NCBI RefSeq assembly: GCF_003730195.1
Contig: NZ_QWGG01000001.1
Location: 62,001-126,000, forward strand
From: Halosimplex salinum
Lineage (GTDB): Archaea > Halobacteriota > Halobacteria > Halobacteriales > Haloarculaceae
Direction of reading: 5' to 3'
Length of the DNA: 64,000 bases
The position numbers and the translations under genes are program-made. Below the pieces are notes generated by a model. That model had not been told where the DNA came from, did no database searches, and saw only the letters and a program-made list of their open reading frames with translations. This document shows, in pieces, positions 1 through 64,000 of this stretch; the stretch's first letter is position 1, and each line of letters starts with the position of its first letter.

Positions 1-243
1 GATCTGCCATGCGCGCCGGTAGCGCTCCCGTGTTGAAAAAACGCCGCGCCGAACTGCGGAACCGACTCCTCCGATCCACGCGCCGCTCGCGGGTCGTCGC
101 GTTTGCACGTCTGTCGTTACCACCGTCGACGATTGGACAATTCCGGGTATTGGACCGGAGAAATTGCGAGAAGTTTTCGGAACTACCGGAAAAGTCCCGC
201 GTGTTCCAACAAACCTTTGGTAGTGCTCGATACAGGGGAGATC

Positions 244-1377
244 ATGAGTGACGGTGACCTGAATCGCGGACTGGAAGGGATCAGGGTGGCGGAGACGCGA
301 CTGAGCGACATCGACGGGGAGGCCGGGGAACTCACCATCGGCGGGTACCCGGTCGGCGAACTCGCGCGCAACGCCACCTACGAGGAGAGCGTCTTCCTGC
401 TCTACAACGACCGGTTGCCGTCGGCCGACGAACTCGACGAGTTTCGGACAGCCCTTGCCGAACACCGGGAGATCGGTGACGAGGCGCGGGCGGTGCTCCG
501 GCGAGCGGCCGAGGAGGAGAAACCGGCGATGGACGCGCTTCGGATGGGCGCCGCGGCGGCGAACCTCGGCACCGGCGCCGAGGACCCCGAGGCCGACGCC
601 CGGCGGGTGATCGCAGTGTTCCCGACCATCGTCGCGACGTACTGGCGCTACCGTGAGGGCGACGACCCCGTGGAGCCCCGCGCGGACCTGCGCCACGCGG
701 CCAACTACCTCTACATGCTCACCGGCGAGGAACCGGACGAGGCCGCGGTCCGCGGCGTCGAGACGTACCTCAACACCGTGATCGACCACGGGCTGAACGC
801 GTCGACGTTCACCGCGCGGACGGTCGTCTCGACGGAGTCCGACGTGGTGTCGGCGGCGACGGCCGCAGTCGGCACCCTCAAAGGACCGCTCCACGGCGGC
901 GCACCGGGACCGGTGCTGGACATGCTCAACGCGGTCCACGAGCACGGCGACCCGGAGGGGTACGTCCGCGAGAAACTGGAGGCGGGCGAGCGGCTGATGG
1001 GCTTCGGTCACCGCGTCTACCGCGTCCGCGACCCGCGGGCGGCCGTCCTCTCGGACGCGGCCTCGGAGTTCTACGACGAGGCCGGCGACACCGACTTCTT
1101 CGAGTCGATCGAGGCGTTCGAGGAGGTCGCCGTCGACGCGCTCGCCGAGCACAAGCCCGGTCGCGACCTCGACACGAACGTCGAGTTCTACACCGCCGCG
1201 CTGCTGGACGGCGTCGGCGTCCCGAAGGAACTGTTCACCACCTGCTTCGCCATCTCCCGGGTCGGCGGCTGGACCGCCCACGCACTCGAACAACTGGACG
1301 ACAACCGCCTCATCCGTCCCCTCTCCAGCTACGTCGGCGACCACGACCGCTCGTGGACGCCCGTCGACGAGCGGTAG
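244..1377 (+). CDS. citZ: citrate synthase
   Basis: Condenses oxaloacetate and acetyl-CoA to citrate, the entry step of the TCA cycle, in the cytoplasm. The 377-residue product has the usual length of the archaeal type II-like enzyme. The three catalytic positions are recognisable: the His in LKGPLHGGA, the His in GFGHRVYR, and the Asp in DTNVEFYTAALLDGVG. I chose the ATG at 244 because the protein then begins with the acidic MSDGDLNRGLEGIRVAETRL typical of haloarchaeal orthologues; the longer open frame upstream has non-haloarchaeal composition. It stands alone and converges with the OGG-type glycosylase gene. Confidence 0.96.
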   Translation: MSDGDLNRGLEGIRVAETRLSDIDGEAGELTIGGYPVGELARNATYEESVFLLYNDRLPSADELDEFRTALAEHREIGDEARAVLRRAAEEEKPAMDALRMGAAAANLGTGAEDPEADARRVIAVFPTIVATYWRYREGDDPVEPRADLRHAANYLYMLTGEEPDEAAVRGVETYLNTVIDHGLNASTFTARTVVSTESDVVSAATAAVGTLKGPLHGGAPGPVLDMLNAVHEHGDPEGYVREKLEAGERLMGFGHRVYRVRDPRAAVLSDAASEFYDEAGDTDFFESIEAFEEVAVDALAEHKPGRDLDTNVEFYTAALLDGVGVPKELFTTCFAISRVGGWTAHALEQLDDNRLIRPLSSYVGDHDRSWTPVDER

Positions 1378-1419
1378 CGTCGACGGCGCGAACGTCGGTC
1401 GTTCCCCCTCGCTTCTCCG

Positions 1420-2316
1420 CTATCGCAGGTAGTGGAACACGTACGTCTGCGCGTAGCCGGCGAACTCGCCGCCCAGGGCCGCCCGGATGGCCCGCGAGGT
1501 GTCCGCGTAGTTGCCCCGGTCGCAGTCGGGGTAGTACTCATCGATGGTCGTGCGGATCCACGTGTCCAGCGGGACGGCTTCGAGGTAGTCCAGCGCGAAC
1601 AGGAGCACGCAGTCGGCCACCTTGTCGCCGACGCCGACGAAACGCGTGAGCGAGTCGCGGGCGTCCTCGTAGTCCAGACCGACTGCCTCCTCCGGGGCCG
1701 CCTCGCCGTCGGCGACCATCCGCGCGGTGTCGCGGACGTACGGCGCCCGGTATCCCAGCCCGAGGTCTCTGAGTTCCGCCTCCGTCGCGGCGGCCAGTTG
1801 CTCGGCCGTCGGGAAGCCGTGGTAAGTGCGACCGTCGAACTCGACGGTCGGGCCGAACGCGCGCTCGAGTTCGCGCTGCATCCCGTGGATGCGGGCGACG
1901 CGCATCTGGGCCGAGCAGATGAAGGAGACGAGACAGGGGAACGCGGGGTCGTCGACGAGGTGCATCCCCCAGTAGGCGTCGAACGCGCGCTCGATCACGT
2001 CGTCGTCGGGCGTCACCGCACGGATGGCCGGCAGGTCGTCGTCGAGACGGAGCCGCTCCCGGAGGACGGGCGCGGCGTCGACCGACGACTCCCACTCCAG
2101 TCGGTCGTCGACCTGTCGGACTCGGACGACCGCGGGCTCCCCGTCGACGCGGACGACGGTCTCGTACCAGCTGTCGCCGCCGTACGCGCCGCTCTCGTCG
2201 TACATCAGGCCGTCGGCGCGGTCCCAGAGGTACGACTGGCCGCTCTCGACGGTCGACTGGAGGTCGAACGGACCGGGGAACTCGGACAGCGCGACGGCGC
2301 CACGCTCTACGCTCAT
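1420..2316 (-). CDS. ogg: 8-oxoguanine DNA glycosylase/AP lyase (OGG1-like)
   Basis: Base-excision repair glycosylase of the HhH-GPD superfamily, expected to remove 8-oxoguanine and nick the abasic site. The 298-residue protein has an OGG N-terminal domain (about 1-110), then the helical core: SFICSAQMRVARI (131-143), GLGYRAPYV (186-194), and the HhH-GPD motif GVGDKVADC (228-236) followed by VPLDTW. By family alignment K232 is the Schiff-base lysine and D251 the catalytic aspartate, so both residues needed for glycosylase and lyase activity are present. Convergent with citrate synthase. Substrate preference is inferred from the OGG1 signature and could extend to alkylated bases. Confidence 0.9.
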   Translation of the reverse strand: MSVERGAVALSEFPGPFDLQSTVESGQSYLWDRADGLMYDESGAYGGDSWYETVVRVDGEPAVVRVRQVDDRLEWESSVDAAPVLRERLRLDDDLPAIRAVTPDDDVIERAFDAYWGMHLVDDPAFPCLVSFICSAQMRVARIHGMQRELERAFGPTVEFDGRTYHGFPTAEQLAAATEAELRDLGLGYRAPYVRDTARMVADGEAAPEEAVGLDYEDARDSLTRFVGVGDKVADCVLLFALDYLEAVPLDTWIRTTIDEYYPDCDRGNYADTSRAIRAALGGEFAGYAQTYVFHYLR

Positions 2317-2462
2317 ACTCGGGCCAGGCGAGCGGCCGGCTTTGCCCTTTCGAGACGGACACGGCGACGCTCGCTCGGCCGCGACGCGCTCCCCCGCACA
2401 CCGGTGTGTGCGGTGTGCTATCGAGGCGAAGCTTCATGTCGTTGCGAGGCAAAGACAAGTAC

Positions 2463-2972
2463 ATGAACTGCAGAGTTGTCGTCGAGGCCGCTGTGCCCGT
2501 CTACGACGTCGAAACACAGGACGAGGCGGTACGGATCGCCATCTCGAAGACGGGCGAGATGCTCAACCCGGACCTGAACTACGTCGAGATCAACATGGGC
2601 GAACGGTCGTGTCCCCACTGCGGCGAGGAACTGGAGCCCGCGTTCCTGGCCGCCGACGAGAGCCTCGTCGCGCTCGAACTGGAGATCACCGTCTTCAACG
2701 TCGAACGCGAGGAGCACGCCGCGCGCATCGCCCGGAAAGAGATCGGACAGCGTCTGGAGAACATCCCGCTCGACGTGCTCGTGATCGAACAGATCGACGA
2801 CGAAGACGAAGACGAGACCGACGAGGACGAAAGCGACGAGGAGGTGTCGTCGACCGACGAGAGCGAGTCGCCATCGGACGAGACGGACGGCGGGCAGGAC
2901 GAGTCGTCGGGCGACAGGGACGACGGGGACGACGTGCTCCCGGAGTTCGAGGAGCTCATCGACGAGTCCTGA
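2463..2972 (+). CDS. UPF0212 (DUF555) family zinc-ribbon-like protein with acidic tail
   Basis: Member of an archaeal family of unknown function shared with methanogens. Residues 1-110 form the conserved core: MNCRVVVEAAVPVYDVETQD, then a CPHCGEE motif likely to bind metal together with other residues, then the repeat of the same alpha/beta unit (ALELEITVFNVEREEHAARI). Residues 113-169 are a low-complexity Asp/Glu/Ser tail absent from methanogen members, a common haloarchaeal addition. I placed the start at the ATG at 2463 because homologues begin MxCxVVVEAA; the upstream extension is basic and unlike the family. Function unknown. Confidence 0.88.
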   Translation: MNCRVVVEAAVPVYDVETQDEAVRIAISKTGEMLNPDLNYVEINMGERSCPHCGEELEPAFLAADESLVALELEITVFNVEREEHAARIARKEIGQRLENIPLDVLVIEQIDDEDEDETDEDESDEEVSSTDESESPSDETDGGQDESSGDRDDGDDVLPEFEELIDES

Positions 2973-3098
2973 CGGGCGGGTCGGGCGGTCTTCTGTAGTT
3001 CATCGCGCGCGCCAGTCGCGACTCCGGCAGTCGAGAGAGCGGGAAGAGAGAGAGCGACCGCTGAGCGGTCGTGAGGGATACAGAACGATACGAGTCGT

Positions 3099-3335
3099 TC
3101 AGTCCGCCGAGGCGGGGACGCGTTCGCGCGGCTCGGTCTCCATCTCGGACGTGATACCTTTCGCCAGTGCGAAAACAGCGTTCTTGTGGTCGGTCTTCGA
3201 TTTGTGGATGGACGTCGGTCGTACCCCGAGCGAGGTGTACTCGTCGTGTTCCACCTCGTCGCCTGTCTCCATCTCGTAGTGATTCTCCACCTGAGCAAGC
3301 AGGCCGTGAAGGTGAATGAGCTCCTGCTTTTTCAT
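3099..3335 (-). CDS. UPF0058 family protein
   Basis: Small (78 aa) archaeal protein of the UPF0058 family, function unknown. It starts MKKQELIHLHGLLAQVENHY and contains the conserved TSIHKSKTDHKNAVFALAKGI block, both diagnostic of the family. The start at 3335 matches family N-termini; the much longer frame upstream is arginine-rich and is an artefact of high GC. It is divergent from the aIF2-beta gene across a 328-bp intergenic region. The conserved His and Lys residues suggest metal or nucleic-acid contact, but nothing in the sequence proves it. Confidence 0.88.
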   Translation of the reverse strand: MKKQELIHLHGLLAQVENHYEMETGDEVEHDEYTSLGVRPTSIHKSKTDHKNAVFALAKGITSEMETEPRERVPASAD

Positions 3336-3663
3336 AGTCACCCGGTGCTTACCACTGGAGGGTAATAGTAGTATCCTGAGTCGCGTTAACACACGCCTGC
3401 TTAAAAACCGTGTACAAAAGCCCCTCGATATCGTTCCGCGGCGGTCGCGGTTCGCCCGACGGGAGCGGGGATCGGCTCGGAGCGGGCCGCAACCGAGTGC
3501 TCGGCCCGGCGACCGGGCCGGGGTGGCCGAGAAGACGGTCGGGCCGTTCGGTGGGGTGGACGTGGCGACCAAGTCCCCCGAGTCGGTCCGGCGGCCGCGC
3601 GCGCTGAGCGGGCACGACGGCCGGGTTGAAAGACTTTTACCGGCGGACGGGCTTCCCGTTGGT
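3336..3663. other. 328-bp divergent intergenic region (UPF0058 / aIF2-beta)
   Basis: Carries promoters for both flanking genes. Near the UPF0058 side there is an AT-richer stretch (gcttaaaaacc, about 3400-3412, and ggtaatagtagtatcc, about 3361-3376). The centre (3420-3620) is very GC-rich and no protein with haloarchaeal composition is seen in any frame. A TATA-like box for aIF2-beta lies at its right end. Confidence 0.6.
3631..3640 (+). promoter_or_regulatory. TATA-like box for aIF2-beta (leaderless)
   Basis: The sequence gaaagacttttac shows a BRE-like purine tract (gaaag) followed by a TATA-like cttttac ending 24 bases before the ATG at 3664, the spacing expected for a leaderless archaeal transcript. 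Confidence 0.6.
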
Positions 3664-4068
3664 ATGGACTACGACGACATGCTCGACCGGGCGCTCGACG
3701 AGACGCCGGACATCGAGGGGAGTTCCGACCGGTTCGAGGTTCCCGACCCGAACCTCCGACAGGAGGGGAACGTCACCGTGTTCGAGAACTTCCAGGACAC
3801 GTGCGACGCGCTGGGACGCGAGGACGACCACGTCATGCAGTTCCTCCAGAACGAGATCGGGACGAGCGGCCACATCGACGAGAGCGGCCGCGCGCGCCTG
3901 ACCGGCGAGTTCAGCGTCCGCCGCGTCAGCAACGCCGTCGACGAGTACACCGACGAGTTCGTCCTCTGCCCGGAGTGTGGCCTCCCTGACACCCACTTCG
4001 AGCGCGAGGGCGGCGTGCTCCTCCTGCGGTGTGAGGCCTGCGGCGCGCGGTCGGCGACCAGCGGCTAA
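3664..4068 (+). CDS. translation initiation factor IF-2 subunit beta (aIF2-beta)
   Basis: Beta subunit of the archaeal heterotrimeric initiation factor that brings initiator Met-tRNA to the small ribosomal subunit. The 134-residue protein has the family layout: a short N-terminal helix that binds the gamma subunit, the central alpha/beta domain (VTVFENFQDTC, LQNEIGTSGHIDESGRARL), and a C-terminal zinc ribbon with CPECGLPDT and RCEACG. All four zinc cysteines are present. The ATG at 3664 gives the normal length and lies 24 bases after a TATA-like box. Its stop codon overlaps that of the convergent small zinc-ribbon gene by 2 bases. Confidence 0.94.
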   Translation: MDYDDMLDRALDETPDIEGSSDRFEVPDPNLRQEGNVTVFENFQDTCDALGREDDHVMQFLQNEIGTSGHIDESGRARLTGEFSVRRVSNAVDEYTDEFVLCPECGLPDTHFEREGGVLLLRCEACGARSATSG

Positions 4069-4244
4069 CCGAGACTCTTCAGCGTCTGCAGGTCGCGTTC
4101 GGTGCGCGCGAACTCCGCGAGCCGCCGGCTCGCGTGGCAGTTGGGACAGTGATAGACGTTCGTGTGTTCTGGCAGGTCGGTCGGCGTCGACTCCCAGTCT
4201 TTGGTGCATTCGGGACAGAGCAAACGGACGTACGCTTCCTCCAT
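4065..4244 (-). CDS. small zinc-ribbon protein (haloarchaeal, DUF7836-like)
   Basis: A 59-residue protein with two zinc-knuckle pairs, LLCPECTKDW and YHCPNCHASR, spaced as in a zinc ribbon, followed by a charged helix (RRLAEFARTERDLQTL). I start at the ATG at 4244 (MEEAYVRLLCPEC); a start ten residues upstream is possible but adds hydrophobic residues atypical of such proteins. Its 3' end overlaps the aIF2-beta stop codon tail to tail. Such miniature zinc-finger proteins are common in haloarchaea and are suspected nucleic-acid or protein adaptors; the DUF number is from memory and less certain than the fold. Confidence 0.8.
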   Translation of the reverse strand: MEEAYVRLLCPECTKDWESTPTDLPEHTNVYHCPNCHASRRLAEFARTERDLQTLKSLG

Positions 4245-4362
4245 GCGTGGTATCAACACACAGTACTGGAACAAAAAGGCTGGTACGTACCTACATCAAG
4301 CGACAGGTCGATGCTCGACGCGGGGACCGTCGGGTCACGGCGTCGAGCGCGCGGGCCCGCGA

Positions 4363-5340
4363 TCAGGCGGGCGCGTCGACGGATTCGAGGAGTTCCTTGT
4401 AGCGGTTGCGGATGGTGACCTCGGAGATGTTGGCGACGCCGCTGACCTCGCTCTGGGTGACCTTCTCGTTGGTCAGCAGGGCGGCGGCGTACACCGCGGC
4501 GGCCGCGAGGCCGACGGGGCTCTTCCCGCTGAGGATGCCCTGGTCTCGCGCGCTCTCGATGAGCTCGCGCGCGCGGCGCTCGGTGTCGTCGGAGAGACCG
4601 AGGTCGGAGACGAACCGCGGAAGGTAGCTCTCGGGGTCGGCCGGCTTGATCTCGAGGTTGAGCTCGCGGACGACGTAGCGGTACGTCCGGGTCAGCTCCA
4701 TCTTCTCGACCCGGGAGACCGCGGTCATCTCGTCGAGGCTGCGCGGCGTGTTGGCCTGGCGGGCCGCGGCGTACAGCGACGCCGTCGCGACGCCCTCGAT
4801 GGAGCGGCCGGGCAGGAGGTTCTCCTCGAGCGCGCGCCGGTAGATGACCGAGGCGGTCTCGCGGACCGTCTTCGGGAGGCCGAGCGCGGAGGCCATGCGG
4901 TCGATCTCGCCGAGGGCCTGCTTGAGGTTGCGCTCCTTCGAGTCGCGGGTGCGGAACCGCTCGTTCCAGGTGCGCAGGCGCTGCATCTTCTGGCGCTGGT
5001 TCGAGGACAGTGAGTTACCGTAGGCGTCCTTGTTCTGCCAGCCGATGTTCGTGGAGAGGCCCTTGTCGTGCATCATGTTCGTCGTCGGTGCACCGACGCG
5101 GGACTTCTCGTCCTTCTCGGAGGGGTTGAACGCTCGCCACTCCGGGCCGCGGTCGATCTCGTTCTCCTCGACGACGAGGCCGCACTCCGAACACACCGTC
5201 TCGCCGTGTTCGGTGTCGGCGTCGAGTCGCCCCTCGCACTCGGGACAGACCTGTACGTCGGTCGATTCCTGCTCGTTCTCGTCCTGCAGTCGTTCCCGCG
5301 TCTGTTCCTCGGTGCCGGTTCGAATTGTTGTGTCGCTCAT
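4363..5340 (-). CDS. tfb: transcription initiation factor IIB (TFB)
   Basis: General transcription factor that binds the TBP-promoter complex at the BRE and recruits RNA polymerase. The 325-residue product has an N-terminal acidic stretch, a zinc ribbon with CPEC and CSEC pairs (about residues 32-57), a B-finger/linker region (RGPEWRAFNPSEKDEKSRVG, then DKGLSTNIGW), and two cyclin-like repeats (about 130-215 and 225-320) ending with the helix that contacts BRE. Length and order are complete. Haloarchaea usually carry several TFB paralogues; which this is cannot be told from one locus. Its promoter shows a symmetric BRE-TATA-BRE arrangement, annotated separately. Confidence 0.95.
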   Translation of the reverse strand: MSDTTIRTGTEEQTRERLQDENEQESTDVQVCPECEGRLDADTEHGETVCSECGLVVEENEIDRGPEWRAFNPSEKDEKSRVGAPTTNMMHDKGLSTNIGWQNKDAYGNSLSSNQRQKMQRLRTWNERFRTRDSKERNLKQALGEIDRMASALGLPKTVRETASVIYRRALEENLLPGRSIEGVATASLYAAARQANTPRSLDEMTAVSRVEKMELTRTYRYVVRELNLEIKPADPESYLPRFVSDLGLSDDTERRARELIESARDQGILSGKSPVGLAAAAVYAAALLTNEKVTQSEVSGVANISEVTIRNRYKELLESVDAPA

Positions 5341-5414
5341 GATGTACTCCGGAGCGGCTCACCGGTGGCGTAAGCCCTAAGAATCCGATGCCGCACTTCC
5401 TAACACTACGTAAG

Positions 5415-5440
5415 TCCGAAAACTACTTAAAGCTTTCGGA
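5415..5440 (-). promoter_or_regulatory. tfb promoter: TATA box inside inverted repeat TCCGAAA-N12-TTTCGGA
   Basis: Read on the minus strand, a BRE-like CGAAAG precedes the TATA-like CTTTAAGTAG. The two flanks are perfect inverted 7-mers (5415-5421 and 5434-5440), so the box is framed by a BRE-like CGAAA on both strands. It lies 75-100 bases upstream of the tfb ATG, implying a leader of roughly 50 bases. Confidence 0.65.
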
Positions 5441-5588
5441 GTATGTCGTTTGGCAAGAGGTCCCAAATCGCACGAACGGAGGCTGATCGCGGGACGGAAC
5501 GGGGAGGAAGGGCCGGGGGTCGGACGGAGGGGGTATCTCGTGTGTCGTGTGCGGACGCTCGCGGTCCTGACCGATGGTCCGTCGCGAC

Positions 5589-6161
5589 TCAGGTCCGTTC
5601 GACCGTCAGCAACATGGCGGCGAACACCCACATGAACAGCGCGCCGACGGGGATCGTGGGCTGGTGCTGGAGGAACATCGCGGTGGCGACGCTGAAGACG
5701 GTCGCGAGGACGGCGAAGGCGGCGCCGAACACGCGAACGGGGTCCAGCGTCAGCCGGTCGGCGAGCGAGTCGGGAAGCGACTCCGCGAGCCCGGTCGTCG
5801 CCTCGTCGGCCGCGTCCTCCAGTCGTTCGTCGCGCGCGTAATAGACGAAACTGGCGGCCAGCAGGAGAGCGAAGACCGCGGCGGCGGCGAGCCAGATCTG
5901 GCCCTCGAGGACCTGGTTGTCCGGGACGAACCCCGGGATCTCGTAGACGATCTGGACGATCTGACCGAGCGACTGCTCGCCCAGCGAGATGCCGAAGAGG
6001 TAGTGAAACTGGAAGAAGACGAACCTGATGTTCACGACGGTGAACGTGGCGTCCATCCCCTGTGGCGACCGCCTGAGGAACGACACCGACCAGGGCAGGA
6101 GGGCGGTCAGCCACGTCGCGAGGACTGCCAGTTCACCGGCGTACTCCGAGCGGACCCACAT
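5589..6161 (-). CDS. haloarchaeal integral membrane protein of unknown function
   Basis: A 190-residue protein with about four hydrophobic segments: AGELAVLATWLTALLPWSV (residues 8-27), VVNIRFVFFQFHYLFGISLG (about 42-62), IWLAAAAVFALLLAASFVYY (about 86-106), and two adjacent stretches near the C-terminus (VFGAAFAVLATVFSVATAMF and VGALFMWVFAAMLLTV). An acidic cytoplasmic-type loop (about 107-140) lies in the middle. I start at the ATG at 6161; the longer frame upstream reads through proline/arginine-rich non-coding sequence. It resembles conserved haloarchaeal membrane families but I cannot name one with confidence. Confidence 0.75.
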   Translation of the reverse strand: MWVRSEYAGELAVLATWLTALLPWSVSFLRRSPQGMDATFTVVNIRFVFFQFHYLFGISLGEQSLGQIVQIVYEIPGFVPDNQVLEGQIWLAAAAVFALLLAASFVYYARDERLEDAADEATTGLAESLPDSLADRLTLDPVRVFGAAFAVLATVFSVATAMFLQHQPTIPVGALFMWVFAAMLLTVERT

Positions 6162-6332
6162 AGTGATCCGAGTCGGCGTCCCGGGAGGTATAAAAGCTAC
6201 TGCCTCCGGTGCCGTGAGCGCCAGAGGCCGCCCGGGTCGACGCTGGAGGGGGCCGACAGGCCGGCGTCGCGCGAGAGACCCCCGTGGCGGCGTTACGTTC
6301 ATGGCTACTCGCGTCGTAGTTGGGGACGTCGA

Positions 6333-6791
6333 ATGAGGCGCGATTACGTCACGCTGGACCTTCGCAACGCCGACCAGGACGGCGACCACCTACCGACGGC
6401 CGTGCTGACTTACGAGGGGCCGACAGACCTCCTCGAAGAGCGCCTCACGGACGCCGGAGGCGAGCCGCTGGACCGAGAGGCGATCGACGTCGCGTTCCGC
6501 TTCCAGACGGCGACGGACGACGCGGACGCCGACGGCGTCTTCAGCCTCACCAACCGGGTGACAGGGGAGTTCATCGTCGAGGTCAACGCCGACGCCGCGT
6601 CGGTCCGCGACCTCGTCGACGCCGCCCGACGCGACGACGACCCCGAGGACGCGGACGGCTGTTACCGGGTCGACGTCCGCCGGGACGGCGAGCAGGTCGC
6701 GAGCTACGAGAAGCGGACGCTCCTCGTCTACGACGACGAGGGCGGTCTCCTCCGTCAGCACAGTCTGATCCCGAGCGGCGTCGAACTCTGA
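6333..6791 (+). CDS. conserved haloarchaeal protein (DUF5793-like)
   Basis: A 152-residue soluble acidic protein beginning MRRDYVTLDLRNADQ. The sequence alternates predicted beta strands and helices (TAVLTYEGPTDLLEERL, IDVAFRFQ, FSLTNRVTGEFIVEVNADA, CYRVDVRRDGEQVASYEKR) and ends LIPSGVEL. The opening and the FSLTNRxTGEFIxE block fit a haloarchaea-only family that I recall as DUF5793; function unknown. The ATG at 6333 lies immediately before the family-like MRRDY start. No operon partners: it diverges from the membrane protein on its left and converges with the sirtuin gene. Confidence 0.75.
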   Translation: MRRDYVTLDLRNADQDGDHLPTAVLTYEGPTDLLEERLTDAGGEPLDREAIDVAFRFQTATDDADADGVFSLTNRVTGEFIVEVNADAASVRDLVDAARRDDDPEDADGCYRVDVRRDGEQVASYEKRTLLVYDDEGGLLRQHSLIPSGVEL

Positions 6792-6894
6792 ACGGCGTCC
6801 GCCCGGGAGGGTTCTCCCGGTAGCCGCGCGTCCGTCCGAGCTCCGTGTCCGGCCTCTCTGACGGTCTCCGACAGACGCATCTCCGACCGACCGT

Positions 6895-7683
6895 CTACGA
6901 GCGGTCGCCTTCGAGCGCCGCGACCAGCGCGGGCAGCGCCGCTGTCGCGTCCGCTCGCAGGTCGTAGTCGGCGCGCTCGGAGTAGTCGGTCTCGTCGAGG
7001 TTGATCACGGCGAGCGTCGCGCCCGCTTCGGCGGCGACGTCGGGCAGCAGGGCGGCGGGTCGGACGGTCAGCGACGACCCGACGGCGAGGAACACGTCAC
7101 AGCGGCGCGTCTCCGTCTGGGCCCGGTCGAACGCGTCGTCCGGGAGCGGCTCGCCGAACAGCACCACGTCGGGCTTGAGAACGCCGCCGCAGTCGCACGT
7201 CGGCGGGCGCTCGCCTCCGCGGACCCGCTCCCAGACGGGGCCCGCGGGCTGTGTCGCGCCGCACCTGTCGCACACCACGCGCTCGTGTGTCCCGTGGAGT
7301 TCGACGACCGACTCCGAGCCTGCCGCGGCGTGGAGGGCGTCGACGTTCTGCGTGACCAGCAGGTCGAGGTGACCCAGTTCCTCCAGCGCGGCGAACGCCT
7401 CGTGGGCGGCGTTCGGCGCGACGCCGTCGCCGTACATCGTCTCTCTGAGTTCGAGCCGGTCGGTCCAGAATCCCGCTGGGTCGGCGTCGAACCGCCGCCG
7501 GTGGAAGTCGGCGGGGTCGTGTGTCTCCCACACCGGGTCCGGCGCGTCGTCGTCGGTCGCTTCACCGCGGAAGGGCGGGATCCCCGAGGGGACGCTCACC
7601 CCTGCTCCGGTCAGTGCGACGACCCGTTCGGCGCTGGCGATCTCGCTCACGAGCGTCGCCACCGACGATTCGGCTCCGTCCAT
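6895..7683 (-). CDS. Sir2-family NAD-dependent protein deacylase
   Basis: Removes acyl groups from lysines using NAD+. In the 262-residue protein the Rossmann signature GAGVSVPSGIPPFRG (26-40), TQNVD (111-115), the catalytic H130 (ELHG), and the zinc module C138-x2-C141 with C163-x-C165 are all present, followed by the NAD-binding GSSLTVRPA. One departure: the usual Asp or Thr of GIPDFRG is Pro here. I chose the ATG at 7683, which gives the family length; a start at 7749 would add 22 residues without similarity. Substrates in haloarchaea may include chromatin-type or acetyl-CoA synthetase proteins; this is not visible from the sequence. Confidence 0.92.
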   Translation of the reverse strand: MDGAESSVATLVSEIASAERVVALTGAGVSVPSGIPPFRGEATDDDAPDPVWETHDPADFHRRRFDADPAGFWTDRLELRETMYGDGVAPNAAHEAFAALEELGHLDLLVTQNVDALHAAAGSESVVELHGTHERVVCDRCGATQPAGPVWERVRGGERPPTCDCGGVLKPDVVLFGEPLPDDAFDRAQTETRRCDVFLAVGSSLTVRPAALLPDVAAEAGATLAVINLDETDYSERADYDLRADATAALPALVAALEGDRS

Positions 7684-7820
7684 GTCCGTACGGAGGGACG
7701 ACGCCCTCAAAAACGACTCGTCGCCCGACGCGGCGCTCCCGGGAGACACACCGCGCTATCGACGAGTCAGTCGCTCGCAGTCGGCGGTCTTCGAAAAGGG
7801 GGAGAACGGTACGCAAAAAC

Positions 7821-7892
7821 GGTGGGTGGGTGGACTGCGGTGGGTGGACTGCAGTGGGTGGGTGAAATGCGGTGGGTGGGTGGGTGAGATGG
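7821..7892 (+). repeat. G-rich degenerate tandem repeat upstream of sucCD
   Basis: Four imperfect units of 14-22 bases built on GGTGGGTGG followed by ACTGC, ACTGC, AAATGC and AGATGG. The first and last units contain four G-runs separated by single T bases, the form of a G-quadruplex motif on the plus strand. It sits between the sirtuin start and the sucC promoter and codes for nothing plausible. Confidence 0.8.
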
Positions 7893-7940
7893 AGAGTACC
7901 GGCACCAGATGGTGCCTACACGTGGTATCTGTAGCCGCCT

Positions 7941-7950
7941 GTATAAAAAT
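7941..7950 (+). promoter_or_regulatory. distal sucCD promoter TATA box (P1)
   Basis: The sequence gtataaaaat is the strongest TATA-like box in this region. Transcription would start about 25 bases downstream, near 7968-7973, leaving an 80-base leader before sucC. Confidence 0.65.
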
Positions 7951-7961
7951 CTGCCGTCGAG

Positions 7962-7979
7962 ATTATCAGACCTGATAAT
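7962..7979. promoter_or_regulatory. perfect palindrome (candidate operator) at the predicted P1 start
   Basis: ATTATCAG-ac-CTGATAAT: perfect 8-bp arms with a 2-bp centre. It lies 14-30 bases downstream of the TATA box, covering the predicted transcription start, the position where archaeal repressors block polymerase. Regulator unknown. Confidence 0.65.
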
Positions 7980-8018
7980 TTGGCGGGCTGTTGCCGGGGT
8001 TCCGGGTCAGATGGACGG

Positions 8019-8026
8019 GATTTAAG
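8019..8026 (+). promoter_or_regulatory. proximal sucC promoter TATA-like box (P2)
   Basis: The sequence gatttaag ends 27 bases before the sucC ATG at 8054, which would give a leaderless sucC transcript independent of the upstream palindrome. Confidence 0.5.
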
Positions 8027-8053
8027 CGCTCGCCGGCCCGGATTTCGAGTGAC

Positions 8054-9205
8054 ATGCGACTGCACGAATATCAGGCCAAGCAGGTCTTCTCCGACGCCGG
8101 TATCCCGACGCCGGCGTCCGACCTGGCCGCGACCGTCGACGAGGCCGTCGACGCGGCCGAGGAGATCGGCTATCCGGTCGCCATCAAGGCACAGGTACAC
8201 GTCGGTGGGCGCGGGAAAGCCGGCGGGATCAAGCTCGTCGAGGACGCCGACGAGGCTCGCGAGGCCGCCGACGACATCCTCGGGATGGACCTCAAGGGCT
8301 ACACCGTCGACCGCGTCCTCGTCGAGGCCGCCGTCGACTTCGAGAACGAACTGTACGTCGGCGTTACGATGGACCGCGGCGAGGGCGAGCCCGTCGCCAT
8401 GGTCTCGACGCGCGGCGGCGTCAACATCGAGGAGGTCGCCGAGGAGGACCCCGACGCGATCGCCCGCGAACACATCGACCCCGCCTTCGGCATGCACCCC
8501 TACCAGGCACGCAAGGTCGTCTACGACGCCGGCGTCGACCGCGAGATCGCGGGCGACGTGGCGTCCATCCTGCGGACGCTCTACCAGCTCTGGGACGACC
8601 GCGACGGCGCCGACGCCGAGATCAACCCGCTGATGGTCACCGGCGACAAGGAAGTCGTCGCCGCCGACGCCGTCTTCAACGTCGACGAGGACGCCCTCTT
8701 CCGCCAGCCCGAACTCGCCGAGATGGAGGAGGAAGGCGAGTTCGCCGAGAGCGAACTCGAACAGAAGGCCGACGAGTACGGCTTCGACTACGTCCGCCTG
8801 TCCGGGAACGTCGGCATCATCGGCAACGGCGCGGGCCTCGTGATGACGACGCTCGACCTCGTCGACCACTACGGCGGCACGCCCGCCAACTTCCTCGACG
8901 TGGGCGGCGGCGCCAAGGCCGACCGCATCGCCAACGCGCTCGACATGGTGTTCTCCGACGACAACGTCGACTCCGTCGTCTTCAACATCTTCGGCGGGAT
9001 CACCCGCGGCGACGAGGTCGCCAAGGGGATCAACCAGGCGCTCGAACAGTTCGACGAGATCCCCAAGCCCGTCGTCGTCCGCCTCGCCGGCACGAACGCC
9101 GTCGAGGGGATGGAGATCCTCAACGAGGACCTCGTGACGGTCGAGCAGACGCTGGAGGACGCCGTCCAGCGTGCGGTCGAGTACGCCGAGGAGGTGGAAG
9201 CATGA
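8054..9205 (+). CDS. sucC: succinate-CoA ligase (ADP-forming), beta subunit
   Basis: Beta subunit of succinyl-CoA synthetase, which makes ATP from succinyl-CoA in the TCA cycle. The 383-residue protein opens with MRLHEYQAKQVFSDAGIP, has the ATP-grasp domain (about 1-235; KAQVHVGGRGKAGGIKL, EINPL) and the C-terminal CoA-ligase domain (GNGAGLVMTTLD, FLDVGGGA, NIFGGITRGDEVA). The start at 8054 matches the universal family N-terminus. It overlaps sucD by 4 bases (ATGA), so the subunits are translationally coupled. Two candidate promoters and a palindrome lie upstream. Confidence 0.97.
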   Translation: MRLHEYQAKQVFSDAGIPTPASDLAATVDEAVDAAEEIGYPVAIKAQVHVGGRGKAGGIKLVEDADEAREAADDILGMDLKGYTVDRVLVEAAVDFENELYVGVTMDRGEGEPVAMVSTRGGVNIEEVAEEDPDAIAREHIDPAFGMHPYQARKVVYDAGVDREIAGDVASILRTLYQLWDDRDGADAEINPLMVTGDKEVVAADAVFNVDEDALFRQPELAEMEEEGEFAESELEQKADEYGFDYVRLSGNVGIIGNGAGLVMTTLDLVDHYGGTPANFLDVGGGAKADRIANALDMVFSDDNVDSVVFNIFGGITRGDEVAKGINQALEQFDEIPKPVVVRLAGTNAVEGMEILNEDLVTVEQTLEDAVQRAVEYAEEVEA

Positions 9206-10074
9206 GTGTTCTAGTCGACGAAGACAGCCGCGTCATCGTGCAGGGTATCACCGGCGGTGAGGGCAAGTTCCACACCGAACAGATGATCGAGTACGGGACG
9301 AACGTCGTCGCCGGCGCCGTCCCCGGCAAGGGCGGCCAGGAAGTCGCCGGCGTTCCCGTCTACGACACCGTCGAGGAGGCCGCCGAGGCCGAGAACGCCG
9401 ACACCTCCGTCGTGTTCGTTCCGCCGGCCTTTGCCGGCGACGCCTGCTTCGAGGCGCTGGGCGTCGACGCCCTCGACCTCGTCGTCACCATCACCGAGGG
9501 CATCCCGACGCAGGACGTTTCGCGGGTGTACCGCCGCCTCCAGGAGACCGACGCCTACCTCGTCGGGCCGAACTGCCCCGGCGTCATCACGCCGGGCGAG
9601 GCCAAACTCGGCATCCTCCCGGGCAACATCTTCGAGGCCGGCCGCGTCGGCCTCGTCTCCCGCTCGGGCACGCTGACCTATCAGGTCGTGGACAGCCTCT
9701 CCCAGCGCGGCATCGGTCAGTCGACCGCCATCGGTATCGGCGGCGACCCGATCATCGGCACCTCGTTCGTCGAGGCGCTCGCGCTGTTCGAGCAGGACGA
9801 GAAGACGGACGCGGTCGTCATGTGCGGCGAGATCGGCGGCGAGGACGAGGAGGAAGCGGCCGCCTACATCGACGAGTACATGACCACGCCGGTGGCCGGC
9901 TTCATCGCCGGTCGCACCGCCCCGCCGGGCAAGCGGATGGGCCACGCCGGCGCCATCGTCTCCGGCTCCGGCACCGGCACCGCCCAGTCGAAGATCGACG
10001 CGCTCGAATCCGCGGGCGTCCCCGTCGGCGACACCCCCGAGGACGTCGTCGACAACGTCGAAGACCTGCTGTAA
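9202..10074 (+). CDS. sucD: succinate-CoA ligase (ADP-forming), alpha subunit
   Basis: Alpha subunit of succinyl-CoA synthetase; binds CoA and carries the phosphohistidine. The 290-residue protein begins MSVLVDEDSRVIVQGITGGE, has the CoA-binding Rossmann domain (GKGGQEVAGVPVYDTVEEA, VGPNCPGVITPGEAKLGI) and the phosphohistidine segment KRMGHAGAIVSGSGTGTAQS, in which the His of GHAGAI is the phosphorylated residue. Coupled to sucC by a 4-base overlap. Its reaction follows citrate synthase in the TCA cycle, whose gene lies 8 kb upstream, but the two are not in one operon. Confidence 0.97.
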   Translation: MSVLVDEDSRVIVQGITGGEGKFHTEQMIEYGTNVVAGAVPGKGGQEVAGVPVYDTVEEAAEAENADTSVVFVPPAFAGDACFEALGVDALDLVVTITEGIPTQDVSRVYRRLQETDAYLVGPNCPGVITPGEAKLGILPGNIFEAGRVGLVSRSGTLTYQVVDSLSQRGIGQSTAIGIGGDPIIGTSFVEALALFEQDEKTDAVVMCGEIGGEDEEEAAAYIDEYMTTPVAGFIAGRTAPPGKRMGHAGAIVSGSGTGTAQSKIDALESAGVPVGDTPEDVVDNVEDLL

Positions 10075-10195
10075 GGTCCAGCGTCGGCAGTTTTCTTTCG
10101 TCGCTCGACAACGATAGCGACGCGAGCCCGGGGAGAGTGGTGTTCCGCGGGCGCAAGCTACTTGTGCATCACTACGACAGAGTGAGTGACAACGC

Positions 10196-12337
10196 GTGAC
10201 CGAACGGACTCAGGCGACCCGACCGCGGTTCGAGCCCACCACGGACCCGCCGGGCGTCAGAATCGTCGACCCGATCGAGGCGGTCGATTTCAATGTCGAG
10301 ACGGACCGACCGGTGGATCCGACGGTCGCGGACACCGGGGGGTTTCGGTTCCCGGTCGACGCGGCGGTCGAGTTCGAGGCGAGCGTGATCGAGTTTCCTC
10401 ATCTGGCCCTTTACGCGATTCGAGACGGAGACGGCGCCCACGTCGGGGAGTTGCAGTGGGGGGAGACGAAGCGGCTCCCCGCCGGGCGGTACAGTTTCGA
10501 ACTGAGCAAAGCGCCGATGAAACTGCACGTCGAGGTTGGTGGGGAACTCACTGCGGACGTCTCCGACGAGCGGTCCGTGCTTCGGGCCGCCGAGCCCGTG
10601 ATGTTTCGCCTCGGCGCCCGGAGCTATCACGATCAACCGACTGGGACGATCACGACGACGACGGCCCCGAGCGACGTGGCGACGGCGGTCTCGCAGTTCG
10701 GTTCGGCGCTGAAGACGCGCTCCCCGGAGCGGTCGTGGCCGACGCTTCGCGGGTGTCCGCCGCTCGTCGAAGTCGGCGACGAACTGCACGTCCCGGATGG
10801 GATCGAACCGCCGGACACGGGCGTTACTATCGAGGTGCCGTCCCGCCTCGACACGCTCTATTCGGTCGCTCCCCTCGCGTACTACCTCGGTGCGACCGTC
10901 GACGTCGGTGGACCGCCTCGCCTGTGTGTCGGCGGGCGGGAGTGGTCGCTGACCCGTGACGGAGATATCGCGACGACGGCGGCGAACGTGTTGAAACGGA
11001 ACTTCACGCTCGACTGTCTCGTCCGCACCGAGGGGCTGTACGACCTCGAACTGTACGAGCGGGAGCGAGCCGTCGACAACCTCCCGTTCGCCCCCGGAGA
11101 CGTGTACGACCGGTCGCTCCCGTCCCGTGTCGCGACGTACATGGACGTACCGAGGGCGGTGTTCGAGGAAGCGATCCCCCGCTGGACGCTCACTGCAGAC
11201 GTCGTCCCCGAACCGGACCACGTCGGCGCGCTCCCGTATCTCGTTCGCGAGCTCGCCGTGGTCCGCTGTCCGGCCCCGAGCGAATTCGACGACCCGAGCG
11301 GGAGAACGCCCGGGCGGGCGCATCCCGAGAGAGTCCACTCCACGACGGAGCCCCAGCCAGCGATGCTGAGCCGGTCGGCCCGTGAGGAGTGGGACCAGGA
11401 GTTCGTCTACCCGCCGCCGACCGAGAGCGTCGAGCACGCCTACCTCGGCGACGGCGTTCCTGTCGGTGCGAGTCGGCTCTCCGTCCCGGCGTACGAACGA
11501 CAGCTTCGACGAGAGCCGACAGTGGACGTCGAGACGAGCGTGACCGTCGTCGACAACGACGCCCGAATGAGCGAGGGTGACGCCGTCGCAGACGTGTACG
11601 CGCTGGGGGAGCTGGAGTCGTTCGACGTGACGGTTCTGGAGGGGGCATCGTGTGAGCGGCTGAAAGACGCACTCACGGCCGAAACCGACCTCCTCCACTA
11701 CGTCGGGCACGTCGACGACCGGGGATTCCAGTGTGTCGACGGATTCCTCGACGCGAGAACGGTCGAATCGGTCGGTGTGCGGGCCTTCCTGCTCAACGCC
11801 TGCGTCTCGTTCGAACAGGGGCGGGCACTGGTCGAGAACGGGGCGGTCAGCGGGATCGTCACCGTCCACGACGTGTTCGATTCCATGGCGGGCCGTCTCG
11901 GCGAGACGGCGGCTCGGCTACTCGGGCAGGGGTTCTCGTTGACCGCCGCGCTGGAACTCTGCAAGCGCACGACCGACTTCCCGACGGACGAGTACGTCGT
12001 CGTCGGCGACGGATCGGTTCAGCTGACGAAAAACGAGACGGGCGTCGCGTTCGGGCTTCACGTGACGTGGAACGACGGGCCGACGGTGACGCCCCTGGCG
12101 TACCCCACGACCGATACGCCGCTGGGGACGACGCTCTTGCCGCACGCCGTCGACAACGCCATGAGCTTCCTCTCCCCGGGAGAGGGGTTCCCGATAGCGA
12201 CGACCCTCGACTCGCTGGTCGAGTCGCTCGCGTCCGAACCGTTTCCCGTGCTCCACGGCGGTGACCTCTACTGGTCCTCGGATCTCACGCGTCGTGACGT
12301 CGAACGGTGGGCCGAGACCGCCGAGCGAGAGGGATGA
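10196..12337 (+). CDS. CHAT-domain (caspase-like) protein
   Basis: A 713-residue soluble protein. Residues 1-440 are an extended, mostly beta-rich region I cannot assign. The C-terminal part (about 470-690) looks like a CHAT domain, a caspase/separase-like peptidase fold: a strand ending LLHYVGHV, with H505 in the position of the catalytic histidine, and FLLNACVSFEQGRAL with C536 as the likely nucleophile, then GIVTVHDVFD and LGQGFSLTAAL as in CHAT proteins where a duplicate helix/strand set follows. The dyad spacing (31 residues) is shorter than in many CHAT proteins. Start is GTG at 10196. A DUF3891 gene follows after 46 bp. Peptidase activity and substrate are inference. Confidence 0.75.
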   Translation: MTERTQATRPRFEPTTDPPGVRIVDPIEAVDFNVETDRPVDPTVADTGGFRFPVDAAVEFEASVIEFPHLALYAIRDGDGAHVGELQWGETKRLPAGRYSFELSKAPMKLHVEVGGELTADVSDERSVLRAAEPVMFRLGARSYHDQPTGTITTTTAPSDVATAVSQFGSALKTRSPERSWPTLRGCPPLVEVGDELHVPDGIEPPDTGVTIEVPSRLDTLYSVAPLAYYLGATVDVGGPPRLCVGGREWSLTRDGDIATTAANVLKRNFTLDCLVRTEGLYDLELYERERAVDNLPFAPGDVYDRSLPSRVATYMDVPRAVFEEAIPRWTLTADVVPEPDHVGALPYLVRELAVVRCPAPSEFDDPSGRTPGRAHPERVHSTTEPQPAMLSRSAREEWDQEFVYPPPTESVEHAYLGDGVPVGASRLSVPAYERQLRREPTVDVETSVTVVDNDARMSEGDAVADVYALGELESFDVTVLEGASCERLKDALTAETDLLHYVGHVDDRGFQCVDGFLDARTVESVGVRAFLLNACVSFEQGRALVENGAVSGIVTVHDVFDSMAGRLGETAARLLGQGFSLTAALELCKRTTDFPTDEYVVVGDGSVQLTKNETGVAFGLHVTWNDGPTVTPLAYPTTDTPLGTTLLPHAVDNAMSFLSPGEGFPIATTLDSLVESLASEPFPVLHGGDLYWSSDLTRRDVERWAETAEREG

Positions 12338-12383
12338 GTCGTCGCCGACGACCCTTTTTGTCCGTCCCGCTCGAACGGATCCC

Positions 12384-13241
12384 GTGATCGTCGCCGAGAC
12401 GACCGACGGCTACCGGTTCGTCACGCAACCCGACCACGCCGACCTCGCGGGCCGGTTCGCCGAGCACTGGGGGAACGACCGCTTCGACAGACCCGAGCCG
12501 TTCGAATCGCTCGTGGTGGCGGCCTACGCCCACGACACCGGCTGGCGGGCGTACGACCGCCGTCCCCATCTCGACGACGAGGGCGACCCGGTCGACTTCC
12601 GCGACATGCCCGCGGCGACGTGGATCGGCCTCTACGAGGAGGGGATCGACGCCGTCGTCGAGATGGACGACTACGCGGGACTGCTCGTCTCCATGCACGG
12701 CGCGGGCCTGCGAAAGCAGCGCTACGGCCTCTCCCCGGGGTGGCCCGAGACGCCCGCGGCGTTCCGCGAGTTCGTCGACCGAGAAGAACGACGGCAGGAG
12801 CGCCTGCTGGACCGATTGCTCGATGCCGGCGGGGCCGAGACCGTGACCGACGCCGACCGCGACCTGCTGGCCTCGCTCCACGGCGCTGGCGGAGTGCCGA
12901 ACGGGTACGACGGGCGGATCTGGGCGGACTATCGGCGGCTCCAGGCGTGGGACGCGCTCTCGCTCTCGTTCTGTATCACCGACTCTCCGCCGGGGTACGA
13001 CGCGATAGACGCGGTTCCGACGAGCGGTCCCCGGGACGGCACCGAGGTCTCTATATCGCGGGTCGCCGACGGCGAGTTCCGCCTCGACCCGTATCCGTTC
13101 GACCAGTCGCCGGTCGAAGTACCGGTCCAGACGCGCACTGTCGCGCGGGACGCCGTCACAGACGAGGCGTCGCTCGCGAGAGCGTACTACGCGAACGGGG
13201 TGGAGACGCGGACACTGTCGCTGGGGCCCGTGGACCGCTAA
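12384..13241 (+). CDS. DUF3891 family protein
   Basis: A 285-residue protein starting (GTG) MIVAETTDGYRFVTQPDHAD, the hallmark opening of DUF3891, a family with an HD-domain-like helical fold. Candidate metal ligands are H in QPDHADLAG and the HD pair in AYAHDTGW; further conserved histidines lie in SMHGAG and SLHGAGG. Substrate is unknown for the family; a phosphohydrolase role is only a guess from the fold. A T-rich stretch (about 12353-12359) lies 25-30 bases before the GTG and could be its own promoter or a terminator for the CHAT gene just upstream. Confidence 0.88.
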   Translation: MIVAETTDGYRFVTQPDHADLAGRFAEHWGNDRFDRPEPFESLVVAAYAHDTGWRAYDRRPHLDDEGDPVDFRDMPAATWIGLYEEGIDAVVEMDDYAGLLVSMHGAGLRKQRYGLSPGWPETPAAFREFVDREERRQERLLDRLLDAGGAETVTDADRDLLASLHGAGGVPNGYDGRIWADYRRLQAWDALSLSFCITDSPPGYDAIDAVPTSGPRDGTEVSISRVADGEFRLDPYPFDQSPVEVPVQTRTVARDAVTDEASLARAYYANGVETRTLSLGPVDR

Positions 13242-13353
13242 CCGTGGACGACCGGGGTGGCCGGCGGCCGGCCGCTCGGTCGGGTGCCAGCCTGTTCGTG
13301 GAGCCACACGTTTATTACTGGCAGTTACGAAGATCGGTTGACAGGAACGACAT

Positions 13354-15825
13354 ATGCCGGATGCGACAGACGACGCACGTGTGCTCCACGTCGACGACGA
13401 CACCGATCTCGCCGCAGTCACCAGCAGGCACCTCGAACTCGAGAGCGACCGACTGTCGGTCGTCACGGTCGACGCGCCGGAGACCGCGCTCGAGCGAATT
13501 CGGACGGAACAGTTCGACTGCGTCGTCAGTGACTACCAGATGCCGGGGATGGACGGGCTGGCCTTGCTCGAGGCGGTCCGGGCGGAGTACCCGGACCTGC
13601 CCTTCGTCCTCTACACGGGGAAGGGGAGCGAGGAGGTCGCGAGCGACGCGATCGCGGCGGGCGTCACCGACTACCTCCAGAAGGGGACGGGGCTGGACCA
13701 CTACGCGGTGCTGGCCAACCGCGTCGAGAACGCGATCGCGGCGGCCCGAGCGGAGGACCGTGCCGCCCGACAGGAGCGTATCAGCGGCCTCGTCCGGGGC
13801 ATCAATCGCCGACTCGTCGAGGCCGACAGCGTCCGCGCCGTCGACCGCACGGTGTGCGAGGCGTTCGCCGAGTCGGACTCCTACCGGTTCGCGTGGATCG
13901 GCGAACCGGACCCCGAGACGGGCGAGATCCGCCCGCGTACGTCGGCCGGCGACGCCGAAACGTATCTTGACGAGGTGACGGTCCCGTACGTGGAGGACGC
14001 GGACCCGGCGGAGCAGGGGCCTGCCGGGCGCGCCGTCCAGACCGGGGAACTCCGGCACGCCGCGACAGTCCCGGCGGACCAGACGTGCGAGGAGTGGCGG
14101 GCCATCGCCGAGCGGCACGGGTTCGAATCGGTCGTGTTCGTCCCGCTGTCGGCCACCGACGGCCGACACGACGTGCTCGGCGTGTACGCCGACACGGTCC
14201 ACGCGACGGGCGAGACGGAGCGCGAGGTGCTCGCCGAATTGGGCGATACCGTCAGTCGAGCCAGAGCGGCCGCCGAGACGCGCAGTCGGCTGGAGTGCCG
14301 CGAGTCGGAGCTCGCGACGCGCACCCGCGCCATCGAGGCGGCGCCGGTCGGCGTCACCATCGCCGACGCGACCGAACCCGGCGAACCGATCGTCTACGCG
14401 AACGACAGGTTCTGCGAGCTGACGGGCTACGACGAGTCGTCCGTCCGCGGTCGCGACTGGCGCTTCCTCGACGGTCCGGCGACCGATCCGGAGACGAGCG
14501 AGCACGTCCGCACGGCCGTCGAGACGTGCGAGCCCGTCTCGGTCCGGATCCGCCAGCACTGCGCCGACGGCGACGTGTTCTGGAGTCGGTTCGACGCGGC
14601 GCCGGTCCGCGACGACGACGGCCGGCACACCCACTGGGTCGGGTTCCACCGCGACGTGAGCGAAGTGGTCGAGCGCGAGCGGACGCTCGAAGGGCTCCAC
14701 GGAGCCACCCGGGAACTGGTCGATGCCGAGAGCAAGACCGAGGTCGCGCGCCTGACCGTCGACGCCGTCCGTGACACCCTCGATTACCCGAACAACGTCG
14801 TCAGGCTCCTCGACGGGGACGCGAACGAACTCAGGCCGGTCGCGATATCGGCGGGCGCGGAGACGATCCTCGGGGAGCGCCCCTCCTACCCCGTGGGCGA
14901 GGGGACGGCCGGTCGGGCCTTCGCCGACGGGGAGACGCTCGTCCTCGACAATGTCCAGACGGTCGAGGACGGCTACGACCGAAAGGACGCCCGTGCGTCG
15001 ATGTACGTCCCGATCGGTGACCACGGGACGCTGTCGATCGGAGACACGAAGGCGGGCGTCTTCGACGAGTCCGACGTCCACCTCGCGGAGATCTTCGCCG
15101 CCAACGCGGAGGCGGCCCTGGACCGCGTCGAGCAGGCCCAGACGCGCAAACGACAGAACGAACGCCTGGAGGCGTTCACGAGCGTCGTCTCGCACGACCT
15201 CCGTAACCCGCTCTCGGTGCTCGTCGGCTCCCTCCCGCTCGCCGAGGAGACCGGCGAGGCCGACCACTTCGAGCGGTGTTACCGCGCGCTCGACCGGATG
15301 GAGCGGCTGATCGACGACCTGCTGCGGCTGGCCCGGGAGGGCGAGACGGTCGACGCGCCGGCACCGGTGTCGCTCCCGGACGTCGCGAGGGACGCCTGGG
15401 CCACGGTCGACACCGGCGGCGCGGAGCTCCGCGTCGAGACGGACGCGACCGTCCTCGCCGACGAGTCGCGCCTCCGACAGCTCGTCGAAAATCTCGTCCG
15501 GAACTCGGTCGAACACGGACCGAGGAACCCGGACGCGCGGGACCGGTACGGGGCGCTCCAGCACGGCGACGAGACGGTCACCGTGACGGTCGGCGACCTC
15601 CCCGAGGAGTCGGGCTTCTTCGTCGCCGACGACGGGTCCGGGATCCCCGACGACCGCCGGGACCGGGTGTTCGAGAGCGGCTTCTCTACGTCGCCCGACG
15701 GAACCGGATTCGGCCTCGCGATCGTCTCCGAGATCGCGTCGGCCCACGGCTGGACCACCGCGGTCACCGAGAGCGACACGGCGGGCGCTCGGGTGGAGAT
15801 CCGCGACGTCGACCGCCCGGACTGA
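13354..15825 (+). CDS. cytoplasmic hybrid sensor histidine kinase (REC-GAF-PAS-GAF-HisKA-HATPase)
   Basis: An 823-residue sensor kinase with no membrane segment. Order: receiver domain (8-125; phospho-acceptor D60 in CVVSDYQMPGMDG, conserved K110), GAF-like domain (about 145-310), PAS domain (325-437; EAAPVGVTIADATEPGEPIV), second GAF (about 450-592), phosphoacceptor helix with H614 (VVSHDLRNPLS) and HATPase_c (N-box VENLVRNSVEH 711-721, DDGSGIPDD, GTGFGLAIV). All key residues for autophosphorylation are present. The receiver at the N-terminus is a common haloarchaeal arrangement. A TATA-like tttattac (13311-13318) lies about 36 bases before the ATG. Signal and partner regulator unknown; no response regulator gene is adjacent. 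Confidence 0.92.
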   Translation: MPDATDDARVLHVDDDTDLAAVTSRHLELESDRLSVVTVDAPETALERIRTEQFDCVVSDYQMPGMDGLALLEAVRAEYPDLPFVLYTGKGSEEVASDAIAAGVTDYLQKGTGLDHYAVLANRVENAIAAARAEDRAARQERISGLVRGINRRLVEADSVRAVDRTVCEAFAESDSYRFAWIGEPDPETGEIRPRTSAGDAETYLDEVTVPYVEDADPAEQGPAGRAVQTGELRHAATVPADQTCEEWRAIAERHGFESVVFVPLSATDGRHDVLGVYADTVHATGETEREVLAELGDTVSRARAAAETRSRLECRESELATRTRAIEAAPVGVTIADATEPGEPIVYANDRFCELTGYDESSVRGRDWRFLDGPATDPETSEHVRTAVETCEPVSVRIRQHCADGDVFWSRFDAAPVRDDDGRHTHWVGFHRDVSEVVERERTLEGLHGATRELVDAESKTEVARLTVDAVRDTLDYPNNVVRLLDGDANELRPVAISAGAETILGERPSYPVGEGTAGRAFADGETLVLDNVQTVEDGYDRKDARASMYVPIGDHGTLSIGDTKAGVFDESDVHLAEIFAANAEAALDRVEQAQTRKRQNERLEAFTSVVSHDLRNPLSVLVGSLPLAEETGEADHFERCYRALDRMERLIDDLLRLAREGETVDAPAPVSLPDVARDAWATVDTGGAELRVETDATVLADESRLRQLVENLVRNSVEHGPRNPDARDRYGALQHGDETVTVTVGDLPEESGFFVADDGSGIPDDRRDRVFESGFSTSPDGTGFGLAIVSEIASAHGWTTAVTESDTAGARVEIRDVDRPD

Positions 15826-15902
15826 CCGCCCGATGAGCTCCTCGGTGGTCGACTTCCTCCGACGCCAAAACGATTTGTCGGCGGCGGTCCTCGTGACGGC
15901 GT

Positions 15903-16088
15903 ATGAAAGACGAGGCCTGGCGCTCGGTCGAGGTCGTCAACAACAAGCAGGGCGAACCCCACCTGCTCCAGCAGCGAGTGACCGTCTACACCTCCGGCGT
16001 GAGCGAGGAGTCGTCGGGCTACACGAAACCGGAGGTCCAGCACCGACTCGTCCCGCTCCAGAGCCTCGTCGAGTACGACAGCGGGTGA
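15903..16088 (+). CDS. small conserved-looking haloarchaeal protein
   Basis: A 61-residue protein, MKDEAWRSVEVVNNKQGEPH then QQRVTVYTSGVSEESSGYT and HRLVPLQSLVEYDSG. Composition (moderate acidity, few Arg, balanced hydrophobics) is unlike the arginine/proline-rich shadow frames around it, and the alternating hydrophobic pattern suggests a small beta-rich fold. It lies between the hybrid kinase and a DUF6735-like gene on the same strand. I do not recognise a family; no motif tells function. Confidence 0.5.
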   Translation: MKDEAWRSVEVVNNKQGEPHLLQQRVTVYTSGVSEESSGYTKPEVQHRLVPLQSLVEYDSG

Positions 16089-16175
16089 CCCGACGACCGA
16101 CGCGGCCCGTGGGCCGACCCGACGGGCGACTCGTCCGAGCCTTTACGTACGAACCCGGGACCAACCCGACTCGCC

Positions 16176-16724
16176 GTGGGAGCGCGCACGCTGGTCGCCG
16201 TCGAGCGGCCGAACGGTCGGTACGACTGCTACCACTCCCAGTGGGGTGGCCAGCACCTCGACCGGCTGGTCGGACTCCTCCGGGTCGACGGGCTTCCCCC
16301 CACTCTCGCCGACGCCGGCCCCGTCGAGACGGCCGTCCCCGCCGACCGCGTCCTCGCCCTGCTCGACCCCCGGGAGTACGAGGCGCTGGTCGTCGACGGC
16401 GGGTCGGTCGAGGCGTACCTGGTCTGCTGGCTCGGCGTCGAGCCACTCCAGCACACCGGCCGCGCCGACACGGCGGGGACCCCCGCGGACGAGGCGACGG
16501 CGTTCGTCCGTGACGCCGCCCTCGTCCCGTGGACCGACGCGGCGACTGCGACGCGCCTCCGACGGTTTCTCCGTACCGCGAAGGACGTGCTCGGCGACGC
16601 CGTCGACGCCGGCCTCCTCTCGGCACCGGCGGCGACGGCGTCCCTCCGGATCCGTCTCGCTGGACACCCCGACGTTCCGGCGGACACGCTGTGGCTGCCG
16701 GTGGGGGGTGACACCGTGGCCTGA
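16176..16724 (+). CDS. DUF6735-like haloarchaeal protein
   Basis: A 182-residue soluble protein that starts (GTG at 16176) MGARTLVAVERPNGRYDCYH followed by SQWGG, matching a haloarchaea-only family that I recall as DUF6735. The middle reads AVPADRVLALLDPREYEALVV, and the C-terminal third is helical (LRRFLRTAKDVLGDAVDAGL). A TATA-like cctttacg (16139-16146) lies about 30 bases before the GTG, which supports this start. Function unknown; neighbours (kinase upstream, nucS downstream on the same strand) give no clear link. Confidence 0.75.
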   Translation: MGARTLVAVERPNGRYDCYHSQWGGQHLDRLVGLLRVDGLPPTLADAGPVETAVPADRVLALLDPREYEALVVDGGSVEAYLVCWLGVEPLQHTGRADTAGTPADEATAFVRDAALVPWTDAATATRLRRFLRTAKDVLGDAVDAGLLSAPAATASLRIRLAGHPDVPADTLWLPVGGDTVA

Positions 16725-16793
16725 CACCGCAGAACCCGGGGACGGTCGTCCCGTGTCGCGCGGTTTTTACCCGCCCGGGCGCAACCGATAGTC

Positions 16794-17561
16794 GTGACTG
16801 CCGTCGAGGACGGACTCCGACTGAAGACCCGCGAGCGGCCGGATCACGACGCTGCCAGGGACCTCGTGGCCGAAGCGATCGACACCGGGGCGCTCGTGAC
16901 GGTCGTCGGCCGCTGCACGGTCGACTACGAGGGGCGCGCGTCGAGCACCCTCGGTCCCGGCGAGCGACTGGTGATGCTCAAACCCGACGGCGCCGCGCTC
17001 GTCCACACCGACGAGGGCCAGCAGCCGGTGAACTGGCAGCCCCCCGACTGCGACCACGAGGCGTCGCTCGTCGACGGACATTTGCGGATCGAGAGCCACC
17101 GGGAGACGCCCGAGGAGCACCTCGCCGTCGACTTCGAGTCCGTGCTCGAAGTGTCGGCCTACGGGCTGACCGACGAGCGCGACCTCTCCCTGCAGGGCAC
17201 CGAGGAGGACCTCCGCCAGCGCATCCTCGACGATCCCGCGCTGGTCGAGACGGGGTTCGTCCCGCTCGCGACCGAGCGCGGGACCCCCGCCGGTGCGGTC
17301 GACATCTACGGCGAGGACGGGGACGGCCGCGCCGTCGCCGTCGAACTCAAGCGCCGGCGGGTGGGCCCCGACGCGGTGGGCCAGCTCGGCCGCTACGTCG
17401 ACGCGATGGAACGGGACCTCCACGCCGACACGGAGGTGCGCGGCATCCTGGTCGCGCCCTCGGTGACCGACCGCGCGAGCCGACTGCTCGCCGAACGCGG
17501 CCTGGAGTTCGTCCCGCTCACGCCGACGGGATCCGGGGAGTCTCCGGGCTCCTCGGAGTAG
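16794..17561 (+). CDS. nucS: mismatch-specific endonuclease NucS/EndoMS
   Basis: Archaeal/actinobacterial endonuclease that cleaves both strands at mismatched DNA and interacts with the sliding clamp. The 255-residue protein has the N-terminal beta-barrel DNA-binding domain (about 1-125) and the RecB-like nuclease domain (about 140-240) with GAVDIYGEDG and VAVELKRRRVGPDAVGQL, which carry the conserved Asp, Glu and Lys of the active site. Start is GTG at 16794; a T-rich box (ggtttttaccc, about 16762-16772) sits 22-32 bases before it. Its 3' end is only 24 bp from the convergent mutS stop, putting two mismatch-recognition proteins side by side. Confidence 0.93.
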   Translation: MTAVEDGLRLKTRERPDHDAARDLVAEAIDTGALVTVVGRCTVDYEGRASSTLGPGERLVMLKPDGAALVHTDEGQQPVNWQPPDCDHEASLVDGHLRIESHRETPEEHLAVDFESVLEVSAYGLTDERDLSLQGTEEDLRQRILDDPALVETGFVPLATERGTPAGAVDIYGEDGDGRAVAVELKRRRVGPDAVGQLGRYVDAMERDLHADTEVRGILVAPSVTDRASRLLAERGLEFVPLTPTGSGESPGSSE

Positions 17562-17585
17562 CCGCGCGACGCACTTCGCCCGCGC

Positions 17586-20351
17586 TCACTCGTCCAGCGA
17601 CTCTTTCAGCTCGGCGAGCGCGTTCATCGCCTCCAGCGGCGTCATCGTCGCCATGTCGAGGGATTCGAGTTCGTCGGCCAGTCGGGCGTCCGCCGTCCCG
17701 GTCCCGCCCGCCGGGTCACCGTCGTCGGCCGTGTTGCTCACTCGAACGCTCCCGTCGGGGTCGTGGCCGTTCGAGTCGGCCGACGGCTCGTCCGCGCTGC
17801 CCGCGTCGCTCCCGTCGAGCAACTCGCGGGAGCGCTCGACCACGTCGGCGGGGACGCCGGCCAGTTTCGCCACTTCGATGCCGTAGGAGGCGGCCGCGGC
17901 GCCCGGCGCGACCTCGTGTTCGAAGGCCACGCCGTCGCCGTCGCGCTCCGTCTCGAAGTGGAGGTTGAACACGCCCGGGAGGTCGTCGGCGATGGCGGTC
18001 AGTTCGTGGTGGTGGGTGGCGAACAGCGTCGTCGCGCCCACGTCGTCGTGGACGTGTTCGGTGACCGCGCGGGCGATCGCGAGGCCGTCGGCGGTACTCG
18101 TCCCGCGGCCCACCTCGTCCAGGAGGACCAGCGAGTCCTCCGTCGCGTGTTCGAGGATGTCGGCGAGTTCGGTCATCTCGACCATGAAGGTGGAGCGACC
18201 GCCGGCGATGTCGTCGCTCGCGCCGACGCGCGTGAACACGCGGTCGACGACCGGCAGTCGCGCCTCCGCGGCCGGGACGAAGCTCCCGGCCTGTGCGAGC
18301 ACCGACGTGAGCGCGACCTGGCGCATGTACGTCGACTTGCCACTCATGTTCGGTCCCGTGATCACCGCGAAGAAGTGTTCGTCGTCGAAGTGGGCGTCGT
18401 TGGGGACGAACCGCTCCTCGGTGCGCTCGACGACGGGGTGGCGGCCGGCGGTCACGTCGAATCCGTCTGCGCCGACCTCCGGGCGCGTGTAGTCGAACTT
18501 CGCCGCGACGCTCGCGAAGGAGACGAACACGTCCAGTCGCGCGAGTCGGTCGGCCAGCGCCTGCACCCGCTCGGACTCCTCTGCGACCTCGCGGCGGACC
18601 TCGCAGAACAGTTCGTACTCGAGGTCGTCGGCCCGTCCCTCCGCGCGGATGATCTCGTCCTCTCGCTCCCGGAGTTCCGGCGTGACGAACCGCTCGGAGT
18701 TCTTCAGGGTCTGCCGGCGCGTGTAGTCCTCGGGCACGCTGTCGAGGTTGGGGTCGGTCACCTCGATGTAGTAGCCGTGGACGGAGGTGTGGCCGACCTT
18801 CAGCGAGTCGATGCCGGTGCGCTCGCGCTCGCGCGCCTGGAGGTCGTCGATCCACGCCTTCCCCTCGCGCTCGGTCTCTCGCAAGCGCGCGAGTTCCTCG
18901 TCGTAGTCGGGTTCGACGACGCCGCCCTCGGTGAGTTCGGCGGCGGGGTCGGACTGGATGGCGCGGTCGACCAGGTCGCGCACGTCCGCCAGCGAGTCGA
19001 GGTGCTCGCGCAGTTCGACGAGCGTCGCCGACTGCGCGTCGGCCAGCGCCGCCTCCACGTCGGGCACGACGGCGAGCGTGTCGTGGAGCGAGCGCAGGTC
19101 GCGGGCGTTCGCCCGCCCTCTGGCGACCCGCGAGATCAGCCGTTCGACGTCGTACACGTCGTCCAGTAGCTCGTGGAGGCGCTCCCGTAACGTCACGTCA
19201 CCGGCGAGTTCGGCGACGGCGTCGTGGCGGGCGGCGATGCGGTCCTCGTCCAGCAGCGGCCGGCGGAGCCAGTCGTCGAGTTTCCGCCGGCCGAGCGCGC
19301 AGGCGGTCTCGTCGAGCGCGTCGACGAGCGTCAGCCCCGCTCGTCCGCGGACCGCGCGCCGGTCGAACAGTTCGAGACTGTCGAGCGCCACGCGGTCGAG
19401 GAGCATGTACTCGCGCGGGTCGTAGCGCGTGAGGTGGTTGATGTAGTCGAGCGCGGCGGTCCCTGGGTCCGCGTCCGGCCCCGAGACGGCCGCCGTCGAG
19501 TCGTCGCCGATGTCGCCGGCGTCCGGGTTGCCGCCGCGGGTGTACTCGGCGTACGCCAGCAGGGCGCCGCAGGCGCGAATCTCCACCTCGTCGGCGAGCG
19601 CGAGGTCGCCGAAGTACGCCTCGACGCGCTCGCTGGCGCGTTCTCGCTCGAAGGCGGTGCGCTCGTACGGCGAGACCATGCAGTCGCCGTCGAAGACGTC
19701 GGTCGGGGCGTCGGGACCGACGATGGCCTCCGCGGGGGCGAAGCGTCCGAGTTCGTCGGCGACCGAGTCGATCCGGTCCGCACTCGTCGCGTAGCAGTCA
19801 CCCGTCGACACGTCCAGCAGGGCGAGCCCGTAGGGGCCCGACTCGTCGCCGTTCGCGCCGGCTCCGCCGCCCGCTCGGGTCGTCCGCTGGGTCGAGCGGT
19901 CGCCGCCCGGCCCGGCTGTCGTGAGACAGGCGACGTAGTTGTTGTCGGCGCTCCGCAGGAGTTCGTCCTCGGTGAGCGTCCCCGGCGTGACGACCCGCGT
20001 CACGGCGCGGTCGACGACGCCGCTCACCTCGTCGGGGTCCTGCACCTGGTCGGCGACGGCGACCCGATACCCCGCTTCCAGCAGGCGCTCGATGTACGAC
20101 TCGGCGTTGTCGATGGGGATGCCCGCCATCGCGTACTGCCCGGTCGAGTCCTCGCGCTTGGTGAGCGTGATCTCACACAGGCGCGCGACTCGCTCCGCCG
20201 CGTCGCAGAACGCCTCGTAGAAATCCCCGACCTGGAAGAGGACGAGCGAGTCGTCGTACTCCCGGCAGAGTTCGAAGTACTGGGCCATCATCGGCGTCAG
20301 GTCCTCCTCGCGGTCGGCCATCTTCGCCGGCGCTCCCAGTGCCGCGTCCAT
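17586..20351 (-). CDS. mutS: DNA mismatch repair ATPase MutS
   Basis: Recognises mismatches and small loops in DNA. The 921-residue protein has every MutS domain: mismatch-binding domain I ([20 protein letters not shown], then VGDFYEAF with the Phe and Glu that contact the mispair), connector, lever/core, clamp ([20 protein letters not shown]), and the ABC ATPase with Walker [28 protein letters not shown] and ATHHHEL. A Ser/Asp-rich unstructured insertion precedes the final helices ([17 protein letters not shown]). I place the start at 20351 ([20 protein letters not shown]): a TATA-like ttatat lies 27-32 bases upstream, so longer frames would begin before the transcript. No mutL in the window. 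Confidence 0.95.
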
Positions 20352-20377
20352 GGCTGTGTGACAGCGGACCGTACGGG

Positions 20378-20383
20378 TTATAT
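20378..20383 (-). promoter_or_regulatory. mutS TATA-like box
   Basis: On the minus strand the sequence ggatataacc lies about 27-32 bases before the mutS ATG at 20351, indicating a leaderless transcript and fixing the start. Confidence 0.6.
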
Positions 20384-20470
20384 CCATCGGGTCTCCGCCC
20401 GCGGTCGCGGGCTCCCCGGAACTCGACGCCCGGCCGCGACCCTTACCTGACTCGCGCTCGTCTCTCCGGT

Positions 20471-20803
20471 ATGGCCACGTCACACGAACGCCCCGTCTCG
20501 CCATCGACCCGATCGGAACTAAACGACCTCGTCGCGAGTCACGACCGCGTCCTCGTCGAGTTCTACACCGAGGGGTGTGGCAAGTGCGCGGCGATGGAAC
20601 CGGTCCTGTCGGGGGTCGCCCGCACGACCGACGTCGTCGTCGCGACGATGAACCCGCGCGACGACCCGCAACTGGTCGACGAGTACGACGTGCGGAGCGT
20701 CCCGAAACTCCTCCTGTTCGTCGACGGCGAACTCGTCGACACCCGGGCGGACGGCGTGCTCGACGTCGACGAACTGACCGCGTTCGCCACGGCGCAGCAC
20801 TGA
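20471..20803 (+). CDS. thioredoxin family protein (CGKC active site)
   Basis: A 110-residue single thioredoxin-fold domain, cytoplasmic. It has the active-site motif C36-G-K-C39 ([16 protein letters not shown]) and the cis-proline region [11 protein letters not shown]. The usual CGPC is CGKC here, a variant that normally changes the redox potential. The ATG at 20471 follows a TATA-like cccttacctg about 25-30 bases upstream. It is divergent from mutS and convergent with the downstream histidine kinase. Specific partners are unknown. Confidence 0.88.
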
Positions 20804-20839
20804 CCGACAGGCGTCGGAGCCGGACCGCCCCCCGTCCGC

Positions 20840-22900
20840 TCAGACGAACTCCAGTTCGACCGCTCGCACGTCGCCGAACGTCGCCTCGCAGGTCCGTTTC
20901 GACGAGTGCCCGCACACCATCAGCCCGACGGAGACGCGCTCACCGAGGTCGAGCGCCTGCTGGTCGACCGGCGTCCACTCGTCGCCGGACTCCGACAGGT
21001 AGAGCGTGACGACGCCGTCGACGTACTCGACGCGGTAGTACGAGAACGTGCCCGGGAGTTCACCGAACTGGTCGCTGTCGGTGAATCCGTCGACGCCCTC
21101 CCGCCAGGTGACCTCGGAGCCGTGTGACTCCGTCGTTCCGACGTAGCCGAACGGCGCGCGTTCGTCGGGACCGGCACGGATCGCCAACCCGCACTTGCTG
21201 AACTCGTGGGGCCCGTCGAGGTCGACGATACGGCCCTGGATACGAACCGGGGACTCGGCCTCGCCGTGGACGTAGTGGAACTCGTTCGTGTTACCCCAGA
21301 CGTTCGACCCGTCTGCGACGACCGTCCACCGGTCGGCGTCGCGGTCGTACTCGGCGCTCCCGGGCACCGACACCGGTCCCACGTCCTCGTTCCGGTCGAG
21401 CGGGACTCGTCCTCGCTCGCGCACGCCGAACTCGGTGCGGGTCACCATCGGAACGCCCGCGACCTCGATCCGAGCGCCCGGCGACTCCCCGTCCGGGCCG
21501 TTTCTGGGGGTGTCGTGGGCGGGACTCGCGGCCGTGATGTGCAGGTCCCACCCGTGCTGTTCGACGGTCTCGGCGACGATATCGAGGCCGGTCCCGGTGC
21601 CGTCCTCGGCGGTCGTGTACCCCGACTTCGTGACCTTCGACCGTTCGGAATCGGGGATGCCGGGGCCGTCGTCCTCGACGAAGAAGCCGCGGTCGAGGGC
21701 GCCGACGCGGACGGACACGTTCGGGCCCGCGTGGTCGAGCGCGTTCTTGAACAGGTTCTCGAACAGCGGCCGGAGCGTCTTCGCGTCGACCGCGACGACG
21801 GTGTCCTCCGGGAGGTCGACGGTGAGATCGGCCTCGCCGTCCGAGAGCACGCTCCAGACGTTCTCGACGAGCGGGACGAACTCCGTCGTGAGCGACTCGG
21901 CCCGGAACGACCGGAGCGTCTCGCTCGACAGCCCCTCGGTACCGGACCGCTTCGAGAGGCGCGCGAGGTCTTCGACGATGTCCTCGATACGGTGGATGCT
22001 GGTCTCGATGCCGTTGAGCGCGTCGTCCGCTCCCGCCCGGGCGCGGTCGACGTGCCCGTAGGCGATCTGGAGCGGTGTACGGAGGTCGTGGGCGACGTAC
22101 GTGATGAACTGGTCGATGCGCTCGGACTGCTCGGCGAGGTGGCGTTCGAATCGCTTCTGGTCGGTGATGTCCTCCGCGTACCCCACGATCCCCTGGACCT
22201 CGCCGTCGTCGTCGCGCCAGGGGACCTTCGTCGTCCGCGCCCAGTGGGTGTGGCCGTCGTGGTCGTACTCCCGGACGCGGTCGTATATCGGCACGCCGGT
22301 CTCGACGACCCGCATGTCGTCCTCGAAGTCGGCGCGTGCCTTCTCCCGCATGTAGTCGGCGGTGATCTCGAGGTCGGTCCGCCCGACGACCGACGCCGGG
22401 TCGACGTCGTCCTCGATGTCGGACTTGTAGAGGTGTCGCCCCTCGCGGTCCTTCGCGAACACCGCCAGCTCGGCGTCGGCGAGGAACGTGGTGAAGAGGG
22501 AGCTCTCGGCCGCGCGGCGCCGGCGCTCGTCGTACGTCTCCAGCGCGTTCCCGACCACCGTCGCGAGCGCGTCCTCGCCCGCCGACGGCGGGACGTAGCG
22601 ACAGTCGTCCAGCGCCGCCAGCGCCGCGTGGTCGCAGTCTGCGACCGGGACGGTGACGACCACCGGAACCAGGTCGGTCGTCTCCCTGACCGCGCGGCAG
22701 GCCGCCGCGGGATCGGTGCTGTCGGTGACGAGCACGCAACCGACGTCGTCGCGGTCGGACAGGACGTCGACGCTGCTCTCGACGTCCGACACCGCGAGCA
22801 GGTCGCCGGCGACCGACGGGACGAGCGCAGTGCGGATCCGGTCGACGGATTCGTCGCCCAGGAGCAACACAGTCTCAGGATCCGACAGGAGATAGCTCAT
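20840..22900 (-). CDS. histidine kinase with C-terminal lectin-like (DUF1349-type) beta-sandwich, copy A
   Basis: A 686-residue soluble protein without membrane segments. Order: degenerate receiver-like domain (1-125), PAS domain (about 135-250, ending [15 protein letters not shown]), phosphoacceptor helix with H271 ([14 protein letters not shown]), HATPase_c (N-box [13 protein letters not shown] 380-392, [19 protein letters not shown]), then about 180 residues (507-686) that resemble the DUF1349/concanavalin-like beta-sandwich: [62 protein letters not shown]. That module is normally found in secreted glycan-related proteins, so its place behind a cytoplasmic kinase is odd. A paralogue with identical layout lies 89 bp upstream. 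Confidence 0.88.
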
Positions 22901-22989
22901 CGAAACGAGTCTCTCTCGTCTGGGTTCGCCGACGCCTAAAATCTGTGGGGGTGACCGGCCGCTCGCGCTGATCCGTTCCGCGGTCCAGA

Positions 22990-25020
22990 TCAGTCGCGCA
23001 CGTCGAGTTCGGAGACGGTCACGTCCTCGAACACCGCCTCGATGGTCTCGTCCTCGCTGTGGCTACAGACCGCGAGGCCGACGACCAGCGGGTCCGCCAT
23101 CGAGACCGTCCGCTGGTCGAGCGCCTGCCACTCCTCGCCGTCGGTCGACCACGACAGCGTCACCTCGTCACCGACCGCGTCGATCCGGTACCACTGATAC
23201 GCGCCGTAGGGCTCTTCCATCTGGTCGCTGCCGGCGTACTCGCCCGTGCGCTCGCGCCACATCGTCTCGGTCCCGAAGGACTCGGTCGCGCCGACGAAGG
23301 CGAACGCGGCGTCCTCGTCGAGGCCGTCACGCACCATCAGTCCGGCTTTGCTGTACTCGTGCGTGCCCTCGTGGTCGACGAGTCGACCCTCGATCCTGAC
23401 GGGTGCCGACGCGTCGCCGTAGACGAAGTGGAACTCGTCGATGTCCTGCCAGATGTCCCGGCCGTTCCCGGTGACGGTCCAGCTATCGTCGACCGAGTTG
23501 TACCTCGACTCCCCGGGGACAGTGACGTCCCCGACGTCGGTGCTCTCCGAGAGGTCGACCGACGCGGCGGGCGTCGCGGACCGCGGGACGACGACCGGAC
23601 ACCCACCGATCTCGAACCTGGCGCCGCCGGCCGCGCTCTCGGTGACGGTCAGCGTCCAGTCCTGCTGGCCGACCGTCTCCGTCACGATAGCCAGCCCGGT
23701 CCCGCTGCCGTCATCCGACGTCGTGTAGCCGTCTTCGAGGACGTTCTCGCGTTCGTCTTCGGGGATGCCGGGGCCGTCGTCCTCGACGAAGAAACCCCTC
23801 TCCACGACCCCCACGCGGACGGTCACCCCCGGCCCGCCGTGGTCGACGGCGTTCTTCAACAGGTTCTCGATCAGCGGCCGCAGCGTCTCCGTCTCCGCTA
23901 TCACTTCCGTCCCCTCGGGGACGTCGACCTCGAGCGTGGCCTCCTCCGTCTCGTTGACGCGCCAGATGTTCTCGACGAGCGGGACCAGTTCCGTCGCGTC
24001 GACGCCGACGTCGAGCGCCTCGAGCACCTCCTCCGAGAGGCGCTGGTCCGAGCGGTCGCCCTTCGAGAGCGCGCTCAGGTCCTGGATTATCTCTTCGATG
24101 CGTTCGTTGGCCCGCTCGATCCGGTCGAAGGCGTCTTCGTCCCCCTCCCGAGCCCTGTCGAGTGCGCCCACCGATATCTGCAGGGGCGTCCGGAGGTCGT
24201 GAGAGACGTAGCTCGCGAACTGGTCGAAGCGGTCGCGCTGTTCTTCCAGTTTGCGCTCGGCGTGGATCCGCTGGCTCACTTCGTTCGTGTAGCCGACGAC
24301 CCCCTGCACCTCGCCGTCGTCGTCGTACCACGGCACCTTCGTCACTTGCGACCAGTGGTCGCCGCCCTGTCCCTCGAAGTGCTCGATCTTGTCCCGGATC
24401 GTCTCTTCGGTCTCGACGACCCGGAGGTCGTCCTCGTAGGCATCGGTCGCGGCCTCCGGGTCGTGTTCGAACACCTCCGGGTCGGTCTTCCCCTGTGCCT
24501 CCTCGGGGTCTATCGTGTACGGCACGTCGGCCATACGGAGGTAGCGCCCCGCTTCGTCCTTGGCGAACACGGTGAGTTCGCCCTCCATCAGAAGCGTCTC
24601 GAAGATGCTACTGTCCGCGGCCGTCTGGCGTCGGCGCTGGAACGTGTCGAGCGCGTCGTCGACGACGGTCGCCAGCGTCTCCATCGACGCCGATCGTGGC
24701 AGGTATCGGCAGTCGGCGTGTTCGGCCACTGCGGCCGCCGCCTCGTCCGCGTACGCCACGACCGGAAGGAGGTCGTCGGCGGCCCTGACCGCCTCGCGGA
24801 TGTCGCGGAACGTCCGCTCGTCGACGTCGACCGCGACGACACAGCCGACGTCTGTCCGCTCGGAGAGCGTCGAGCGGACGTCGTCGACGTCTTCGGCGTC
24901 TTCGGCGTCGACGGCGTCAGTGGCAGCGGCGTCCGTCACTGCGGACCGAACCCGGTCGCGATCGGCGCTCGATCCGCCGACGACGAGCGCGACCGACGGG
25001 TCCGCGAGAAGATAGCTCAT
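22990..25020 (-). CDS. histidine kinase with C-terminal lectin-like (DUF1349-type) beta-sandwich, copy B
   Basis: A 676-residue paralogue of the downstream kinase with the same order: receiver-like N-terminus (1-130), PAS (about 140-255; [20 protein letters not shown]), H274 in [14 protein letters not shown], HATPase_c ([34 protein letters not shown]), and a C-terminal beta-sandwich from about 495 (DEFHFVYGDASAPVRIEGRL, SKAGLMVRDGLDEDAAFAFV, GATESFGTETMWRE, YRIDAVGDEVTLSWS). Both begin MSYLL-DP, so they arose by tandem duplication; the sensor halves have diverged more than the kinase cores. Upstream, the start follows a TATA-poor region. Ligand and response partner unknown. Confidence 0.88.
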   Translation of the reverse strand: MSYLLADPSVALVVGGSSADRDRVRSAVTDAAATDAVDAEDAEDVDDVRSTLSERTDVGCVVAVDVDERTFRDIREAVRAADDLLPVVAYADEAAAAVAEHADCRYLPRSASMETLATVVDDALDTFQRRRQTAADSSIFETLLMEGELTVFAKDEAGRYLRMADVPYTIDPEEAQGKTDPEVFEHDPEAATDAYEDDLRVVETEETIRDKIEHFEGQGGDHWSQVTKVPWYDDDGEVQGVVGYTNEVSQRIHAERKLEEQRDRFDQFASYVSHDLRTPLQISVGALDRAREGDEDAFDRIERANERIEEIIQDLSALSKGDRSDQRLSEEVLEALDVGVDATELVPLVENIWRVNETEEATLEVDVPEGTEVIAETETLRPLIENLLKNAVDHGGPGVTVRVGVVERGFFVEDDGPGIPEDERENVLEDGYTTSDDGSGTGLAIVTETVGQQDWTLTVTESAAGGARFEIGGCPVVVPRSATPAASVDLSESTDVGDVTVPGESRYNSVDDSWTVTGNGRDIWQDIDEFHFVYGDASAPVRIEGRLVDHEGTHEYSKAGLMVRDGLDEDAAFAFVGATESFGTETMWRERTGEYAGSDQMEEPYGAYQWYRIDAVGDEVTLSWSTDGEEWQALDQRTVSMADPLVVGLAVCSHSEDETIEAVFEDVTVSELDVRD

Positions 25021-25101
25021 CGGAGTCGTACCGACACCGTATGCGATACAGGGTAATAAGGGCCCGGGCGTCCGATCGCGGAAATTCGCGTTTTGACCGG
25101 G

Positions 25102-25872
25102 CTACACGTCTAACGAGCGACGTATCGTCGACGGGTCGGTCCCGCCGAGCAACAGCGACGTGTACCAGCCCACGACCCGAGCCGCCAGGTTACAGAGGTG
25201 CAGGGAGACCAGCGTCGCGACCAGTCCGAACGCCGAGACGGCCAGCGCCTCCGGGAGCGTGGTGACGTACCACGTCGTCACCTGGAAGGGGATCGTCAGC
25301 CCGATCTGCCAGGTCTGGAGCGCGAACTCGACGGACGGTTCGAGGCTCATCTCGCCCGACACGGGCCGGACGCCCACGTTCACGTTCTCGTAGTAGAGCG
25401 GGACGAACAGCAGCGACAGCGAGAGCGTGCCCAGGAAGACGAGGAGCGTGAACGCGGCCACACCGAGGACGAGCTTGCTCACCAGGTACACCAGTCCCTT
25501 CCAGGTCGAGAGGCTCGTGACGACGTACTTGAGGTGAGCGACCGGGTCGGAGAGCGGCGGCGCGTCCGTCGCCCCGGCGGGGACGTCGACGACGAGCGCT
25601 CTGTCGGCGACGAACCGTTCGAGCGCGGTCAGTTCCCGAGTCAGGTACACCATCGCGATCACCAGCACCACGCCCACCAGCAACACCGAGAGGGTGAGCC
25701 CGAACGCGAACCCCACGGTCAACAGGACGAAGTAGGTCAGTCCGAGCGGGAACAGGGCGGACAGGTACAGCAGGTTCGCGTACGTCTGCAGGCGCACGGG
25801 CACCCGGAGGAACCGCCAGATGAGGGCGCGCGGACCGGTCGGGAGGTCGGGGACCGAGACCCGTCGACTCAT
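25102..25872 (-). CDS. sensor-domain integral membrane protein
   Basis: A 256-residue membrane protein that fits the Pfam 'putative sensor' family. Hydrophobic segments lie at about 32-55 and 57-78 (a tight pair: YANLLYLSALFPLGLTYFVL, LTLSVLLVGVVLVIAMVYLT), about 125-160 (LVLGVAAFTLLVFLGTLSLS) and about 200-230. Conserved family features are the YLxxLFPLG pair and the loop WKGLVYLVSKLVLGVA. It is the last gene of a minus-strand cluster with a winged-helix regulator and two small membrane proteins, suggesting a membrane stress or envelope-sensing role; that is inference. Confidence 0.8.
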   Translation of the reverse strand: MSRRVSVPDLPTGPRALIWRFLRVPVRLQTYANLLYLSALFPLGLTYFVLLTVGFAFGLTLSVLLVGVVLVIAMVYLTRELTALERFVADRALVVDVPAGATDAPPLSDPVAHLKYVVTSLSTWKGLVYLVSKLVLGVAAFTLLVFLGTLSLSLLFVPLYYENVNVGVRPVSGEMSLEPSVEFALQTWQIGLTIPFQVTTWYVTTLPEALAVSAFGLVATLVSLHLCNLAARVVGWYTSLLLGGTDPSTIRRSLDV

Positions 25873-25950
25873 TGTCGTCTCCTCGACCGCCGGATAGTAA
25901 AACGATCGGTCATCGATCGACGGTCCGGCGCCGCCCGTCGGACAGGGCCG

Positions 25951-26289
25951 TCAGGCGCCGGTGAGCGCGTAGAGGATCGATCCGAGGCCGAGGATCTCGA
26001 GGACCGTCCACGCGAGGACGACCGCGGCGTCGCTGGCACCGAGCGCGCCGGCGAGCAGGGTCGTGACGACGAACGGCAGGGCGGTCACGAGGAAGATGCC
26101 GAGTCCGAGAAACAGCATCGGACGGCTGTCGTTGCGCCGGTAGCCCCGGTAGGCCTGGTAGGCGACGAACAGGCCGACCGTGGCGGTCAGCGACCGCGCG
26201 ACCGTCGCCGGCGTGACGCTCACGGTCGTCTGGAGGACCTCGAACACCGCGGCGACGACCGAAAGCAGACCGGGGGACAGTCCGCTCAT
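25951..26289 (-). CDS. small three-TM membrane protein (DUF7521-like), copy 1
   Basis: A 112-residue protein with three to four hydrophobic segments (about 8-25, 30-48, 55-80, 88-110). It shares a layout with the next upstream gene: GLFVAYQAYRGYRRNDSRPM then LFLGLGIFLVTALPFVV, and a C-terminal EILGLGSILYAL. The central YxAYRGYRRxxxRPMLFL motif marks a haloarchaeal family I recall as DUF7521. Function unknown; it is repeatedly found beside winged-helix regulators, as here. Confidence 0.78.
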   Translation of the reverse strand: MSGLSPGLLSVVAAVFEVLQTTVSVTPATVARSLTATVGLFVAYQAYRGYRRNDSRPMLFLGLGIFLVTALPFVVTTLLAGALGASDAAVVLAWTVLEILGLGSILYALTGA

Positions 26290-26371
26290 CGCGGCACCTC
26301 CCGCGAGGGGGACGTGCTGGTTCGGCGGGCACCGGGGGCGTGGTCGGTCGGTCGGTGTGGCGTGCGGACTG

Positions 26372-26710
26372 TCATGGGTCTCCGTAGATCGAGTAGAGGA
26401 TGCAGCCGAGTCCGAGCAGTTCGCTGACGGTCGTCGAGAGGAGGCGGACGGACTCCGGCGTGTCGGTGAACGTCGGGAGGAGGATGCGGAGGGCGATGGG
26501 CCCGCCGGTCAGGAGGACGATCCCGACCGCGAGGAACAGCATGGCGCGGTCGCGCGTCCCGCGATACCCCTTCAGGGCCTCGTAGGCGATCAGCACGGAG
26601 AGGCCGGCGGCGGTGGCGAGACCCAGGAGGGCCAGGGCCGCGAGGACGGCGGACCCGCCGGTCGCGGAGACCTGCACCGGGGCGATCGGAGCGGTAGCGG
26701 TCGGTATCAT
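26372..26710 (-). CDS. small three-TM membrane protein (DUF7521-like), copy 2
   Basis: A 112-residue paralogue of the downstream gene: VLIAYEALKGYRGTRDRAML followed by FLAVGIVLLTGGPIAL, ending ELLGLGCILYSIYGDP. Its start codon overlaps the stop of the winged-helix gene (ATGA, 26707-26710), so regulator and membrane protein are translationally coupled. About 82 bp separate it from the second copy. The tight coupling suggests the membrane protein controls, or is controlled by, the regulator. Confidence 0.8.
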   Translation of the reverse strand: MIPTATAPIAPVQVSATGGSAVLAALALLGLATAAGLSVLIAYEALKGYRGTRDRAMLFLAVGIVLLTGGPIALRILLPTFTDTPESVRLLSTTVSELLGLGCILYSIYGDP

Positions 26711-27066
26711 GGTTCTGTGAGTCCCTCGAACAGGCGCGTGAACCGGTCTGCGGCGTCCACCTCGCGGCGCGACACGTCGATCGAGTACTCGCCGTTCTCG
26801 ATCTCGACGGTGACGCGCTCGACGCGGGTCCGGTAGGTCTTGTAGTGGTGGCCGTCCGGGTCCAGTTGCTGTTGCTCCACGACGAGGTCGTGGTCCCGTA
26901 GCTGCTCGATGCGACGATACACCGTCGGCTCGGAGGCGTCACAGCGGTCGGCCAGCGCGGACGCCGACAGCGCCTCGCGACTCGACTCGACCAGGATCGC
27001 GCGGGCGTACTCGTCGTCGAGCAACGAGATGACCGCGGCTTCCTCGGGATCCTGGCCCGTACTCAT
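26707..27066 (-). CDS. winged helix-turn-helix transcriptional regulator (ArsR-like)
   Basis: A 119-residue DNA-binding protein. Residues 8-70 form the winged helix: AAVISLLDDEYARAILVES, then SASALADRCDASEPTVYRRI as the helix-turn-helix recognition region and LVVEQQQLDPDGHHYKTYRT as the wing. The remainder (VERVTVEIENGEYSIDVSRR) is a short effector or dimerisation strand-helix. No metal-binding cysteine cluster is present, so it is not a classical metal sensor. First gene of a four-gene minus-strand cluster with two DUF7521-like proteins and a sensor membrane protein. Confidence 0.88.
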   Translation of the reverse strand: MSTGQDPEEAAVISLLDDEYARAILVESSREALSASALADRCDASEPTVYRRIEQLRDHDLVVEQQQLDPDGHHYKTYRTRVERVTVEIENGEYSIDVSRREVDAADRFTRLFEGLTEP

Positions 27067-27178
27067 CGCTCGACGGTTTTCCCGGCGGGAATATAAAAGG
27101 GGCTACACGATTTCCGACCCGGAAACTGTGACCGGACGCGGAGCGGTCGACCCAGTCGGTCCCCGCACGGTCTCGCCG

Positions 27179-27496
27179 TCACAGTAGCCGGAGGACCCAA
27201 CTGGTCGCCAGCATCGCGGCGGCACCGGTCGAGACGAGGGGCAGGACGTAAAGGTACGCGGGCGCCGCCTCGGTCCCGTTTCGGATGTTCGAGGGGTCGC
27301 GGTAGACCGCCGCGGCGGCGGCGAGTGCGAACAGCCCGATCACGCCCATCCCGGCCGCGTAAGTCGTCACTCCGTGGATCAGGATCTCGATCGCGTTGTC
27401 GACGACGAACGTGACGCCCATGAGCCCGATGACGTACGCGAGCACGTCCACTCGTCGGACTCGCTCGGAGGGAGCACGCGAGAGTGCAGTCGCCAT
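27179..27496 (-). CDS. small membrane protein of unknown function
   Basis: A 105-residue protein with three hydrophobic segments (VLAYVIGLMGVTFVVDNAIE, YAAGMGVIGLFALAAAAAVY and YLYVLPLVSTGAAAMLATSW) and a basic N-terminus (SERVRRVD). I chose the ATG at 27496 over a GTG at 27520; a BRE-like cgaaag (about 27526-27531 on the minus strand) lies roughly 30 bases upstream of it. It follows the reductase gene by about 43 bp in the same direction and may be cotranscribed. No family recognised. Confidence 0.68.
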   Translation of the reverse strand: MATALSRAPSERVRRVDVLAYVIGLMGVTFVVDNAIEILIHGVTTYAAGMGVIGLFALAAAAAVYRDPSNIRNGTEAAPAYLYVLPLVSTGAAAMLATSWVLRLL

Positions 27497-27539
27497 GGTC
27501 GGAGATATCGGCTCGTTCACAGGAATCTTTCGGTCCCGG

Positions 27540-28574
27540 CTACCCGAAGCCTTCGGCCTCGATGAAGCGGTCGGGCACGCCGACGGACTCGGCGGCGTCG
27601 ACGAGGCTGTGGACCATCGCGTTGATGCCGCAGGCGTACACCTCCGTGCTGTCGGGGTCGATGCGGGCGTCGACGCTCGTCACGGGCGACTGGTCGAGCC
27701 ACCGCTCCAGTTCGCGACCCAGCGGGGCGGTGACCGCCGCTTCGTCGACGTGCTTGACGAACGCGTGCTGGACGTAGTCCGTCTCACCCGCCCAGTTCGA
27801 GAGATAGGATTCGCGGCTCAGGCAGGGGACGAAGTGGAAGTTCTCGTGTGCGTCCGCGTACTCGCGGAACGCCTCGCGGTAGGGCAGGTCGTCCTCCCAC
27901 GCGGCGCCGAGGAACAGCCACACGTCCCGATTTTCGCCACCGACCTCGTCCAGCCCGGTCTCGAAGACGTAGTCGATCATCCCCTTGAACGGCGCGACGC
28001 CGGTCCCGGTCGCGAGGAAGACCAGGTCCCGCTCCGAGGGGTCGTCGAGGACGAGGTCGCCGCGGGGCCCGCGGAGCGTCACTTTGTCGCCGACGGAGAG
28101 GTCCGCACAGAGGCGCGGCGAGATGTCGCCACCGGGGACGCGACGGACGCAGATCTCGACGGTGTCGCGGGTGGGCGAGCTCGCCAGCGAGTAGGCCCGC
28201 GAGTTACCGCGGTAGCGCAGGCCGACGTACTGGCCGGCGAGGTACTCGAACCGACGCTTCGGCTCGAACTCGATCCGGGTGAGCATCGGGTGGGGTCGCT
28301 CGTAGCGCTCCCGGAGCGCGCTACAGCGGCGGGCGAACCGGTGATACCCGTCCTCCCGGAGTTCGCGGACCAGCGCGCCCCAGTCGTCGTAGTCTGAGAC
28401 CGTGTCGTAGCGGTCCGCGAGTCCCGCCTCCGCGAACCAGTGGTCGACCGCCTCGCGGACCTCGGCGGAGCGGTCGCGGTCGAGGGCCTCCGTCTCCACG
28501 ACCGTCGCCGACTCGGTGACGAGCGGCAAGTCGGCGATGCGGTCGTGTTTGGAGGCGTGTTTCCTGACGGACAT
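27540..28574 (-). CDS. FNR-type FAD/NAD(P) oxidoreductase with N-terminal extension
   Basis: A 344-residue ferredoxin-NADP+ reductase-like flavoprotein. The FAD domain (about 95-175) shows R126-A-Y-S129 followed by SP, and VRRVPGGDISPRL for the FAD pyrophosphate; the NAD(P) domain (about 182-344) shows FLATGTGVAPFKGM, WLFLGAAWEDDLPY and a C-terminal YACGINAMVHSLVDA. Residues 1-92 are an acidic helical extension (VREAVDHWFAEAGLADRYDT) absent from ordinary reductases. There is no iron-sulfur domain, so the electron partner must be another protein. Substrate not determinable here. Confidence 0.88.
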   Translation of the reverse strand: MSVRKHASKHDRIADLPLVTESATVVETEALDRDRSAEVREAVDHWFAEAGLADRYDTVSDYDDWGALVRELREDGYHRFARRCSALRERYERPHPMLTRIEFEPKRRFEYLAGQYVGLRYRGNSRAYSLASSPTRDTVEICVRRVPGGDISPRLCADLSVGDKVTLRGPRGDLVLDDPSERDLVFLATGTGVAPFKGMIDYVFETGLDEVGGENRDVWLFLGAAWEDDLPYREAFREYADAHENFHFVPCLSRESYLSNWAGETDYVQHAFVKHVDEAAVTAPLGRELERWLDQSPVTSVDARIDPDSTEVYACGINAMVHSLVDAAESVGVPDRFIEAEGFG

Positions 28575-28673
28575 TACGTGTTCGTGGGACGCGACGACAG
28601 TAAGTAGTGTGGTCGGGGTCCGTCGGTCTCGTCCTCCCGTCGGCGGGCGGACGGCGTACAGCGGTCGTCCCGT

Positions 28674-29309
28674 TCAGCTTCCCTCGACCAGCCGCCGGAG
28701 GTGCTCGGGCGGGACGGCACCGCGGGCCGCGTACTCGCCGTAGGTGAACGTCGGGACGCCCGTGACGCCCTGCCGGTGTGCCTCCTCGAACCGCTGTTCG
28801 ACTTTCGAGCGCCACTCCTCGTCGTCGACGGCCGCGTGGATCTCCTCGGGGTCGAGGCCCGCGTCGCTCGCGATGTCGGCCAGGACGTCCGGGTCGCCGA
28901 TGTCGCGCCCGTCCTGCCACAGCGCGTCGAAGACGGCCCAGTCGAACGCCAGCCAGCGCTCGTAGGGGGCGGTCTCTTTCACGTAGTAGGCGGCGACCTG
29001 CGCCGGGAGCGAGTCCACGTCCGTCGCGAGGTCCAGCGACATCTCGACGCCGTACTCCGCCTGGAGGCGCTCGACGTTCTCCCGTGCCTGCTCGTAGTAG
29101 TCCTCGTCTTTCCCGTCGTCGGCCGAGTGGTCGATCGACCCGTCCGGGTTTCGCTTCCCCGACCGCAGGTCGAAGGGATGCCAGTCGATCTCCAGGTCCT
29201 CGTCGCGCTCGTCCTGGTACTGCGAGAGGGACTGGCGACCCAGGTAGCAGAACGGACAGACGTAGTCCGAGTAGATCCCGATGCGCTCGGCTGTCTCGGC
29301 GTCGCTCAT
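28674..29309 (-). CDS. DsbA-family (FrnE-like) thiol oxidoreductase
   Basis: A 211-residue cytoplasmic protein of the DsbA/2-hydroxychromene-2-carboxylate isomerase fold. The active site C18-P-F-C21 (YSDYVCPFCYLG) sits at the end of the first strand, a helical insertion follows (ENVERLQAEYGVEMSLD), and the cis-proline loop is GVTGVPTFTYGE near the C-terminus. No signal peptide is seen, so unlike periplasmic DsbA it acts inside the cell. Start at 29309 (MSDAETAERIGIYSDY). It is divergent from a membrane protein gene; the FNR-type reductase downstream is a possible but unproven redox partner. Confidence 0.88.
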   Translation of the reverse strand: MSDAETAERIGIYSDYVCPFCYLGRQSLSQYQDERDEDLEIDWHPFDLRSGKRNPDGSIDHSADDGKDEDYYEQARENVERLQAEYGVEMSLDLATDVDSLPAQVAAYYVKETAPYERWLAFDWAVFDALWQDGRDIGDPDVLADIASDAGLDPEEIHAAVDDEEWRSKVEQRFEEAHRQGVTGVPTFTYGEYAARGAVPPEHLRRLVEGS

Positions 29310-29471
29310 ACCCACAGTAACGTCCGGACGGGGAAAAGCGACCCGTCGTGCGGGCCGGTCCGCCGACCGGCGACCGCCGCTCGACCCGATCGCCGTGCGA
29401 CCGCGCCACAGTCTCGGCCGTCGTCGCCGGTACGAACAGATTTTTGGTGGATATTCTGTCTTGTTGCCCCT

Positions 29472-30233
29472 ATGTCGACAGCGACGATCCGGGGTACGGT
29501 GGGTGGACTCGGTCGACGGGCGAATCCGGCGTTCGCGGTCGCCGTCGTCCTGCTCCCGCTGGCCGCGCTCGGCTACGCACTGACGGTCGCATCGGTCCAG
29601 CAACACACGTACGTCCACGTGATGGCGGGCGTGCTGTGGACGGGCATCGACATCTTCATCGGGACGGTGCTGGGGCCGGTTGTGGGCGGCCTCGACGACG
29701 AGGAGAGCGCCGCGGTGTTCAGCCGGTTGACGCCGAAGACCTCGTTCCTCCTCCCGTCGCTCGCGTTCGTCACCATCGCGGGCGGGATCACGCTCGCCCA
29801 GCGCATCGGCACGTTCACGCACGCCGAGCCGTGGCTCGCGATCTTCACGGCCGTCAACCTGATCCCCGTGTTCCTGCTGATCGGCTGGCGACTGGACGGG
29901 TGGCGCGACTGGCGCTGGCAGGTGCCGTTCGCGCTCGTGACCGTCGGGTCGCTCGCGTGGGTCGCGCTGACGATCGGCGAGTTCCAGATGACCGACCCGA
30001 CCATCGCCATCGCGCTGGGGATCGTCACAATCCTCTCCGTGCAGGGCTTCGGCTTCCTGATGCCCGGCGAGGTGCGGATGTACCTGGAGATGACGTCCGC
30101 CGACCCCGACCCCTCGATCATCGCGGCCATCGGCAAGCAGAACGCGATGCTCGGCGGCGTGCAGGGGTTCTTCCAGTTGCTGCTCATCCTCGACATGGTG
30201 TACCTGCGCTACGGCGGATTCCCGTGGTTCTGA
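29472..30233 (+). CDS. haloarchaeal multi-pass membrane protein with histidine-containing helices
   Basis: A 253-residue protein with about seven hydrophobic segments. The second (about 42-65) reads QQHTYVHVMAGVLWTGIDIF, where HV-AGVLW-G resembles the His-bearing helix of DUF2269/CopD-type membrane proteins, and a later loop carries LAQRIGTFTHAEPW. Possible haem or copper ligation by these histidines is inference. Start at the ATG at 29472; a T-rich box (gatttttgg, about 29438-29446) lies 26-34 bases upstream. Same strand as the next two membrane protein genes but with separate spacing (50 and 93 bp). Confidence 0.75.
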   Translation: MSTATIRGTVGGLGRRANPAFAVAVVLLPLAALGYALTVASVQQHTYVHVMAGVLWTGIDIFIGTVLGPVVGGLDDEESAAVFSRLTPKTSFLLPSLAFVTIAGGITLAQRIGTFTHAEPWLAIFTAVNLIPVFLLIGWRLDGWRDWRWQVPFALVTVGSLAWVALTIGEFQMTDPTIAIALGIVTILSVQGFGFLMPGEVRMYLEMTSADPDPSIIAAIGKQNAMLGGVQGFFQLLLILDMVYLRYGGFPWF

Positions 30234-30283
30234 CTCGCGTCGGGTGACCCATCTTTTTCACTTGCCCCTTCCTGTCCTCGAGC

Positions 30284-30643
30284 ATGGGACTGATCGCGAG
30301 TTTCGTCACGTTCTTCCTCGGGGTACTGATCGGCGGCGTCGGCATCTACGTCGGCGGGGCGCTGTTCGGCGGCGGCGGGAGCTACGAGAAGGCGGTCACG
30401 ACGGCGATCGTCGGCGCGATCGTCTGGGCGGTCGTCGGCACGTTCTTCGGGTTCATCCCGCTGCTGGGGCCGATCCTGACGTTCCTCGCGTACATCGCCG
30501 TCCTGAACGTCGCCTATTCGGGCGGCTGGGTCGACGCGATAGGCATCGCGGTGGTCGCCTGGCTCACGCTCGTCGTCGTGTTCACCGTGCTCGGCCCGCT
30601 CGGGCTGGACTTGTTCTCCGCGGTCGGCGTCCCCTGGGTGTAG
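30284..30643 (+). CDS. small four-TM membrane protein
   Basis: A 119-residue, strongly hydrophobic protein with four predicted membrane segments (about 3-25, 37-55, 60-78, 83-105). It is rich in Gly (GVLIGGVGIYVGGALFGGGG) and has few charged residues. No catalytic motif or named family is recognised. It follows the preceding membrane protein by 50 bp on the same strand, so cotranscription is possible. Confidence 0.72.
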   Translation: MGLIASFVTFFLGVLIGGVGIYVGGALFGGGGSYEKAVTTAIVGAIVWAVVGTFFGFIPLLGPILTFLAYIAVLNVAYSGGWVDAIGIAVVAWLTLVVVFTVLGPLGLDLFSAVGVPWV

Positions 30644-30736
30644 GGCGTCCCTTCGGCGCACAGCCGTTGTATCGCCGTGCTATCACGACTGAGGACGGAC
30701 GGGAACGCTCTTGTCCGGCCGGGCTAATCCTCCGCC

Positions 30737-31621
30737 GTGTTCGGACCGGAACCGGGACTGGTGTACGCAGGCCTCGCGTCGCTGATCCTCGGGGTCTACT
30801 TCTTCTGTATCAAACGGTACTTCAGCGACTACCCGTCGACGGTGTACCTCTCGATAACGTTCACCGCCTCGCTGCTGTGGTACCTGCCCATCGCGGTCGT
30901 GGCGAACGACGGCGGCGGCTACCTGCCGGCGGGGTTCGGCGCTCCCGGCATCGGGATGTTCGTCGTCACAGTAGGGGGCTCGCTGGTCGCCTTCCTGGCG
31001 CTGTTCCGGGCCGTCGCCGTCGGTGACGTGTCCTACGTCGCACCGATCAGCAAGCTCGTGGCCGTCTTCGTGCTCCCCATCGAACTGGTCGTCCTGCGGG
31101 AACAGCTCTCGGCGCTCCAGATTGCCGGCGTGGTCGTCGCCACCGCCGCCGTCTACGTCGCCAACTACGAACCGGGGAAGCTGTTCGAGCCGTTCGTCCA
31201 GGCCGCGCGGTCGCGACCCGCCCAGCTGGCGCTCGCGAGCGCGGCGGTCTTCGGCGTCGTCGACGTGGGGAAACGCGTGCTGACGCAGGAACTACAGGTG
31301 CCGCCCGAGACGTTCAACCTCCTCCTGTTCACGGCGGTCCCGCTCGCACTCGCGCCGCTCGCGCTCCGACGCGTGCCGGAGGGAACTGCCGACGACCTCC
31401 GGCTGTTCGCGGGGGTCGGGCTCCTCCTCGCGGTCGGCGAGCACTTCGTGATGCTCGCGTTCTCGACGCTCTCGGCGAGTATCGCCTCGCCCGTCATCAA
31501 CACGCAGGCCGTCGTCGCCGTCCTGCTGGGCGGGATCGTCCTCGGGGAGGACGCGTTCCGCGTCCGACTGGTCGCGGCGGCGTTCGCGGTCGTCGGCGTG
31601 ACGCTGATCACGGTCGGCTGA
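30737..31621 (+). CDS. EamA/DMT-superfamily transporter
   Basis: A 294-residue integral membrane protein with ten hydrophobic segments arranged as two EamA five-helix repeats (about 1-137 and 155-294). Typical repeat features: VGDVSYVAPISKLVAVFVLP then LREQLSALQIAGVVVATAAV in the first half, and SASIASPVINTQAVVAVLLG then GEDAFRVRLVAAAFAVVGV in the second. DMT proteins export or exchange amino acids, nucleotide sugars or drugs; the substrate cannot be inferred. Start is GTG at 30737. Confidence 0.88.
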   Translation: MFGPEPGLVYAGLASLILGVYFFCIKRYFSDYPSTVYLSITFTASLLWYLPIAVVANDGGGYLPAGFGAPGIGMFVVTVGGSLVAFLALFRAVAVGDVSYVAPISKLVAVFVLPIELVVLREQLSALQIAGVVVATAAVYVANYEPGKLFEPFVQAARSRPAQLALASAAVFGVVDVGKRVLTQELQVPPETFNLLLFTAVPLALAPLALRRVPEGTADDLRLFAGVGLLLAVGEHFVMLAFSTLSASIASPVINTQAVVAVLLGGIVLGEDAFRVRLVAAAFAVVGVTLITVG

Positions 31622-31648
31622 AGGAGAGAGCGGCCGCTCACCCGAGCG

Positions 31649-31816
31649 TCACTCGGCCGGTCCGGTCGCGCGTACGTCCTCGAAGTCGATGGCGTAGCTC
31701 GTCTGGATCCAGGCGTTGGCGTTCTCCCGGTCGTAGAGCACCAGATCGCCGTCTATCGTCTCGAAGGTCCCACACTGTTCCGCCGCGGAGTCGGGTCGAC
31801 GCTGCGTCTCGGACAT
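31649..31816 (-). CDS. 55-residue DUF7331-like protein
   Basis: A short gene encoding MSETQRRPDSAAEQCGTFET, then a core LVLYDRENANAWIQTSYAID, ending FEDVRATGPAE. The pattern LYDxENxxAWIQSxxAx is one I recall from a large family of tiny haloarchaeal proteins (DUF7331). Acidic composition and a start at an ATG with a TATA-like gttaagct 35-42 bases upstream support it as real. It diverges from the phosphotriesterase-like gene. Function unknown. Confidence 0.72.
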   Translation of the reverse strand: MSETQRRPDSAAEQCGTFETIDGDLVLYDRENANAWIQTSYAIDFEDVRATGPAE

Positions 31817-31884
31817 CGTAGTGTTCGCTTTGACTCCAGACGCTCACCAAGTTAAGCTTTGCCGTGGGTATGGTACTCATCCTC

Positions 31885-31898
31885 GATATAGTATAAGG
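31885..31898 (+). promoter_or_regulatory. TATA-like box upstream of the phosphotriesterase-like gene
   Basis: The sequence gatatagtataagg is the only AT-rich stretch before the gene. Transcription would start about 25 bases downstream, giving a leader of about 55 bases before the ATG at 31978. Confidence 0.5.
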
Positions 31899-31977
31899 AC
31901 GTTAGATCCCCCGGGCCGACGAGGTCACGCTCTCCGGTGTGCGAGGGGTTAGGGGGCTGGATTCCGTCACGTCGGGT

Positions 31978-32901
31978 ATGAAACTCCACACGACGCAGGG
32001 CGCCCTCGACCGTGAGGCTCTGGGGCTGATTCTCCCGCACGAACACGTCTTCGTCGATCTGGGGCCGATGGCGGCCGAGAACTGGCGCGACGCCGACCCC
32101 GAGGACGTGGTGGACGTGATGGCCCCCGAAATCGAGCGGGCTCGGGAGTCCGGCGTCACGGCGCTCGTCGAGGCCACGCCCGAGGGCGTCGGCCGCCGGG
32201 TGGACCTCGACCTCGCCGTCTCGGAGGCCACGGACTTTCCCATCGTCGTCCCGACCGGGATCTACCAGGAGCCGTCGATCCCCGACTGGGCTCGCGAGTC
32301 CAGCGAGGACGAACTGACCGAGTGGCTGGTCGAAGACCTCACGGAGGGCGTCGGCGACACCGGCGTCCGGGCCGCGTGGATCAAGGTCAGCACGGACGAC
32401 GACGACCCGACCGGACTCTCGCCCGACGAGGCGAAGATACTCAGAGCCGCGGCCCGCGCCGGCGAGCGGACCGGTGCGCTGATCGGGAGCCACACCCTCC
32501 ACGGCGAGGTCGTCCACCAGCAGCTCGACGTGATCGAGGACGCGGGCTACGCCGCCGACCGGTTCGTCTGGATCCACGCCCAGGCCGACGACGAGCGCTA
32601 CCACCGCGAGGTCGCCGAGCGGGGCGCGTTCGTGGAGTACGACTGGATCGGGGGCGACGATCAGGCAGACGCCGACTACGTCGACCGGGTGGAGATGCTC
32701 TGCGAGGCGGGCTACACCGACCGTATCCTCCTGAGTCAGGACCGCGGCTGGTACGACCCCTCGGAACCTGACGGCGGCGAGCAGAAACCGTACACCTATC
32801 TCACCGACGAGTTCCTGCCGCGACTGCGCGAGGCCGGACTGACCGAGGAGACCGTCCGGCAGATCACGCACGACAACCCCTTCGCCGCCTACGCGCGGTA
32901 G
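31978..32901 (+). CDS. phosphotriesterase-family metal hydrolase
   Basis: A 307-residue TIM-barrel amidohydrolase. Metal ligands can be read off: H21-E-H23 in LILPHEHVF, the likely carbamylated K136 in AAWIKVS, the His of IGSHTLHGE and of WIHAQADD, and the final Asp in LLSQDRGWYD. All ligands of a binuclear metal site are therefore present. Family members act on phosphotriesters, lactones or related esters; an organic-phosphate or lactone substrate cannot be distinguished. The C-terminus (NPFAAYAR) lies within the first unit of a 25-bp tandem repeat that continues past the stop codon. Confidence 0.9.
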   Translation: MKLHTTQGALDREALGLILPHEHVFVDLGPMAAENWRDADPEDVVDVMAPEIERARESGVTALVEATPEGVGRRVDLDLAVSEATDFPIVVPTGIYQEPSIPDWARESSEDELTEWLVEDLTEGVGDTGVRAAWIKVSTDDDDPTGLSPDEAKILRAAARAGERTGALIGSHTLHGEVVHQQLDVIEDAGYAADRFVWIHAQADDERYHREVAERGAFVEYDWIGGDDQADADYVDRVEMLCEAGYTDRILLSQDRGWYDPSEPDGGEQKPYTYLTDEFLPRLREAGLTEETVRQITHDNPFAAYAR

Positions 32902-32983
32902 CTGGTTTGCCGCCTACGCGCGGTAGCTGGGTCGCAGCCTCCGCGCGGTAGCTGGGTCGCAGCCTCGGCGTAGTAACTGGCGG
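32884..32983 (+). repeat. four 25-bp tandem repeats across the 3' end of the hydrolase gene
   Basis: Units start at 32884, 32909, 32934 and 32959; the first two read GCCGCCTACGCGCGGTAGCT then GGTTT or GGGTC, the third and fourth diverge progressively. Unit 1 holds the final codons and stop of the hydrolase gene, so the stop codon TAG is repeated in units 1-3 (TAGTAA in unit 4). Period 25 is not a multiple of three. Confidence 0.85.
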
Positions 32984-33001
32984 CCGTCTACGAGTCCGCG
33001 A

Positions 33002-33253
33002 TCATCCCTCGCCTTCCGACTGGTACGGTTCGCCGACGGCCTCGCGCGGAAGGTCGTTCTGGACGGCGGTGTAAGCGTCGTCGGCCGACTCGAAGCGATC
33101 GGGGTCGGCGTCGACGAGCACCTGACCGAGGCTACGCTCTCCCTCCGCCAGCTCTACCACGTCGCCCTCGCAGGCCGCCGCCAGCTCCTCTCGGTCGACC
33201 GGGTAGTCGAACCGTTCCAGGTACTCCGGGAGGTCGGACAGTTCGAGTTCCAT
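33002..33253 (-). CDS. DUF5789-like small acidic protein
   Basis: An 83-residue protein, [20 protein letters not shown], then [19 protein letters not shown] and the helical [18 protein letters not shown]. The pattern (a short helix-turn containing YPVxREEL, then a second containing DxVxLxxGExxLxxVL) fits a haloarchaeal family I recall as DUF5789, related to small DUF2795-type proteins. Very acidic, no cysteine cluster. It diverges from thiD; function unknown. Confidence 0.75.
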
Positions 33254-33364
33254 AACAGACCGGAGGGCCGGCAGGCGTTAGTGTGTAGTTGCCACGTGCC
33301 TGCGCCGAACGTGCCGCTGGGGGCTCTCGTCACCCCTATGGTGTCGGCAGGGATACACCCGGAC

Positions 33365-34723
33365 ATGACACGACAGGAAGCGCCGGTCGAACCGCCGGTC
33401 GTCCTCACCATCGCGGGGAGCGACTCGGGCGGCGGCGCCGGCATCCAGGCCGACCTGAAGACCATCGAGGCCGGCGGCGCGTTCGGCACCAGCGCGATAA
33501 CGAGCGTCACCGCCCAGAACACGACTGGCGTCGAGAGCACGCACGTCCTCCCGACCGATGAGATCGACGCCCAGTGCGAGGCCGTGCTCGCGGACTTCGA
33601 CGTGGCCGCGGTGAAGACGGGGATGCTCGCGACGACCGAGGTGGTCGAACTCGTCACCGACCAGGTCCGCGACACGGCCGCGCCGACCGTGGTCGACCCC
33701 GTGATGGTCGCCGCCTCCGGCGACCGTCTGCTCGCCGAGGAAGCGGAGGCCGCTTACGCGGACCTCGTCGCCGAGTCGACGCTCGTCACTCCCAACGCCG
33801 ACGAGGCGGGCGTCCTGACCGACGTGACGCCGGAGAGGGAGGCCGAAGCCCGCGAGGCCGGGGAGCGACTCGTCCAGATGGGCGCCGACGCGGCGCTGGT
33901 CAAGGGCGGGCACGTCCCCGGCGACGCCGTCGTCGACGTGCTCGTGACCGCAGACAGCGTCGAGACGTTCCGTCACCCGCGCGTCGACACGGACGCGACT
34001 CACGGGTCGGGGTGTGCGCTCTCCTCGGCTATCGCCGCCCGCCTCGCTCACGGCGACGACCTCGACGAGGCCGTCGGTGCCGGCGTCGACCTGCTCGCTC
34101 GCGCGGTCCGCTACAATCTCGACGTGGGCGAGGGGCCCGGCGCCGTCCACCACGCCGTCGAACTGCGCGACCGGGCCGCGCGGGACGACACCACGGAGGC
34201 GGTCGAAGGGATCGTCCAGTCGTTCGTGGACCTGAACGTCGCGCCGCTCGTCCCGGAGGTCGGAACGAACGTCGCCGGCGCGACTCCCTACGCGGAGCGA
34301 CCCGGTGAGACCGCCGCCGTCGACGGCCGGATCACCCGAACGCTCTCCGGCGCCCGACCGAGTCGCGGCGTCCGGTTCGGCGCCTCGACCAACGTCGCCC
34401 GCCTGCTCCTCGCCGCCCGCGAGCGCGACCCTCGCCTCCGGTTCGCGGTGAACTGCCGCTACGACGACTCGGTCGCGAGCGCGCTCGGCGACCTCGACCG
34501 TCCGGTCGGCGAGTTCGACAGCGGCGAGGCGGCGGAGCCCGCAGAAACCAGCGCGGTCGAACGGGGCGTCGACACGGCCTTCGAGTCCGTCGACGGGACG
34601 CCCGCGGCGCTCGTCGACCGCGGCGCCAGGGAGGGGCCGCTCGTCTACCTGCTGGCCCGCGAACCGGACGCGCTGGTGGACCGGACGCTGACGCTGCTCG
34701 AAGCGGTCGAATCGGCCGAGTAG
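33365..34723 (+). CDS. thiD: bifunctional HMP/HMP-P kinase ThiD fused to ThiN
   Basis: Thiamine biosynthesis. Residues 1-265 are ThiD, which phosphorylates hydroxymethylpyrimidine and its monophosphate: [55 protein letters not shown] and [17 protein letters not shown]. Residues about 275-450 are the ThiN domain ([46 protein letters not shown]), which in archaea replaces ThiE as thiamine-phosphate synthase. The fusion therefore covers kinase and coupling steps. I use the ATG at 33365; MVSAG eight codons upstream is possible. Confidence 0.93.
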
Positions 34724-34754
34724 GGCGTCGAAGCGCGGGAAGCGGTAGCGTCCG

Positions 34755-36935
34755 TTACTCCTGTCTGCGCCGGCCGAGAAGTGCGAGTCCCGCGAGGAGG
34801 CCGACCAGCGTCGCGACGGGGCCGAAGCCGGGGCCGAACCCGCTGCTCCCGCCGCCCGCGCCGTCGTCGCCGTTCTGGCTCGCACCGTCGCCGTCGTCGG
34901 ACCCGCCCACGTCGCCGACGGTCACGGTGAGGGTGTCGGCATCACCGACGCTGAACTCGTACTCGCCGCGTTCGAGGCGGGCGACGCCCGAGACGGTCCG
35001 GTTCTCGTCGGGCCCGAGCGCGGGCTGTCGGTCGATGATCGGTCCGTTCGGACCGCGGAGGGTGACGTTGCCGCGGGCAGGCACGCCGGTGGGGTTGCTG
35101 ATCGTCGCCGTGAACGCGACCGCGCCGGCCTCGGAGAGCTGTGTCCGGTTCGCGGCGAGGCCAGTTACGGACGCGGCCACGGGGTCGTGCACCTCGACGG
35201 TCACCTCGTCGCTTCCGACGGCGAGGATGTGTTCGCCGGGCTCAGAGAACGACCGCTCGAACGAGTGCGTGACGCGGTCGCCGGGCTGGAGCGTCCCCGT
35301 CTCGGTCGCTCTGACGCGGCCGTCGACGGCGAACCGCGCCTCGTACTCGCTGGCGGCGCCGCCGGTGTTGGAGACCGCGCCGGTGAGCGTGAGCGTCTCG
35401 CCGGTAAATACCGTCAGGTCGGACCCCTCGACCGACGCGTTGCGGTAGGGGCCGCCGACGGCGAACCTGTCCGCGCCGTCGGCGAACCCGACTTCGATGC
35501 GCGCGGGCGTCGGCCCGAACGCCTCGGCGTGGGCGGCTTTCGTCCACAGGTCGGGCGTTCGCTCGGTCCGTGCGTATGTGACGGCCGCCTGGCGGACGTC
35601 GGCGGAACTGACCGTCCCGACCGACTCGAAGACGGTCCGGTGGTTCACCGGTCCCTGGTGGGCGTTCATCGCCGAGAAGACGGCCTGGAGCGAGCGCGAC
35701 TGGTCCGTCGCGAGGCGGATCCGCCGGTCGGTGTCGGCGGCGACGAGACTCCCCTTCAGGTAGTTGGCGGCGTTGGCCCACGACGACGGTTCGGTGAGGA
35801 CGGCATCGGACTGGGGCCGGACCGTCCCCTGCCGGATCACGTCCCGGAAGCCGTCGTAGTTCGCGTGGCCCTGTTCCATCGCGAGGTGGGCGGCGTAGTA
35901 GGTGGCGAACGCTTCGGTCGTCCACTTCGCCGACGCGTCCGTGTCGTAGTCCTGTCGCGTGTGGACGTACTCGTGGAGCCACGTGTTCTCGGCGGTCGCG
36001 AGCGCCTCGGCGTCGCGGACCCACATGTCCGAGTCGCCGTACTGGAGTCCGCGGACACCCCACTCGACCGTCGTCGTCGGCGCCGCGAAGGCGTACACCT
36101 CGTCGTCGCGGTCGCCCACCCGCAACTGGTCCGCGGCCGTCGCCATCGTGTCGAGGATGTCGTCGGGCGACTCCGCCAGCGACGCGCGGTCGGGCACGAT
36201 CAACTGGAATCGCTGTCCGTGTGCCGTCCGTTCGTGGGTCTCGACTTCGCCCATGTACACCATCCAGTCGCCGACGTACCCCGGGCCGGCGGTCGTCGAT
36301 TCACGGGTGATGCCGACCGGTTCCCCGCCCTGATAGGACCAGCTCGTCGCGATCGAGGGCTGGCGGAACAGCGCCCAGTCGCCCGCGTCGACGAACAGGT
36401 ATCGCCCGCGTGCGCCCTCCGGCCCGGTGAGATCGCGCGTCTCGTTGACGTCCATCACGAAGGTGATCTGCGGGTCCGTCGTGTTCCCGTCCCACTCGTA
36501 GGTCTGCCCGTCGGCCTGCGAGAACCCCGTCGTCCCGGTGACGCTCACCTCGGCCGGTAGCTGGGGTTTCAGGGCCGCGACGCGTTCGGGAACCCGATAG
36601 CGCTGGACGACGGTGATCCGGCCGCGGTCGTTCGGCGTCAGCCGGAACTCCTGCGTGGCGGTGATGTTCGACGACGCGTTGTCGAAGACGTCGTCGGTCC
36701 CGACGGAGAAGGCCGACCCGCCCGACTCCGTGACCGTCGTCCTGGTCTCGGCCGCGGGCGCCGACGGGCCGACCGTGTCCGCGGCGAAGCCGTCGCCGGT
36801 CGCGACTGCGCTGGACTCCGGTGTCGGAGCCCCGGAATCGGAGAGACCGGCGGCGACGCTCGCGCCGAACGTAGTTGCGAGCAGCGACAAGACGACGGCA
36901 CCGACGAGGCACCGGCGAACGAGCGACGTATCCAT
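34755..36935 (-). CDS. secreted HExxH metalloprotease-like protein with PGF-CTERM anchor
   Basis: A 726-residue surface protein. Residues 1-30 are a signal peptide (RRCLVGAVVLSLLATTFGAS). After a Ser/Thr-rich linker comes a domain with the zinc motif H321-E-Y-V-H325 (NTWLHEYVHTRQDY) and a third candidate ligand E341 (WTTEAFATYY), a gluzincin-type arrangement. Then CARDB-like beta domains (about 500-690: VFTGETLTLTGAVSNTGGAA, AVAFTATISNPTGVPARGN). The end has an Asp/Gly spacer, GFGPGFGPVATLVGLLAGLA and LLGRRRQE, a PGF-CTERM signal for archaeosortase processing and lipid anchoring. Start at 36935. Substrate unknown. Confidence 0.88.
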   Translation of the reverse strand: MDTSLVRRCLVGAVVLSLLATTFGASVAAGLSDSGAPTPESSAVATGDGFAADTVGPSAPAAETRTTVTESGGSAFSVGTDDVFDNASSNITATQEFRLTPNDRGRITVVQRYRVPERVAALKPQLPAEVSVTGTTGFSQADGQTYEWDGNTTDPQITFVMDVNETRDLTGPEGARGRYLFVDAGDWALFRQPSIATSWSYQGGEPVGITRESTTAGPGYVGDWMVYMGEVETHERTAHGQRFQLIVPDRASLAESPDDILDTMATAADQLRVGDRDDEVYAFAAPTTTVEWGVRGLQYGDSDMWVRDAEALATAENTWLHEYVHTRQDYDTDASAKWTTEAFATYYAAHLAMEQGHANYDGFRDVIRQGTVRPQSDAVLTEPSSWANAANYLKGSLVAADTDRRIRLATDQSRSLQAVFSAMNAHQGPVNHRTVFESVGTVSSADVRQAAVTYARTERTPDLWTKAAHAEAFGPTPARIEVGFADGADRFAVGGPYRNASVEGSDLTVFTGETLTLTGAVSNTGGAASEYEARFAVDGRVRATETGTLQPGDRVTHSFERSFSEPGEHILAVGSDEVTVEVHDPVAASVTGLAANRTQLSEAGAVAFTATISNPTGVPARGNVTLRGPNGPIIDRQPALGPDENRTVSGVARLERGEYEFSVGDADTLTVTVGDVGGSDDGDGASQNGDDGAGGGSSGFGPGFGPVATLVGLLAGLALLGRRRQE

Positions 36936-37109
36936 GTCTTCGCATTGGCAAGGGCCTCCTTAACAGTTGGTCGTCCGCGCTCGACGGGAGGCACCCTCGC
37001 GAACGCGGCCGTCTCGACCCGCTGTGGCCGGTGAAGCGGCGGGCCCGGAACCGCGGCGACCTGTCTCGTGACCGGCTTTTTTAGGGTGCAGTCGCGTACT
37101 TTCAGCGCG

Positions 37110-37889
37110 ATGCCACAGCAGGGTGAGGATCTCAGTGGGCGGGACCTCTCCGGTTCGGACTTCAGCGGCGCGACCCTCAGATACGTGGACTTCAGCCGTG
37201 CGGACCTCTCGGATGCGGACCTGGGCGGTGCAGACCTCAGGTACGCAGACCTCAGCGACGCCGATCTCTCCGGCGCCGACCTGAGCGGTGCGGACCTCGA
37301 GCACGCGACGCTCGTCGGTTCGGACCTGACCGACGCGACGCTCTCGGGCACGCAACTGGGCCACGCGACCTTCGAAGCCGGCGGCGACTCGGAGGGGAGC
37401 GGCGACTCGGCGGAGGAGGACCTGTCCTCGGCCGTCGGTTCGGTCATCGTCTGGGGGACGCTCGCGCTCGGCATCACGCTCCTGCTGGCCGGGTGGTCGA
37501 ACTTCTGGATGGTGTTCGTGATCGGATTCGCGGTCGTCCTCCCCCTCGCCGGCACGCTCGCGGGGTGGTACGAGGAGCGCACCGCCGAAGCAGAGCCGGA
37601 ACCCAAGTCGGACGACGCCGACGAGCGGCCCGACCCGCTCGCCGACCTGCGCCGGCGGTACGCCGACGGCGAGATAGACGACGCGGAGTTCGAGCGACGC
37701 GTCGAGCGACTGCTCGAGACCGAATCGATGACCGACGCCGAACTCGCCTACGGGGAGGGTGCGTCGAAGCCGGGGTCTGAGTCGGAGTCGGCGTCCGAGT
37801 CGAAGCCCGATTCCGGGTCGGAATCGGGGTCTGAGTCTGAGCCGGAATCGACGGCCGCGGATCCGCAACTGGAACGCGAGGTCGAGTAA
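37110..37889 (+). CDS. pentapeptide-repeat membrane protein with SHOCT-like tail
   Basis: A 259-residue protein: pentapeptide repeats (about 6-85; LSGRDLSGSDFSGATLRYVD and on, the A(D/N)LXX right-handed quadrilateral helix), two membrane helices (about 107-150; GSVIVWGTLALGITLLLAGW, FVIGFAVVLPLAGTLAGWY), an acidic linker, a SHOCT-like helix-turn-helix (DPLADLRRRYADGEIDDAEF), and a Ser/Glu-rich disordered tail. Pentapeptide repeats often act as structural mimics of nucleic acid or scaffolds; here the repeats would lie on the side of the N-terminus. Start at the ATG at 37110; ggcttttttagg lies about 25-35 bases upstream. Confidence 0.85.
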   Translation: MPQQGEDLSGRDLSGSDFSGATLRYVDFSRADLSDADLGGADLRYADLSDADLSGADLSGADLEHATLVGSDLTDATLSGTQLGHATFEAGGDSEGSGDSAEEDLSSAVGSVIVWGTLALGITLLLAGWSNFWMVFVIGFAVVLPLAGTLAGWYEERTAEAEPEPKSDDADERPDPLADLRRRYADGEIDDAEFERRVERLLETESMTDAELAYGEGASKPGSESESASESKPDSGSESGSESEPESTAADPQLEREVE

Positions 37890-37908
37890 ATCCGCGGGGC
37901 CGTCCGCC

Positions 37909-38631
37909 TCAGAGGTCGGCGAGGAAGTCGGCGCCGTGGTCGATGGATGCGGCGGGGTCTTCGGGCTGGTCGTGTTCGTAGACGAGCCATTCGGCGTCGA
38001 TATCGCGGGCCGTGTCGGCACAGGCCTGCATGTCCACGTCGCCGTCGCCGATCTCGCAGAAGTCGCCGTCGTCCATGTCCTTCATGTGGACGATCTCGAC
38101 GCGGTCGCCGTAGCGTTCGAGGATGTCGACGGGGTCGTGCCCGGCGGTCTCGATCCAGCCCACGTCGGGTTCGAGGAGGAGGCTACACGACTCGGCGAAC
38201 ACTTCGTAGCCGTTGGTGTCGTCGAAGGGGACGAACTCGTGGTCGTGGTTGTGGTAGTGGAGCGCGAAGTCGTGGTCGGCGAGGTTCGCGGCGACGTTCT
38301 CGAGGCGAGCGGCCGTCTCCTCGGCGGCCTCGCGGGTCTCGAAGTGCTCGGCCCCGAGCCACGGGACGACCGCGCCGCTCGACCCGATAGTCCCGTGGGT
38401 CTCGACGACGCTCGCGGCGTCGGCTTCCATCGCGTCGAGGTCGACGTGCGCGTCGGTCACGTCGAGTCCGAGTTCGTCCAGTTTCGCGGCGATCTCGTCG
38501 GGCGAGAGTTCGCCGAACTCGCCGGAGAACTGGACGCCGTCGTAGCCGGCGTCGGCGCAGCGTTCGAGGATCTCCGCCATCGGCAGGTCGAGGTTGCGGA
38601 CCGAGTAGAGGTTGATCGCGGTGCGTACCAT
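37909..38631 (-). CDS. sugar phosphate isomerase/epimerase (AP endonuclease 2 fold)
   Basis: A 240-residue TIM-barrel protein. It opens MVRTAINLYSVRNLDLPMAE and shows metal-site candidates of the family: DAHVDLDAM, YHNHDHEFV, EPDVGWIETAGHD, IVHMKDMDDG and the final YEHDQPEDP. These Glu, His and Asp residues match the xylose-isomerase-like superfamily. I start at 38631; the open frame upstream enters repeat-like sequence. The gene is convergent with the pentapeptide protein. The Gfo/Idh/MocA oxidoreductase 570 bp to its right is a common functional partner (inositol or sugar catabolism), transcribed divergently here. Confidence 0.88.
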   Translation of the reverse strand: MVRTAINLYSVRNLDLPMAEILERCADAGYDGVQFSGEFGELSPDEIAAKLDELGLDVTDAHVDLDAMEADAASVVETHGTIGSSGAVVPWLGAEHFETREAAEETAARLENVAANLADHDFALHYHNHDHEFVPFDDTNGYEVFAESCSLLLEPDVGWIETAGHDPVDILERYGDRVEIVHMKDMDDGDFCEIGDGDVDMQACADTARDIDAEWLVYEHDQPEDPAASIDHGADFLADL

Positions 38632-39200
38632 ACCGGTGGGTCGCTCGGACGGGGTTTCAGTCCACGGGTTGGGGAGCGACTCGCCGGTGGGAGGAGTCGA
38701 TGCAGTCCGTGCTAGGTCTCGGACGCTCTCGGCCCGCTCGCTAGCAGTCGTTTCGACCGCAGTATACAGCAGACGTTGAAAGCCCTCGGCCCGCTCGCGG
38801 TCGCTGACCGGCATATCCGCGCTCGGACAACAGCACTGCGCCGCACTCGCGCGGATAGCGGCCGCTCAGACGACTAAACTGAACGCGAGCGCGCCTCGCC
38901 CTTTCAGTCCACCAGGAAGACCGCACCGCGAACGCGCCGCAGACGGCCTCACGCCTCCCCAACGGATTCGCTCCCTACGGTCGCTCATCCCTCGCGCGGC
39001 TTCGTCGCGCGCATGAAAGCGCGCCAACGTCAGAGCGAAGCTCTGACGGCCCTCGGAATCGCAAGCGATTCCGAGACGACAGCACGCGCCACCGGGGCTA
39101 GCCGACTGCTCGTCGGATCCGAACACTCCCCGCTTGCACTGAATCGGACTGGCGTTCCGGGAGGCGTGGACTTTAGTCCCGTCGCTGTAACGCGGTGGGT
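38632..39200. other. 569-bp intergenic region containing a haloarchaeal repeat element
   Basis: Between divergent isomerase and oxidoreductase genes. No protein-like frame: the open minus frames are arginine/serine-rich and show no haloarchaeal acidity. The sequence between about 38870 and 39082 has the look of the GC-rich intergenic elements scattered through haloarchaeal genomes and ends in two strong hairpins (annotated separately). A TATA-like gactttag (39171-39178) supports the oxidoreductase start at 39201. Confidence 0.65.
38993..39082 (+). repeat. double-hairpin repeat element, copy 1
   Basis: Hairpin 1 (39029-39047) is GTCAGAGC-gaa-GCTCTGAC; hairpin 2 (39052-39075) is CTCGGAATCGC-aa-GCGATTCCGAG, an 11-bp stem with a 2-base loop. 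They are preceded by cttcgtcgcgcgc and gcgcgccaac. The same elements recur in inverted orientation at about 40848-40920. The 38876-38992 sequence on the left may also belong, but no second copy of that part is seen in this window. Confidence 0.75.
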
Positions 39201-40274
39201 ATGGCATACGATATCGCGTTTATCGGGACCGGGCCCGAACCGGAGAACCCGGTGTGGGGCGAGAGCGCGGCGATGGCGTACCGCCACGCCGAGGGGTACC
39301 GCGAGCGCGAGGACTGCGAGATCGTCGCCGCCGCGGACATCGTCCGCGAGAACGTCGACGCGTTCGCCACGGAGTTCGGCATCGACGCCGACGGCGTCTT
39401 CGAAGACTACGAGCGGATGCTCGACGCCGTCGACCCGGACATCGTCTCTATCTCGACGCCGGTGCCGACCCACGCTGACATCGTGCTCGACTGCATCGCG
39501 AGCGGCGTCCCCGACGCGATCCACTGCGAGAAGCCGATGGCGACGACGTGGGGCGACGCGCGGCTGATGGCACAGGAGGCGAATCGCCGTGATATCCAGC
39601 TCACGTTCAACCACCAGCGGCGCTTCTCGCCGGTGTGGCGCGAGCCGAAACTCGCGCTGGAAGAGGGGCGTATCGGCGACCTCGAACGGATCGAGGTCGG
39701 GACGAGCACTCTGCTGGACAACGGCACCCACCACATCGACCTCGCGCACATGTACGCCGGGGAGTCGCCGGTCGAGTGGGTCATCGGCCAGATCGACTAC
39801 CGCGAGGAGTACGTCAAGTACGGCGCGCACAACGAGAACCAGGGGATCGTCCAGTGGGCCTACGACAGCGGAGTGCAGGGCGTCGCGATGACCGGCTTCG
39901 GGAGCGACGGCGTCGGTGAGGGCGTGCGCCACCGCCTCCACGGCACGGAGGGAGTCATCGAGATCACGCCGTGGGGCAACGAAAATGTCCGCGTCCGGCG
40001 GGACGGCGGCGACTGGGAGACGCTGGTCGAGGACGTCGAGCACGCGGCGGCGGTCCCGCCGGCGATCGACCACGTGGTCGACTGCCTGCGCGACGGGGTC
40101 GAACCGGAGTTCTCCGCCCGGCGGGCGCTCGCGGTGACCGAAGTGATCTTCGCCGCGTGGGAGTCCGCTCGTCGGCGCGGTCGCGTCGACCTGCCCCTGC
40201 GGATCGACGACAACCCCCTCGAAGCGATGGTCGAATCCGGTGCGCTGACCCCGGAACCCGCCGACGAGGGCTGA
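39201..40274 (+). CDS. Gfo/Idh/MocA-family NAD(P)-dependent oxidoreductase
   Basis: A 357-residue oxidoreductase. The N-terminal Rossmann domain (1-125) has MAYDIAFIGTGPEPENPVWG and CEIVAAADIVRENVDAFA, then SISTPVPTHADIV and the signature EKPM (IHCEKPMATTWGDA). The C-terminal alpha/beta domain has FNHQRRFSP and the conserved GTHHIDLAHMYAG, whose His and Asp are the family catalytic positions. It is therefore probably an active sugar or inositol dehydrogenase, though the Rossmann loop is longer than usual (GTGPEPENPVW). ATG at 39201 follows a TATA-like gactttag by 22-29 bases. It lies between the two copies of the double-hairpin element. Confidence 0.9.
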   Translation: MAYDIAFIGTGPEPENPVWGESAAMAYRHAEGYREREDCEIVAAADIVRENVDAFATEFGIDADGVFEDYERMLDAVDPDIVSISTPVPTHADIVLDCIASGVPDAIHCEKPMATTWGDARLMAQEANRRDIQLTFNHQRRFSPVWREPKLALEEGRIGDLERIEVGTSTLLDNGTHHIDLAHMYAGESPVEWVIGQIDYREEYVKYGAHNENQGIVQWAYDSGVQGVAMTGFGSDGVGEGVRHRLHGTEGVIEITPWGNENVRVRRDGGDWETLVEDVEHAAAVPPAIDHVVDCLRDGVEPEFSARRALAVTEVIFAAWESARRRGRVDLPLRIDDNPLEAMVESGALTPEPADEG

Positions 40275-40367
40275 CGAGGGGATCGACCGTCGAGCGCGGC
40301 TCTCGTCCGTCAGACGACCGTCAGCCGTCCCCGGAAGCTTATGGTGCCGGGCGGGAGTTTAACGGGT

Positions 40368-40568
40368 ATGCTCAACGCGCTGGCGCTCCAGTTCGAGTTT
40401 CTGACCCAGCCGGTCGGGATTCTCGGCGTGCTCGTGCTGCTGGCGGCCATCATCCTGATCGGTCGCTTCCTGCTGTCGATGGCCTGGCGACTCGTGGTCA
40501 TCGGGATCATCGTCGTCGGCACGCTGTACATCCTGAGCGTGCTCGGGTTCAGCCTCGGCATCCTCTGA
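40368..40568 (+). CDS. 66-residue two-TM membrane protein
   Basis: Very hydrophobic small protein: an amphipathic N-terminus (MLNALALQFEFLTQP), then two helices (VGILGVLVLLAAIILIGRFL and WRLVVIGIIVVGTLYILSVL). A TATA-like gcttatgg lies about 25-32 bases before the ATG at 40368. No family recognised. Such two-helix proteins are frequent in haloarchaea and hard to assign. It sits between the oxidoreductase and the mscS remnant, inside the inverted repeat pair. Confidence 0.65.
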   Translation: MLNALALQFEFLTQPVGILGVLVLLAAIILIGRFLLSMAWRLVVIGIIVVGTLYILSVLGFSLGIL

Positions 40569-40658
40569 CGGTCGACGTCCGACCGCCGGGACTACCCCGA
40601 CGGACGCGTTTCCATTCTCGGCTCGCGAGATCCGCTGGACTCGGTAGGCGTTGCGATA

Positions 40659-40858
40659 TCAGGGCGGGTCCGCAGGAGAGCGGTCCTCGACGGCGACTTC
40701 GCCGGAGAGCGCGTGGTTCGTGGTCGTGCTGAGGTCGACGCCCGCCGCGCGACAGCGCTCGCTGACCCGCTGGATGTACGTCGAGCGGGCGACGGAGAAC
40801 TCCTCGCGGTCGTGGCTGTCGATCCAGAAGCGCGCCTGGAGGACGACGGCGGAATCGC
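40659..40858 (-). pseudogene. 3' remnant of an MscS-family mechanosensitive channel gene
   Basis: Read on the minus strand, about 64 codons give a coherent acidic protein ending in TGA at 40659-40661: AVVLQARFWIDSHDREEFSV then ARSTYIQRVSERCRAAGVDL then STTTNHALSGEVAVED. This is the C-terminal beta/alpha domain of small-conductance mechanosensitive channels. The frame is lost on the right at about 40850, exactly where the double-hairpin element (copy 2) begins, so pore and membrane parts are missing. I see no rest of the gene in the 41.0 kb flank, which is the SLC13 permease. Confidence 0.75.
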
Positions 40859-40920
40859 TTGCGGTTCCGAGGGCCGTCAGAGCGGGTTCTGACGGTGGCG
40901 CGTTTCGTCGCGCGAGCCAG
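40848..40920 (-). repeat. double-hairpin repeat element, copy 2 (inverted)
   Basis: Contains CGGAATCGC-tt-GCGGTTCCG (40850-40869) and GTCAGAGC-gg-GTTCTGAC (40876-40893), followed by ggtggcgcgtttcgtcgcgcgag. Read on the minus strand this matches copy 1 in order and spacing (cgtcgcgcg, gcgcgcca, hairpin 1, ggccct, hairpin 2). Single differences inside stems are G-T wobbles, so pairing is kept. Confidence 0.72.
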
Positions 40921-41027
40921 GATAGATTCTCCCGAAGTCACGTCTCCTCCGCTTCGTCGAACGTGCTGTCGTGCTCGGCCGATGCATTCGCGCAGACTAC
41001 CGCTTCGAGGCATCGAGTGCGCTCACG

Positions 41028-42935
41028 CTACACGCCCCAGATCACGACGATGCCGAGTGTCGTCACGACGGTCAGCAGCAGTTGCAGCGGTGCACCGACT
41101 CGTGCGAAGTCGGTGAACTCGTAGCCGCCAGGGCCGTAGACCATCAGGTTCGTCTGATACCCGACCGGTGAGAGCAACGGCGTGCTGCACGCGAACACGA
41201 CTGCCAGTACGAACGCGTAGGGGTCCGCACCGAGCCGAACGGCGATGTCGAACGCCACCGGGATCATCAACACGACGCTGGCGTTGTTCGAGAGCACCTC
41301 CGTCAGCAGCGCGGTGAACAGATAGGCGAGTCCGAGAACGACCACGATGTGGAGGTCTGCGACGAGGCCGATCACGCTCCCTGCCAGGAACGCCGCCGCT
41401 CCCGTCTCCTCCATCGCCATCCCCAGCGGAATGAGACCCGCGAGCAGGAAGATGACGCTCCAGTCGACGGCGTTGTAGGCTTCCTCCTGGGTGAGGACAC
41501 CTGTCGCGACCATGGCGATGGCACCCGCGATAGCGCTGATGAGGATCGGAAGGATCCCGAGGGCAGCGACCCCGACCACGCCGACGATTATGCCGAGCGC
41601 GAGCGGAAGTTTCGCCCGCCGGTAGGTCGGTCGCGTGAAATCGTTGGCGACGATGACGTTCCGATCGTGACCGAGGCGTTCGAGCCCCTCGCGACTCGCC
41701 TGGACGAGCAGGATATCCCCGCCCTGGAGCGGTTGCTGGTCCATCCGCGTGTGACGGATCTCCGGGCCACGACGCATCGCGAGCACCGTCCCTTCGTATC
41801 GGCGCCGGAAGTTCGCGTCTTCGAGCGTCTCGCCGACGAAGTTGCCGTCCGGGGCGATGATCACCTCGGCGAGCACTTGTGGCGTCGGCCGCGCCGCGAG
41901 TGAGTCGCTCGCCGGAAGGGGAGTGCTATCTGCTCCGGGTTGCGCCACGCTCGACGCCTCGAGGTCCCGGTCGCGTCTCTCCATCTGGGGGGCCAGTTCG
42001 AGTCCCTCTACGTCGGCTACCGCGACGACAGCCTCCCGGTCGGTTCGCACCAGGAGCACGTCGTTCGGTCGGAGCGCCTTCTCGTCGACGGGCGCTCCGA
42101 AGACGTCGTCGTCTCGATACAGGGTCACCAGTTCGAGCTCGGGAGCCACTGCGCCGAGGGCCTCTTGAACCGTCTGGTCGACCAGCGGCGAACTCTCGGG
42201 GACGACGACCTCGGTGAGATAGGGTCCTATCTCGTACTCGTCGGTGAACTCTTCACTGGACGCGATCCGTTCGGGGAGCAGATACGGGGAGACGAAGAGC
42301 AGGTAGAGCGATCCAGTTGCGAGCACCAGCGCGCCGAGCGCCGTAAACTCGAACATGGAGAACGGGCGACCCAGGTATTTCGGTCGCGCGACGATCGCGC
42401 TCGCGAGGAGGTTCGTCGAGGTACCGATCAGCGTGAGCATCCCACCCAGCATGGACGCGAACGAGAGCGGGATGAGAAGCCGCGACGGTGACGTATTCGT
42501 CCGGGCAGCGAGATCGTTCACGACCGGAATCATGATCGCCACGACCGGCGTGTTGTTGATGAAGCCGGCCGAGAGCCCGGAGATTCCCACGACCGCTCCG
42601 AGCTGCCGACGGTCGTCCTCTCCCACGAAAGCAGCGAGCCTCTCACCGAGCAGTTGGACGCCTCCCGTGCGACGAATCCCCTCACTGAGAATGAACATCA
42701 TCAACACCGTGATCGTGGCCGGGCTCGAGAAGCCGGCGATGCCGTCCTCGGGAGAGATCGTCGTCCACGGTTCCAGAACGACGAGGACGACGATAACGAG
42801 CAACGCGGTGATATCGAGCGGGAGCGGCTGGGTGATGAAGAAAACGACCGCGCCGACGATAATCGCGAAGACGACGAGTAGCTCCGGGGAGACCGACGAG
42901 AGCTCTCCGGCCTGACGGAGCAACGACTGAACCAC
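41028..42935 (-). CDS. SLC13/ArsB-type permease with two TrkA-C (RCK_C) domains
   Basis: An approximately 635-residue transporter of the DASS/SLC13 superfamily. The first membrane block (about 15-240: ELLVVFAIIVGAVVFFITQP, FSSPATITVLMMFILSEGIR, GLSAGFINNTPVVAIMIPVV) is followed by two soluble TrkA-C domains (about 260-450; EVVVPESSPLVDQTVQEALG and EVIIAPDGNFVGETLEDANF), then a second membrane block (ALGIIVGVVGVAALGILPIL, TEVLSNNASVVLMIPVAFDI). The motifs INNTPVVA and LSNNASVV are the SLC13 hairpin signatures. Substrate (sulfate, dicarboxylate, other anion) unknown. The start is uncertain: I use GTG at 42935, since upstream residues look non-coding; a GTG at 43115 keeps the frame open. Confidence 0.82.
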   Translation of the reverse strand: MVQSLLRQAGELSSVSPELLVVFAIIVGAVVFFITQPLPLDITALLVIVVLVVLEPWTTISPEDGIAGFSSPATITVLMMFILSEGIRRTGGVQLLGERLAAFVGEDDRRQLGAVVGISGLSAGFINNTPVVAIMIPVVNDLAARTNTSPSRLLIPLSFASMLGGMLTLIGTSTNLLASAIVARPKYLGRPFSMFEFTALGALVLATGSLYLLFVSPYLLPERIASSEEFTDEYEIGPYLTEVVVPESSPLVDQTVQEALGAVAPELELVTLYRDDDVFGAPVDEKALRPNDVLLVRTDREAVVAVADVEGLELAPQMERRDRDLEASSVAQPGADSTPLPASDSLAARPTPQVLAEVIIAPDGNFVGETLEDANFRRRYEGTVLAMRRGPEIRHTRMDQQPLQGGDILLVQASREGLERLGHDRNVIVANDFTRPTYRRAKLPLALGIIVGVVGVAALGILPILISAIAGAIAMVATGVLTQEEAYNAVDWSVIFLLAGLIPLGMAMEETGAAAFLAGSVIGLVADLHIVVVLGLAYLFTALLTEVLSNNASVVLMIPVAFDIAVRLGADPYAFVLAVVFACSTPLLSPVGYQTNLMVYGPGGYEFTDFARVGAPLQLLLTVVTTLGIVVIWGV

Positions 42936-43196
42936 TGTCTTTAGTGCAACCTTGTTTCGAGTTCGCGTCGTGGGGCCTCCGGTGTCGCCCTCTCGAGACG
43001 ACGTCCCGGCGGTGGGGCGTAGTTGCTTGGAACCGAGGCTCGGCAAGTCTTCGGCCTGCAATGTCAAACAAGTAATTTGTTCTCGTCCAGCGTGTCTGAC
43101 TCGGCTGGTGTGCACCCCGTATTCAGAACGACTGCTGAGACCTGTCTCCCGCGGAGGGGTTCGACAGAACCGATACGGAGGGGCGTCCGCGAACTC

Positions 43197-43829
43197 TCAG
43201 ACGCCGTCGAGGAAGTTGCGGATCACGTCGTGGCCCACGGCGGTCAACACCGATTCGGGGTGGAACTGGACGGCCTCGATGGGGTGCTCGCGGTGACGGA
43301 TCCCCATCACGAGTTCGACGGTCTCGCCGTCCTCGCCCTCGGTTTCGGTCGTCGCCGTCACCTCGAAGCAGTCGGGGACTTCGGTGGCGACGAGCGAGTG
43401 GTAGCGGCCGCCGCGGATCCCCTGGTCGAGGCCGGCGAAGACGCCCTCGGCGTCGTGGTCGATGGGGAAGGCCTTGCCGTGGATCGGTTCGGGCGCCCGT
43501 CCGACCTCGCCGCCGTAGGCGTAGACGGCGGCTTCGAGGCCGAGACAGACGCCGAGGGTCGGCACGTCGGGGCTGACCTCGGTGAGCACGTCGGTCGTGA
43601 CGCCCACGTCGCGGTCGTTCTTCGGGTGGCCGGGGCCGGGGCTGACGACGATGGCGTCCGGGTCGGCGGCGCGTACGCCATCGAGTGAGGCGGTGTTGCG
43701 GACGACCTCGGTGTCGGCGTGCTCGCTGACGTACTCGACGAGGTTGTAGGTGAACGAGTCGAAGTTGTCGACGAACAGGACCTGTTTCCGGTCGCTCTCG
43801 TCGGCCCGCTCGCGGCCGCGGGCGCTCAT
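43197..43829 (-). CDS. trpG: anthranilate synthase glutamine amidotransferase subunit
   Basis: Provides ammonia from glutamine to TrpE. The 210-residue class I amidotransferase begins with an acidic leader, then VLFVDNFDSFTYNLVEYV, SPGPGHP, the nucleophile Cys in LGVCLGLEA, the GGRYHSLVA loop, and the His-Glu of VQFHPESVLT. Cys, His and Glu of the triad are all present. Last gene of the trpDFEG operon; its start overlaps the trpE stop by 4 bases, keeping the two subunits in stoichiometric production. Confidence 0.95.
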   Translation of the reverse strand: MSARGRERADESDRKQVLFVDNFDSFTYNLVEYVSEHADTEVVRNTASLDGVRAADPDAIVVSPGPGHPKNDRDVGVTTDVLTEVSPDVPTLGVCLGLEAAVYAYGGEVGRAPEPIHGKAFPIDHDAEGVFAGLDQGIRGGRYHSLVATEVPDCFEVTATTETEGEDGETVELVMGIRHREHPIEAVQFHPESVLTAVGHDVIRNFLDGV

Positions 43830-45448
43830 CGGGACACCTCCTCGGCGGAGACGGCGGCGGGGTCGGAGTCGTCACCGGCGTCCTCCTCGATGGCTTCGAG
43901 CGCGTCGAGGACGCCGCCCATCTTCTGTTCGGTCTCCTCGTACTCGCTGGCGGGGTCGCTGTCGGCGACGATGCCGGCGCCGGCGCGGACCGTCACCCGC
44001 TCTTCGTCCCCTGCCTCCTCCACTGTCGCCGACCGGATCACGATGGCGAACTCGGCGTCGCCGGTCCACGTGAAGTAGCCGACGCCGCCGCCGTAGGGGC
44101 CTCGCGGCGACCGTTCGAGGTCGTCGATGATCTCCATGGCCCTGATCTTCGGCGCGCCGGAGAGCGTGCCCGCGGGGAACGAGGCGCGGGTCGCGTCGAA
44201 GGCGTCCTGGTCGTCGGCGAGCGTGCCCGTCACCGTGGACTCGATGTGCTGGACGTGGCTGTACTTCAGGACGCTCATGAACTCCTCGACGCGGACGGAG
44301 CCGGGTTCGGCGACGCGGCGCACGTCGTTCCGGGCGAGGTCGACGAGCATCGTGTGCTCGGCGCGCTCCTTCCCGTCGGCGAGCATCTCGCCGGCGAGTC
44401 GGCGGTCCTCGACGGGGCTCGTCCCGCGCTGGCAGGTGCCGGCGATGGGGTTCGAGAGCACCCGGTCGCCGCGGACGGCGACGAGCGTCTCCGGGCTGGC
44501 GCCGACGATGCTCAGCCCGTCGTAGTCGAGGACGTACATGTACGGCGAGGGGTTGATCGAGCGCAACGACTCGTACAGCCCCAGCGGGTCGACGTCGCCG
44601 TACAGCTCCCGCGTCCGGGAGATGACGCCCTGGTAGATGTCGCCGGCGAGGACGTGTTCCTTGGCTTTCTCGACGGCGTCCTCGTACTCGTCCTGGGGGC
44701 CGGCGTCCTCGCGGTGACGGACGAACCCGCCGGTCTCCAGGTCGCTCGCGCCCGAGAGGAGGTCGGCCACGCGCTCGACCTCCGCCTCCAGTTCCTCGTA
44801 GCGGGCGGCGGCGTCGTCGCCGGGCTCGAGGATCGGGGTACAGACGAGCGAGACGGTCTCCTCGACCTCGTCGAAGACGAGCGTGCTCGTCGTGAGGACG
44901 AACTGGGCGTCGGGGAACCGCGAGTCGGGGTGGTCGAGGCCCACCTCGTCGAGCCAGAGGTCGTAGACGGCGTCGTAGGAGAGGAAGCCGACGAGGCCGC
45001 CCTCGAAGTGCTCGCGGTCCATGTCGGGGAACCCGCGGCGCTCCACGTCGGGCATCGACCCGCGGACCTGGTCGAGCGTATCGCCGCCGTTCAACTCGAA
45101 GAACGTGTCGTAGCGGTCGTCGAACGTCTCGACGGTCGCGTCGTCGGCGTCGACGGTGACGACGCCCTTCGGGTCGTAGCCGACGAAGGAGTAGCGGGCG
45201 TGGCGGTCCTCGGTCGTCGGCGAGAACGCGCCGTCCGGGTCGCTGGAGGCGACCTTCTCCGCGCTCTCCAGCAGGAACGTGTAGTCGGCGCCGTCGATGT
45301 CCGTCGTCCGCCCGGACAGCGCGGCGTATGCCTCGAGCGGTTCGAGGTCGGTGTCGAGGTCGGCGGCCGCGCGCACGACGACCGGCTCGTCGGCCTCGGC
45401 CAGTTCGACGAACTCCGCCTTCGAGAGGTCCAGATCGGGGGAACTCAC
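43826..45448 (-). CDS. trpE: anthranilate synthase large subunit
   Basis: Converts chorismate to anthranilate with ammonia from TrpG. The 540-residue protein has the TrpE N-terminal region (about 1-200; LLESAEKVASSDPDGAFSPT, RYSFVGYDPKGVVTV) and the chorismate-binding domain (about 250-510; GDIYQGVISRTRELYGDVDP, PYMYVLDYDGLSIVGASPET, PIAGTCQRG, AEHTMLVDLARNDVRRVAEP, FPAGTLSGAPKIRAMEIIDD, GPYGGGVGYF). The N-terminal LLES motif matches tryptophan feedback-binding enzymes. Overlaps trpF and trpG by 4 bases each. Confidence 0.95.
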   Translation of the reverse strand: MSSPDLDLSKAEFVELAEADEPVVVRAAADLDTDLEPLEAYAALSGRTTDIDGADYTFLLESAEKVASSDPDGAFSPTTEDRHARYSFVGYDPKGVVTVDADDATVETFDDRYDTFFELNGGDTLDQVRGSMPDVERRGFPDMDREHFEGGLVGFLSYDAVYDLWLDEVGLDHPDSRFPDAQFVLTTSTLVFDEVEETVSLVCTPILEPGDDAAARYEELEAEVERVADLLSGASDLETGGFVRHREDAGPQDEYEDAVEKAKEHVLAGDIYQGVISRTRELYGDVDPLGLYESLRSINPSPYMYVLDYDGLSIVGASPETLVAVRGDRVLSNPIAGTCQRGTSPVEDRRLAGEMLADGKERAEHTMLVDLARNDVRRVAEPGSVRVEEFMSVLKYSHVQHIESTVTGTLADDQDAFDATRASFPAGTLSGAPKIRAMEIIDDLERSPRGPYGGGVGYFTWTGDAEFAIVIRSATVEEAGDEERVTVRAGAGIVADSDPASEYEETEQKMGGVLDALEAIEEDAGDDSDPAAVSAEEVSR

Positions 45449-46143
45449 GCCGGCACCTCCGCTCGCGTCGCGTTCGCGACGAAGCGCTCGAGTGCGTCGT
45501 GGTCCTTCTCGCCGCCGACGCGCTCCCCGTCCGCGTCGAACCGCTCGACGCCGGTCGCGACGTCCACCCCGAAGGGCCGGACGGTCGCGACGGCCTCGGC
45601 GACGTTGTCGGGCGCGAGTCCGCCCGCGAGGATCACCGGTACGTCCACGTCTGCGACGAGTTCGCGGGTGCGCTCCCAGTCGTGGGTCTCGCCGGTGCCG
45701 CCGCCGCCATCGGCGTCGACGGAGTCGACGAGCAGGGCGTCGGCCGCGTCGGCGTAGTCGGCGACGTCGTCGGCGTCGGCGTCGACGGCGGCGATCAGAT
45801 CCTGACGCACTCGGCGGCCGAACGCGGCCAGTTCGCTGGGTGAGAGTCCGCCGTGGACCTGGACGGCGTCCGGCCGGAGGGCGTCGACCAGCGTTACGGC
45901 TTCGTCCACGCTCTCGGGCATCGTCACGAGGACGCTGGTGACCAGCGGTGGGACGCCGGCGAGGAGGTCGGCGGCGGTCGCCTCGCTCACCTCGCGGGGC
46001 GTGTCGACGGGAACGTCGCTGATGACGCCCACCGCGTCGGCGCCGGCGGCGACGACCGCGTCGCGGTCGGTCGCTCGGGTGACCCCGCAGACTTTGACGC
46101 GCGTCGCCGACAGTCCGTGGTCCGGTCCGGGCACGTCGCTCAT
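45445..46143 (-). CDS. trpF: phosphoribosylanthranilate isomerase
   Basis: Amadori rearrangement step of tryptophan synthesis. The 232-residue TIM barrel shows VKVCGVTRATDRDAVVAAGA (catalytic Cys region), VQVHGGLSP, and VILAGGLAPDNVAEAV with the conserved Gly and Asn of the phosphate site. The catalytic acid is expected in the DALLVDSVDADGG strand. Overlaps both trpD and trpE by 4 bases. Gene order D-F-E-G differs from bacterial operons but is known for haloarchaea. Confidence 0.94.
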   Translation of the reverse strand: MSDVPGPDHGLSATRVKVCGVTRATDRDAVVAAGADAVGVISDVPVDTPREVSEATAADLLAGVPPLVTSVLVTMPESVDEAVTLVDALRPDAVQVHGGLSPSELAAFGRRVRQDLIAAVDADADDVADYADAADALLVDSVDADGGGGTGETHDWERTRELVADVDVPVILAGGLAPDNVAEAVATVRPFGVDVATGVERFDADGERVGGEKDHDALERFVANATRAEVPA

Positions 46144-47165
46144 CGGCCCCCGTCGGCGGCGACCCGGTCGCTGACGTCGCGGAGGCTGTCCAGTTTCGCG
46201 ACGGCGTCGCCGGAGTCGATGGCGTCGGCGGCCGCCGCGACGCCGCCCTCCAGCGAGTCCGCCTGTCCGGCGACGTACACCGCCGCGCCGGCGTTGGCGA
46301 GGATGATGTCCCGCTTCGCGCCGGTAACGCTCCCGTCGACGATGCCCTGCAGGTCTGCTGCGTTCTCCGCCGGTGTGCCGCCCGCGACGGCCTCGATGGG
46401 GTGGGTCTCCAGTCCGAGGTCCTCCGGGGTGATCGTGTACTCCGTCACGTCACCGTCCTCGACTTCGGCTACCGCGGTCTCGTCGTGGACGGTGATCTCG
46501 TCCATGCCGGAGCCGTGGACGATCAGCGCGTGGTCGACCGGCATCTCCGCGACCGCGCGGCCGATCAGGCCGACGAGGTCGGCGTCGAAGACGCCCATGA
46601 CCTGCGCGTCGGCGCCCGCGGGGTTGGTCAGCGGGCCGAGCACGTTGAAGATGGTCCGCATGCCGAGTTCGCGGCGCGGGCCGATGACAGCCTTCATCGC
46701 CGGGTGGAACGCCGGCGCGTGCATGTAGCCGATGCCGGCCTCCTCGATGGTCGCCTCCACGGCATCGGGGTGGGTGTCCATGTCGAGTCCGATCTCTTCC
46801 AGCACGTCCGAACTCCCCGACGAGGAGGAGACGGAGTAGTTGCCGTGCTTGGCGATCGGGACGCCGGCGCCCGCGGCGACGATGGCGCTCGTCGTCGAGA
46901 CGTTGATCGTGCTGTAGTCGTCCCCGCCGGTCCCGCAGGTGTCGACCAGCGGTGCCCGGTCCGGGTCGATGGTCCGGGCGGCCTCGCGCATCCCCTGCGC
47001 GAACCCGGCGATCTCCGCCTCCGTCTCTCCTTTCGCGCGCAGCCCCGCCAGCAGCGCGCCGATCTGTGCCTCCGTGGCCCCCTCGAAGACGGCCGTCGCC
47101 GCCTCGCGGGCCTCCTCCAGCGTCAGATGCTCCCCGTCCGTGACTGATTCGATGTATGCTTCCAT
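46140..47165 (-). CDS. trpD: anthranilate phosphoribosyltransferase
   Basis: Transfers phosphoribose from PRPP to anthranilate. The 341-residue protein has the helical N-domain (EAYIESVTDGEHLTLEEAR), the glycine-rich PRPP loop DTCGTGGDDYSTINVST, KHGNYSVSSSSGSSDVLEEI, and HGSGMDEIT. In the second motif bacterial enzymes have KHGNRSVSSKSGSAD; here Arg and Lys are replaced by Tyr and Ser, a haloarchaeal-style change at the PRPP/anthranilate site. Start at the ATG at 47165; GTG at 47174 is also possible. First gene of the operon, behind a candidate operator. Confidence 0.94.
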   Translation of the reverse strand: MEAYIESVTDGEHLTLEEAREAATAVFEGATEAQIGALLAGLRAKGETEAEIAGFAQGMREAARTIDPDRAPLVDTCGTGGDDYSTINVSTTSAIVAAGAGVPIAKHGNYSVSSSSGSSDVLEEIGLDMDTHPDAVEATIEEAGIGYMHAPAFHPAMKAVIGPRRELGMRTIFNVLGPLTNPAGADAQVMGVFDADLVGLIGRAVAEMPVDHALIVHGSGMDEITVHDETAVAEVEDGDVTEYTITPEDLGLETHPIEAVAGGTPAENAADLQGIVDGSVTGAKRDIILANAGAAVYVAGQADSLEGGVAAAADAIDSGDAVAKLDSLRDVSDRVAADGGR

Positions 47166-47196
47166 GTGTGTCACCGATGGACTGTTCCGTAGTGTG

Positions 47197-47214
47197 ATGT
47201 ACGAATCAGTACAT
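47197..47214. promoter_or_regulatory. inverted repeat at the trpDFEG promoter (candidate operator)
   Basis: ATGTAC-gaatca-GTACAT: perfect 6-bp arms with a 6-bp spacer. On the minus strand it lies just downstream of a TATA-like CTTAAG (47218-47223) and 32-49 bases before the trpD ATG, so it would cover the transcription start. Regulator unidentified. Confidence 0.6.
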
Positions 47215-47311
47215 CGACTTAAGGGTATCGGGTGTGGACGAATACTCGCCGGCGCGAACGCGTGTGGGGGGACCCGTCGTCATTCTCAGAATTTGTACCG
47301 CGGCAGAAGAC

Positions 47312-47320
47312 ACTATATGA
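47312..47320 (+). promoter_or_regulatory. TATA-like box of the chemoreceptor gene
   Basis: The sequence actatatga ends 23 bases before the ATG at 47343, indicating a leaderless transcript. Confidence 0.6.
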
Positions 47321-47342
47321 AAGTTCACGGTACCGCTAATAC

Positions 47343-48809
47343 ATGCGATCGACCCTCAAGCGACGGATTGGGGCCGCGCTGGGCGTCCAGTTCGCCCACG
47401 CGGTCTACCAGGTGGTGGTGCTCCTCGTCGTGCCCGGACTGTGGCCGCTCCTCGGCGGACTCGGATTGCTCGGAGCCGCGGCGGGAGCGGGGTACGCGTA
47501 CGTCTCGGTCGTGCGGGCGCTGGACGAACGCGTCTGCGAGCGCCGTGGACTCGAAACCCGGTTGGCCGAGGTCGAGCGCGAGCGCGACGACCTCCGGTCG
47601 CGGCTCGACGACGCGAAGACGGAGCTGACCGACCTCCGGGCCGAACTCGAGGGTCACCCCACGAGTCCGCAGGTCGCGACGACCGACGGCGGCGTCCAGA
47701 CGGCCGAGGAGCCGACTCTCGCGGAGTACGACAGCGACGTCCAGACGGTCGGGATGGCGCTCGACGCGTTCGGCGACGGCGACCTCACGCAGCGACTCGA
47801 CGCCGAAGACCGGCCGGAGACACTCGCGGCGCTGGCGACGGAGTTCAACGAGATGGCGGCCGCCTTCGAGCGGACGTTCGAGGCGGCCGCAGGCTTCTCA
47901 GACGAGGTCGTCGGCTCCTCCGAGCAGGTGACGACCGCGACGCAGGCGGTCACCGACTCCAGCGAGCGGGTCGCCGAGCGAATCCAGCGGATCGCGGACG
48001 TGTTCCACGAGCAACACCAGCAGATCAGCGGCATCTCCGAGGAGATGTCCGAGATGTCGGCGACGATCGAGGAGATCGCCGCCTCCTCCGACGAGGTCGC
48101 CGAGATGGCCGACCAGACCGAGCGACGCACCGTCGAGGGGATCGAGGCCGGTCGGTCGGCACGCGACACGATGGACGACGCACAGGACCAGATCGCCCAC
48201 GTGGTCGAGACGGTCACCGAACTCGACGACCAGATGAACGAGGTGGGCCAGATCGTCGACCTCATCGACGACATCGCCGAGCAGACCAACATCCTCGCGC
48301 TCAACGCCTCCATCGAGGCCGCCCACGCGTCCACGGGCGCGGACAACAACGGTTTCGGCGTCGTCGCCGACGAGGTCAAGAGCCTCGCCGAGGAGACCAA
48401 GGACGCGACCAACGAGATCGAGGACCTCATCGGCGAGATCCAGGAGCAGACCGACGAGACCGTCGACGAGATCGAGGAGATGCAGACGACCATCGACGAG
48501 GGGAAGTCGGGCGTCGGCGAGGGGCTCGACGCGCTGGAGTCCATCCTCGAACACGTCCAGCAGACCTCCACCGGCGTCACGGAGATCAGCAACGCGACCG
48601 ACGACCAGGCAACCAGCTCCGAGGAAGTCGCCTCGATCGCGGACGACGCCGCCGAGACCAGCAAGGAGAACGTCGAGGAGGCGGAACAGGTCGCCGCCAT
48701 CGCCGAGGAGCAGAACCTCGCGCTCTCCGAGATGTACGTCAACGCGAAGATGCTCACGATGCGCGCTGAGCAGCTCTCCGGCCTGTTCGAACGCTACCAG
48801 ACGGAGTGA
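47343..48809 (+). CDS. methyl-accepting chemotaxis protein without extracellular domain
   Basis: A 488-residue chemoreceptor (Htr-type). Residues 18-62 are a hydrophobic hairpin (HAVYQVVVLLVVPGLWPLLG then GLLGAAAGAGYAYVSVV) with no room for an extracellular sensor domain. Then a coiled coil (63-105), a HAMP-like segment (about 125-180; VGMALDAFGDGDLTQRLDAE), and the long signalling helix hairpin (about 190-470) whose tip reads DIAEQTNILALNASIEAAHA then FGVVADEVKSLAEETK, the CheW/CheA-binding region. Methylation-type Glu/Gln pairs lie on both arms. It probably senses an intracellular or membrane-state signal. Motility context: ParA-CheW and FlaD/E-domain genes 10 kb downstream. Confidence 0.93.
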   Translation: MRSTLKRRIGAALGVQFAHAVYQVVVLLVVPGLWPLLGGLGLLGAAAGAGYAYVSVVRALDERVCERRGLETRLAEVERERDDLRSRLDDAKTELTDLRAELEGHPTSPQVATTDGGVQTAEEPTLAEYDSDVQTVGMALDAFGDGDLTQRLDAEDRPETLAALATEFNEMAAAFERTFEAAAGFSDEVVGSSEQVTTATQAVTDSSERVAERIQRIADVFHEQHQQISGISEEMSEMSATIEEIAASSDEVAEMADQTERRTVEGIEAGRSARDTMDDAQDQIAHVVETVTELDDQMNEVGQIVDLIDDIAEQTNILALNASIEAAHASTGADNNGFGVVADEVKSLAEETKDATNEIEDLIGEIQEQTDETVDEIEEMQTTIDEGKSGVGEGLDALESILEHVQQTSTGVTEISNATDDQATSSEEVASIADDAAETSKENVEEAEQVAAIAEEQNLALSEMYVNAKMLTMRAEQLSGLFERYQTE

Positions 48810-48888
48810 GCAGCGCACCCTCCGATCTACTGACACGCCTCCGGCGACACGCGATGCTTTTACTTGCCGCTGCCGAGCAGTACCCCGC

Positions 48889-49980
48889 ATGGACCACAGC
48901 GAAGCCGTCACCGAACGGCTCGACGCACTGCTGACCGACCGCGACCTCGAGGCCGTCTGGTTCGCCCGACCGCCCTCGTTCACCTGGCTGACCGGCGGGA
49001 ACAACGTCGTCGACCGGAGCGCTGGCGTCGGCGTCGCCGCCGCCGGCTACGACGGCGACGGCGTCACCGTCGTCACGAACAACATCGAAGCGCCGCGCCT
49101 CGCCGACGAGGAGCTCTCGGACGCGGTGACCGTCGAATCGATCGACTGGTACGACGGCGGTCTCGCCGACGCCGTCGCCGCTCACAGCCCGAAACCCGCG
49201 GCCGCGGACTTCGACGTGCCGGGCCTCGAATCGGTCGACGCGACGCCGCTCCGCCAGCCGATGACCGACGCCGACGTCGAGCGCTACCGCTCGCTCGGCG
49301 CCGACGCCGCCGAGGTCGTCGAGAGCGTCGTCCGCGAGGCGAGCGCGGACGACCGCGAACGCGAGGTGGGCGGGCGGCTGCGTGACCGCCTGTTCGCTCG
49401 CGGCATCGACTCGCCGGTCGTCCTCGTCGGGAGCGGCGAGCGCGCCAGCAAGTATCGCCACTACACGACTCGCGACGCCGAACTCGGCGACTACGCGCTG
49501 GTCTCGGTGACGGCGGTCCGCGACGGCCTGCACGCGAGTATCACGCGAACGATCGCGTTCGACGCGCCCGAGTGGCTCGACGAGCGGACCGAGGCCGCCA
49601 CGCGCGTCGAGGCGAGCGCGCTCGCCGCCACGCAGTCGGTCGGCCGCGAGGGCGGGACCGCCGGCGACGTGTTCGAGTCGATCCAGGACGCCTACGCCGC
49701 GGTCGGCTACGAGGGCGAGTGGCGCAACCACCACCAGGGCGGTGCCGCCGGGTACGCCGGCCGGGAGTGGTTCGGGAACCCCGACGGCGAGGACCCCGTC
49801 CACCTGCCGATGGCCTACGCCTGGAACCCGACCGTCCAGGGCGCGAAGAGCGAGGACACCCACCTCGTCACCGACGAGGGGATCGAACTGCTGACCGGGA
49901 CGGGCGACTGGCCGACCGAGACCGTCGACCCCGTCGGCGACGGACCCGCGATAGCACGTCACACCGTTCTGCATCGCTGA
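48889..49980 (+). CDS. M24-family (Xaa-Pro peptidase-like) protein with degraded metal site
   Basis: A 363-residue pita-bread-fold protein: creatinase N-domain (1-125) and M24 domain (130-350). Comparison with the five canonical metal ligands shows losses: the two Asp positions are S206 (YALVSVTAVRDG) and S217 (LHASITRT), and the first Glu is N313 (YAWNPTVQG). The His region (NHHQGGAAGY, 280-289) and the last Glu (E322 in AKSEDTHLV) remain. It is unlikely to bind the usual dinuclear metal centre and may be a binding protein or an enzyme with altered chemistry. Genes around it do not suggest a substrate. Confidence 0.85.
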   Translation: MDHSEAVTERLDALLTDRDLEAVWFARPPSFTWLTGGNNVVDRSAGVGVAAAGYDGDGVTVVTNNIEAPRLADEELSDAVTVESIDWYDGGLADAVAAHSPKPAAADFDVPGLESVDATPLRQPMTDADVERYRSLGADAAEVVESVVREASADDREREVGGRLRDRLFARGIDSPVVLVGSGERASKYRHYTTRDAELGDYALVSVTAVRDGLHASITRTIAFDAPEWLDERTEAATRVEASALAATQSVGREGGTAGDVFESIQDAYAAVGYEGEWRNHHQGGAAGYAGREWFGNPDGEDPVHLPMAYAWNPTVQGAKSEDTHLVTDEGIELLTGTGDWPTETVDPVGDGPAIARHTVLHR

Positions 49981-50089
49981 GCGGTCCAGATCTCAGCCGG
50001 CGCTGTCGTCCGAAACCGGGCACACGCCAGTTCTATCGGTGCGACCGCTCACCAGAAGAAAGACGCGAGAACCGAGTCCGTCGAACCGT

Positions 50090-50260
50090 TCAGTCGTCGT
50101 CGGCGACCGCGGCCGACTCCGCCGTGCTCGAGGCCGTCACGCGGTAGGCGGGCTTTCGAACGATCTCCGTGTTGTGACAGCGAGCGCAGACGTACTCCGT
50201 GAGCTTCGTCGTCTCGTCGTTGTGGCTCATGCGCTCGCCGCAGTTCGAACACTCGGGCAT
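50090..50260 (-). CDS. small zinc-ribbon protein
   Basis: A 56-residue protein with two Cys pairs, PECSNCGERM and YVCARCHNTEI, forming a rubredoxin-like or zinc-ribbon knuckle, followed by a basic strand (RKPAYRVTASS) and an acidic tail. Start at the ATG at 50260 is supported by a TATA-like tatttatag on the minus strand 26-34 bases upstream; the frame upstream of it would begin inside the promoter. No family name is certain. Likely a nucleic-acid or protein-binding adaptor. Confidence 0.75.
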   Translation of the reverse strand: MPECSNCGERMSHNDETTKLTEYVCARCHNTEIVRKPAYRVTASSTAESAAVADDD

Positions 50261-50285
50261 TATATTCCTAGTACACTGCGGCACA

Positions 50286-50294
50286 CTATAAATA
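50286..50294 (-). promoter_or_regulatory. TATA box of the small zinc-ribbon gene
   Basis: Minus strand ctatttatag; 26-34 bases before the ATG at 50260, as for a leaderless archaeal transcript. It is one of the clearest TATA boxes in the window. Confidence 0.65.
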
Positions 50295-50372
50295 GTTACG
50301 TTCCACGCCATCGGTGGCGACGAGCGGTGCTCTCCGGGCGTCTGAGTGCGATAGCGGAGGAATGTACGGTCG

Positions 50373-51722
50373 TCAGTGCGAGCCGCTGGGGATCGGCGTC
50401 TGGTCGTCGGTCGTGTCCAGCTGGCGGAGGCGGGCCTCGACGGCGTCGCGGTGGTCGGTCACCGCGTCGAGTTCGTCCGGGACGAGCTCGCGGGCGGGCG
50501 CGACGGTCTGTGCCAGCGCGTCGAGGGCCGCTCGATAGCACGATTCGGCGCGCGAGAGCTGGCCACCGTCACGGTGGCGGTCCCCCTGCTGGACGCGCTG
50601 TGCGGCGAATCGACGGCGCGTCTCGACGAGTTCCCGGGCCACGGTGTCGATGGCGTCGCGGATGGCGGCCGGGTCGCCCTCGAAGCGCTTGGCCGAGCGC
50701 CCCCAGTCGAGTTCGAGCGCCGTCCGGTAGCGGTCGAGCGCGAACTCCAGTTCGTCGGCTCGCTCGCGGAGGTCGTCCGTCTCCTCGGCCCGGTCGCGGG
50801 CGTCCTCCGCGTTGTCGACGGGCGCCCGTTCGAGCGCCGCGACGTTGCGTTCGACCCGTTCGAGCTTCTGCCGGAGGCGGTCGGCGACCTCGTCGTCGTG
50901 GGCGTTCGCGGCGAGCGCCTCCTCGTAGTCGTCGTGGGCGACGCCGTACGCGTCGTGGGCGGCCTCGTACTCGCCGTCGCGCCAGTGGTCCTCGGCCAGG
51001 TCGATGGTGTGGGCGGCGCGCCCCTCCAGCGCCCGGAGTCGAACGTCGGCGATGCGGTTTTCGACGCGTTCGATGCGCGCCGTGATGGCACGGACGCCCG
51101 ACTCGCTGAGCTCGCGTTCGCTCTGTCGGGCTGCGTCGGTCTCGGCCATCGCGTCGCGGACGGCCGCCATCGCGTCGTCGTACATGCGCGAGCGCGTCAG
51201 GCTGTCGGCGTCGTCGACGGCCGCTCTGGCGTCGTCCAGTCGCTCCTCGACCGCGATCCATCGCATCGACGCGGCGTCGAGGTAGTCGACCATCGACGAG
51301 AGGTCGTCGCGACACGGGAAGTACCACTGCACGTCCGCCGCGGTCGTGACGACGAACTCGCTGGCGAGCACGCTCTCGCTGTGTTCGACGACCTCCACGT
51401 CGGCCAGCGGAACGCTGATCGAGCGGTCGCCGTCGTCGGTATCACCGACGACAAAGAGCAGTCTGGTGTCGGTCGCGAGCGCGAAGGCCCGATACCCGTC
51501 CCCGGGTGCGATCTGCTCGGTCTCGTCCCCGTCGATGGTCCCCCGGGAGACGCCCTTCTTGGTGTTCGAGCGCGCGATCACCGGCCGTTCGTCGTCCCCG
51601 AGGTACGCCGCGAGCGGTTCGTCTCGCAGGTACCCGTCCGAGAGAATTCCCCCACGCCCCGTCCCCCGGAGCGTCGATTCGTCGACGCCCTCTGGGTTAT
51701 ACGAATTGATAATCGGGGCCAT
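50373..51722 (-). CDS. PH-like domain protein with long helical/coiled-coil region
   Basis: A 449-residue soluble protein. Residues 25-150 resemble a bacterial PH-like beta barrel (LGDDERPVIARSNTKKGVSR, YRAFALATDTRLLFVVGDTD, ISVPLADVEVVEHSESVLAS), followed by about 300 residues of acidic helices: YLDAASMRWIAVEERLDDAR, and TPR-like pairs (HWRDGEYEAAHDAYGVAHDD). No enzymatic motif is visible. It may be a scaffold linking a surface or lipid to helical partners. It diverges from the 59-codon gene at 51925. Confidence 0.7.
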   Translation of the reverse strand: MAPIINSYNPEGVDESTLRGTGRGGILSDGYLRDEPLAAYLGDDERPVIARSNTKKGVSRGTIDGDETEQIAPGDGYRAFALATDTRLLFVVGDTDDGDRSISVPLADVEVVEHSESVLASEFVVTTAADVQWYFPCRDDLSSMVDYLDAASMRWIAVEERLDDARAAVDDADSLTRSRMYDDAMAAVRDAMAETDAARQSERELSESGVRAITARIERVENRIADVRLRALEGRAAHTIDLAEDHWRDGEYEAAHDAYGVAHDDYEEALAANAHDDEVADRLRQKLERVERNVAALERAPVDNAEDARDRAEETDDLRERADELEFALDRYRTALELDWGRSAKRFEGDPAAIRDAIDTVARELVETRRRFAAQRVQQGDRHRDGGQLSRAESCYRAALDALAQTVAPARELVPDELDAVTDHRDAVEARLRQLDTTDDQTPIPSGSH

Positions 51723-51871
51723 GGGGAGTCGTACACTCCCGGGGGTAATGAGTGACTAGGATCGCTGACTGATACGTCTCAGGACGGCGTACGGACTCGG
51801 AGCGGCCCGGTCGCGCGGAGTGACGGGATCGGGTGACGCGCCGACGCGGTAGCGCGGGCCTACATCCGCGG

Positions 51872-51889
51872 CAGACGCCCGTCTGACGG
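51872..51889. promoter_or_regulatory. palindromic element shared with 58753-58770, copy 1
   Basis: CAGACG-cc-CGTCTG followed by ACGG. The 18 bases are identical to those upstream of the FlaD/E-domain gene. Here it lies directly upstream of a TATA-like gttttacaag (51891-51900) that serves the 59-codon gene at 51925. Confidence 0.6.
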
Positions 51890-51924
51890 TGTTTTACAAG
51901 TGAACTCACGAAACGAGGCCGTGG

Positions 51925-52104
51925 ATGGCTCGATTCACGATAGAACTGCCCGCGGACCTCCGTGGTGAGGCCGCCGGGCGTGGTGATCGGACGGGCGCGG
52001 ACGCGACGGGCACGCGGTGTGAACCAGGAACGCGAGAGTACGGCGATCTCGACGCCGCGACGCGCGGATTCGTCTCGTGGTTCGAGAGCTGGGCGGGCGC
52101 GTAG
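51925..52104 (+). CDS. 59-residue protein of unknown function
   Basis: A short frame encoding MARFTIELPADLRGEAAGRG, a mixed middle, and YGDLDAATRGFVSWFESWAG. The amphipathic beginning (MARFTIELPADL) has the look of a real N-terminus, such as a ribbon-helix-helix or small alpha/beta protein, and a TATA-like box (gttttacaag) precedes the ATG by 25-34 bases, so a leaderless gene is plausible. The centre (GRGDRTGADATGTRCEPGTR) is low-complexity and weakens the case. No family recognised. It converges with the actin gene. Confidence 0.45.
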   Translation: MARFTIELPADLRGEAAGRGDRTGADATGTRCEPGTREYGDLDAATRGFVSWFESWAGA

Positions 52105-52122
52105 ACCGGGCGAACTCCGGCC

Positions 52123-53157
52123 TCAGTGGTTGCTGACGAGGCGGCCCGCGATCCGCTGGGCGCCCAGCGACGGCGAGATATCGGGCTGGCTGGCGGCGAC
52201 GGCTTCGACCTCGCGGTCGAGTTCCTCGCTCACCCGGCGCTCGAACTCGGAGACGATGCCGGGGATGCAGGCCATCCCGCCGGTGAGGACGATACGGTTG
52301 TCCAGCGCGAGCTGGTACACTTTCATGTAGTCGTTGGCGAGTTCGGGGAGGAAGGTGTTGCAGAACTCCTCGACGGCGTCGTCGAGGTACTCGTTGCAGG
52401 CGTCCATGACGCTCCGCTCGATGGTGAACTCGTGAGAGCCGCCGCCGGGCTGCTGGATGATGTCCGTGAACGGCTCGAAGGAGTCGAAGTCGGCGTGCTC
52501 CTCCTTGTACTCCCGAGCGGTCTGCGTGTCGATGTTGACCCGACCCTGGGTCTCCTCCTCGACGTAGTTGGCGATCATCCGGTCGACCTCGTTGCCGGTG
52601 ACGGCGCCGGTCGTGAAGGGCGCGAGCTGTTCGCCCCGGCGGTAACCCGACGCTTCGAGGTTCGTCGACCCCATGTTGACCGCGACGAAGATCTCCTCTA
52701 TCGCCTCCAGGTCGTCGCCGCGGGCGGGGATCGCGCCGCACAGCGACTCGGGGTAGCTCTCGACCAGTGCGGTGCCGATCGAGGAGCTCTCGATCACGTC
52801 TTCGAGGTTCTCGAGCCCTTCGGGGTTGTCGATGGTCGGGATGGCGTACACCACGCCGCTGTTCTCGGGCACGTCGTTGGCGTCGATGACCTCCTCGAAG
52901 AACGTCTTCGTGAGTTCCGCCCGCTCCTCGTCCTCGGGCAGTCCCGACCGGAGCATGAACTGGACCTCGTCCGGGTACTCGGTGGCCGCCTCCTCGCCGT
53001 AGAGGACTCGCTCCTCGCCCGTGAGCGCGTCCTCGTAGGTCGCCAGACACGTCAGCGTCCGGATCGTCTGTATCTCGCCGTCGTCGTCCGGGTACGCGAT
53101 CACCGTTCGCGTACTCCCGAGCTTCACACCGATCGGAACCGCCTCGTCGTCGCTCAT
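52123..53157 (-). CDS. actin-like ATPase (salactin/MreB-like)
   Basis: A 344-residue protein of the actin/Hsp70 ATPase superfamily. Phosphate-1 and phosphate-2 loops are IGVKLGSTRTVIAYP (8-22) and FVAVNMGSTNLEASGYRRGE (157-176), and the adenosine loop is DNRIVLTGGMACIPGIVSEF. Length and loops fit the haloarchaeal actin homologue family that includes salactin, which forms dynamically unstable filaments in Halobacterium; assignment to that exact subgroup is by recall, not alignment. A TATA-like gataaatg on the plus strand (tttatc on the minus strand) 24-31 bases upstream gives a leaderless start at 53157. Confidence 0.82.
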   Translation of the reverse strand: MSDDEAVPIGVKLGSTRTVIAYPDDDGEIQTIRTLTCLATYEDALTGEERVLYGEEAATEYPDEVQFMLRSGLPEDEERAELTKTFFEEVIDANDVPENSGVVYAIPTIDNPEGLENLEDVIESSSIGTALVESYPESLCGAIPARGDDLEAIEEIFVAVNMGSTNLEASGYRRGEQLAPFTTGAVTGNEVDRMIANYVEEETQGRVNIDTQTAREYKEEHADFDSFEPFTDIIQQPGGGSHEFTIERSVMDACNEYLDDAVEEFCNTFLPELANDYMKVYQLALDNRIVLTGGMACIPGIVSEFERRVSEELDREVEAVAASQPDISPSLGAQRIAGRLVSNH

Positions 53158-53180
53158 ACCCCGGCTAATCCGTCTCCCCG

Positions 53181-53188
53181 GATAAATG
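53181..53188 (-). promoter_or_regulatory. TATA-like box of the actin-like gene
   Basis: Minus strand catttatc lies 24-31 bases before the ATG at 53157. Confidence 0.55.
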
Positions 53189-53432
53189 TACCCCGCAGAT
53201 TATCGTTTCTGTGAACGTCGGCCGGCCCGGAAATTACCGCGCCCGCTCCCGGAAATTAGGAGACGGTGCGCCCGCCGCTGCGCCGCCGGTCGCGTGACTG
53301 CCTCGCACCTGCCGACGTCGCCGGCGGCCCGGGTTCCAGCCCACTGACCATTCGGTACGCTTAAGCCAGTCCGTTAGTAGGATTCTAACAACAGACTTGT
53401 CGTGATGGGAAAACACAGCCTAATCGTCGACA

Positions 53433-53437
53433 GGAGG
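53433..53437 (+). promoter_or_regulatory. Shine-Dalgarno site of the RND exporter gene
   Basis: The sequence ggagg lies 8 bases before the ATG at 53446. Unlike most genes here, this one has a leader with a good ribosome-binding site, which fixes its start. Confidence 0.65.
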
Positions 53438-53445
53438 GACAGCTG

Positions 53446-56400
53446 ATGGTCGGTATCGGTGATATCGCGAACGGTATCGTCGCACGCAGGCGGCTGGTGA
53501 TCGTCGCGTTGCTCGTCGTGATCGGCGCGGTCGGCGCCGGTGCCGCGCAGGTCGAGGACTCCTCGTCGCTCTCGCAGTTCGAGACCGACTCGACGGAGGC
53601 CGAGAAGCTCGACTACGTGAACTCGAACTTCGGTGCGGACGAGGACACCACGACCGTACAGGTAGTCGTCCGCGGTGACGACGTGCTCAGTCGCGAGGCG
53701 CTGCTCGACCAGTTGCGGTTCGAACGGGCCGCGCTCGACGACTCGGAGATCAACCGGACGCTCTCGGAGTCGCAGGCGCCGGTCGGGATCGCGAACGTCG
53801 TCGCGACGGCGGCGATCCGGCATGAACAGGGCGAGAACCTCAGTGAGCGCGGAGCGGCGTTGCGCGCTGACCAGCGTCGCCTCGAGCAACGGGGCGCTCG
53901 ACTGAGCGACGCGCTCAACCGGACCCGCGGGCTCCAGCAGTCGTACGTCGAACTCAACCGCTCGCACGCACGCGACGAGGTCGACGACGAGACCTACCGC
54001 CAGCGCGCCGCGGCGATCGAGCGGAACCTGACCGCCACGCGAGAGGCGGCGACGACGGGACTGTCGGCCGACCAGACCGCGACGTTCGCGGACCTGACCG
54101 GGGAGGCTCGGTCGCTCCAGTCCCAGCAGGCGGCGCTGAACGCCTCCTACGCGCAGGGGGAGATCAACGAGTCGACCTACCGGGAGCGAAGCGGGGAGAT
54201 CGCTGCCCAGTTCGGAACGGTGTACGCCGGGATCGAGCGCGTCCTCGCACCCGACGCCCGCGCTCTAGAGGAGCGAGCGGCGGCACTCGAGTCCGACAGC
54301 GAGCGCCTCCAGCAGCGCGTCGAGAACGGGTCGATGCCGCCGCTGGCCGAGCAGACCGAACAGCTCGAATCGATGAACGCGTCGGCCGTCGAGTCGACCG
54401 TCGAGCGCGTCCTCGGTGCGGACGGGAGCGGTGACGCGTTCGCGCTGATGCCGACGGGCTACGAGCCGGGGGCGACCTCGGCCGAGGCGTCGATGATCGT
54501 CCTCACGCAGACCACCGATTCGGCGGTCTCCCAGGGGTCGGCCAGCGAGCGCATCCAGCGCTCGCAGACCACGATCCAGAGCCTCGCCCACCAGGAACTC
54601 GGTGACGAGACGATGACCTTCGGTGCCGGCATCATCGCCGACGAGACCAACCGGTCGATGGAGGACAGCCTGGTCGTCGTCGGCCCCTTCGCGGCCGTGT
54701 TCGTCCTGATCGTCCTCACGTTCGCCTATCGCGACCTGCTCGACATCGTGCTGGGCGTGGTCGGACTGGCCCTCGTCTTGCTCCTCACCTTCGGGTACAT
54801 GGGCTGGATGGGGATCGCGTTCAACCAGCTGTTCGTCGCCATTCCGGTGCTCCTGATCGGGCTCTCTATCGACTACGCGATCCACGTCTTCATGCGTCAC
54901 AGGGAGGAGCGCGGACTCGCGACCGACGGCGACGACGCCTCCGTCGCCGGGTCGATGCGGACCGCGCTGGCGGGCGTCGGCACCGCGCTCGTGCTCGTGA
55001 CCGCGACGACGGTCATCGGCTTCCTCTCGAACCTCACCAGTCCGGTGGGGCCGATCCGCGAGTTCGGCGTCGTGAGCGCGGTCGGGATCGCCGCCGCGCT
55101 CGTGGTGTTCGGTGCGCTGATCCCGGCGCTCAAGGTGGAGGCCGACAGCCTGCTGGAGCGGTTCGGGTTCGACCGCCGGAAGCGCGCCTTCGGCACCGGC
55201 GGCGGCGCGTTCAGTCGAGTGCTCTCGGTCGGTGCGACCGCGGCCGAGCGGGCGCCGTGGGCCGTCATCGTCCTCACGCTGCTGGTCAGCGCCGGCGGCG
55301 CGTACGGCGCGACCAACGTCGACACCTCCTTCGAGCAGAAGGACTTCATCGCCGAGGAGCCCCCCGAGTGGATGGACTCGCTGCCCGAGCAGATGCGCCC
55401 GGGCGAGTACTCCATGCGCGCGACCTTCGAGTACGTCAACGACAACTTCCTCCGGGAGGACGCGACCGCCGAGTTCCTCTTCGAGGACGACGTTGCCAGC
55501 GCGGACGCGCTGGAGCGGGTGAACCGAACCGGAAGACTGGCCGCCGAGAAGGACGCGACGGTCAGACTCTCCAACGGCGAGGCCGACGTGCGGAGCCCGC
55601 TCACGGTCATGCGCTCGGTCGCGGCGACCAACGAGACGTTCAACGCCACCTTCGCGGCCGCCGACACCGACGGCGACGGCGTCCCCGACCGGAACGTCGA
55701 GGGCGTCTACGACGGCCTGTTCGCCGCGGCGCCGGGTGAGGCCGGCGAAGTCGTCCATCGCGAGGACGGCGAGTACCGCGCGCTACGCCTGACGGTCTCG
55801 TTGAAAGGCGGCGCGTCGGGGTCGGCGGTCGCGAACCAGATGGACGACGTCGAGTCGGCCGTCACCGGCGACGGCGTGACCGTCACCGCGACCGGTCGGC
55901 CGATCGTCGACAAGATCGTGCAGGACGACCTGCTCCAGACGGTCGTCGAGAGCTTGATCATCACGCTCGTCGTCTCCTTCGTCTTCCTGATGGTCGTCTA
56001 CCGCGTCGCCGAGGGGAGCGCGACCCTGGGTCTGGTGACCCTGCTGCCGGTCGTGTTCAACGTCTCGTGGATCCTCGGGACGATGTACCTGCTGGACATC
56101 CCGTTCAACCTCCTGACGGGGATGATCACCAGCCTGACCATCGGGCTCGGAGTGGCCTACAGCATCCACGTCAGCGAGCGGTTCAGCCTCGAACTCGACC
56201 GAAACGGGTCGGCGAGCGACGCGATGCGAACCGCTGTCACCGGGACCGGCGGGGCCCTGCTCGGGAGCGCCGCGACGACGGTCGGCGGGTTCGGCGTCCT
56301 CGTGTTCGCCATCCTCCCGCCGCTCCAGCAGTTCGGCTTCATCACCGGGCTCACCATCGTCTACGCGTTCTTCGCGAGCGTGTTCGTCCTCCCGAGCCTC

Positions 56401-57348
56401 CTCGCCGTGTGGTCGCGGTACGCGGGGCCCACCGGGGCCTTCGAACCGGACGATTCGGCTGGCGAGGACCCGATCGGTGCCGGTGCGTCCGGCGCCGACT
56501 CGTTCGACGGCGGTCCGGTCGGCGGCGACGGAACGGGCGCAGCCAGTTCGGTCGACACCGCTGCCGCGAGCGCTGCCGACGCTCCGGCGCCCACCACGAC
56601 TGACGCGACCGACGCTGCACCCGCGTCCGGCGTCCCGACGGCGACGGCGCGGACGAACGGCGACGCGCCGCCGTTCGCGACCCGCTCGCTCGACCCGGGG
56701 CGCGTTCGCCCCGGAGGCACCGTCCGCGTGACCGTCTCGCTCCCGTCGGCGTCCGGGCGGGTCGTCCTCCGCGACGCCCCGTCGGTCGGGACGATCACGC
56801 TCGACAGCGTCTCGCCGGAGCCGATCGAGCGGGTCGCCGCGGACGGTCGGGTGTACGCTCTCTGGGGCCTCCCGTCCGACACCCGAGCCGAGGTCGAGTA
56901 CACGCTCGCGGTCCCCTCGGACCTCGGGGACGGTGAGTCGGTCGCGTTCGACGGCGAGTTGCTGTTCCCGGACCACGTCGTCCCGGTCGCCGGCCCGGAC
57001 GTCGTGCCGGTCACGACGGACGTGGCCGAGAGCATCCTCGCTGACGGTCGCGTGGACGAACGCGACCTCGCCGACGCGGGCCGGCACTTCGCCGAGGGCG
57101 GCCTCTCCGTCGACGAGTTCGAACGCGTGTATCACACGTGGCTCGACGAACACGCCAGCGACGACGGCGTGGCGACGGACGGTCAGGCGTCGACGGACGG
57201 CCAGGCGGCGTCTGACGGACAGACGTCGGCGGACGTGCGGACGAACGGCGCCGACGGCGATTCGACCGCCGAGGACGGCTACGAGCGACCCGACACGGAG
57301 CGGCGGACGGACGGTCGCCGGACCGACGGACGGGACGGTGACCGATGA
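53446..57348 (+). CDS. RND-superfamily (MMPL/HPP-type) membrane exporter with cytoplasmic C-terminal domain
   Basis: A 1300-residue protein with two RND halves. TM1 is at about 16-36; a first extracytoplasmic loop (40-400) is unusually long and helical (coiled-coil-like GERGAALRADQRRLEQRGAR region). TMs 2-6 lie at about 407-570 (FAAVFVLIVLTFAYRDLLD, LLIGLSIDYAIHVFMRHREE), TM7 at about 605, a second loop to 825, and TMs 8-12 at 828-990 (GLGVAYSIHVSERF). The conserved GLSIDYxIH and GLGVAYSIH motifs mark the proton-relay helices. Residues 990-1300 are cytoplasmic: a Ser/Asp/Ala-rich linker, a beta-rich domain (1085-1190) and a SHOCT-like helix pair (1187-1230). It overlaps the TrmB-family gene by 4 bases. 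Confidence 0.9.
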   Translation: MVGIGDIANGIVARRRLVIVALLVVIGAVGAGAAQVEDSSSLSQFETDSTEAEKLDYVNSNFGADEDTTTVQVVVRGDDVLSREALLDQLRFERAALDDSEINRTLSESQAPVGIANVVATAAIRHEQGENLSERGAALRADQRRLEQRGARLSDALNRTRGLQQSYVELNRSHARDEVDDETYRQRAAAIERNLTATREAATTGLSADQTATFADLTGEARSLQSQQAALNASYAQGEINESTYRERSGEIAAQFGTVYAGIERVLAPDARALEERAAALESDSERLQQRVENGSMPPLAEQTEQLESMNASAVESTVERVLGADGSGDAFALMPTGYEPGATSAEASMIVLTQTTDSAVSQGSASERIQRSQTTIQSLAHQELGDETMTFGAGIIADETNRSMEDSLVVVGPFAAVFVLIVLTFAYRDLLDIVLGVVGLALVLLLTFGYMGWMGIAFNQLFVAIPVLLIGLSIDYAIHVFMRHREERGLATDGDDASVAGSMRTALAGVGTALVLVTATTVIGFLSNLTSPVGPIREFGVVSAVGIAAALVVFGALIPALKVEADSLLERFGFDRRKRAFGTGGGAFSRVLSVGATAAERAPWAVIVLTLLVSAGGAYGATNVDTSFEQKDFIAEEPPEWMDSLPEQMRPGEYSMRATFEYVNDNFLREDATAEFLFEDDVASADALERVNRTGRLAAEKDATVRLSNGEADVRSPLTVMRSVAATNETFNATFAAADTDGDGVPDRNVEGVYDGLFAAAPGEAGEVVHREDGEYRALRLTVSLKGGASGSAVANQMDDVESAVTGDGVTVTATGRPIVDKIVQDDLLQTVVESLIITLVVSFVFLMVVYRVAEGSATLGLVTLLPVVFNVSWILGTMYLLDIPFNLLTGMITSLTIGLGVAYSIHVSERFSLELDRNGSASDAMRTAVTGTGGALLGSAATTVGGFGVLVFAILPPLQQFGFITGLTIVYAFFASVFVLPSLLAVWSRYAGPTGAFEPDDSAGEDPIGAGASGADSFDGGPVGGDGTGAASSVDTAAASAADAPAPTTTDATDAAPASGVPTATARTNGDAPPFATRSLDPGRVRPGGTVRVTVSLPSASGRVVLRDAPSVGTITLDSVSPEPIERVAADGRVYALWGLPSDTRAEVEYTLAVPSDLGDGESVAFDGELLFPDHVVPVAGPDVVPVTTDVAESILADGRVDERDLADAGRHFAEGGLSVDEFERVYHTWLDEHASDDGVATDGQASTDGQAASDGQTSADVRTNGADGDSTAEDGYERPDTERRTDGRRTDGRDGDR

Positions 57349-58127
57349 CCGACGCGGACGAGGACGCGGCGGCCGAGGCGCTCCAGCGACTGGGACTCTC
57401 GAAGTACGAGGCGGCGGTGTTCATCGCGCTGGAACGGCTGGGCACCGGGACCGCCCGCGACGTCGACCGGATGACCGACGTGCCCCGCTCGCAGGTGTAC
57501 GGCGCGGCGGAGAACCTGGAGGAGCGGGGGCTCGTCGAGGTCCAGCAGTCCAACCCCATCCAGTACCGGGCGGTCCCGCTGGAGGAGGCCCGCGAGACGC
57601 TCGCCGAGCGCTTCGAGCGCGAGCAGGAGCGGGCCTTCGAGTACCTCGAGACCGTCCGCCGCGGCACGGACCACGAGGACGAACACCAGGAGGGCGTCTG
57701 GACGGTCCACGGGCAGGACAACGTGTCCTCGCGTATCCGGCAGATCGTCGCCGACGCCGAGGAGCGAGTCCTCTTCGCGAGCAGCCCGGAACTGGTCGAC
57801 GAGGAAGTCGTGGCCGCGCTCGGGGAGCGGGCCGAGGAGGTCGACGTGTGGGTCTCCGGCGAGTACGTCGAAGACCCGGACGTCGCGGCGGCGTTCGAGG
57901 ACTCTCCAGTCCAGATCATGTCGTTCCCGGAGGAGCTGACGGCCAGTGCGGCCGGCCGGATGCTCGCCGTCGACGGCGACACCGTCCTGCTGAGCGTCCT
58001 CGGCGGCGAGGACCTGCCGGGCGTCAGGATGGAGACCGCGATCTGGAGCTCGGATACCGGGATCGCGACCGTGCTCCTGCAGTTGCTCCGCAGTCACCTC
58101 GGCGAAACGGTCGAAGAGAAAGTGTAG
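57345..58127 (+). CDS. TrmB-family transcriptional regulator
   Basis: A 260-residue regulator. The N-terminal winged helix (10-80) has LGLSKYEAAVFIALERLGTG then TARDVDRMTDVPRSQVYGAA, the classic TrmB recognition helix, and VEVQQSNPIQYRAVPLEEA as the wing; a coiled coil follows (ARETLAERFEREQERAFEYL), then a C-terminal effector-binding domain (about 115-260; EGVWTVHGQDNVSSRIRQIV, RVLFASSPELVD, GRMLAVDGDTVLLSVLGGED). In other TrmB proteins this domain binds sugars or senses membrane/envelope signals. Translationally coupled to the RND exporter, so it most likely controls that operon. Confidence 0.9.
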   Translation: MTDADEDAAAEALQRLGLSKYEAAVFIALERLGTGTARDVDRMTDVPRSQVYGAAENLEERGLVEVQQSNPIQYRAVPLEEARETLAERFEREQERAFEYLETVRRGTDHEDEHQEGVWTVHGQDNVSSRIRQIVADAEERVLFASSPELVDEEVVAALGERAEEVDVWVSGEYVEDPDVAAAFEDSPVQIMSFPEELTASAAGRMLAVDGDTVLLSVLGGEDLPGVRMETAIWSSDTGIATVLLQLLRSHLGETVEEKV

Positions 58128-58177
58128 CGCCGACCACCCCCGCGGTCGGCGTCTCGGTCGTGGCGGGACTCGGACCG

Positions 58178-58705
58178 TTACTGCATCCCGGTGAGCTTCG
58201 CGATGTACACCAGACTGAGCATGTGGTCGTCGACGTCGAGGTCGGCGTCGTCGTTCGACCCGTTCTCGTCGATGCCGAGCAGGTAGTCGTTGAGCTGTCC
58301 GGAGACGTCCTCGGTGATCCAGTCGATCGACTCGTAGTAGTGGAGCGCGTCCGCGGCGCCCTGGTACCCGGCGTGCATCAGGAGGAACTCCAGCCACTCG
58401 AAGACGACGAACTCCGCGGCGTAGGTGTCCGGGACGCCCCGCAGATACGGCTTCTGCAGGTCGTCGTTCGCGCCGACCAGCGGGAGGAGCTCGCGGTACA
58501 GCCCCGCCCGGAAGGAGTCACCGGCGGACATGCTCACGTCGCCGCCGTCGTCCAGCGGTCCCCACTCCATCTCCGTCGGGTCGTCCGGTCGCGGATCCTC
58601 CGTGCGAGGGTCGTCCGGCCGCGCCCCGCCGGCGTCGGTGTCTTTGCGCTTGCGCGCCATCTCGCGTAGCTCGTTGAGGTCGTAGTCCCGGGGGTTGATC
58701 GTCAT
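58178..58705 (-). CDS. archaellum accessory FlaD/E-domain protein
   Basis: A 175-residue protein with a disordered acidic N-terminus (about 1-75) and a C-terminal FlaD/FlaE (ArlD/E) domain (about 80-175): KPYLRGVPDTYAAEFVVFEW then LEFLLMHAGYQGAADALHYY, ESIDWITEDVSGQLNDYLLG and DHMLSLVYIAKLTGM. In haloarchaea this domain couples the archaellum motor platform to the chemotaxis machinery via FlaC/E and FlaD. The start at 58705 (MTINPRDYDLNELREMARK) is supported by a TATA-like gatttatca (58732-58741 on the minus strand). Divergent from ParA-CheW. No other archaellum gene is in the window. Confidence 0.88.
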   Translation of the reverse strand: MTINPRDYDLNELREMARKRKDTDAGGARPDDPRTEDPRPDDPTEMEWGPLDDGGDVSMSAGDSFRAGLYRELLPLVGANDDLQKPYLRGVPDTYAAEFVVFEWLEFLLMHAGYQGAADALHYYESIDWITEDVSGQLNDYLLGIDENGSNDDADLDVDDHMLSLVYIAKLTGMQ

Positions 58706-58731
58706 CGATACTGTCCGTATTCGACCCCGTC

Positions 58732-58741
58732 CTGATAAATC
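58732..58741 (-). promoter_or_regulatory. TATA box of the FlaD/E-domain gene
   Basis: Minus strand gatttatcag lies 27-36 bases before the ATG at 58705. Confidence 0.6.
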
Positions 58742-58752
58742 TTGCACACGGT

Positions 58753-58770
58753 CAGACGCCCGTCTGACGG
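58753..58770. promoter_or_regulatory. palindromic element shared with 51872-51889, copy 2
   Basis: Eighteen identical bases (CAGACGCCCGTCTGACGG); with the preceding GT the arms extend to 8 bp (GTCAGACG-cc-CGTCTGAC). It lies 12 bases upstream of the TATA box of the FlaD/E-domain gene, the usual site of an activator or repressor. Confidence 0.6.
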
Positions 58771-58896
58771 CGTTTCCGCCGCGATCGGCCGTCTACCGAA
58801 CGGACGCGGTCTTCGGGTTTCGGTCGTCGGTCGGTCTCGAACTCGGGCCGACGGCCGCGCCGCCGGCCGATTTCAGCTTCTGATAGCCCGGCGCGT

Positions 58897-58906
58897 ATTT
58901 TTATAA
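58897..58906 (+). promoter_or_regulatory. TATA box of the parA-cheW operon
   Basis: The sequence atttttataag ends about 26 bases before the GTG at 58933, consistent with a leaderless transcript and supporting the GTG start. Confidence 0.65.
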
Positions 58907-58932
58907 GCCGGTAGGGCCGACAGCGGAGTAAC

Positions 58933-59829
58933 GTGGCGACAAGTACCGGACCGGCGCGCGTCTGCGTGACCAACGCGAAGGGCGGGACTGGCAAGACGAC
59001 CGTCGCGATCAACGTCGCGGCCGCGCTCGGCGAGCGCGGCCGGGACGTGTTGTTCGTCGACCTCGACCCACAGGGCAACGCGACCGAGGGGCTGGGACTG
59101 CTCGACGACTACGACGCCGCGCCGCCGTCGCTGTTCGACGTGCTGACCGACGCCGACCAGCGCGACCGGCTGGGCGACCTGATCGTCGAACATCCCGAGA
59201 TGGACGTGGTGCCGAGCAACATCGACATGCTCCAGGCCGAGCGCGAGTTGACCATCGCGGATCTGGTCGCCCGGGCGACCGCCGGCGACGTGGGAATCGA
59301 CCCCGAGGCGCTGTCCGCGCTCGCGGTCAACGTCACGCCCGATACGGTGTCCGGCGGGCACGCGCTCGACACGCTCGACGAGGCGCTCGCGGCCGTCGAA
59401 GACGACTACGACTACGTCGTCGTCGACTCGCCGCCGTTCTACGGGAAGCTGACGGACACGGGCATCTACGCGACGCGGAACATCCTCGTCCCGGCGCTGA
59501 CCGAGGCGACCTCGGAGCGGGCGATCGAGTTGCTCGTCGACCAGATGGGCGCGCTGGAGGCACAGACGGACATCGCCGTCGACACGCTCGGCGTGGTCGC
59601 GAACCGCGTCGAGACGACCGGCGAGGACGAGGCGATGCTCGAGTGGTTCGAGGCGGTGTTCGCCGACGACCCAGTCTGGGAGGTGCGCAAGCGCGTCGCG
59701 CTCCAGCGGGCGTTCTCGGCGGGCGAGTCGATCTTCGCCTACGACCCGTCGGTCGACATGGCCGACGTGTTCCTGGACATCGCGGCGGACCTGGACCGGC
59801 AGTTCGGCTACACGGAGGTACCAGCATGA
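58933..59829 (+). CDS. ParA-family ATPase (chemotaxis-array positioning type, predicted)
   Basis: A 298-residue deviant-Walker ATPase. Walker A is NAKGGTGKTT (14-23), with the signature Lys K16 and K21; Walker A-prime is FVDLDPQGNAT (about 40-50); Walker B-like YDYVVVDSPP (about 155-164). GTG start at 58933. It overlaps the CheW gene by 4 bases. In bacteria, ParA-like proteins (ParC/PpfA) position chemoreceptor arrays together with CheW-like partners; MinD4 does so for the archaellum and arrays in Haloferax. A positioning role here is a context-based prediction. Confidence 0.88.
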   Translation: MATSTGPARVCVTNAKGGTGKTTVAINVAAALGERGRDVLFVDLDPQGNATEGLGLLDDYDAAPPSLFDVLTDADQRDRLGDLIVEHPEMDVVPSNIDMLQAERELTIADLVARATAGDVGIDPEALSALAVNVTPDTVSGGHALDTLDEALAAVEDDYDYVVVDSPPFYGKLTDTGIYATRNILVPALTEATSERAIELLVDQMGALEAQTDIAVDTLGVVANRVETTGEDEAMLEWFEAVFADDPVWEVRKRVALQRAFSAGESIFAYDPSVDMADVFLDIAADLDRQFGYTEVPA

Positions 59830-60833
59830 CAGACGACGACGAACGCATGGACCGCGCCCGGCGCATCCGCGAGATGCGCGAGGGTTCCCGGCCACAGACC
59901 GACGGATCGAGCGACGAACACGACGCCGACCGAGCCGCCGAAGACGAGAGCGCCGACGCCGAATCGGACGACGAGACGACTTCGGAGGCCGAATCCGCCG
60001 ACGAACCTGCGAACGCCGAATCGGCTGACGAACCTGCGGACAGCGAATCCGCCGACGAGACGGCCACGGAGACCGAACCCGCGGTCGACGAGTCGTCCGA
60101 TTCCGCCGAGTCGGCCGACGACGCGAGTGACGCGGACGCCGACAGCGTCGACCGGGCCGCCGCCGAGGCCGTGGCGAACCTGGACGTCGACGAGGCGGCG
60201 GTCGAGTCGGACGACGGCGACGGGACGATCCACATCCCCGGCGCGGACGTGGGCGACGTGGACGTCGACGTCGAGGAGATGGCCCGCGAGGCCGGACTGA
60301 CGTCGACGAACGCCGACGAGGCAGCCGATTCTGACGACGAGTCGGCGGACGACGCGGGCGTCGGAGTGACGGGGGCCGCCGGCCGCGCGGACGCGTCGGA
60401 GACGGAGACCGGCGAGGAGACCCGGGTACTGGAGTTCTCGCTCGGGAGCGAGCAGTACTGTCTCGACATCGAGTACGTCGAGGAGATCGTCAAGCGCGAG
60501 ACGGTGACGCGAGTGCCCAACACGCCCGACTGCGTCGAGGGCGTCGTCGACCTGCGCGGCCAGATCACGACCATCCTCGACCCGAAGCACCTGCTGGACA
60601 TCCCCGAGGAGGGGAGCAAGGACCTGATCGTCGTCTTCGACCCCGAGGCGTTCGACGACCAGGGCGCCGTCGGCTGGGTCGTCGACGACGTGAACCAGGT
60701 GACCCCCATCACCGAAGACGAGGTCAACCCCTCGCCGGTCGACCAGGACCACGTCAACGGCGTCGTCGACCGCGACGGCGAGTTCGTCATCTGGACGACG
60801 CCCGAACTCGATCTGGACGAAGTGGCCGGCTGA
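59826..60833 (+). CDS. cheW: CheW with long acidic disordered N-terminus
   Basis: A 335-residue protein in which only the last 140 residues (about 195-335) form the CheW beta-barrel: VLEFSLGSEQYCLDIEYVEE then IVKRETVTRVPNTPDCVEGV, VDLRGQITTILDPKHLL, GWVVDDVNQVTPI. CheW links chemoreceptors to the kinase CheA. Residues 1-195 are Asp/Glu/Ser/Ala-rich with repeats of ESADEPA; an internal helical segment (EMAREAGLTSTNADEA) is present. Normal haloarchaeal CheW is about 140-150 aa, so the tail is an addition. Coupled to ParA by a 4-base overlap and divergent from the FlaD/E-domain gene. Confidence 0.9.
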   Translation: MTDDDERMDRARRIREMREGSRPQTDGSSDEHDADRAAEDESADAESDDETTSEAESADEPANAESADEPADSESADETATETEPAVDESSDSAESADDASDADADSVDRAAAEAVANLDVDEAAVESDDGDGTIHIPGADVGDVDVDVEEMAREAGLTSTNADEAADSDDESADDAGVGVTGAAGRADASETETGEETRVLEFSLGSEQYCLDIEYVEEIVKRETVTRVPNTPDCVEGVVDLRGQITTILDPKHLLDIPEEGSKDLIVVFDPEAFDDQGAVGWVVDDVNQVTPITEDEVNPSPVDQDHVNGVVDRDGEFVIWTTPELDLDEVAG

Positions 60834-62108
60834 CTACTCCGTCTCGCTCTTCTCGACCGAATCGTCGTCCTCACCGTCCGGCCATCCCACCTCCTCGCGC
60901 ACGAGGTCGACCGCGTTCTCGACGGCGCCGACGCTGGAGAGGTAGCCCGCGCCGACGGAGGTTTTCAGCGCCTTCGCGGCCTGTCCTCTCAGTACCGTTG
61001 GACCGACCTGCGCGACGGCGCCGTCGCCGATGCTCACGAGCCAGCCCAGCGAGTCGAAGCGGTAGCCGTCGAGTCGGGGTTCGAACCCGCCGGTCCCCGA
61101 GCGCTCGTGCTCGACGAGGCGGGCGATGTTGTCGGCGGCGACGCCGGCCTCGCGGATGGCCGCCTGTGCGCTGGCGGGGACGGCCTCGCCGTTCGTGTCG
61201 ACGATGCGCCCGGCGTCGCCGACGACGAAGGTGCCGTCCTCGTAGCGGAGCGTGTTGCGGACGACCGGGCGCTCGCCGTCGAGCGCGTCCGACCCGCGGA
61301 TGCCGCCCGTCCACACGAGCTGCTCGTACGCCATCGTCTCGTCGTCGGTGAAGGTGATCGCGTCGTCGTCGGCCCGTGCGACCGCCCGACCGGTCTCGAC
61401 GCGGACGTCCCGTGCTTCGAGTTCGTCCCGGACCGCCCGCTGGAAGTTCTCGGGGAACCGCGGCGCGACGGTGGCCTCCTGTTCGAGCAGGACGACCTCT
61501 GTCGACTCGCGGGCGCCCTCGTCGCTGGCGAGCGCGGCGAGTTCGCCGGCGACCTGCACCCCGGAGAGACCCGCGCCGCCGACGACGACGCGGGTGGGGT
61601 CCACCGGGTCGCCCGCCGCGACGGCGTCGAGGAAGTCCGCGCGCACCTGCTCGGCGTGGTCGATGCGCTTGAGCGGCGTGGAGTGCTCTTCGACGCCGAC
61701 GAGGTCGTAGTAGTTCGTCGCCGCGCCGAGGCAGACCGCGCCCACGTCGTACTGGAGACGGGTCTCGCCCGCCGTCGCCGTCGGTTCGCCGACGACGGTC
61801 GTCGATTCGTCCTCGCCGTCCGTCCCGGGGACGACGTCACCGTGGTCGAGCGTGGCGACGCCCGCCGCGGTGTCGAGGTCGGTGACCGTCGCCTCCCGGA
61901 CGATCGCGCGGTCGAGGACGTCGTGGAGGTCGACCACGATCTCGTCGGCGAGGCCCGGGCGGCGGACCACGCGGTGGAGTTCGTGCTGAACGAGGTGACT
62001 GCCGTCCTCGTCGACGACCACCAGCTCCGCGTCCGCGGGGAGTTCCGATTCGAGTTCGCGGGCGAGTGTCAGTCCGGCGTATCCGGCACCGAAGACGGCG
62101 ACGCGCAT
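60834..62108 (-). CDS. NAD(P)/FAD-dependent oxidoreductase (NDH-2-like)
   Basis: A 424-residue flavoprotein of the type II NADH dehydrogenase/sulfide-quinone reductase family. FAD-binding MRVAVFGAGYAGLTLARELE (1-20), a second dinucleotide fold RVVVGGAGLSGVQVAGELAA, the ATG-type LVWTGGIRGSDAL, and VVGDAGRIVD for the FAD ribityl site. There is no clear membrane helix; a C-terminal amphipathic region (GQAAKALKTSVGAGYLSSVG) may contact the membrane as in NDH-2. No conserved Cys pair of a disulfide reductase or sulfide-quinone reductase is seen, favouring a quinone-reducing NADH dehydrogenase. Start at 62108; tail-to-tail with cheW with no gap. Confidence 0.88.
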   Translation of the reverse strand: MRVAVFGAGYAGLTLARELESELPADAELVVVDEDGSHLVQHELHRVVRRPGLADEIVVDLHDVLDRAIVREATVTDLDTAAGVATLDHGDVVPGTDGEDESTTVVGEPTATAGETRLQYDVGAVCLGAATNYYDLVGVEEHSTPLKRIDHAEQVRADFLDAVAAGDPVDPTRVVVGGAGLSGVQVAGELAALASDEGARESTEVVLLEQEATVAPRFPENFQRAVRDELEARDVRVETGRAVARADDDAITFTDDETMAYEQLVWTGGIRGSDALDGERPVVRNTLRYEDGTFVVGDAGRIVDTNGEAVPASAQAAIREAGVAADNIARLVEHERSGTGGFEPRLDGYRFDSLGWLVSIGDGAVAQVGPTVLRGQAAKALKTSVGAGYLSSVGAVENAVDLVREEVGWPDGEDDDSVEKSETE

Positions 62109-62232
62109 GCCGGAACTGAGGCTCGGACCGAGAAAAGCCCACTGACGGGGAGGACCGAGCCGGCGTGTTCGCGCGTTCCCGAAACCGCGACTCCGCGGAC
62201 CCTTGAAATACCGCGCCCGAGAACGATCACTC

Positions 62233-63117
62233 ATGTACGAGTCGATCCTCGTTCCGACGGACGGCAGCGAACACGCCGAACGAGCGGCCCGTCACGCCAT
62301 GGCACTGGCCGAGGCGTTCGACGCGACGGTGCGGGTCCTCGGCGTCGCAGACGTGGACCGGGCGGCCGGCCCGTTCGACGTGGGCGGGGTCGACGAGGCG
62401 TTCGTCGAGCGCGTCGAGGCCGAGTGCGAGTCCGCCCTCGACGACACCGCCGCGCTGGCTCCCGAGGGCGTCACGGTCGAGGCGGCGGTCGTCCGGGGCG
62501 ACCCTGCCAGAGCGATCGTCGAATACGCGGCCGACCACCCCGTCGACGCCGTCGCGATGGGGACCCGCGGCCAGCGCGGTCTCAGGCGCCTCGTCACCGG
62601 GAGCGTCACGCAACACGTCCTCCGGCACGCGACCGTTCCGGTCCTCACTGCACGGAACACGGACGCTCCGCCCGTGACCGACTACGACGACGTGCTGGTT
62701 CCCACCGACGGGAGCGAGGCGTCCGGCGCGGCCGTCGACCACGCGGTCGCGGTCGCCGACGCGTTCGACGCGACGGTCCACGTCGTCCACGTGGTCGACA
62801 TCGGCGCGGTCGCGACCGGGTCGGCGGCCACACCGCCGACCGCCCGGATCGAGCGCCTGACCGAGGCGGGCGAGGACGCCACCGAATCGATCGCCGAACG
62901 CGTCCGCGCGGCCGGGCCGGAGGCGGTGACCGCGGTCGAACCCGGGTTCCCGGCCGCAGAACTGCTCGACTACGTCGACGAGGCGTCGATAGACCTCGTG
63001 ACGATGGGGACCCACGGCCGGAGCGGCCTGGACCGGGTCCTCCTCGGGAGCACGACCGAACGGCTCGTCCGCCGGTCACCCGTTCCCGTGCTGGCCGCCC
63101 GCCCCGACGCGGACTGA
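62233..63117 (+). CDS. tandem universal stress protein (two Usp domains), copy 1
   Basis: A 294-residue protein of two UspA-like domains (1-140 and 148-294). Each begins with the strand ILVPTDGSE/VLVPTDGSE and ends with a G-x2-G-x9-GS/T ATP-binding loop (MGTRGQRGLRRLVTGSV; MGTHGRSGLDRVLLGST) and VPVL. The ATP-binding motifs are intact in both, so ATP-binding Usp is likely. The ATG at 62233 follows a TATA-like ttgaaatacc by about 20-30 bases. The next gene has the same layout. Confidence 0.92.
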   Translation: MYESILVPTDGSEHAERAARHAMALAEAFDATVRVLGVADVDRAAGPFDVGGVDEAFVERVEAECESALDDTAALAPEGVTVEAAVVRGDPARAIVEYAADHPVDAVAMGTRGQRGLRRLVTGSVTQHVLRHATVPVLTARNTDAPPVTDYDDVLVPTDGSEASGAAVDHAVAVADAFDATVHVVHVVDIGAVATGSAATPPTARIERLTEAGEDATESIAERVRAAGPEAVTAVEPGFPAAELLDYVDEASIDLVTMGTHGRSGLDRVLLGSTTERLVRRSPVPVLAARPDAD

Positions 63118-63174
63118 TCCGCGGCGTGGCGCCCCCATCCTGTCGTTGAAACGTTCGGAACCCCAATCCGCAGT

Positions 63175-64000
63175 ATGTACGACCACATCCTCGTCCCGAC
63201 CGACGGGAGCGATACCGCCGAGCTGGCCGCCGGCCACGCGCTCGCGCTGTCCGAGGCGTTCGACGCGACGATTCACGTCCTCGGCGCGGTGGACGTCGAC
63301 GGCGAGGCCGGCCCGTTCGACGCGGGCGGGGTCGACGAGGAGTTCGTCGCGGAGCTGGAGGCCGACGCCGAGGCCGCGGTCGCGTCCGCGGCCGAATCGA
63401 TGGGCGATCGCCCCGTCGAGACCGCCGTCGTCGACGGCGATCCGGCCGAAGCGATCGACGACTACGCCGTCGAGAACGGGGTCGACCTCGTGGTGATGGG
63501 AACTCACGGTCGAACGGGGATCTCGCGGGTGTTGACCGGCAGTACGAGCGCACGGGTCGTCCGAGAATCGCGGGTGCCAGTCGTGACGGTTCGAGCGGTG
63601 AACGGGCCGCCGTCCACCGACTACGACGACGTCTTGATCCCCACCGACGGGAGTCCCGCGGCTGAGGCGGCGGTCGACCACGGACTCTCCGTCGCCGACG
63701 CGTTCGACGCGACGGTCCACGCGGTGTACGTGATCGACGTGAGCGCGCTCGCGGGCGGAACGGGAAGTAGCGTGGCCGGCGCCGGCGGCGGGGGCGACGT
63801 CGCCACGGGCGACCTGCTGGACCCGCTGGTCGAGAGCGGTGAAGACGCGACCGAGCGCGTCGCCGGCCGAGCGCGCGAGGCGGGACTCGACGCGACCACC
63901 GACGTCGTCGAGGGATCACCCGGGTCCGCCCTGCTCGACTACGTCGACGACTCGTCGGTCGACTTCGTGACGATGGGGACCCACGGCCACAGCGGCCTCG
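63175..64000 (+). CDS. tandem universal stress protein (two Usp domains), copy 2, cut by window end
   Basis: At least 275 residues visible, with two Usp domains as in the upstream gene: MYDHILVPTDGSDTAELAAG, MGTHGRTGISRVLTGSTSAR, then DYDDVLIPTDGSPAAEAAVD and MGTHGHSGL at the window edge. The C-terminal ATP loop and the stop codon lie beyond position 64000. The second domain has a short Gly-rich insertion (GTGSSVAGAGGGGDVATG). It begins 57 bp after the previous gene and is clearly a tandem duplicate of it. Confidence 0.9.
   Translation, partial: MYDHILVPTDGSDTAELAAGHALALSEAFDATIHVLGAVDVDGEAGPFDAGGVDEEFVAELEADAEAAVASAAESMGDRPVETAVVDGDPAEAIDDYAVENGVDLVVMGTHGRTGISRVLTGSTSARVVRESRVPVVTVRAVNGPPSTDYDDVLIPTDGSPAAEAAVDHGLSVADAFDATVHAVYVIDVSALAGGTGSSVAGAGGGGDVATGDLLDPLVESGEDATERVAGRAREAGLDATTDVVEGSPGSALLDYVDDSSVDFVTMGTHGHSGL

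Follow-up and report, generated by a model that had tools for sequence, protein, structure and literature searches.

Two adjacent histidine kinases of the haloarchaeon Halosimplex salinum carry a DUF1349-like domain behind their ATP-binding domain, at the very C-terminus of the protein. They belong to a small haloarchaeal family of fused kinases which is real and apparently undescribed, and in which the tail is most likely a cytosolic lectin-type regulatory domain that tunes the kinase via a sugar, a sugar nucleotide, a glycoconjugate or a partner protein.

A kinase pair with a lectin-like C-terminal domain

The two paralogous open reading frames (P0001, 686 aa, and P0002, 676 aa) occupy positions 20840-22900 and 22990-25020 on the minus strand of the window, i.e. 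the complete stretch of 64,000 nucleotides analysed, exactly where the initial annotation had placed them (Table 1). In both proteins the Pfam order is PAS_4, HisKA, HATPase_c and DUF1349, with HisKA and HATPase_c above the Pfam cut-off. The H, N, G1 and G2 boxes, already described as intact, can all be read in either kinase (AHDLRTP/SHDLRTP, KNA-DH, DDGPGIP and GTGTGL/GSGTGL), and the motifs said to be common to the pair, EFHxVxG, SKxGLxxRxGxDExA and WRE, do align at corresponding sites. Judged by their domains and boxes, both proteins belong to the soluble histidine kinases of the HisKA type. The PF13796 'Sensor' membrane protein encoded next to them is a possible partner.

The N-terminal domain had been called receiver-like and divergent, and both terms are appropriate. 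It adopts a (beta-alpha)5 arrangement in the full-length model of P0002, with pLDDT values mostly between 75 and 84, and a Response_reg match is obtained for 7 of the 33 aligned family members. Neither the acidic pair nor the phospho-acceptor Asp nor the Lys is conserved in the family alignment: VVGGS/LLGDES replaces the acidic pair, the Asp varies in orthologues and YLPRS/YVPPS stands without the Lys. On alignment and model we regard this domain as a pseudo-receiver, a predicted REC fold devoid of the phosphorylation residues.

Table 1. Features of the kinase locus (window coordinates)
Feature	Coordinates	Strand	Remark	Basis
P0002, predicted 676-aa cytosolic histidine kinase, receiver-like/PAS_4/HisKA/HATPase_c/DUF1349	22993..25020	-	stop codon 22990-22992	Pfam, model
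P0001, 686-aa paralogue of P0002, identical architecture	20843..22900	-	stop codon 20840-20842	Pfam
C-terminal DUF1349 lectin-like domain, P0002 residues 479-676	22993..23586	-	Pfam match residues 512-671 = 23008-23487	Pfam, fold match to 3MEP
C-terminal DUF1349 lectin-like domain, P0001 residues 489-686	20843..21436	-	Pfam match residues 523-679 = 20864-21334, E 5.3e-6, under cut-off	likeness to P0002 tail
HATPase_c, P0002 residues 378-471	23608..23889	-	N/G1/G2 boxes intact	Pfam, box check
HATPase_c, P0001 residues 372-462	21515..21787	-	N/G1/G2 boxes intact	Pfam, box check
HisKA, P0002 residues 267-322	24055..24222	-	phospho-acceptor His274 in SHDLRTP	Pfam, box check
HisKA, P0001 residues 263-318	21947..22114	-	H box AHDLRTP	Pfam, box check
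PAS_4, P0002 residues 151-251	24268..24570	-		Pfam
PAS_4, P0001 residues 146-250	22151..22465	-		Pfam
Degenerate receiver-like domain, P0002 about residues 9-125	24646..24996	-	(beta-alpha)5 in model	model, alignment
Degenerate receiver-like domain, P0001 about residues 9-122	22535..22876	-		alignment to P0002 and family
PF13796 'Sensor' membrane protein gene	25105..25872	-	adjoins kinases upstream; also neighbour of P0002 orthologue in other genomes of genus	

DUF1349 (Pfam PF07081, curated cut-off 32.4 bits) is a widespread domain of unknown function. The likeness to it noticed earlier in the last ~180 residues was borne out for tails that measure about 198 residues in both kinases. P0002 scores 31.7 bits as a whole protein, 35.9 in the genome search and 37.2 when the tail is excised, while P0001, whose tail shares 43% identity with that of P0002, stays under the cut-off at 26.7 (whole protein) to 30 bits. 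A resemblance by chance can be ruled out because all 33 aligned fused kinases match DUF1349, a domain conserved here across many genera. The fold prediction agrees, a beta-sandwich being obtained whose best solved matches in Foldseek, calculated for the P0002 tail, are the DUF1349 proteins 3MEP (ECA2234; E 3.6e-10, TM 0.73) and 3O12 (YJL217W; E 2.6e-9, TM 0.62; TM by target length in both cases). Because the structure models were built from three sequences, they reach a low to middling pLDDT of 54 and 58, and the full-length model (pTM 0.35) is no reliable guide to how the domains are arranged. With this qualification, the tail is predicted to be a concanavalin-type beta-sandwich like 3MEP and 3O12, from which it differs in that the solved proteins are stand-alone, whereas the domain described here is fused to the C-terminal side of a kinase. 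The next-best fold class comprises the C-terminal beta-sandwiches of GH43 beta-xylosidases (GH43_C2, PF17851), to which 10 of the 33 tails also have a weak Pfam match (13.5 bits for P0002, cut-off 22.7); unlike the kinase-fused tail, this domain sits in sugar-metabolising enzymes.

A restricted family and its secreted relatives

Fifty-seven fused kinase copies were read. Of the 391 Halobacteria genomes sampled, with 8 candidates scored in each, about 25 have the fusion, and within the window's own genome the tail is present on 3 of about 22 related kinases. These numbers answer the question whether such a C-terminus is common to all haloarchaeal kinases, and rule out a general kinase tail; the 57 open fusions across many genomes likewise dispose of mis-joined genes or a sequencing error. 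A fusion search in 296 Actinomycetota gave weak matches in longer frames, no relative was found on the viral contigs searched, and among the plasmid matches listed there were only tail-less matches to the kinase part and non-kinase DUF1349 proteins. A comparison of gene neighbourhoods revealed no conserved response regulator adjoining the fused kinases.

In the tree, a branch with 100/99 support separates all kinase tails from the DUF1349 domains of secreted proteins. L051, which comes from another genus, clusters with the P0001 tail (100/99), and P0002 clusters with its own orthologues, which rules out a recent duplication of the window pair. A single origin of the fused cores is not rejected (AU p 0.32), and the tail was probably gained in one event followed by duplication and divergence. 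It is under purifying selection, dN/dS among P0002 orthologues being about 0.38 for the tail, 0.45 for PAS and 0.27 for the catalytic domain. Our literature search found no paper describing a kinase with a DUF1349 tail. Among the closest known proteins are the haloarchaeal soluble PAS-histidine kinases surveyed by Galperin et al. 2018 (PMC5847659), which resemble P0001 and P0002 in being soluble orphans with many paralogues, a PAS-HisKA-HATPase_c core and an N-terminal receiver-like domain; the passages of this census that were searched mention no lectin-like domain at the C-terminus.

Secreted DUF1349 proteins were found in 8 of the 25 genomes with fused kinases and in 39 of the 366 others (Fisher p 0.005), but this association carries no weight in our reading, as the hand count covers 8 scored candidates per genome and takes no account of kinship. 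In the fused-kinase genomes these relatives carry GH81, GH5, pectate-lyase, CBM56, ricin-B and fn3/PKD modules, some being annotated as pectate lyase. Such Tat-secreted haloarchaeal proteins, which are of the pectate-lyase, GH81 and GH5 types (L077, L078 and L074 are examples), share the domain family and in part the genomes of the kinases, yet they are exported and enzymatic or located at the cell surface. The view that the fold is usual in secreted glycan-related enzymes stands as far as these same-genome relatives are concerned, and their polysaccharide-active modules agree with a glycan-related role for the tail; it does not extend to all DUF1349 proteins, some of which, e.g. yeast YJL217W, are presumably not secreted glycan enzymes.

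Residues common to the kinase and secreted groups include G560, R564, W588, W631 and G648, and could have a purely structural role. Near-invariant in the kinases and different in the secreted proteins are W514, S557, G577, E585, D635 and Q636. Our analysis of sequences and models identified no ligand or binding site for the tail, and in the literature searched we came across no ligand demonstrated for any DUF1349 protein. YesU of Bacillus subtilis, the best analogue with glycan binding, which we take to be a member of DUF1961 and not of DUF1349, was set aside as direct evidence of ligand binding by DUF1349; a search of the window's genome with PF09224 gave no match. YesU resembles the kinase tail in its concanavalin-type lectin fold and cytosolic annotation, but is not fused to a kinase, and its glycan binding at sub-micromolar KD (PMC6120924) makes a glycan-binding role plausible for the tail fold.

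What the tail may do

We tentatively favour a model in which soluble kinases with a gained DUF1349 tail are tuned by a sugar-type ligand and signal to a response regulator encoded elsewhere. A beta-sandwich acquired after the ATP-binding domain would give the kinase two cytosolic inputs, the PAS domain and the tail. Binding of a sugar nucleotide, a glycan intermediate or a glycoconjugate to the tail would alter the docking of the adjacent catalytic domain on the DHp helices, and this in turn would tune autophosphorylation or phosphatase activity before the phosphate is passed on. We infer the ligand class, the allosteric coupling and the output in this form. A bolder version, in which an exported carbohydrate-binding module was turned into a cytosolic C-terminal input reading a sugar nucleotide or glycan intermediate, creating a lectin-gated kinase modulated by heterodimerisation with degenerate tandem partners, seems rather unlikely.

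The tail could also be a protein-protein interaction or localisation module, one that recruits the kinase to a membrane complex, a glycoprotein or its partner in the pair, or else a heterodimer scaffold, and not a ligand sensor; this is a possibility to be taken seriously, though we give it less credence. It would fit with the 12 of 57 fused kinases that have lost catalytic boxes and kept the tail (boxes are intact in 45, L158 and L159 being scored from their DDGP and GSGTGL motifs), and with one orthologous set in which four same-genus copies lack the N and G2 boxes while DHp, PAS and tail are still constrained (dN/dS 0.08, 0.11 and 0.23, respectively). Four independent loci bear tandem pairs, and in two of these a degenerate copy stands beside an intact one, which points in the same direction; the six kinase-specific residues could make an interface. 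However, a role in ligand binding or in structure would suit these residues just as well, and the secreted relatives suggest carbohydrate surfaces, not protein partners. Degenerate copies and tandem pairs might also indicate that the kinases are shifting to a non-kinase role as phosphatases or phospho-acceptors, the window pair acting mainly as a heterodimer, but every catalytic box is kept in both window kinases and we consider this very doubtful. If the tail had no regulatory role of its own and stabilised the catalytic domain as a structural cap or an appendage for salt adaptation, this would be compatible with its position behind HATPase after a short linker, with the roughly 200 residues found beyond the core in almost every one of the 57 copies, and with a rate of evolution slightly above that of the catalytic core. 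This reading is nevertheless improbable, as tail-less paralogues in the same genome manage with an end 2-70 residues after HATPase and the tail is kept where the catalytic domain has decayed.

To our knowledge, little is known about the signals sensed by archaeal histidine kinases. In the fused family, a candidate input domain that is well delimited and can be excised lies at an unusual position, C-terminal of the catalytic domain, and the relatives of the tail suggest a ligand class. Tail-less kinases of the same genome and copies with decayed catalytic domains provide built-in comparisons, so that ligand sensing and the control of a kinase from its C-terminal side become directly testable. 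The fusion also supplies a context for DUF1349, in a family of kinases that may sense sugar-like molecules inside the cell.

Domain organization of the tandem kinases

P0001 and P0002 have the same domain order in Pfam (PAS_4, HisKA, HATPase_c, DUF1349), preceded in both by a divergent receiver-like domain, and no membrane segment was seen in either sequence on inspection by eye. Both kinases retain intact H, N, G1 and G2 boxes, in agreement with the initial annotation. The divergent N-terminal domain that it described was likewise confirmed. The full-length predicted model folds it into five beta-alpha units of good local pLDDT, Response_reg is matched by 7 of 33 family members, and there is no conservation of the acidic pair, of the Asp that would accept the phosphate or of the Lys. 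This domain is a pseudo-receiver. The TATA-like stretch listed in the table may be a separate promoter for P0001.

Features at and near the tandem kinase genes
Feature	Position	Strand	Remark
P0002 gene, 676 aa	22990-25020	minus	first of the tandem pair
P0001 gene, 686 aa	20840-22900	minus	89 bases downstream of P0002
TATA-like TTTTAGG	22935-22945	minus	~36-40 bases ahead of P0001 start (by eye only)
PF13796 'Sensor' membrane protein, two DUF7521 proteins, HTH_20 winged-helix protein	25105-27066		upstream of P0002
Another kinase, 823 aa	13354-15822		receiver, PAS, GAF, HisKA, HATPase_c; no DUF1349 tail

The C-terminal tail had been proposed to be a beta-sandwich, and this stands on sequence and fold, with shallow alignments, because a DUF1349 sequence match is joined by Foldseek and TM matches to DUF1349 structures. 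The sequence match spans the last ~198 residues of each kinase, with whole-protein scores (31.7 bits for P0002, 26.7 for P0001) slightly below the curated cut-off of 32.4. P0002 exceeds it when the domain is excised (37.2 bits) and in a genome-level search (35.9 bits); P0001 stays below, yet its tail is 43% identical to that of P0002. A profile search against PDB sequences gave 3O12 (yeast YJL217W) as top match (E 0.0094). The AlphaFold model of the tail, built from a three-sequence alignment, consists of beta structure throughout, at modest confidence (pLDDT 54, pTM 0.60), and Foldseek ranks the DUF1349 structures 3MEP and 3O12 first, followed by GH43 beta-xylosidases. When the full-length model is compared with 3MEP, its tail region gives a TM of 0.73 (normalized by target length) and an rmsd of 3.6 A. 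In 10 of the 33 tails Pfam adds a second, weak match to GH43_C2.

Distribution and origin of the fused kinases

Tail relatives are present in 27 of 97 related genomes, and the high-scoring ones, read from the DNA (57 fused copies), are receiver-like/PAS/HisKA/HATPase/DUF1349 fusions. Matches in 391 sampled Halobacteria genomes fall into two classes: kinase fusions (~175-305 bits) in at least 25 genomes, a hand tally with at most eight candidates scored per genome, and non-kinase, mostly secreted proteins, mostly at 133 bits or less, with one GH81 protein at 163 bits. Each high-scoring locus examined (L083-L107) has a kinase core ahead of the tail. Outside the order, one genome among 393 of the phylum has a match, in a 349-aa frame, and among 296 genomes of Actinomycetota, the phylum of the Cellulomonas locus, the matches are weak, reaching 70 bits, and lie in frames of 531-2298 aa. 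Within the genome of the window, 3 of ~22 related kinase genes are fused (L120 and L132 counted as one gene), the third being L062 on contig C21, and the readable unfused kinases stop 2-70 residues past HATPase. The tail is thus not common to all haloarchaeal kinases.

A 100/99 branch of the tail tree separates the complete set of 37 kinase tails from 12 non-kinase domains. On the kinase-core tree, the fused and unfused labels need three changes, two above a one-origin pattern; the rows that break this pattern have long branches and are in part degenerate copies, and a single clade of fused cores is not rejected by the AU test (p 0.32). The simplest reading of these trees would be one fusion event followed by duplication. 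P0001 and P0002 were rejected as recent duplicates; the P0001 tail groups with L051 of another genus. Five other genomes of the genus retain the P0002 locus, and there the kinase gene directly adjoins a thioredoxin gene, P0001 being absent between them. Besides the window, tandem pairs are present at L063, at L171 and in the L071-L073 set, which makes four independent loci; one partner is degenerate in the L063 and L071-L073 pairs.

Constraint on the tail and loss of catalytic boxes

The P0002 orthologues give dN/dS values of 0.18 (DHp), 0.27 (catalytic domain), 0.38 (tail), 0.45 (PAS) and 0.53 (receiver-like domain). The tail is therefore constrained, more weakly than the core and more strongly than the PAS and receiver-like domains. 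An automatic check found intact catalytic boxes in 43 of the 57 fused kinases, to which L158 and L159 are added, their motifs being intact although the alignment missed them; 12 lack one or more boxes. The L062 orthologues of four same-genus species (L066-L069) are without N and G2 boxes and retain the phospho-acceptor His, with DHp, PAS and tail constrained. They form a pseudokinase set inside one genus. Since the tail is constrained in kinases with lost boxes, it seems to be of importance also in copies whose ATP binding has probably been lost.

Genomic context and possible role of the tail

No conserved response regulator was found in the flanks read around the fused kinases; the sole one seen adjoins L044 and is not common to other loci. 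The PF13796/DUF7521/winged-helix cluster stands upstream of P0002 in this genus alone, and members of it flank the orthologous kinase gene in five further genomes of the genus. Histidine kinases of Actinobacteria frequently carry a fused PF13796 domain, so the neighbouring 'Sensor' protein may be functionally linked to the kinases. L062 (G000:C21:457500-470500) lies near isocitrate-dehydrogenase-like and isoaspartyl-peptidase/asparaginase-like genes, named by eye from N-terminal sequence, an arrangement that recurs elsewhere in the genus (L060, L066).

In these genomes DUF1349 is also found on Tat-secreted proteins and on proteins that carry GH81, GH5, pectate-lyase, CBM56, ricin-B and fn3/PKD modules; some DUF1349 proteins are annotated as pectate lyase. 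Because these relatives carry polysaccharide-type modules, the domain company points to an association of DUF1349 with carbohydrate surfaces. Haloarchaeal proteins secreted by a Tat-type signal (RRTFLR or similar) at L077:3871-8703, L078:5625-7844 and L079:3861-6893 contain DUF1349 once or twice close to the N-terminus, as do those at L081 and L082, and some of these have pectate-lyase-like regions. A 1230-aa haloarchaeal protein (L074:5108-8797) joins GH81, fn3, DUF1349 and CBM56.

Binding of a sugar-type molecule to the tail would allow kinase control to be tuned by the ligand. We tentatively consider this the likeliest single mechanism, a rating that follows from the module company of DUF1349 and from analogy with YesU, which shares the lectin fold with the tail and differs in being a DUF1961 rather than a DUF1349 protein. 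YesU is annotated as cytosolic and binds fucosylated glycans with a KD of ~0.15 micromolar (PMC6120924). A protein-interaction role of the tail is only slightly less likely. W514, S557, G577, E585, D635 and Q636 are near-invariant in kinase tails and almost missing from the secreted set.

DUF1349 is named in seven of 5.39 million open-access papers, of which the two also naming histidine kinases concern, by title, other subjects, and the passages searched in a 2018 census of archaeal two-component systems do not mention the kinase-DUF1349 architecture (PMC5847659). The architecture is new in the literature searched, and automatic annotation databases may already display it. Compared with known histidine kinases, the family of P0001 and P0002 is a variant with an added C-terminal DUF1349 domain.
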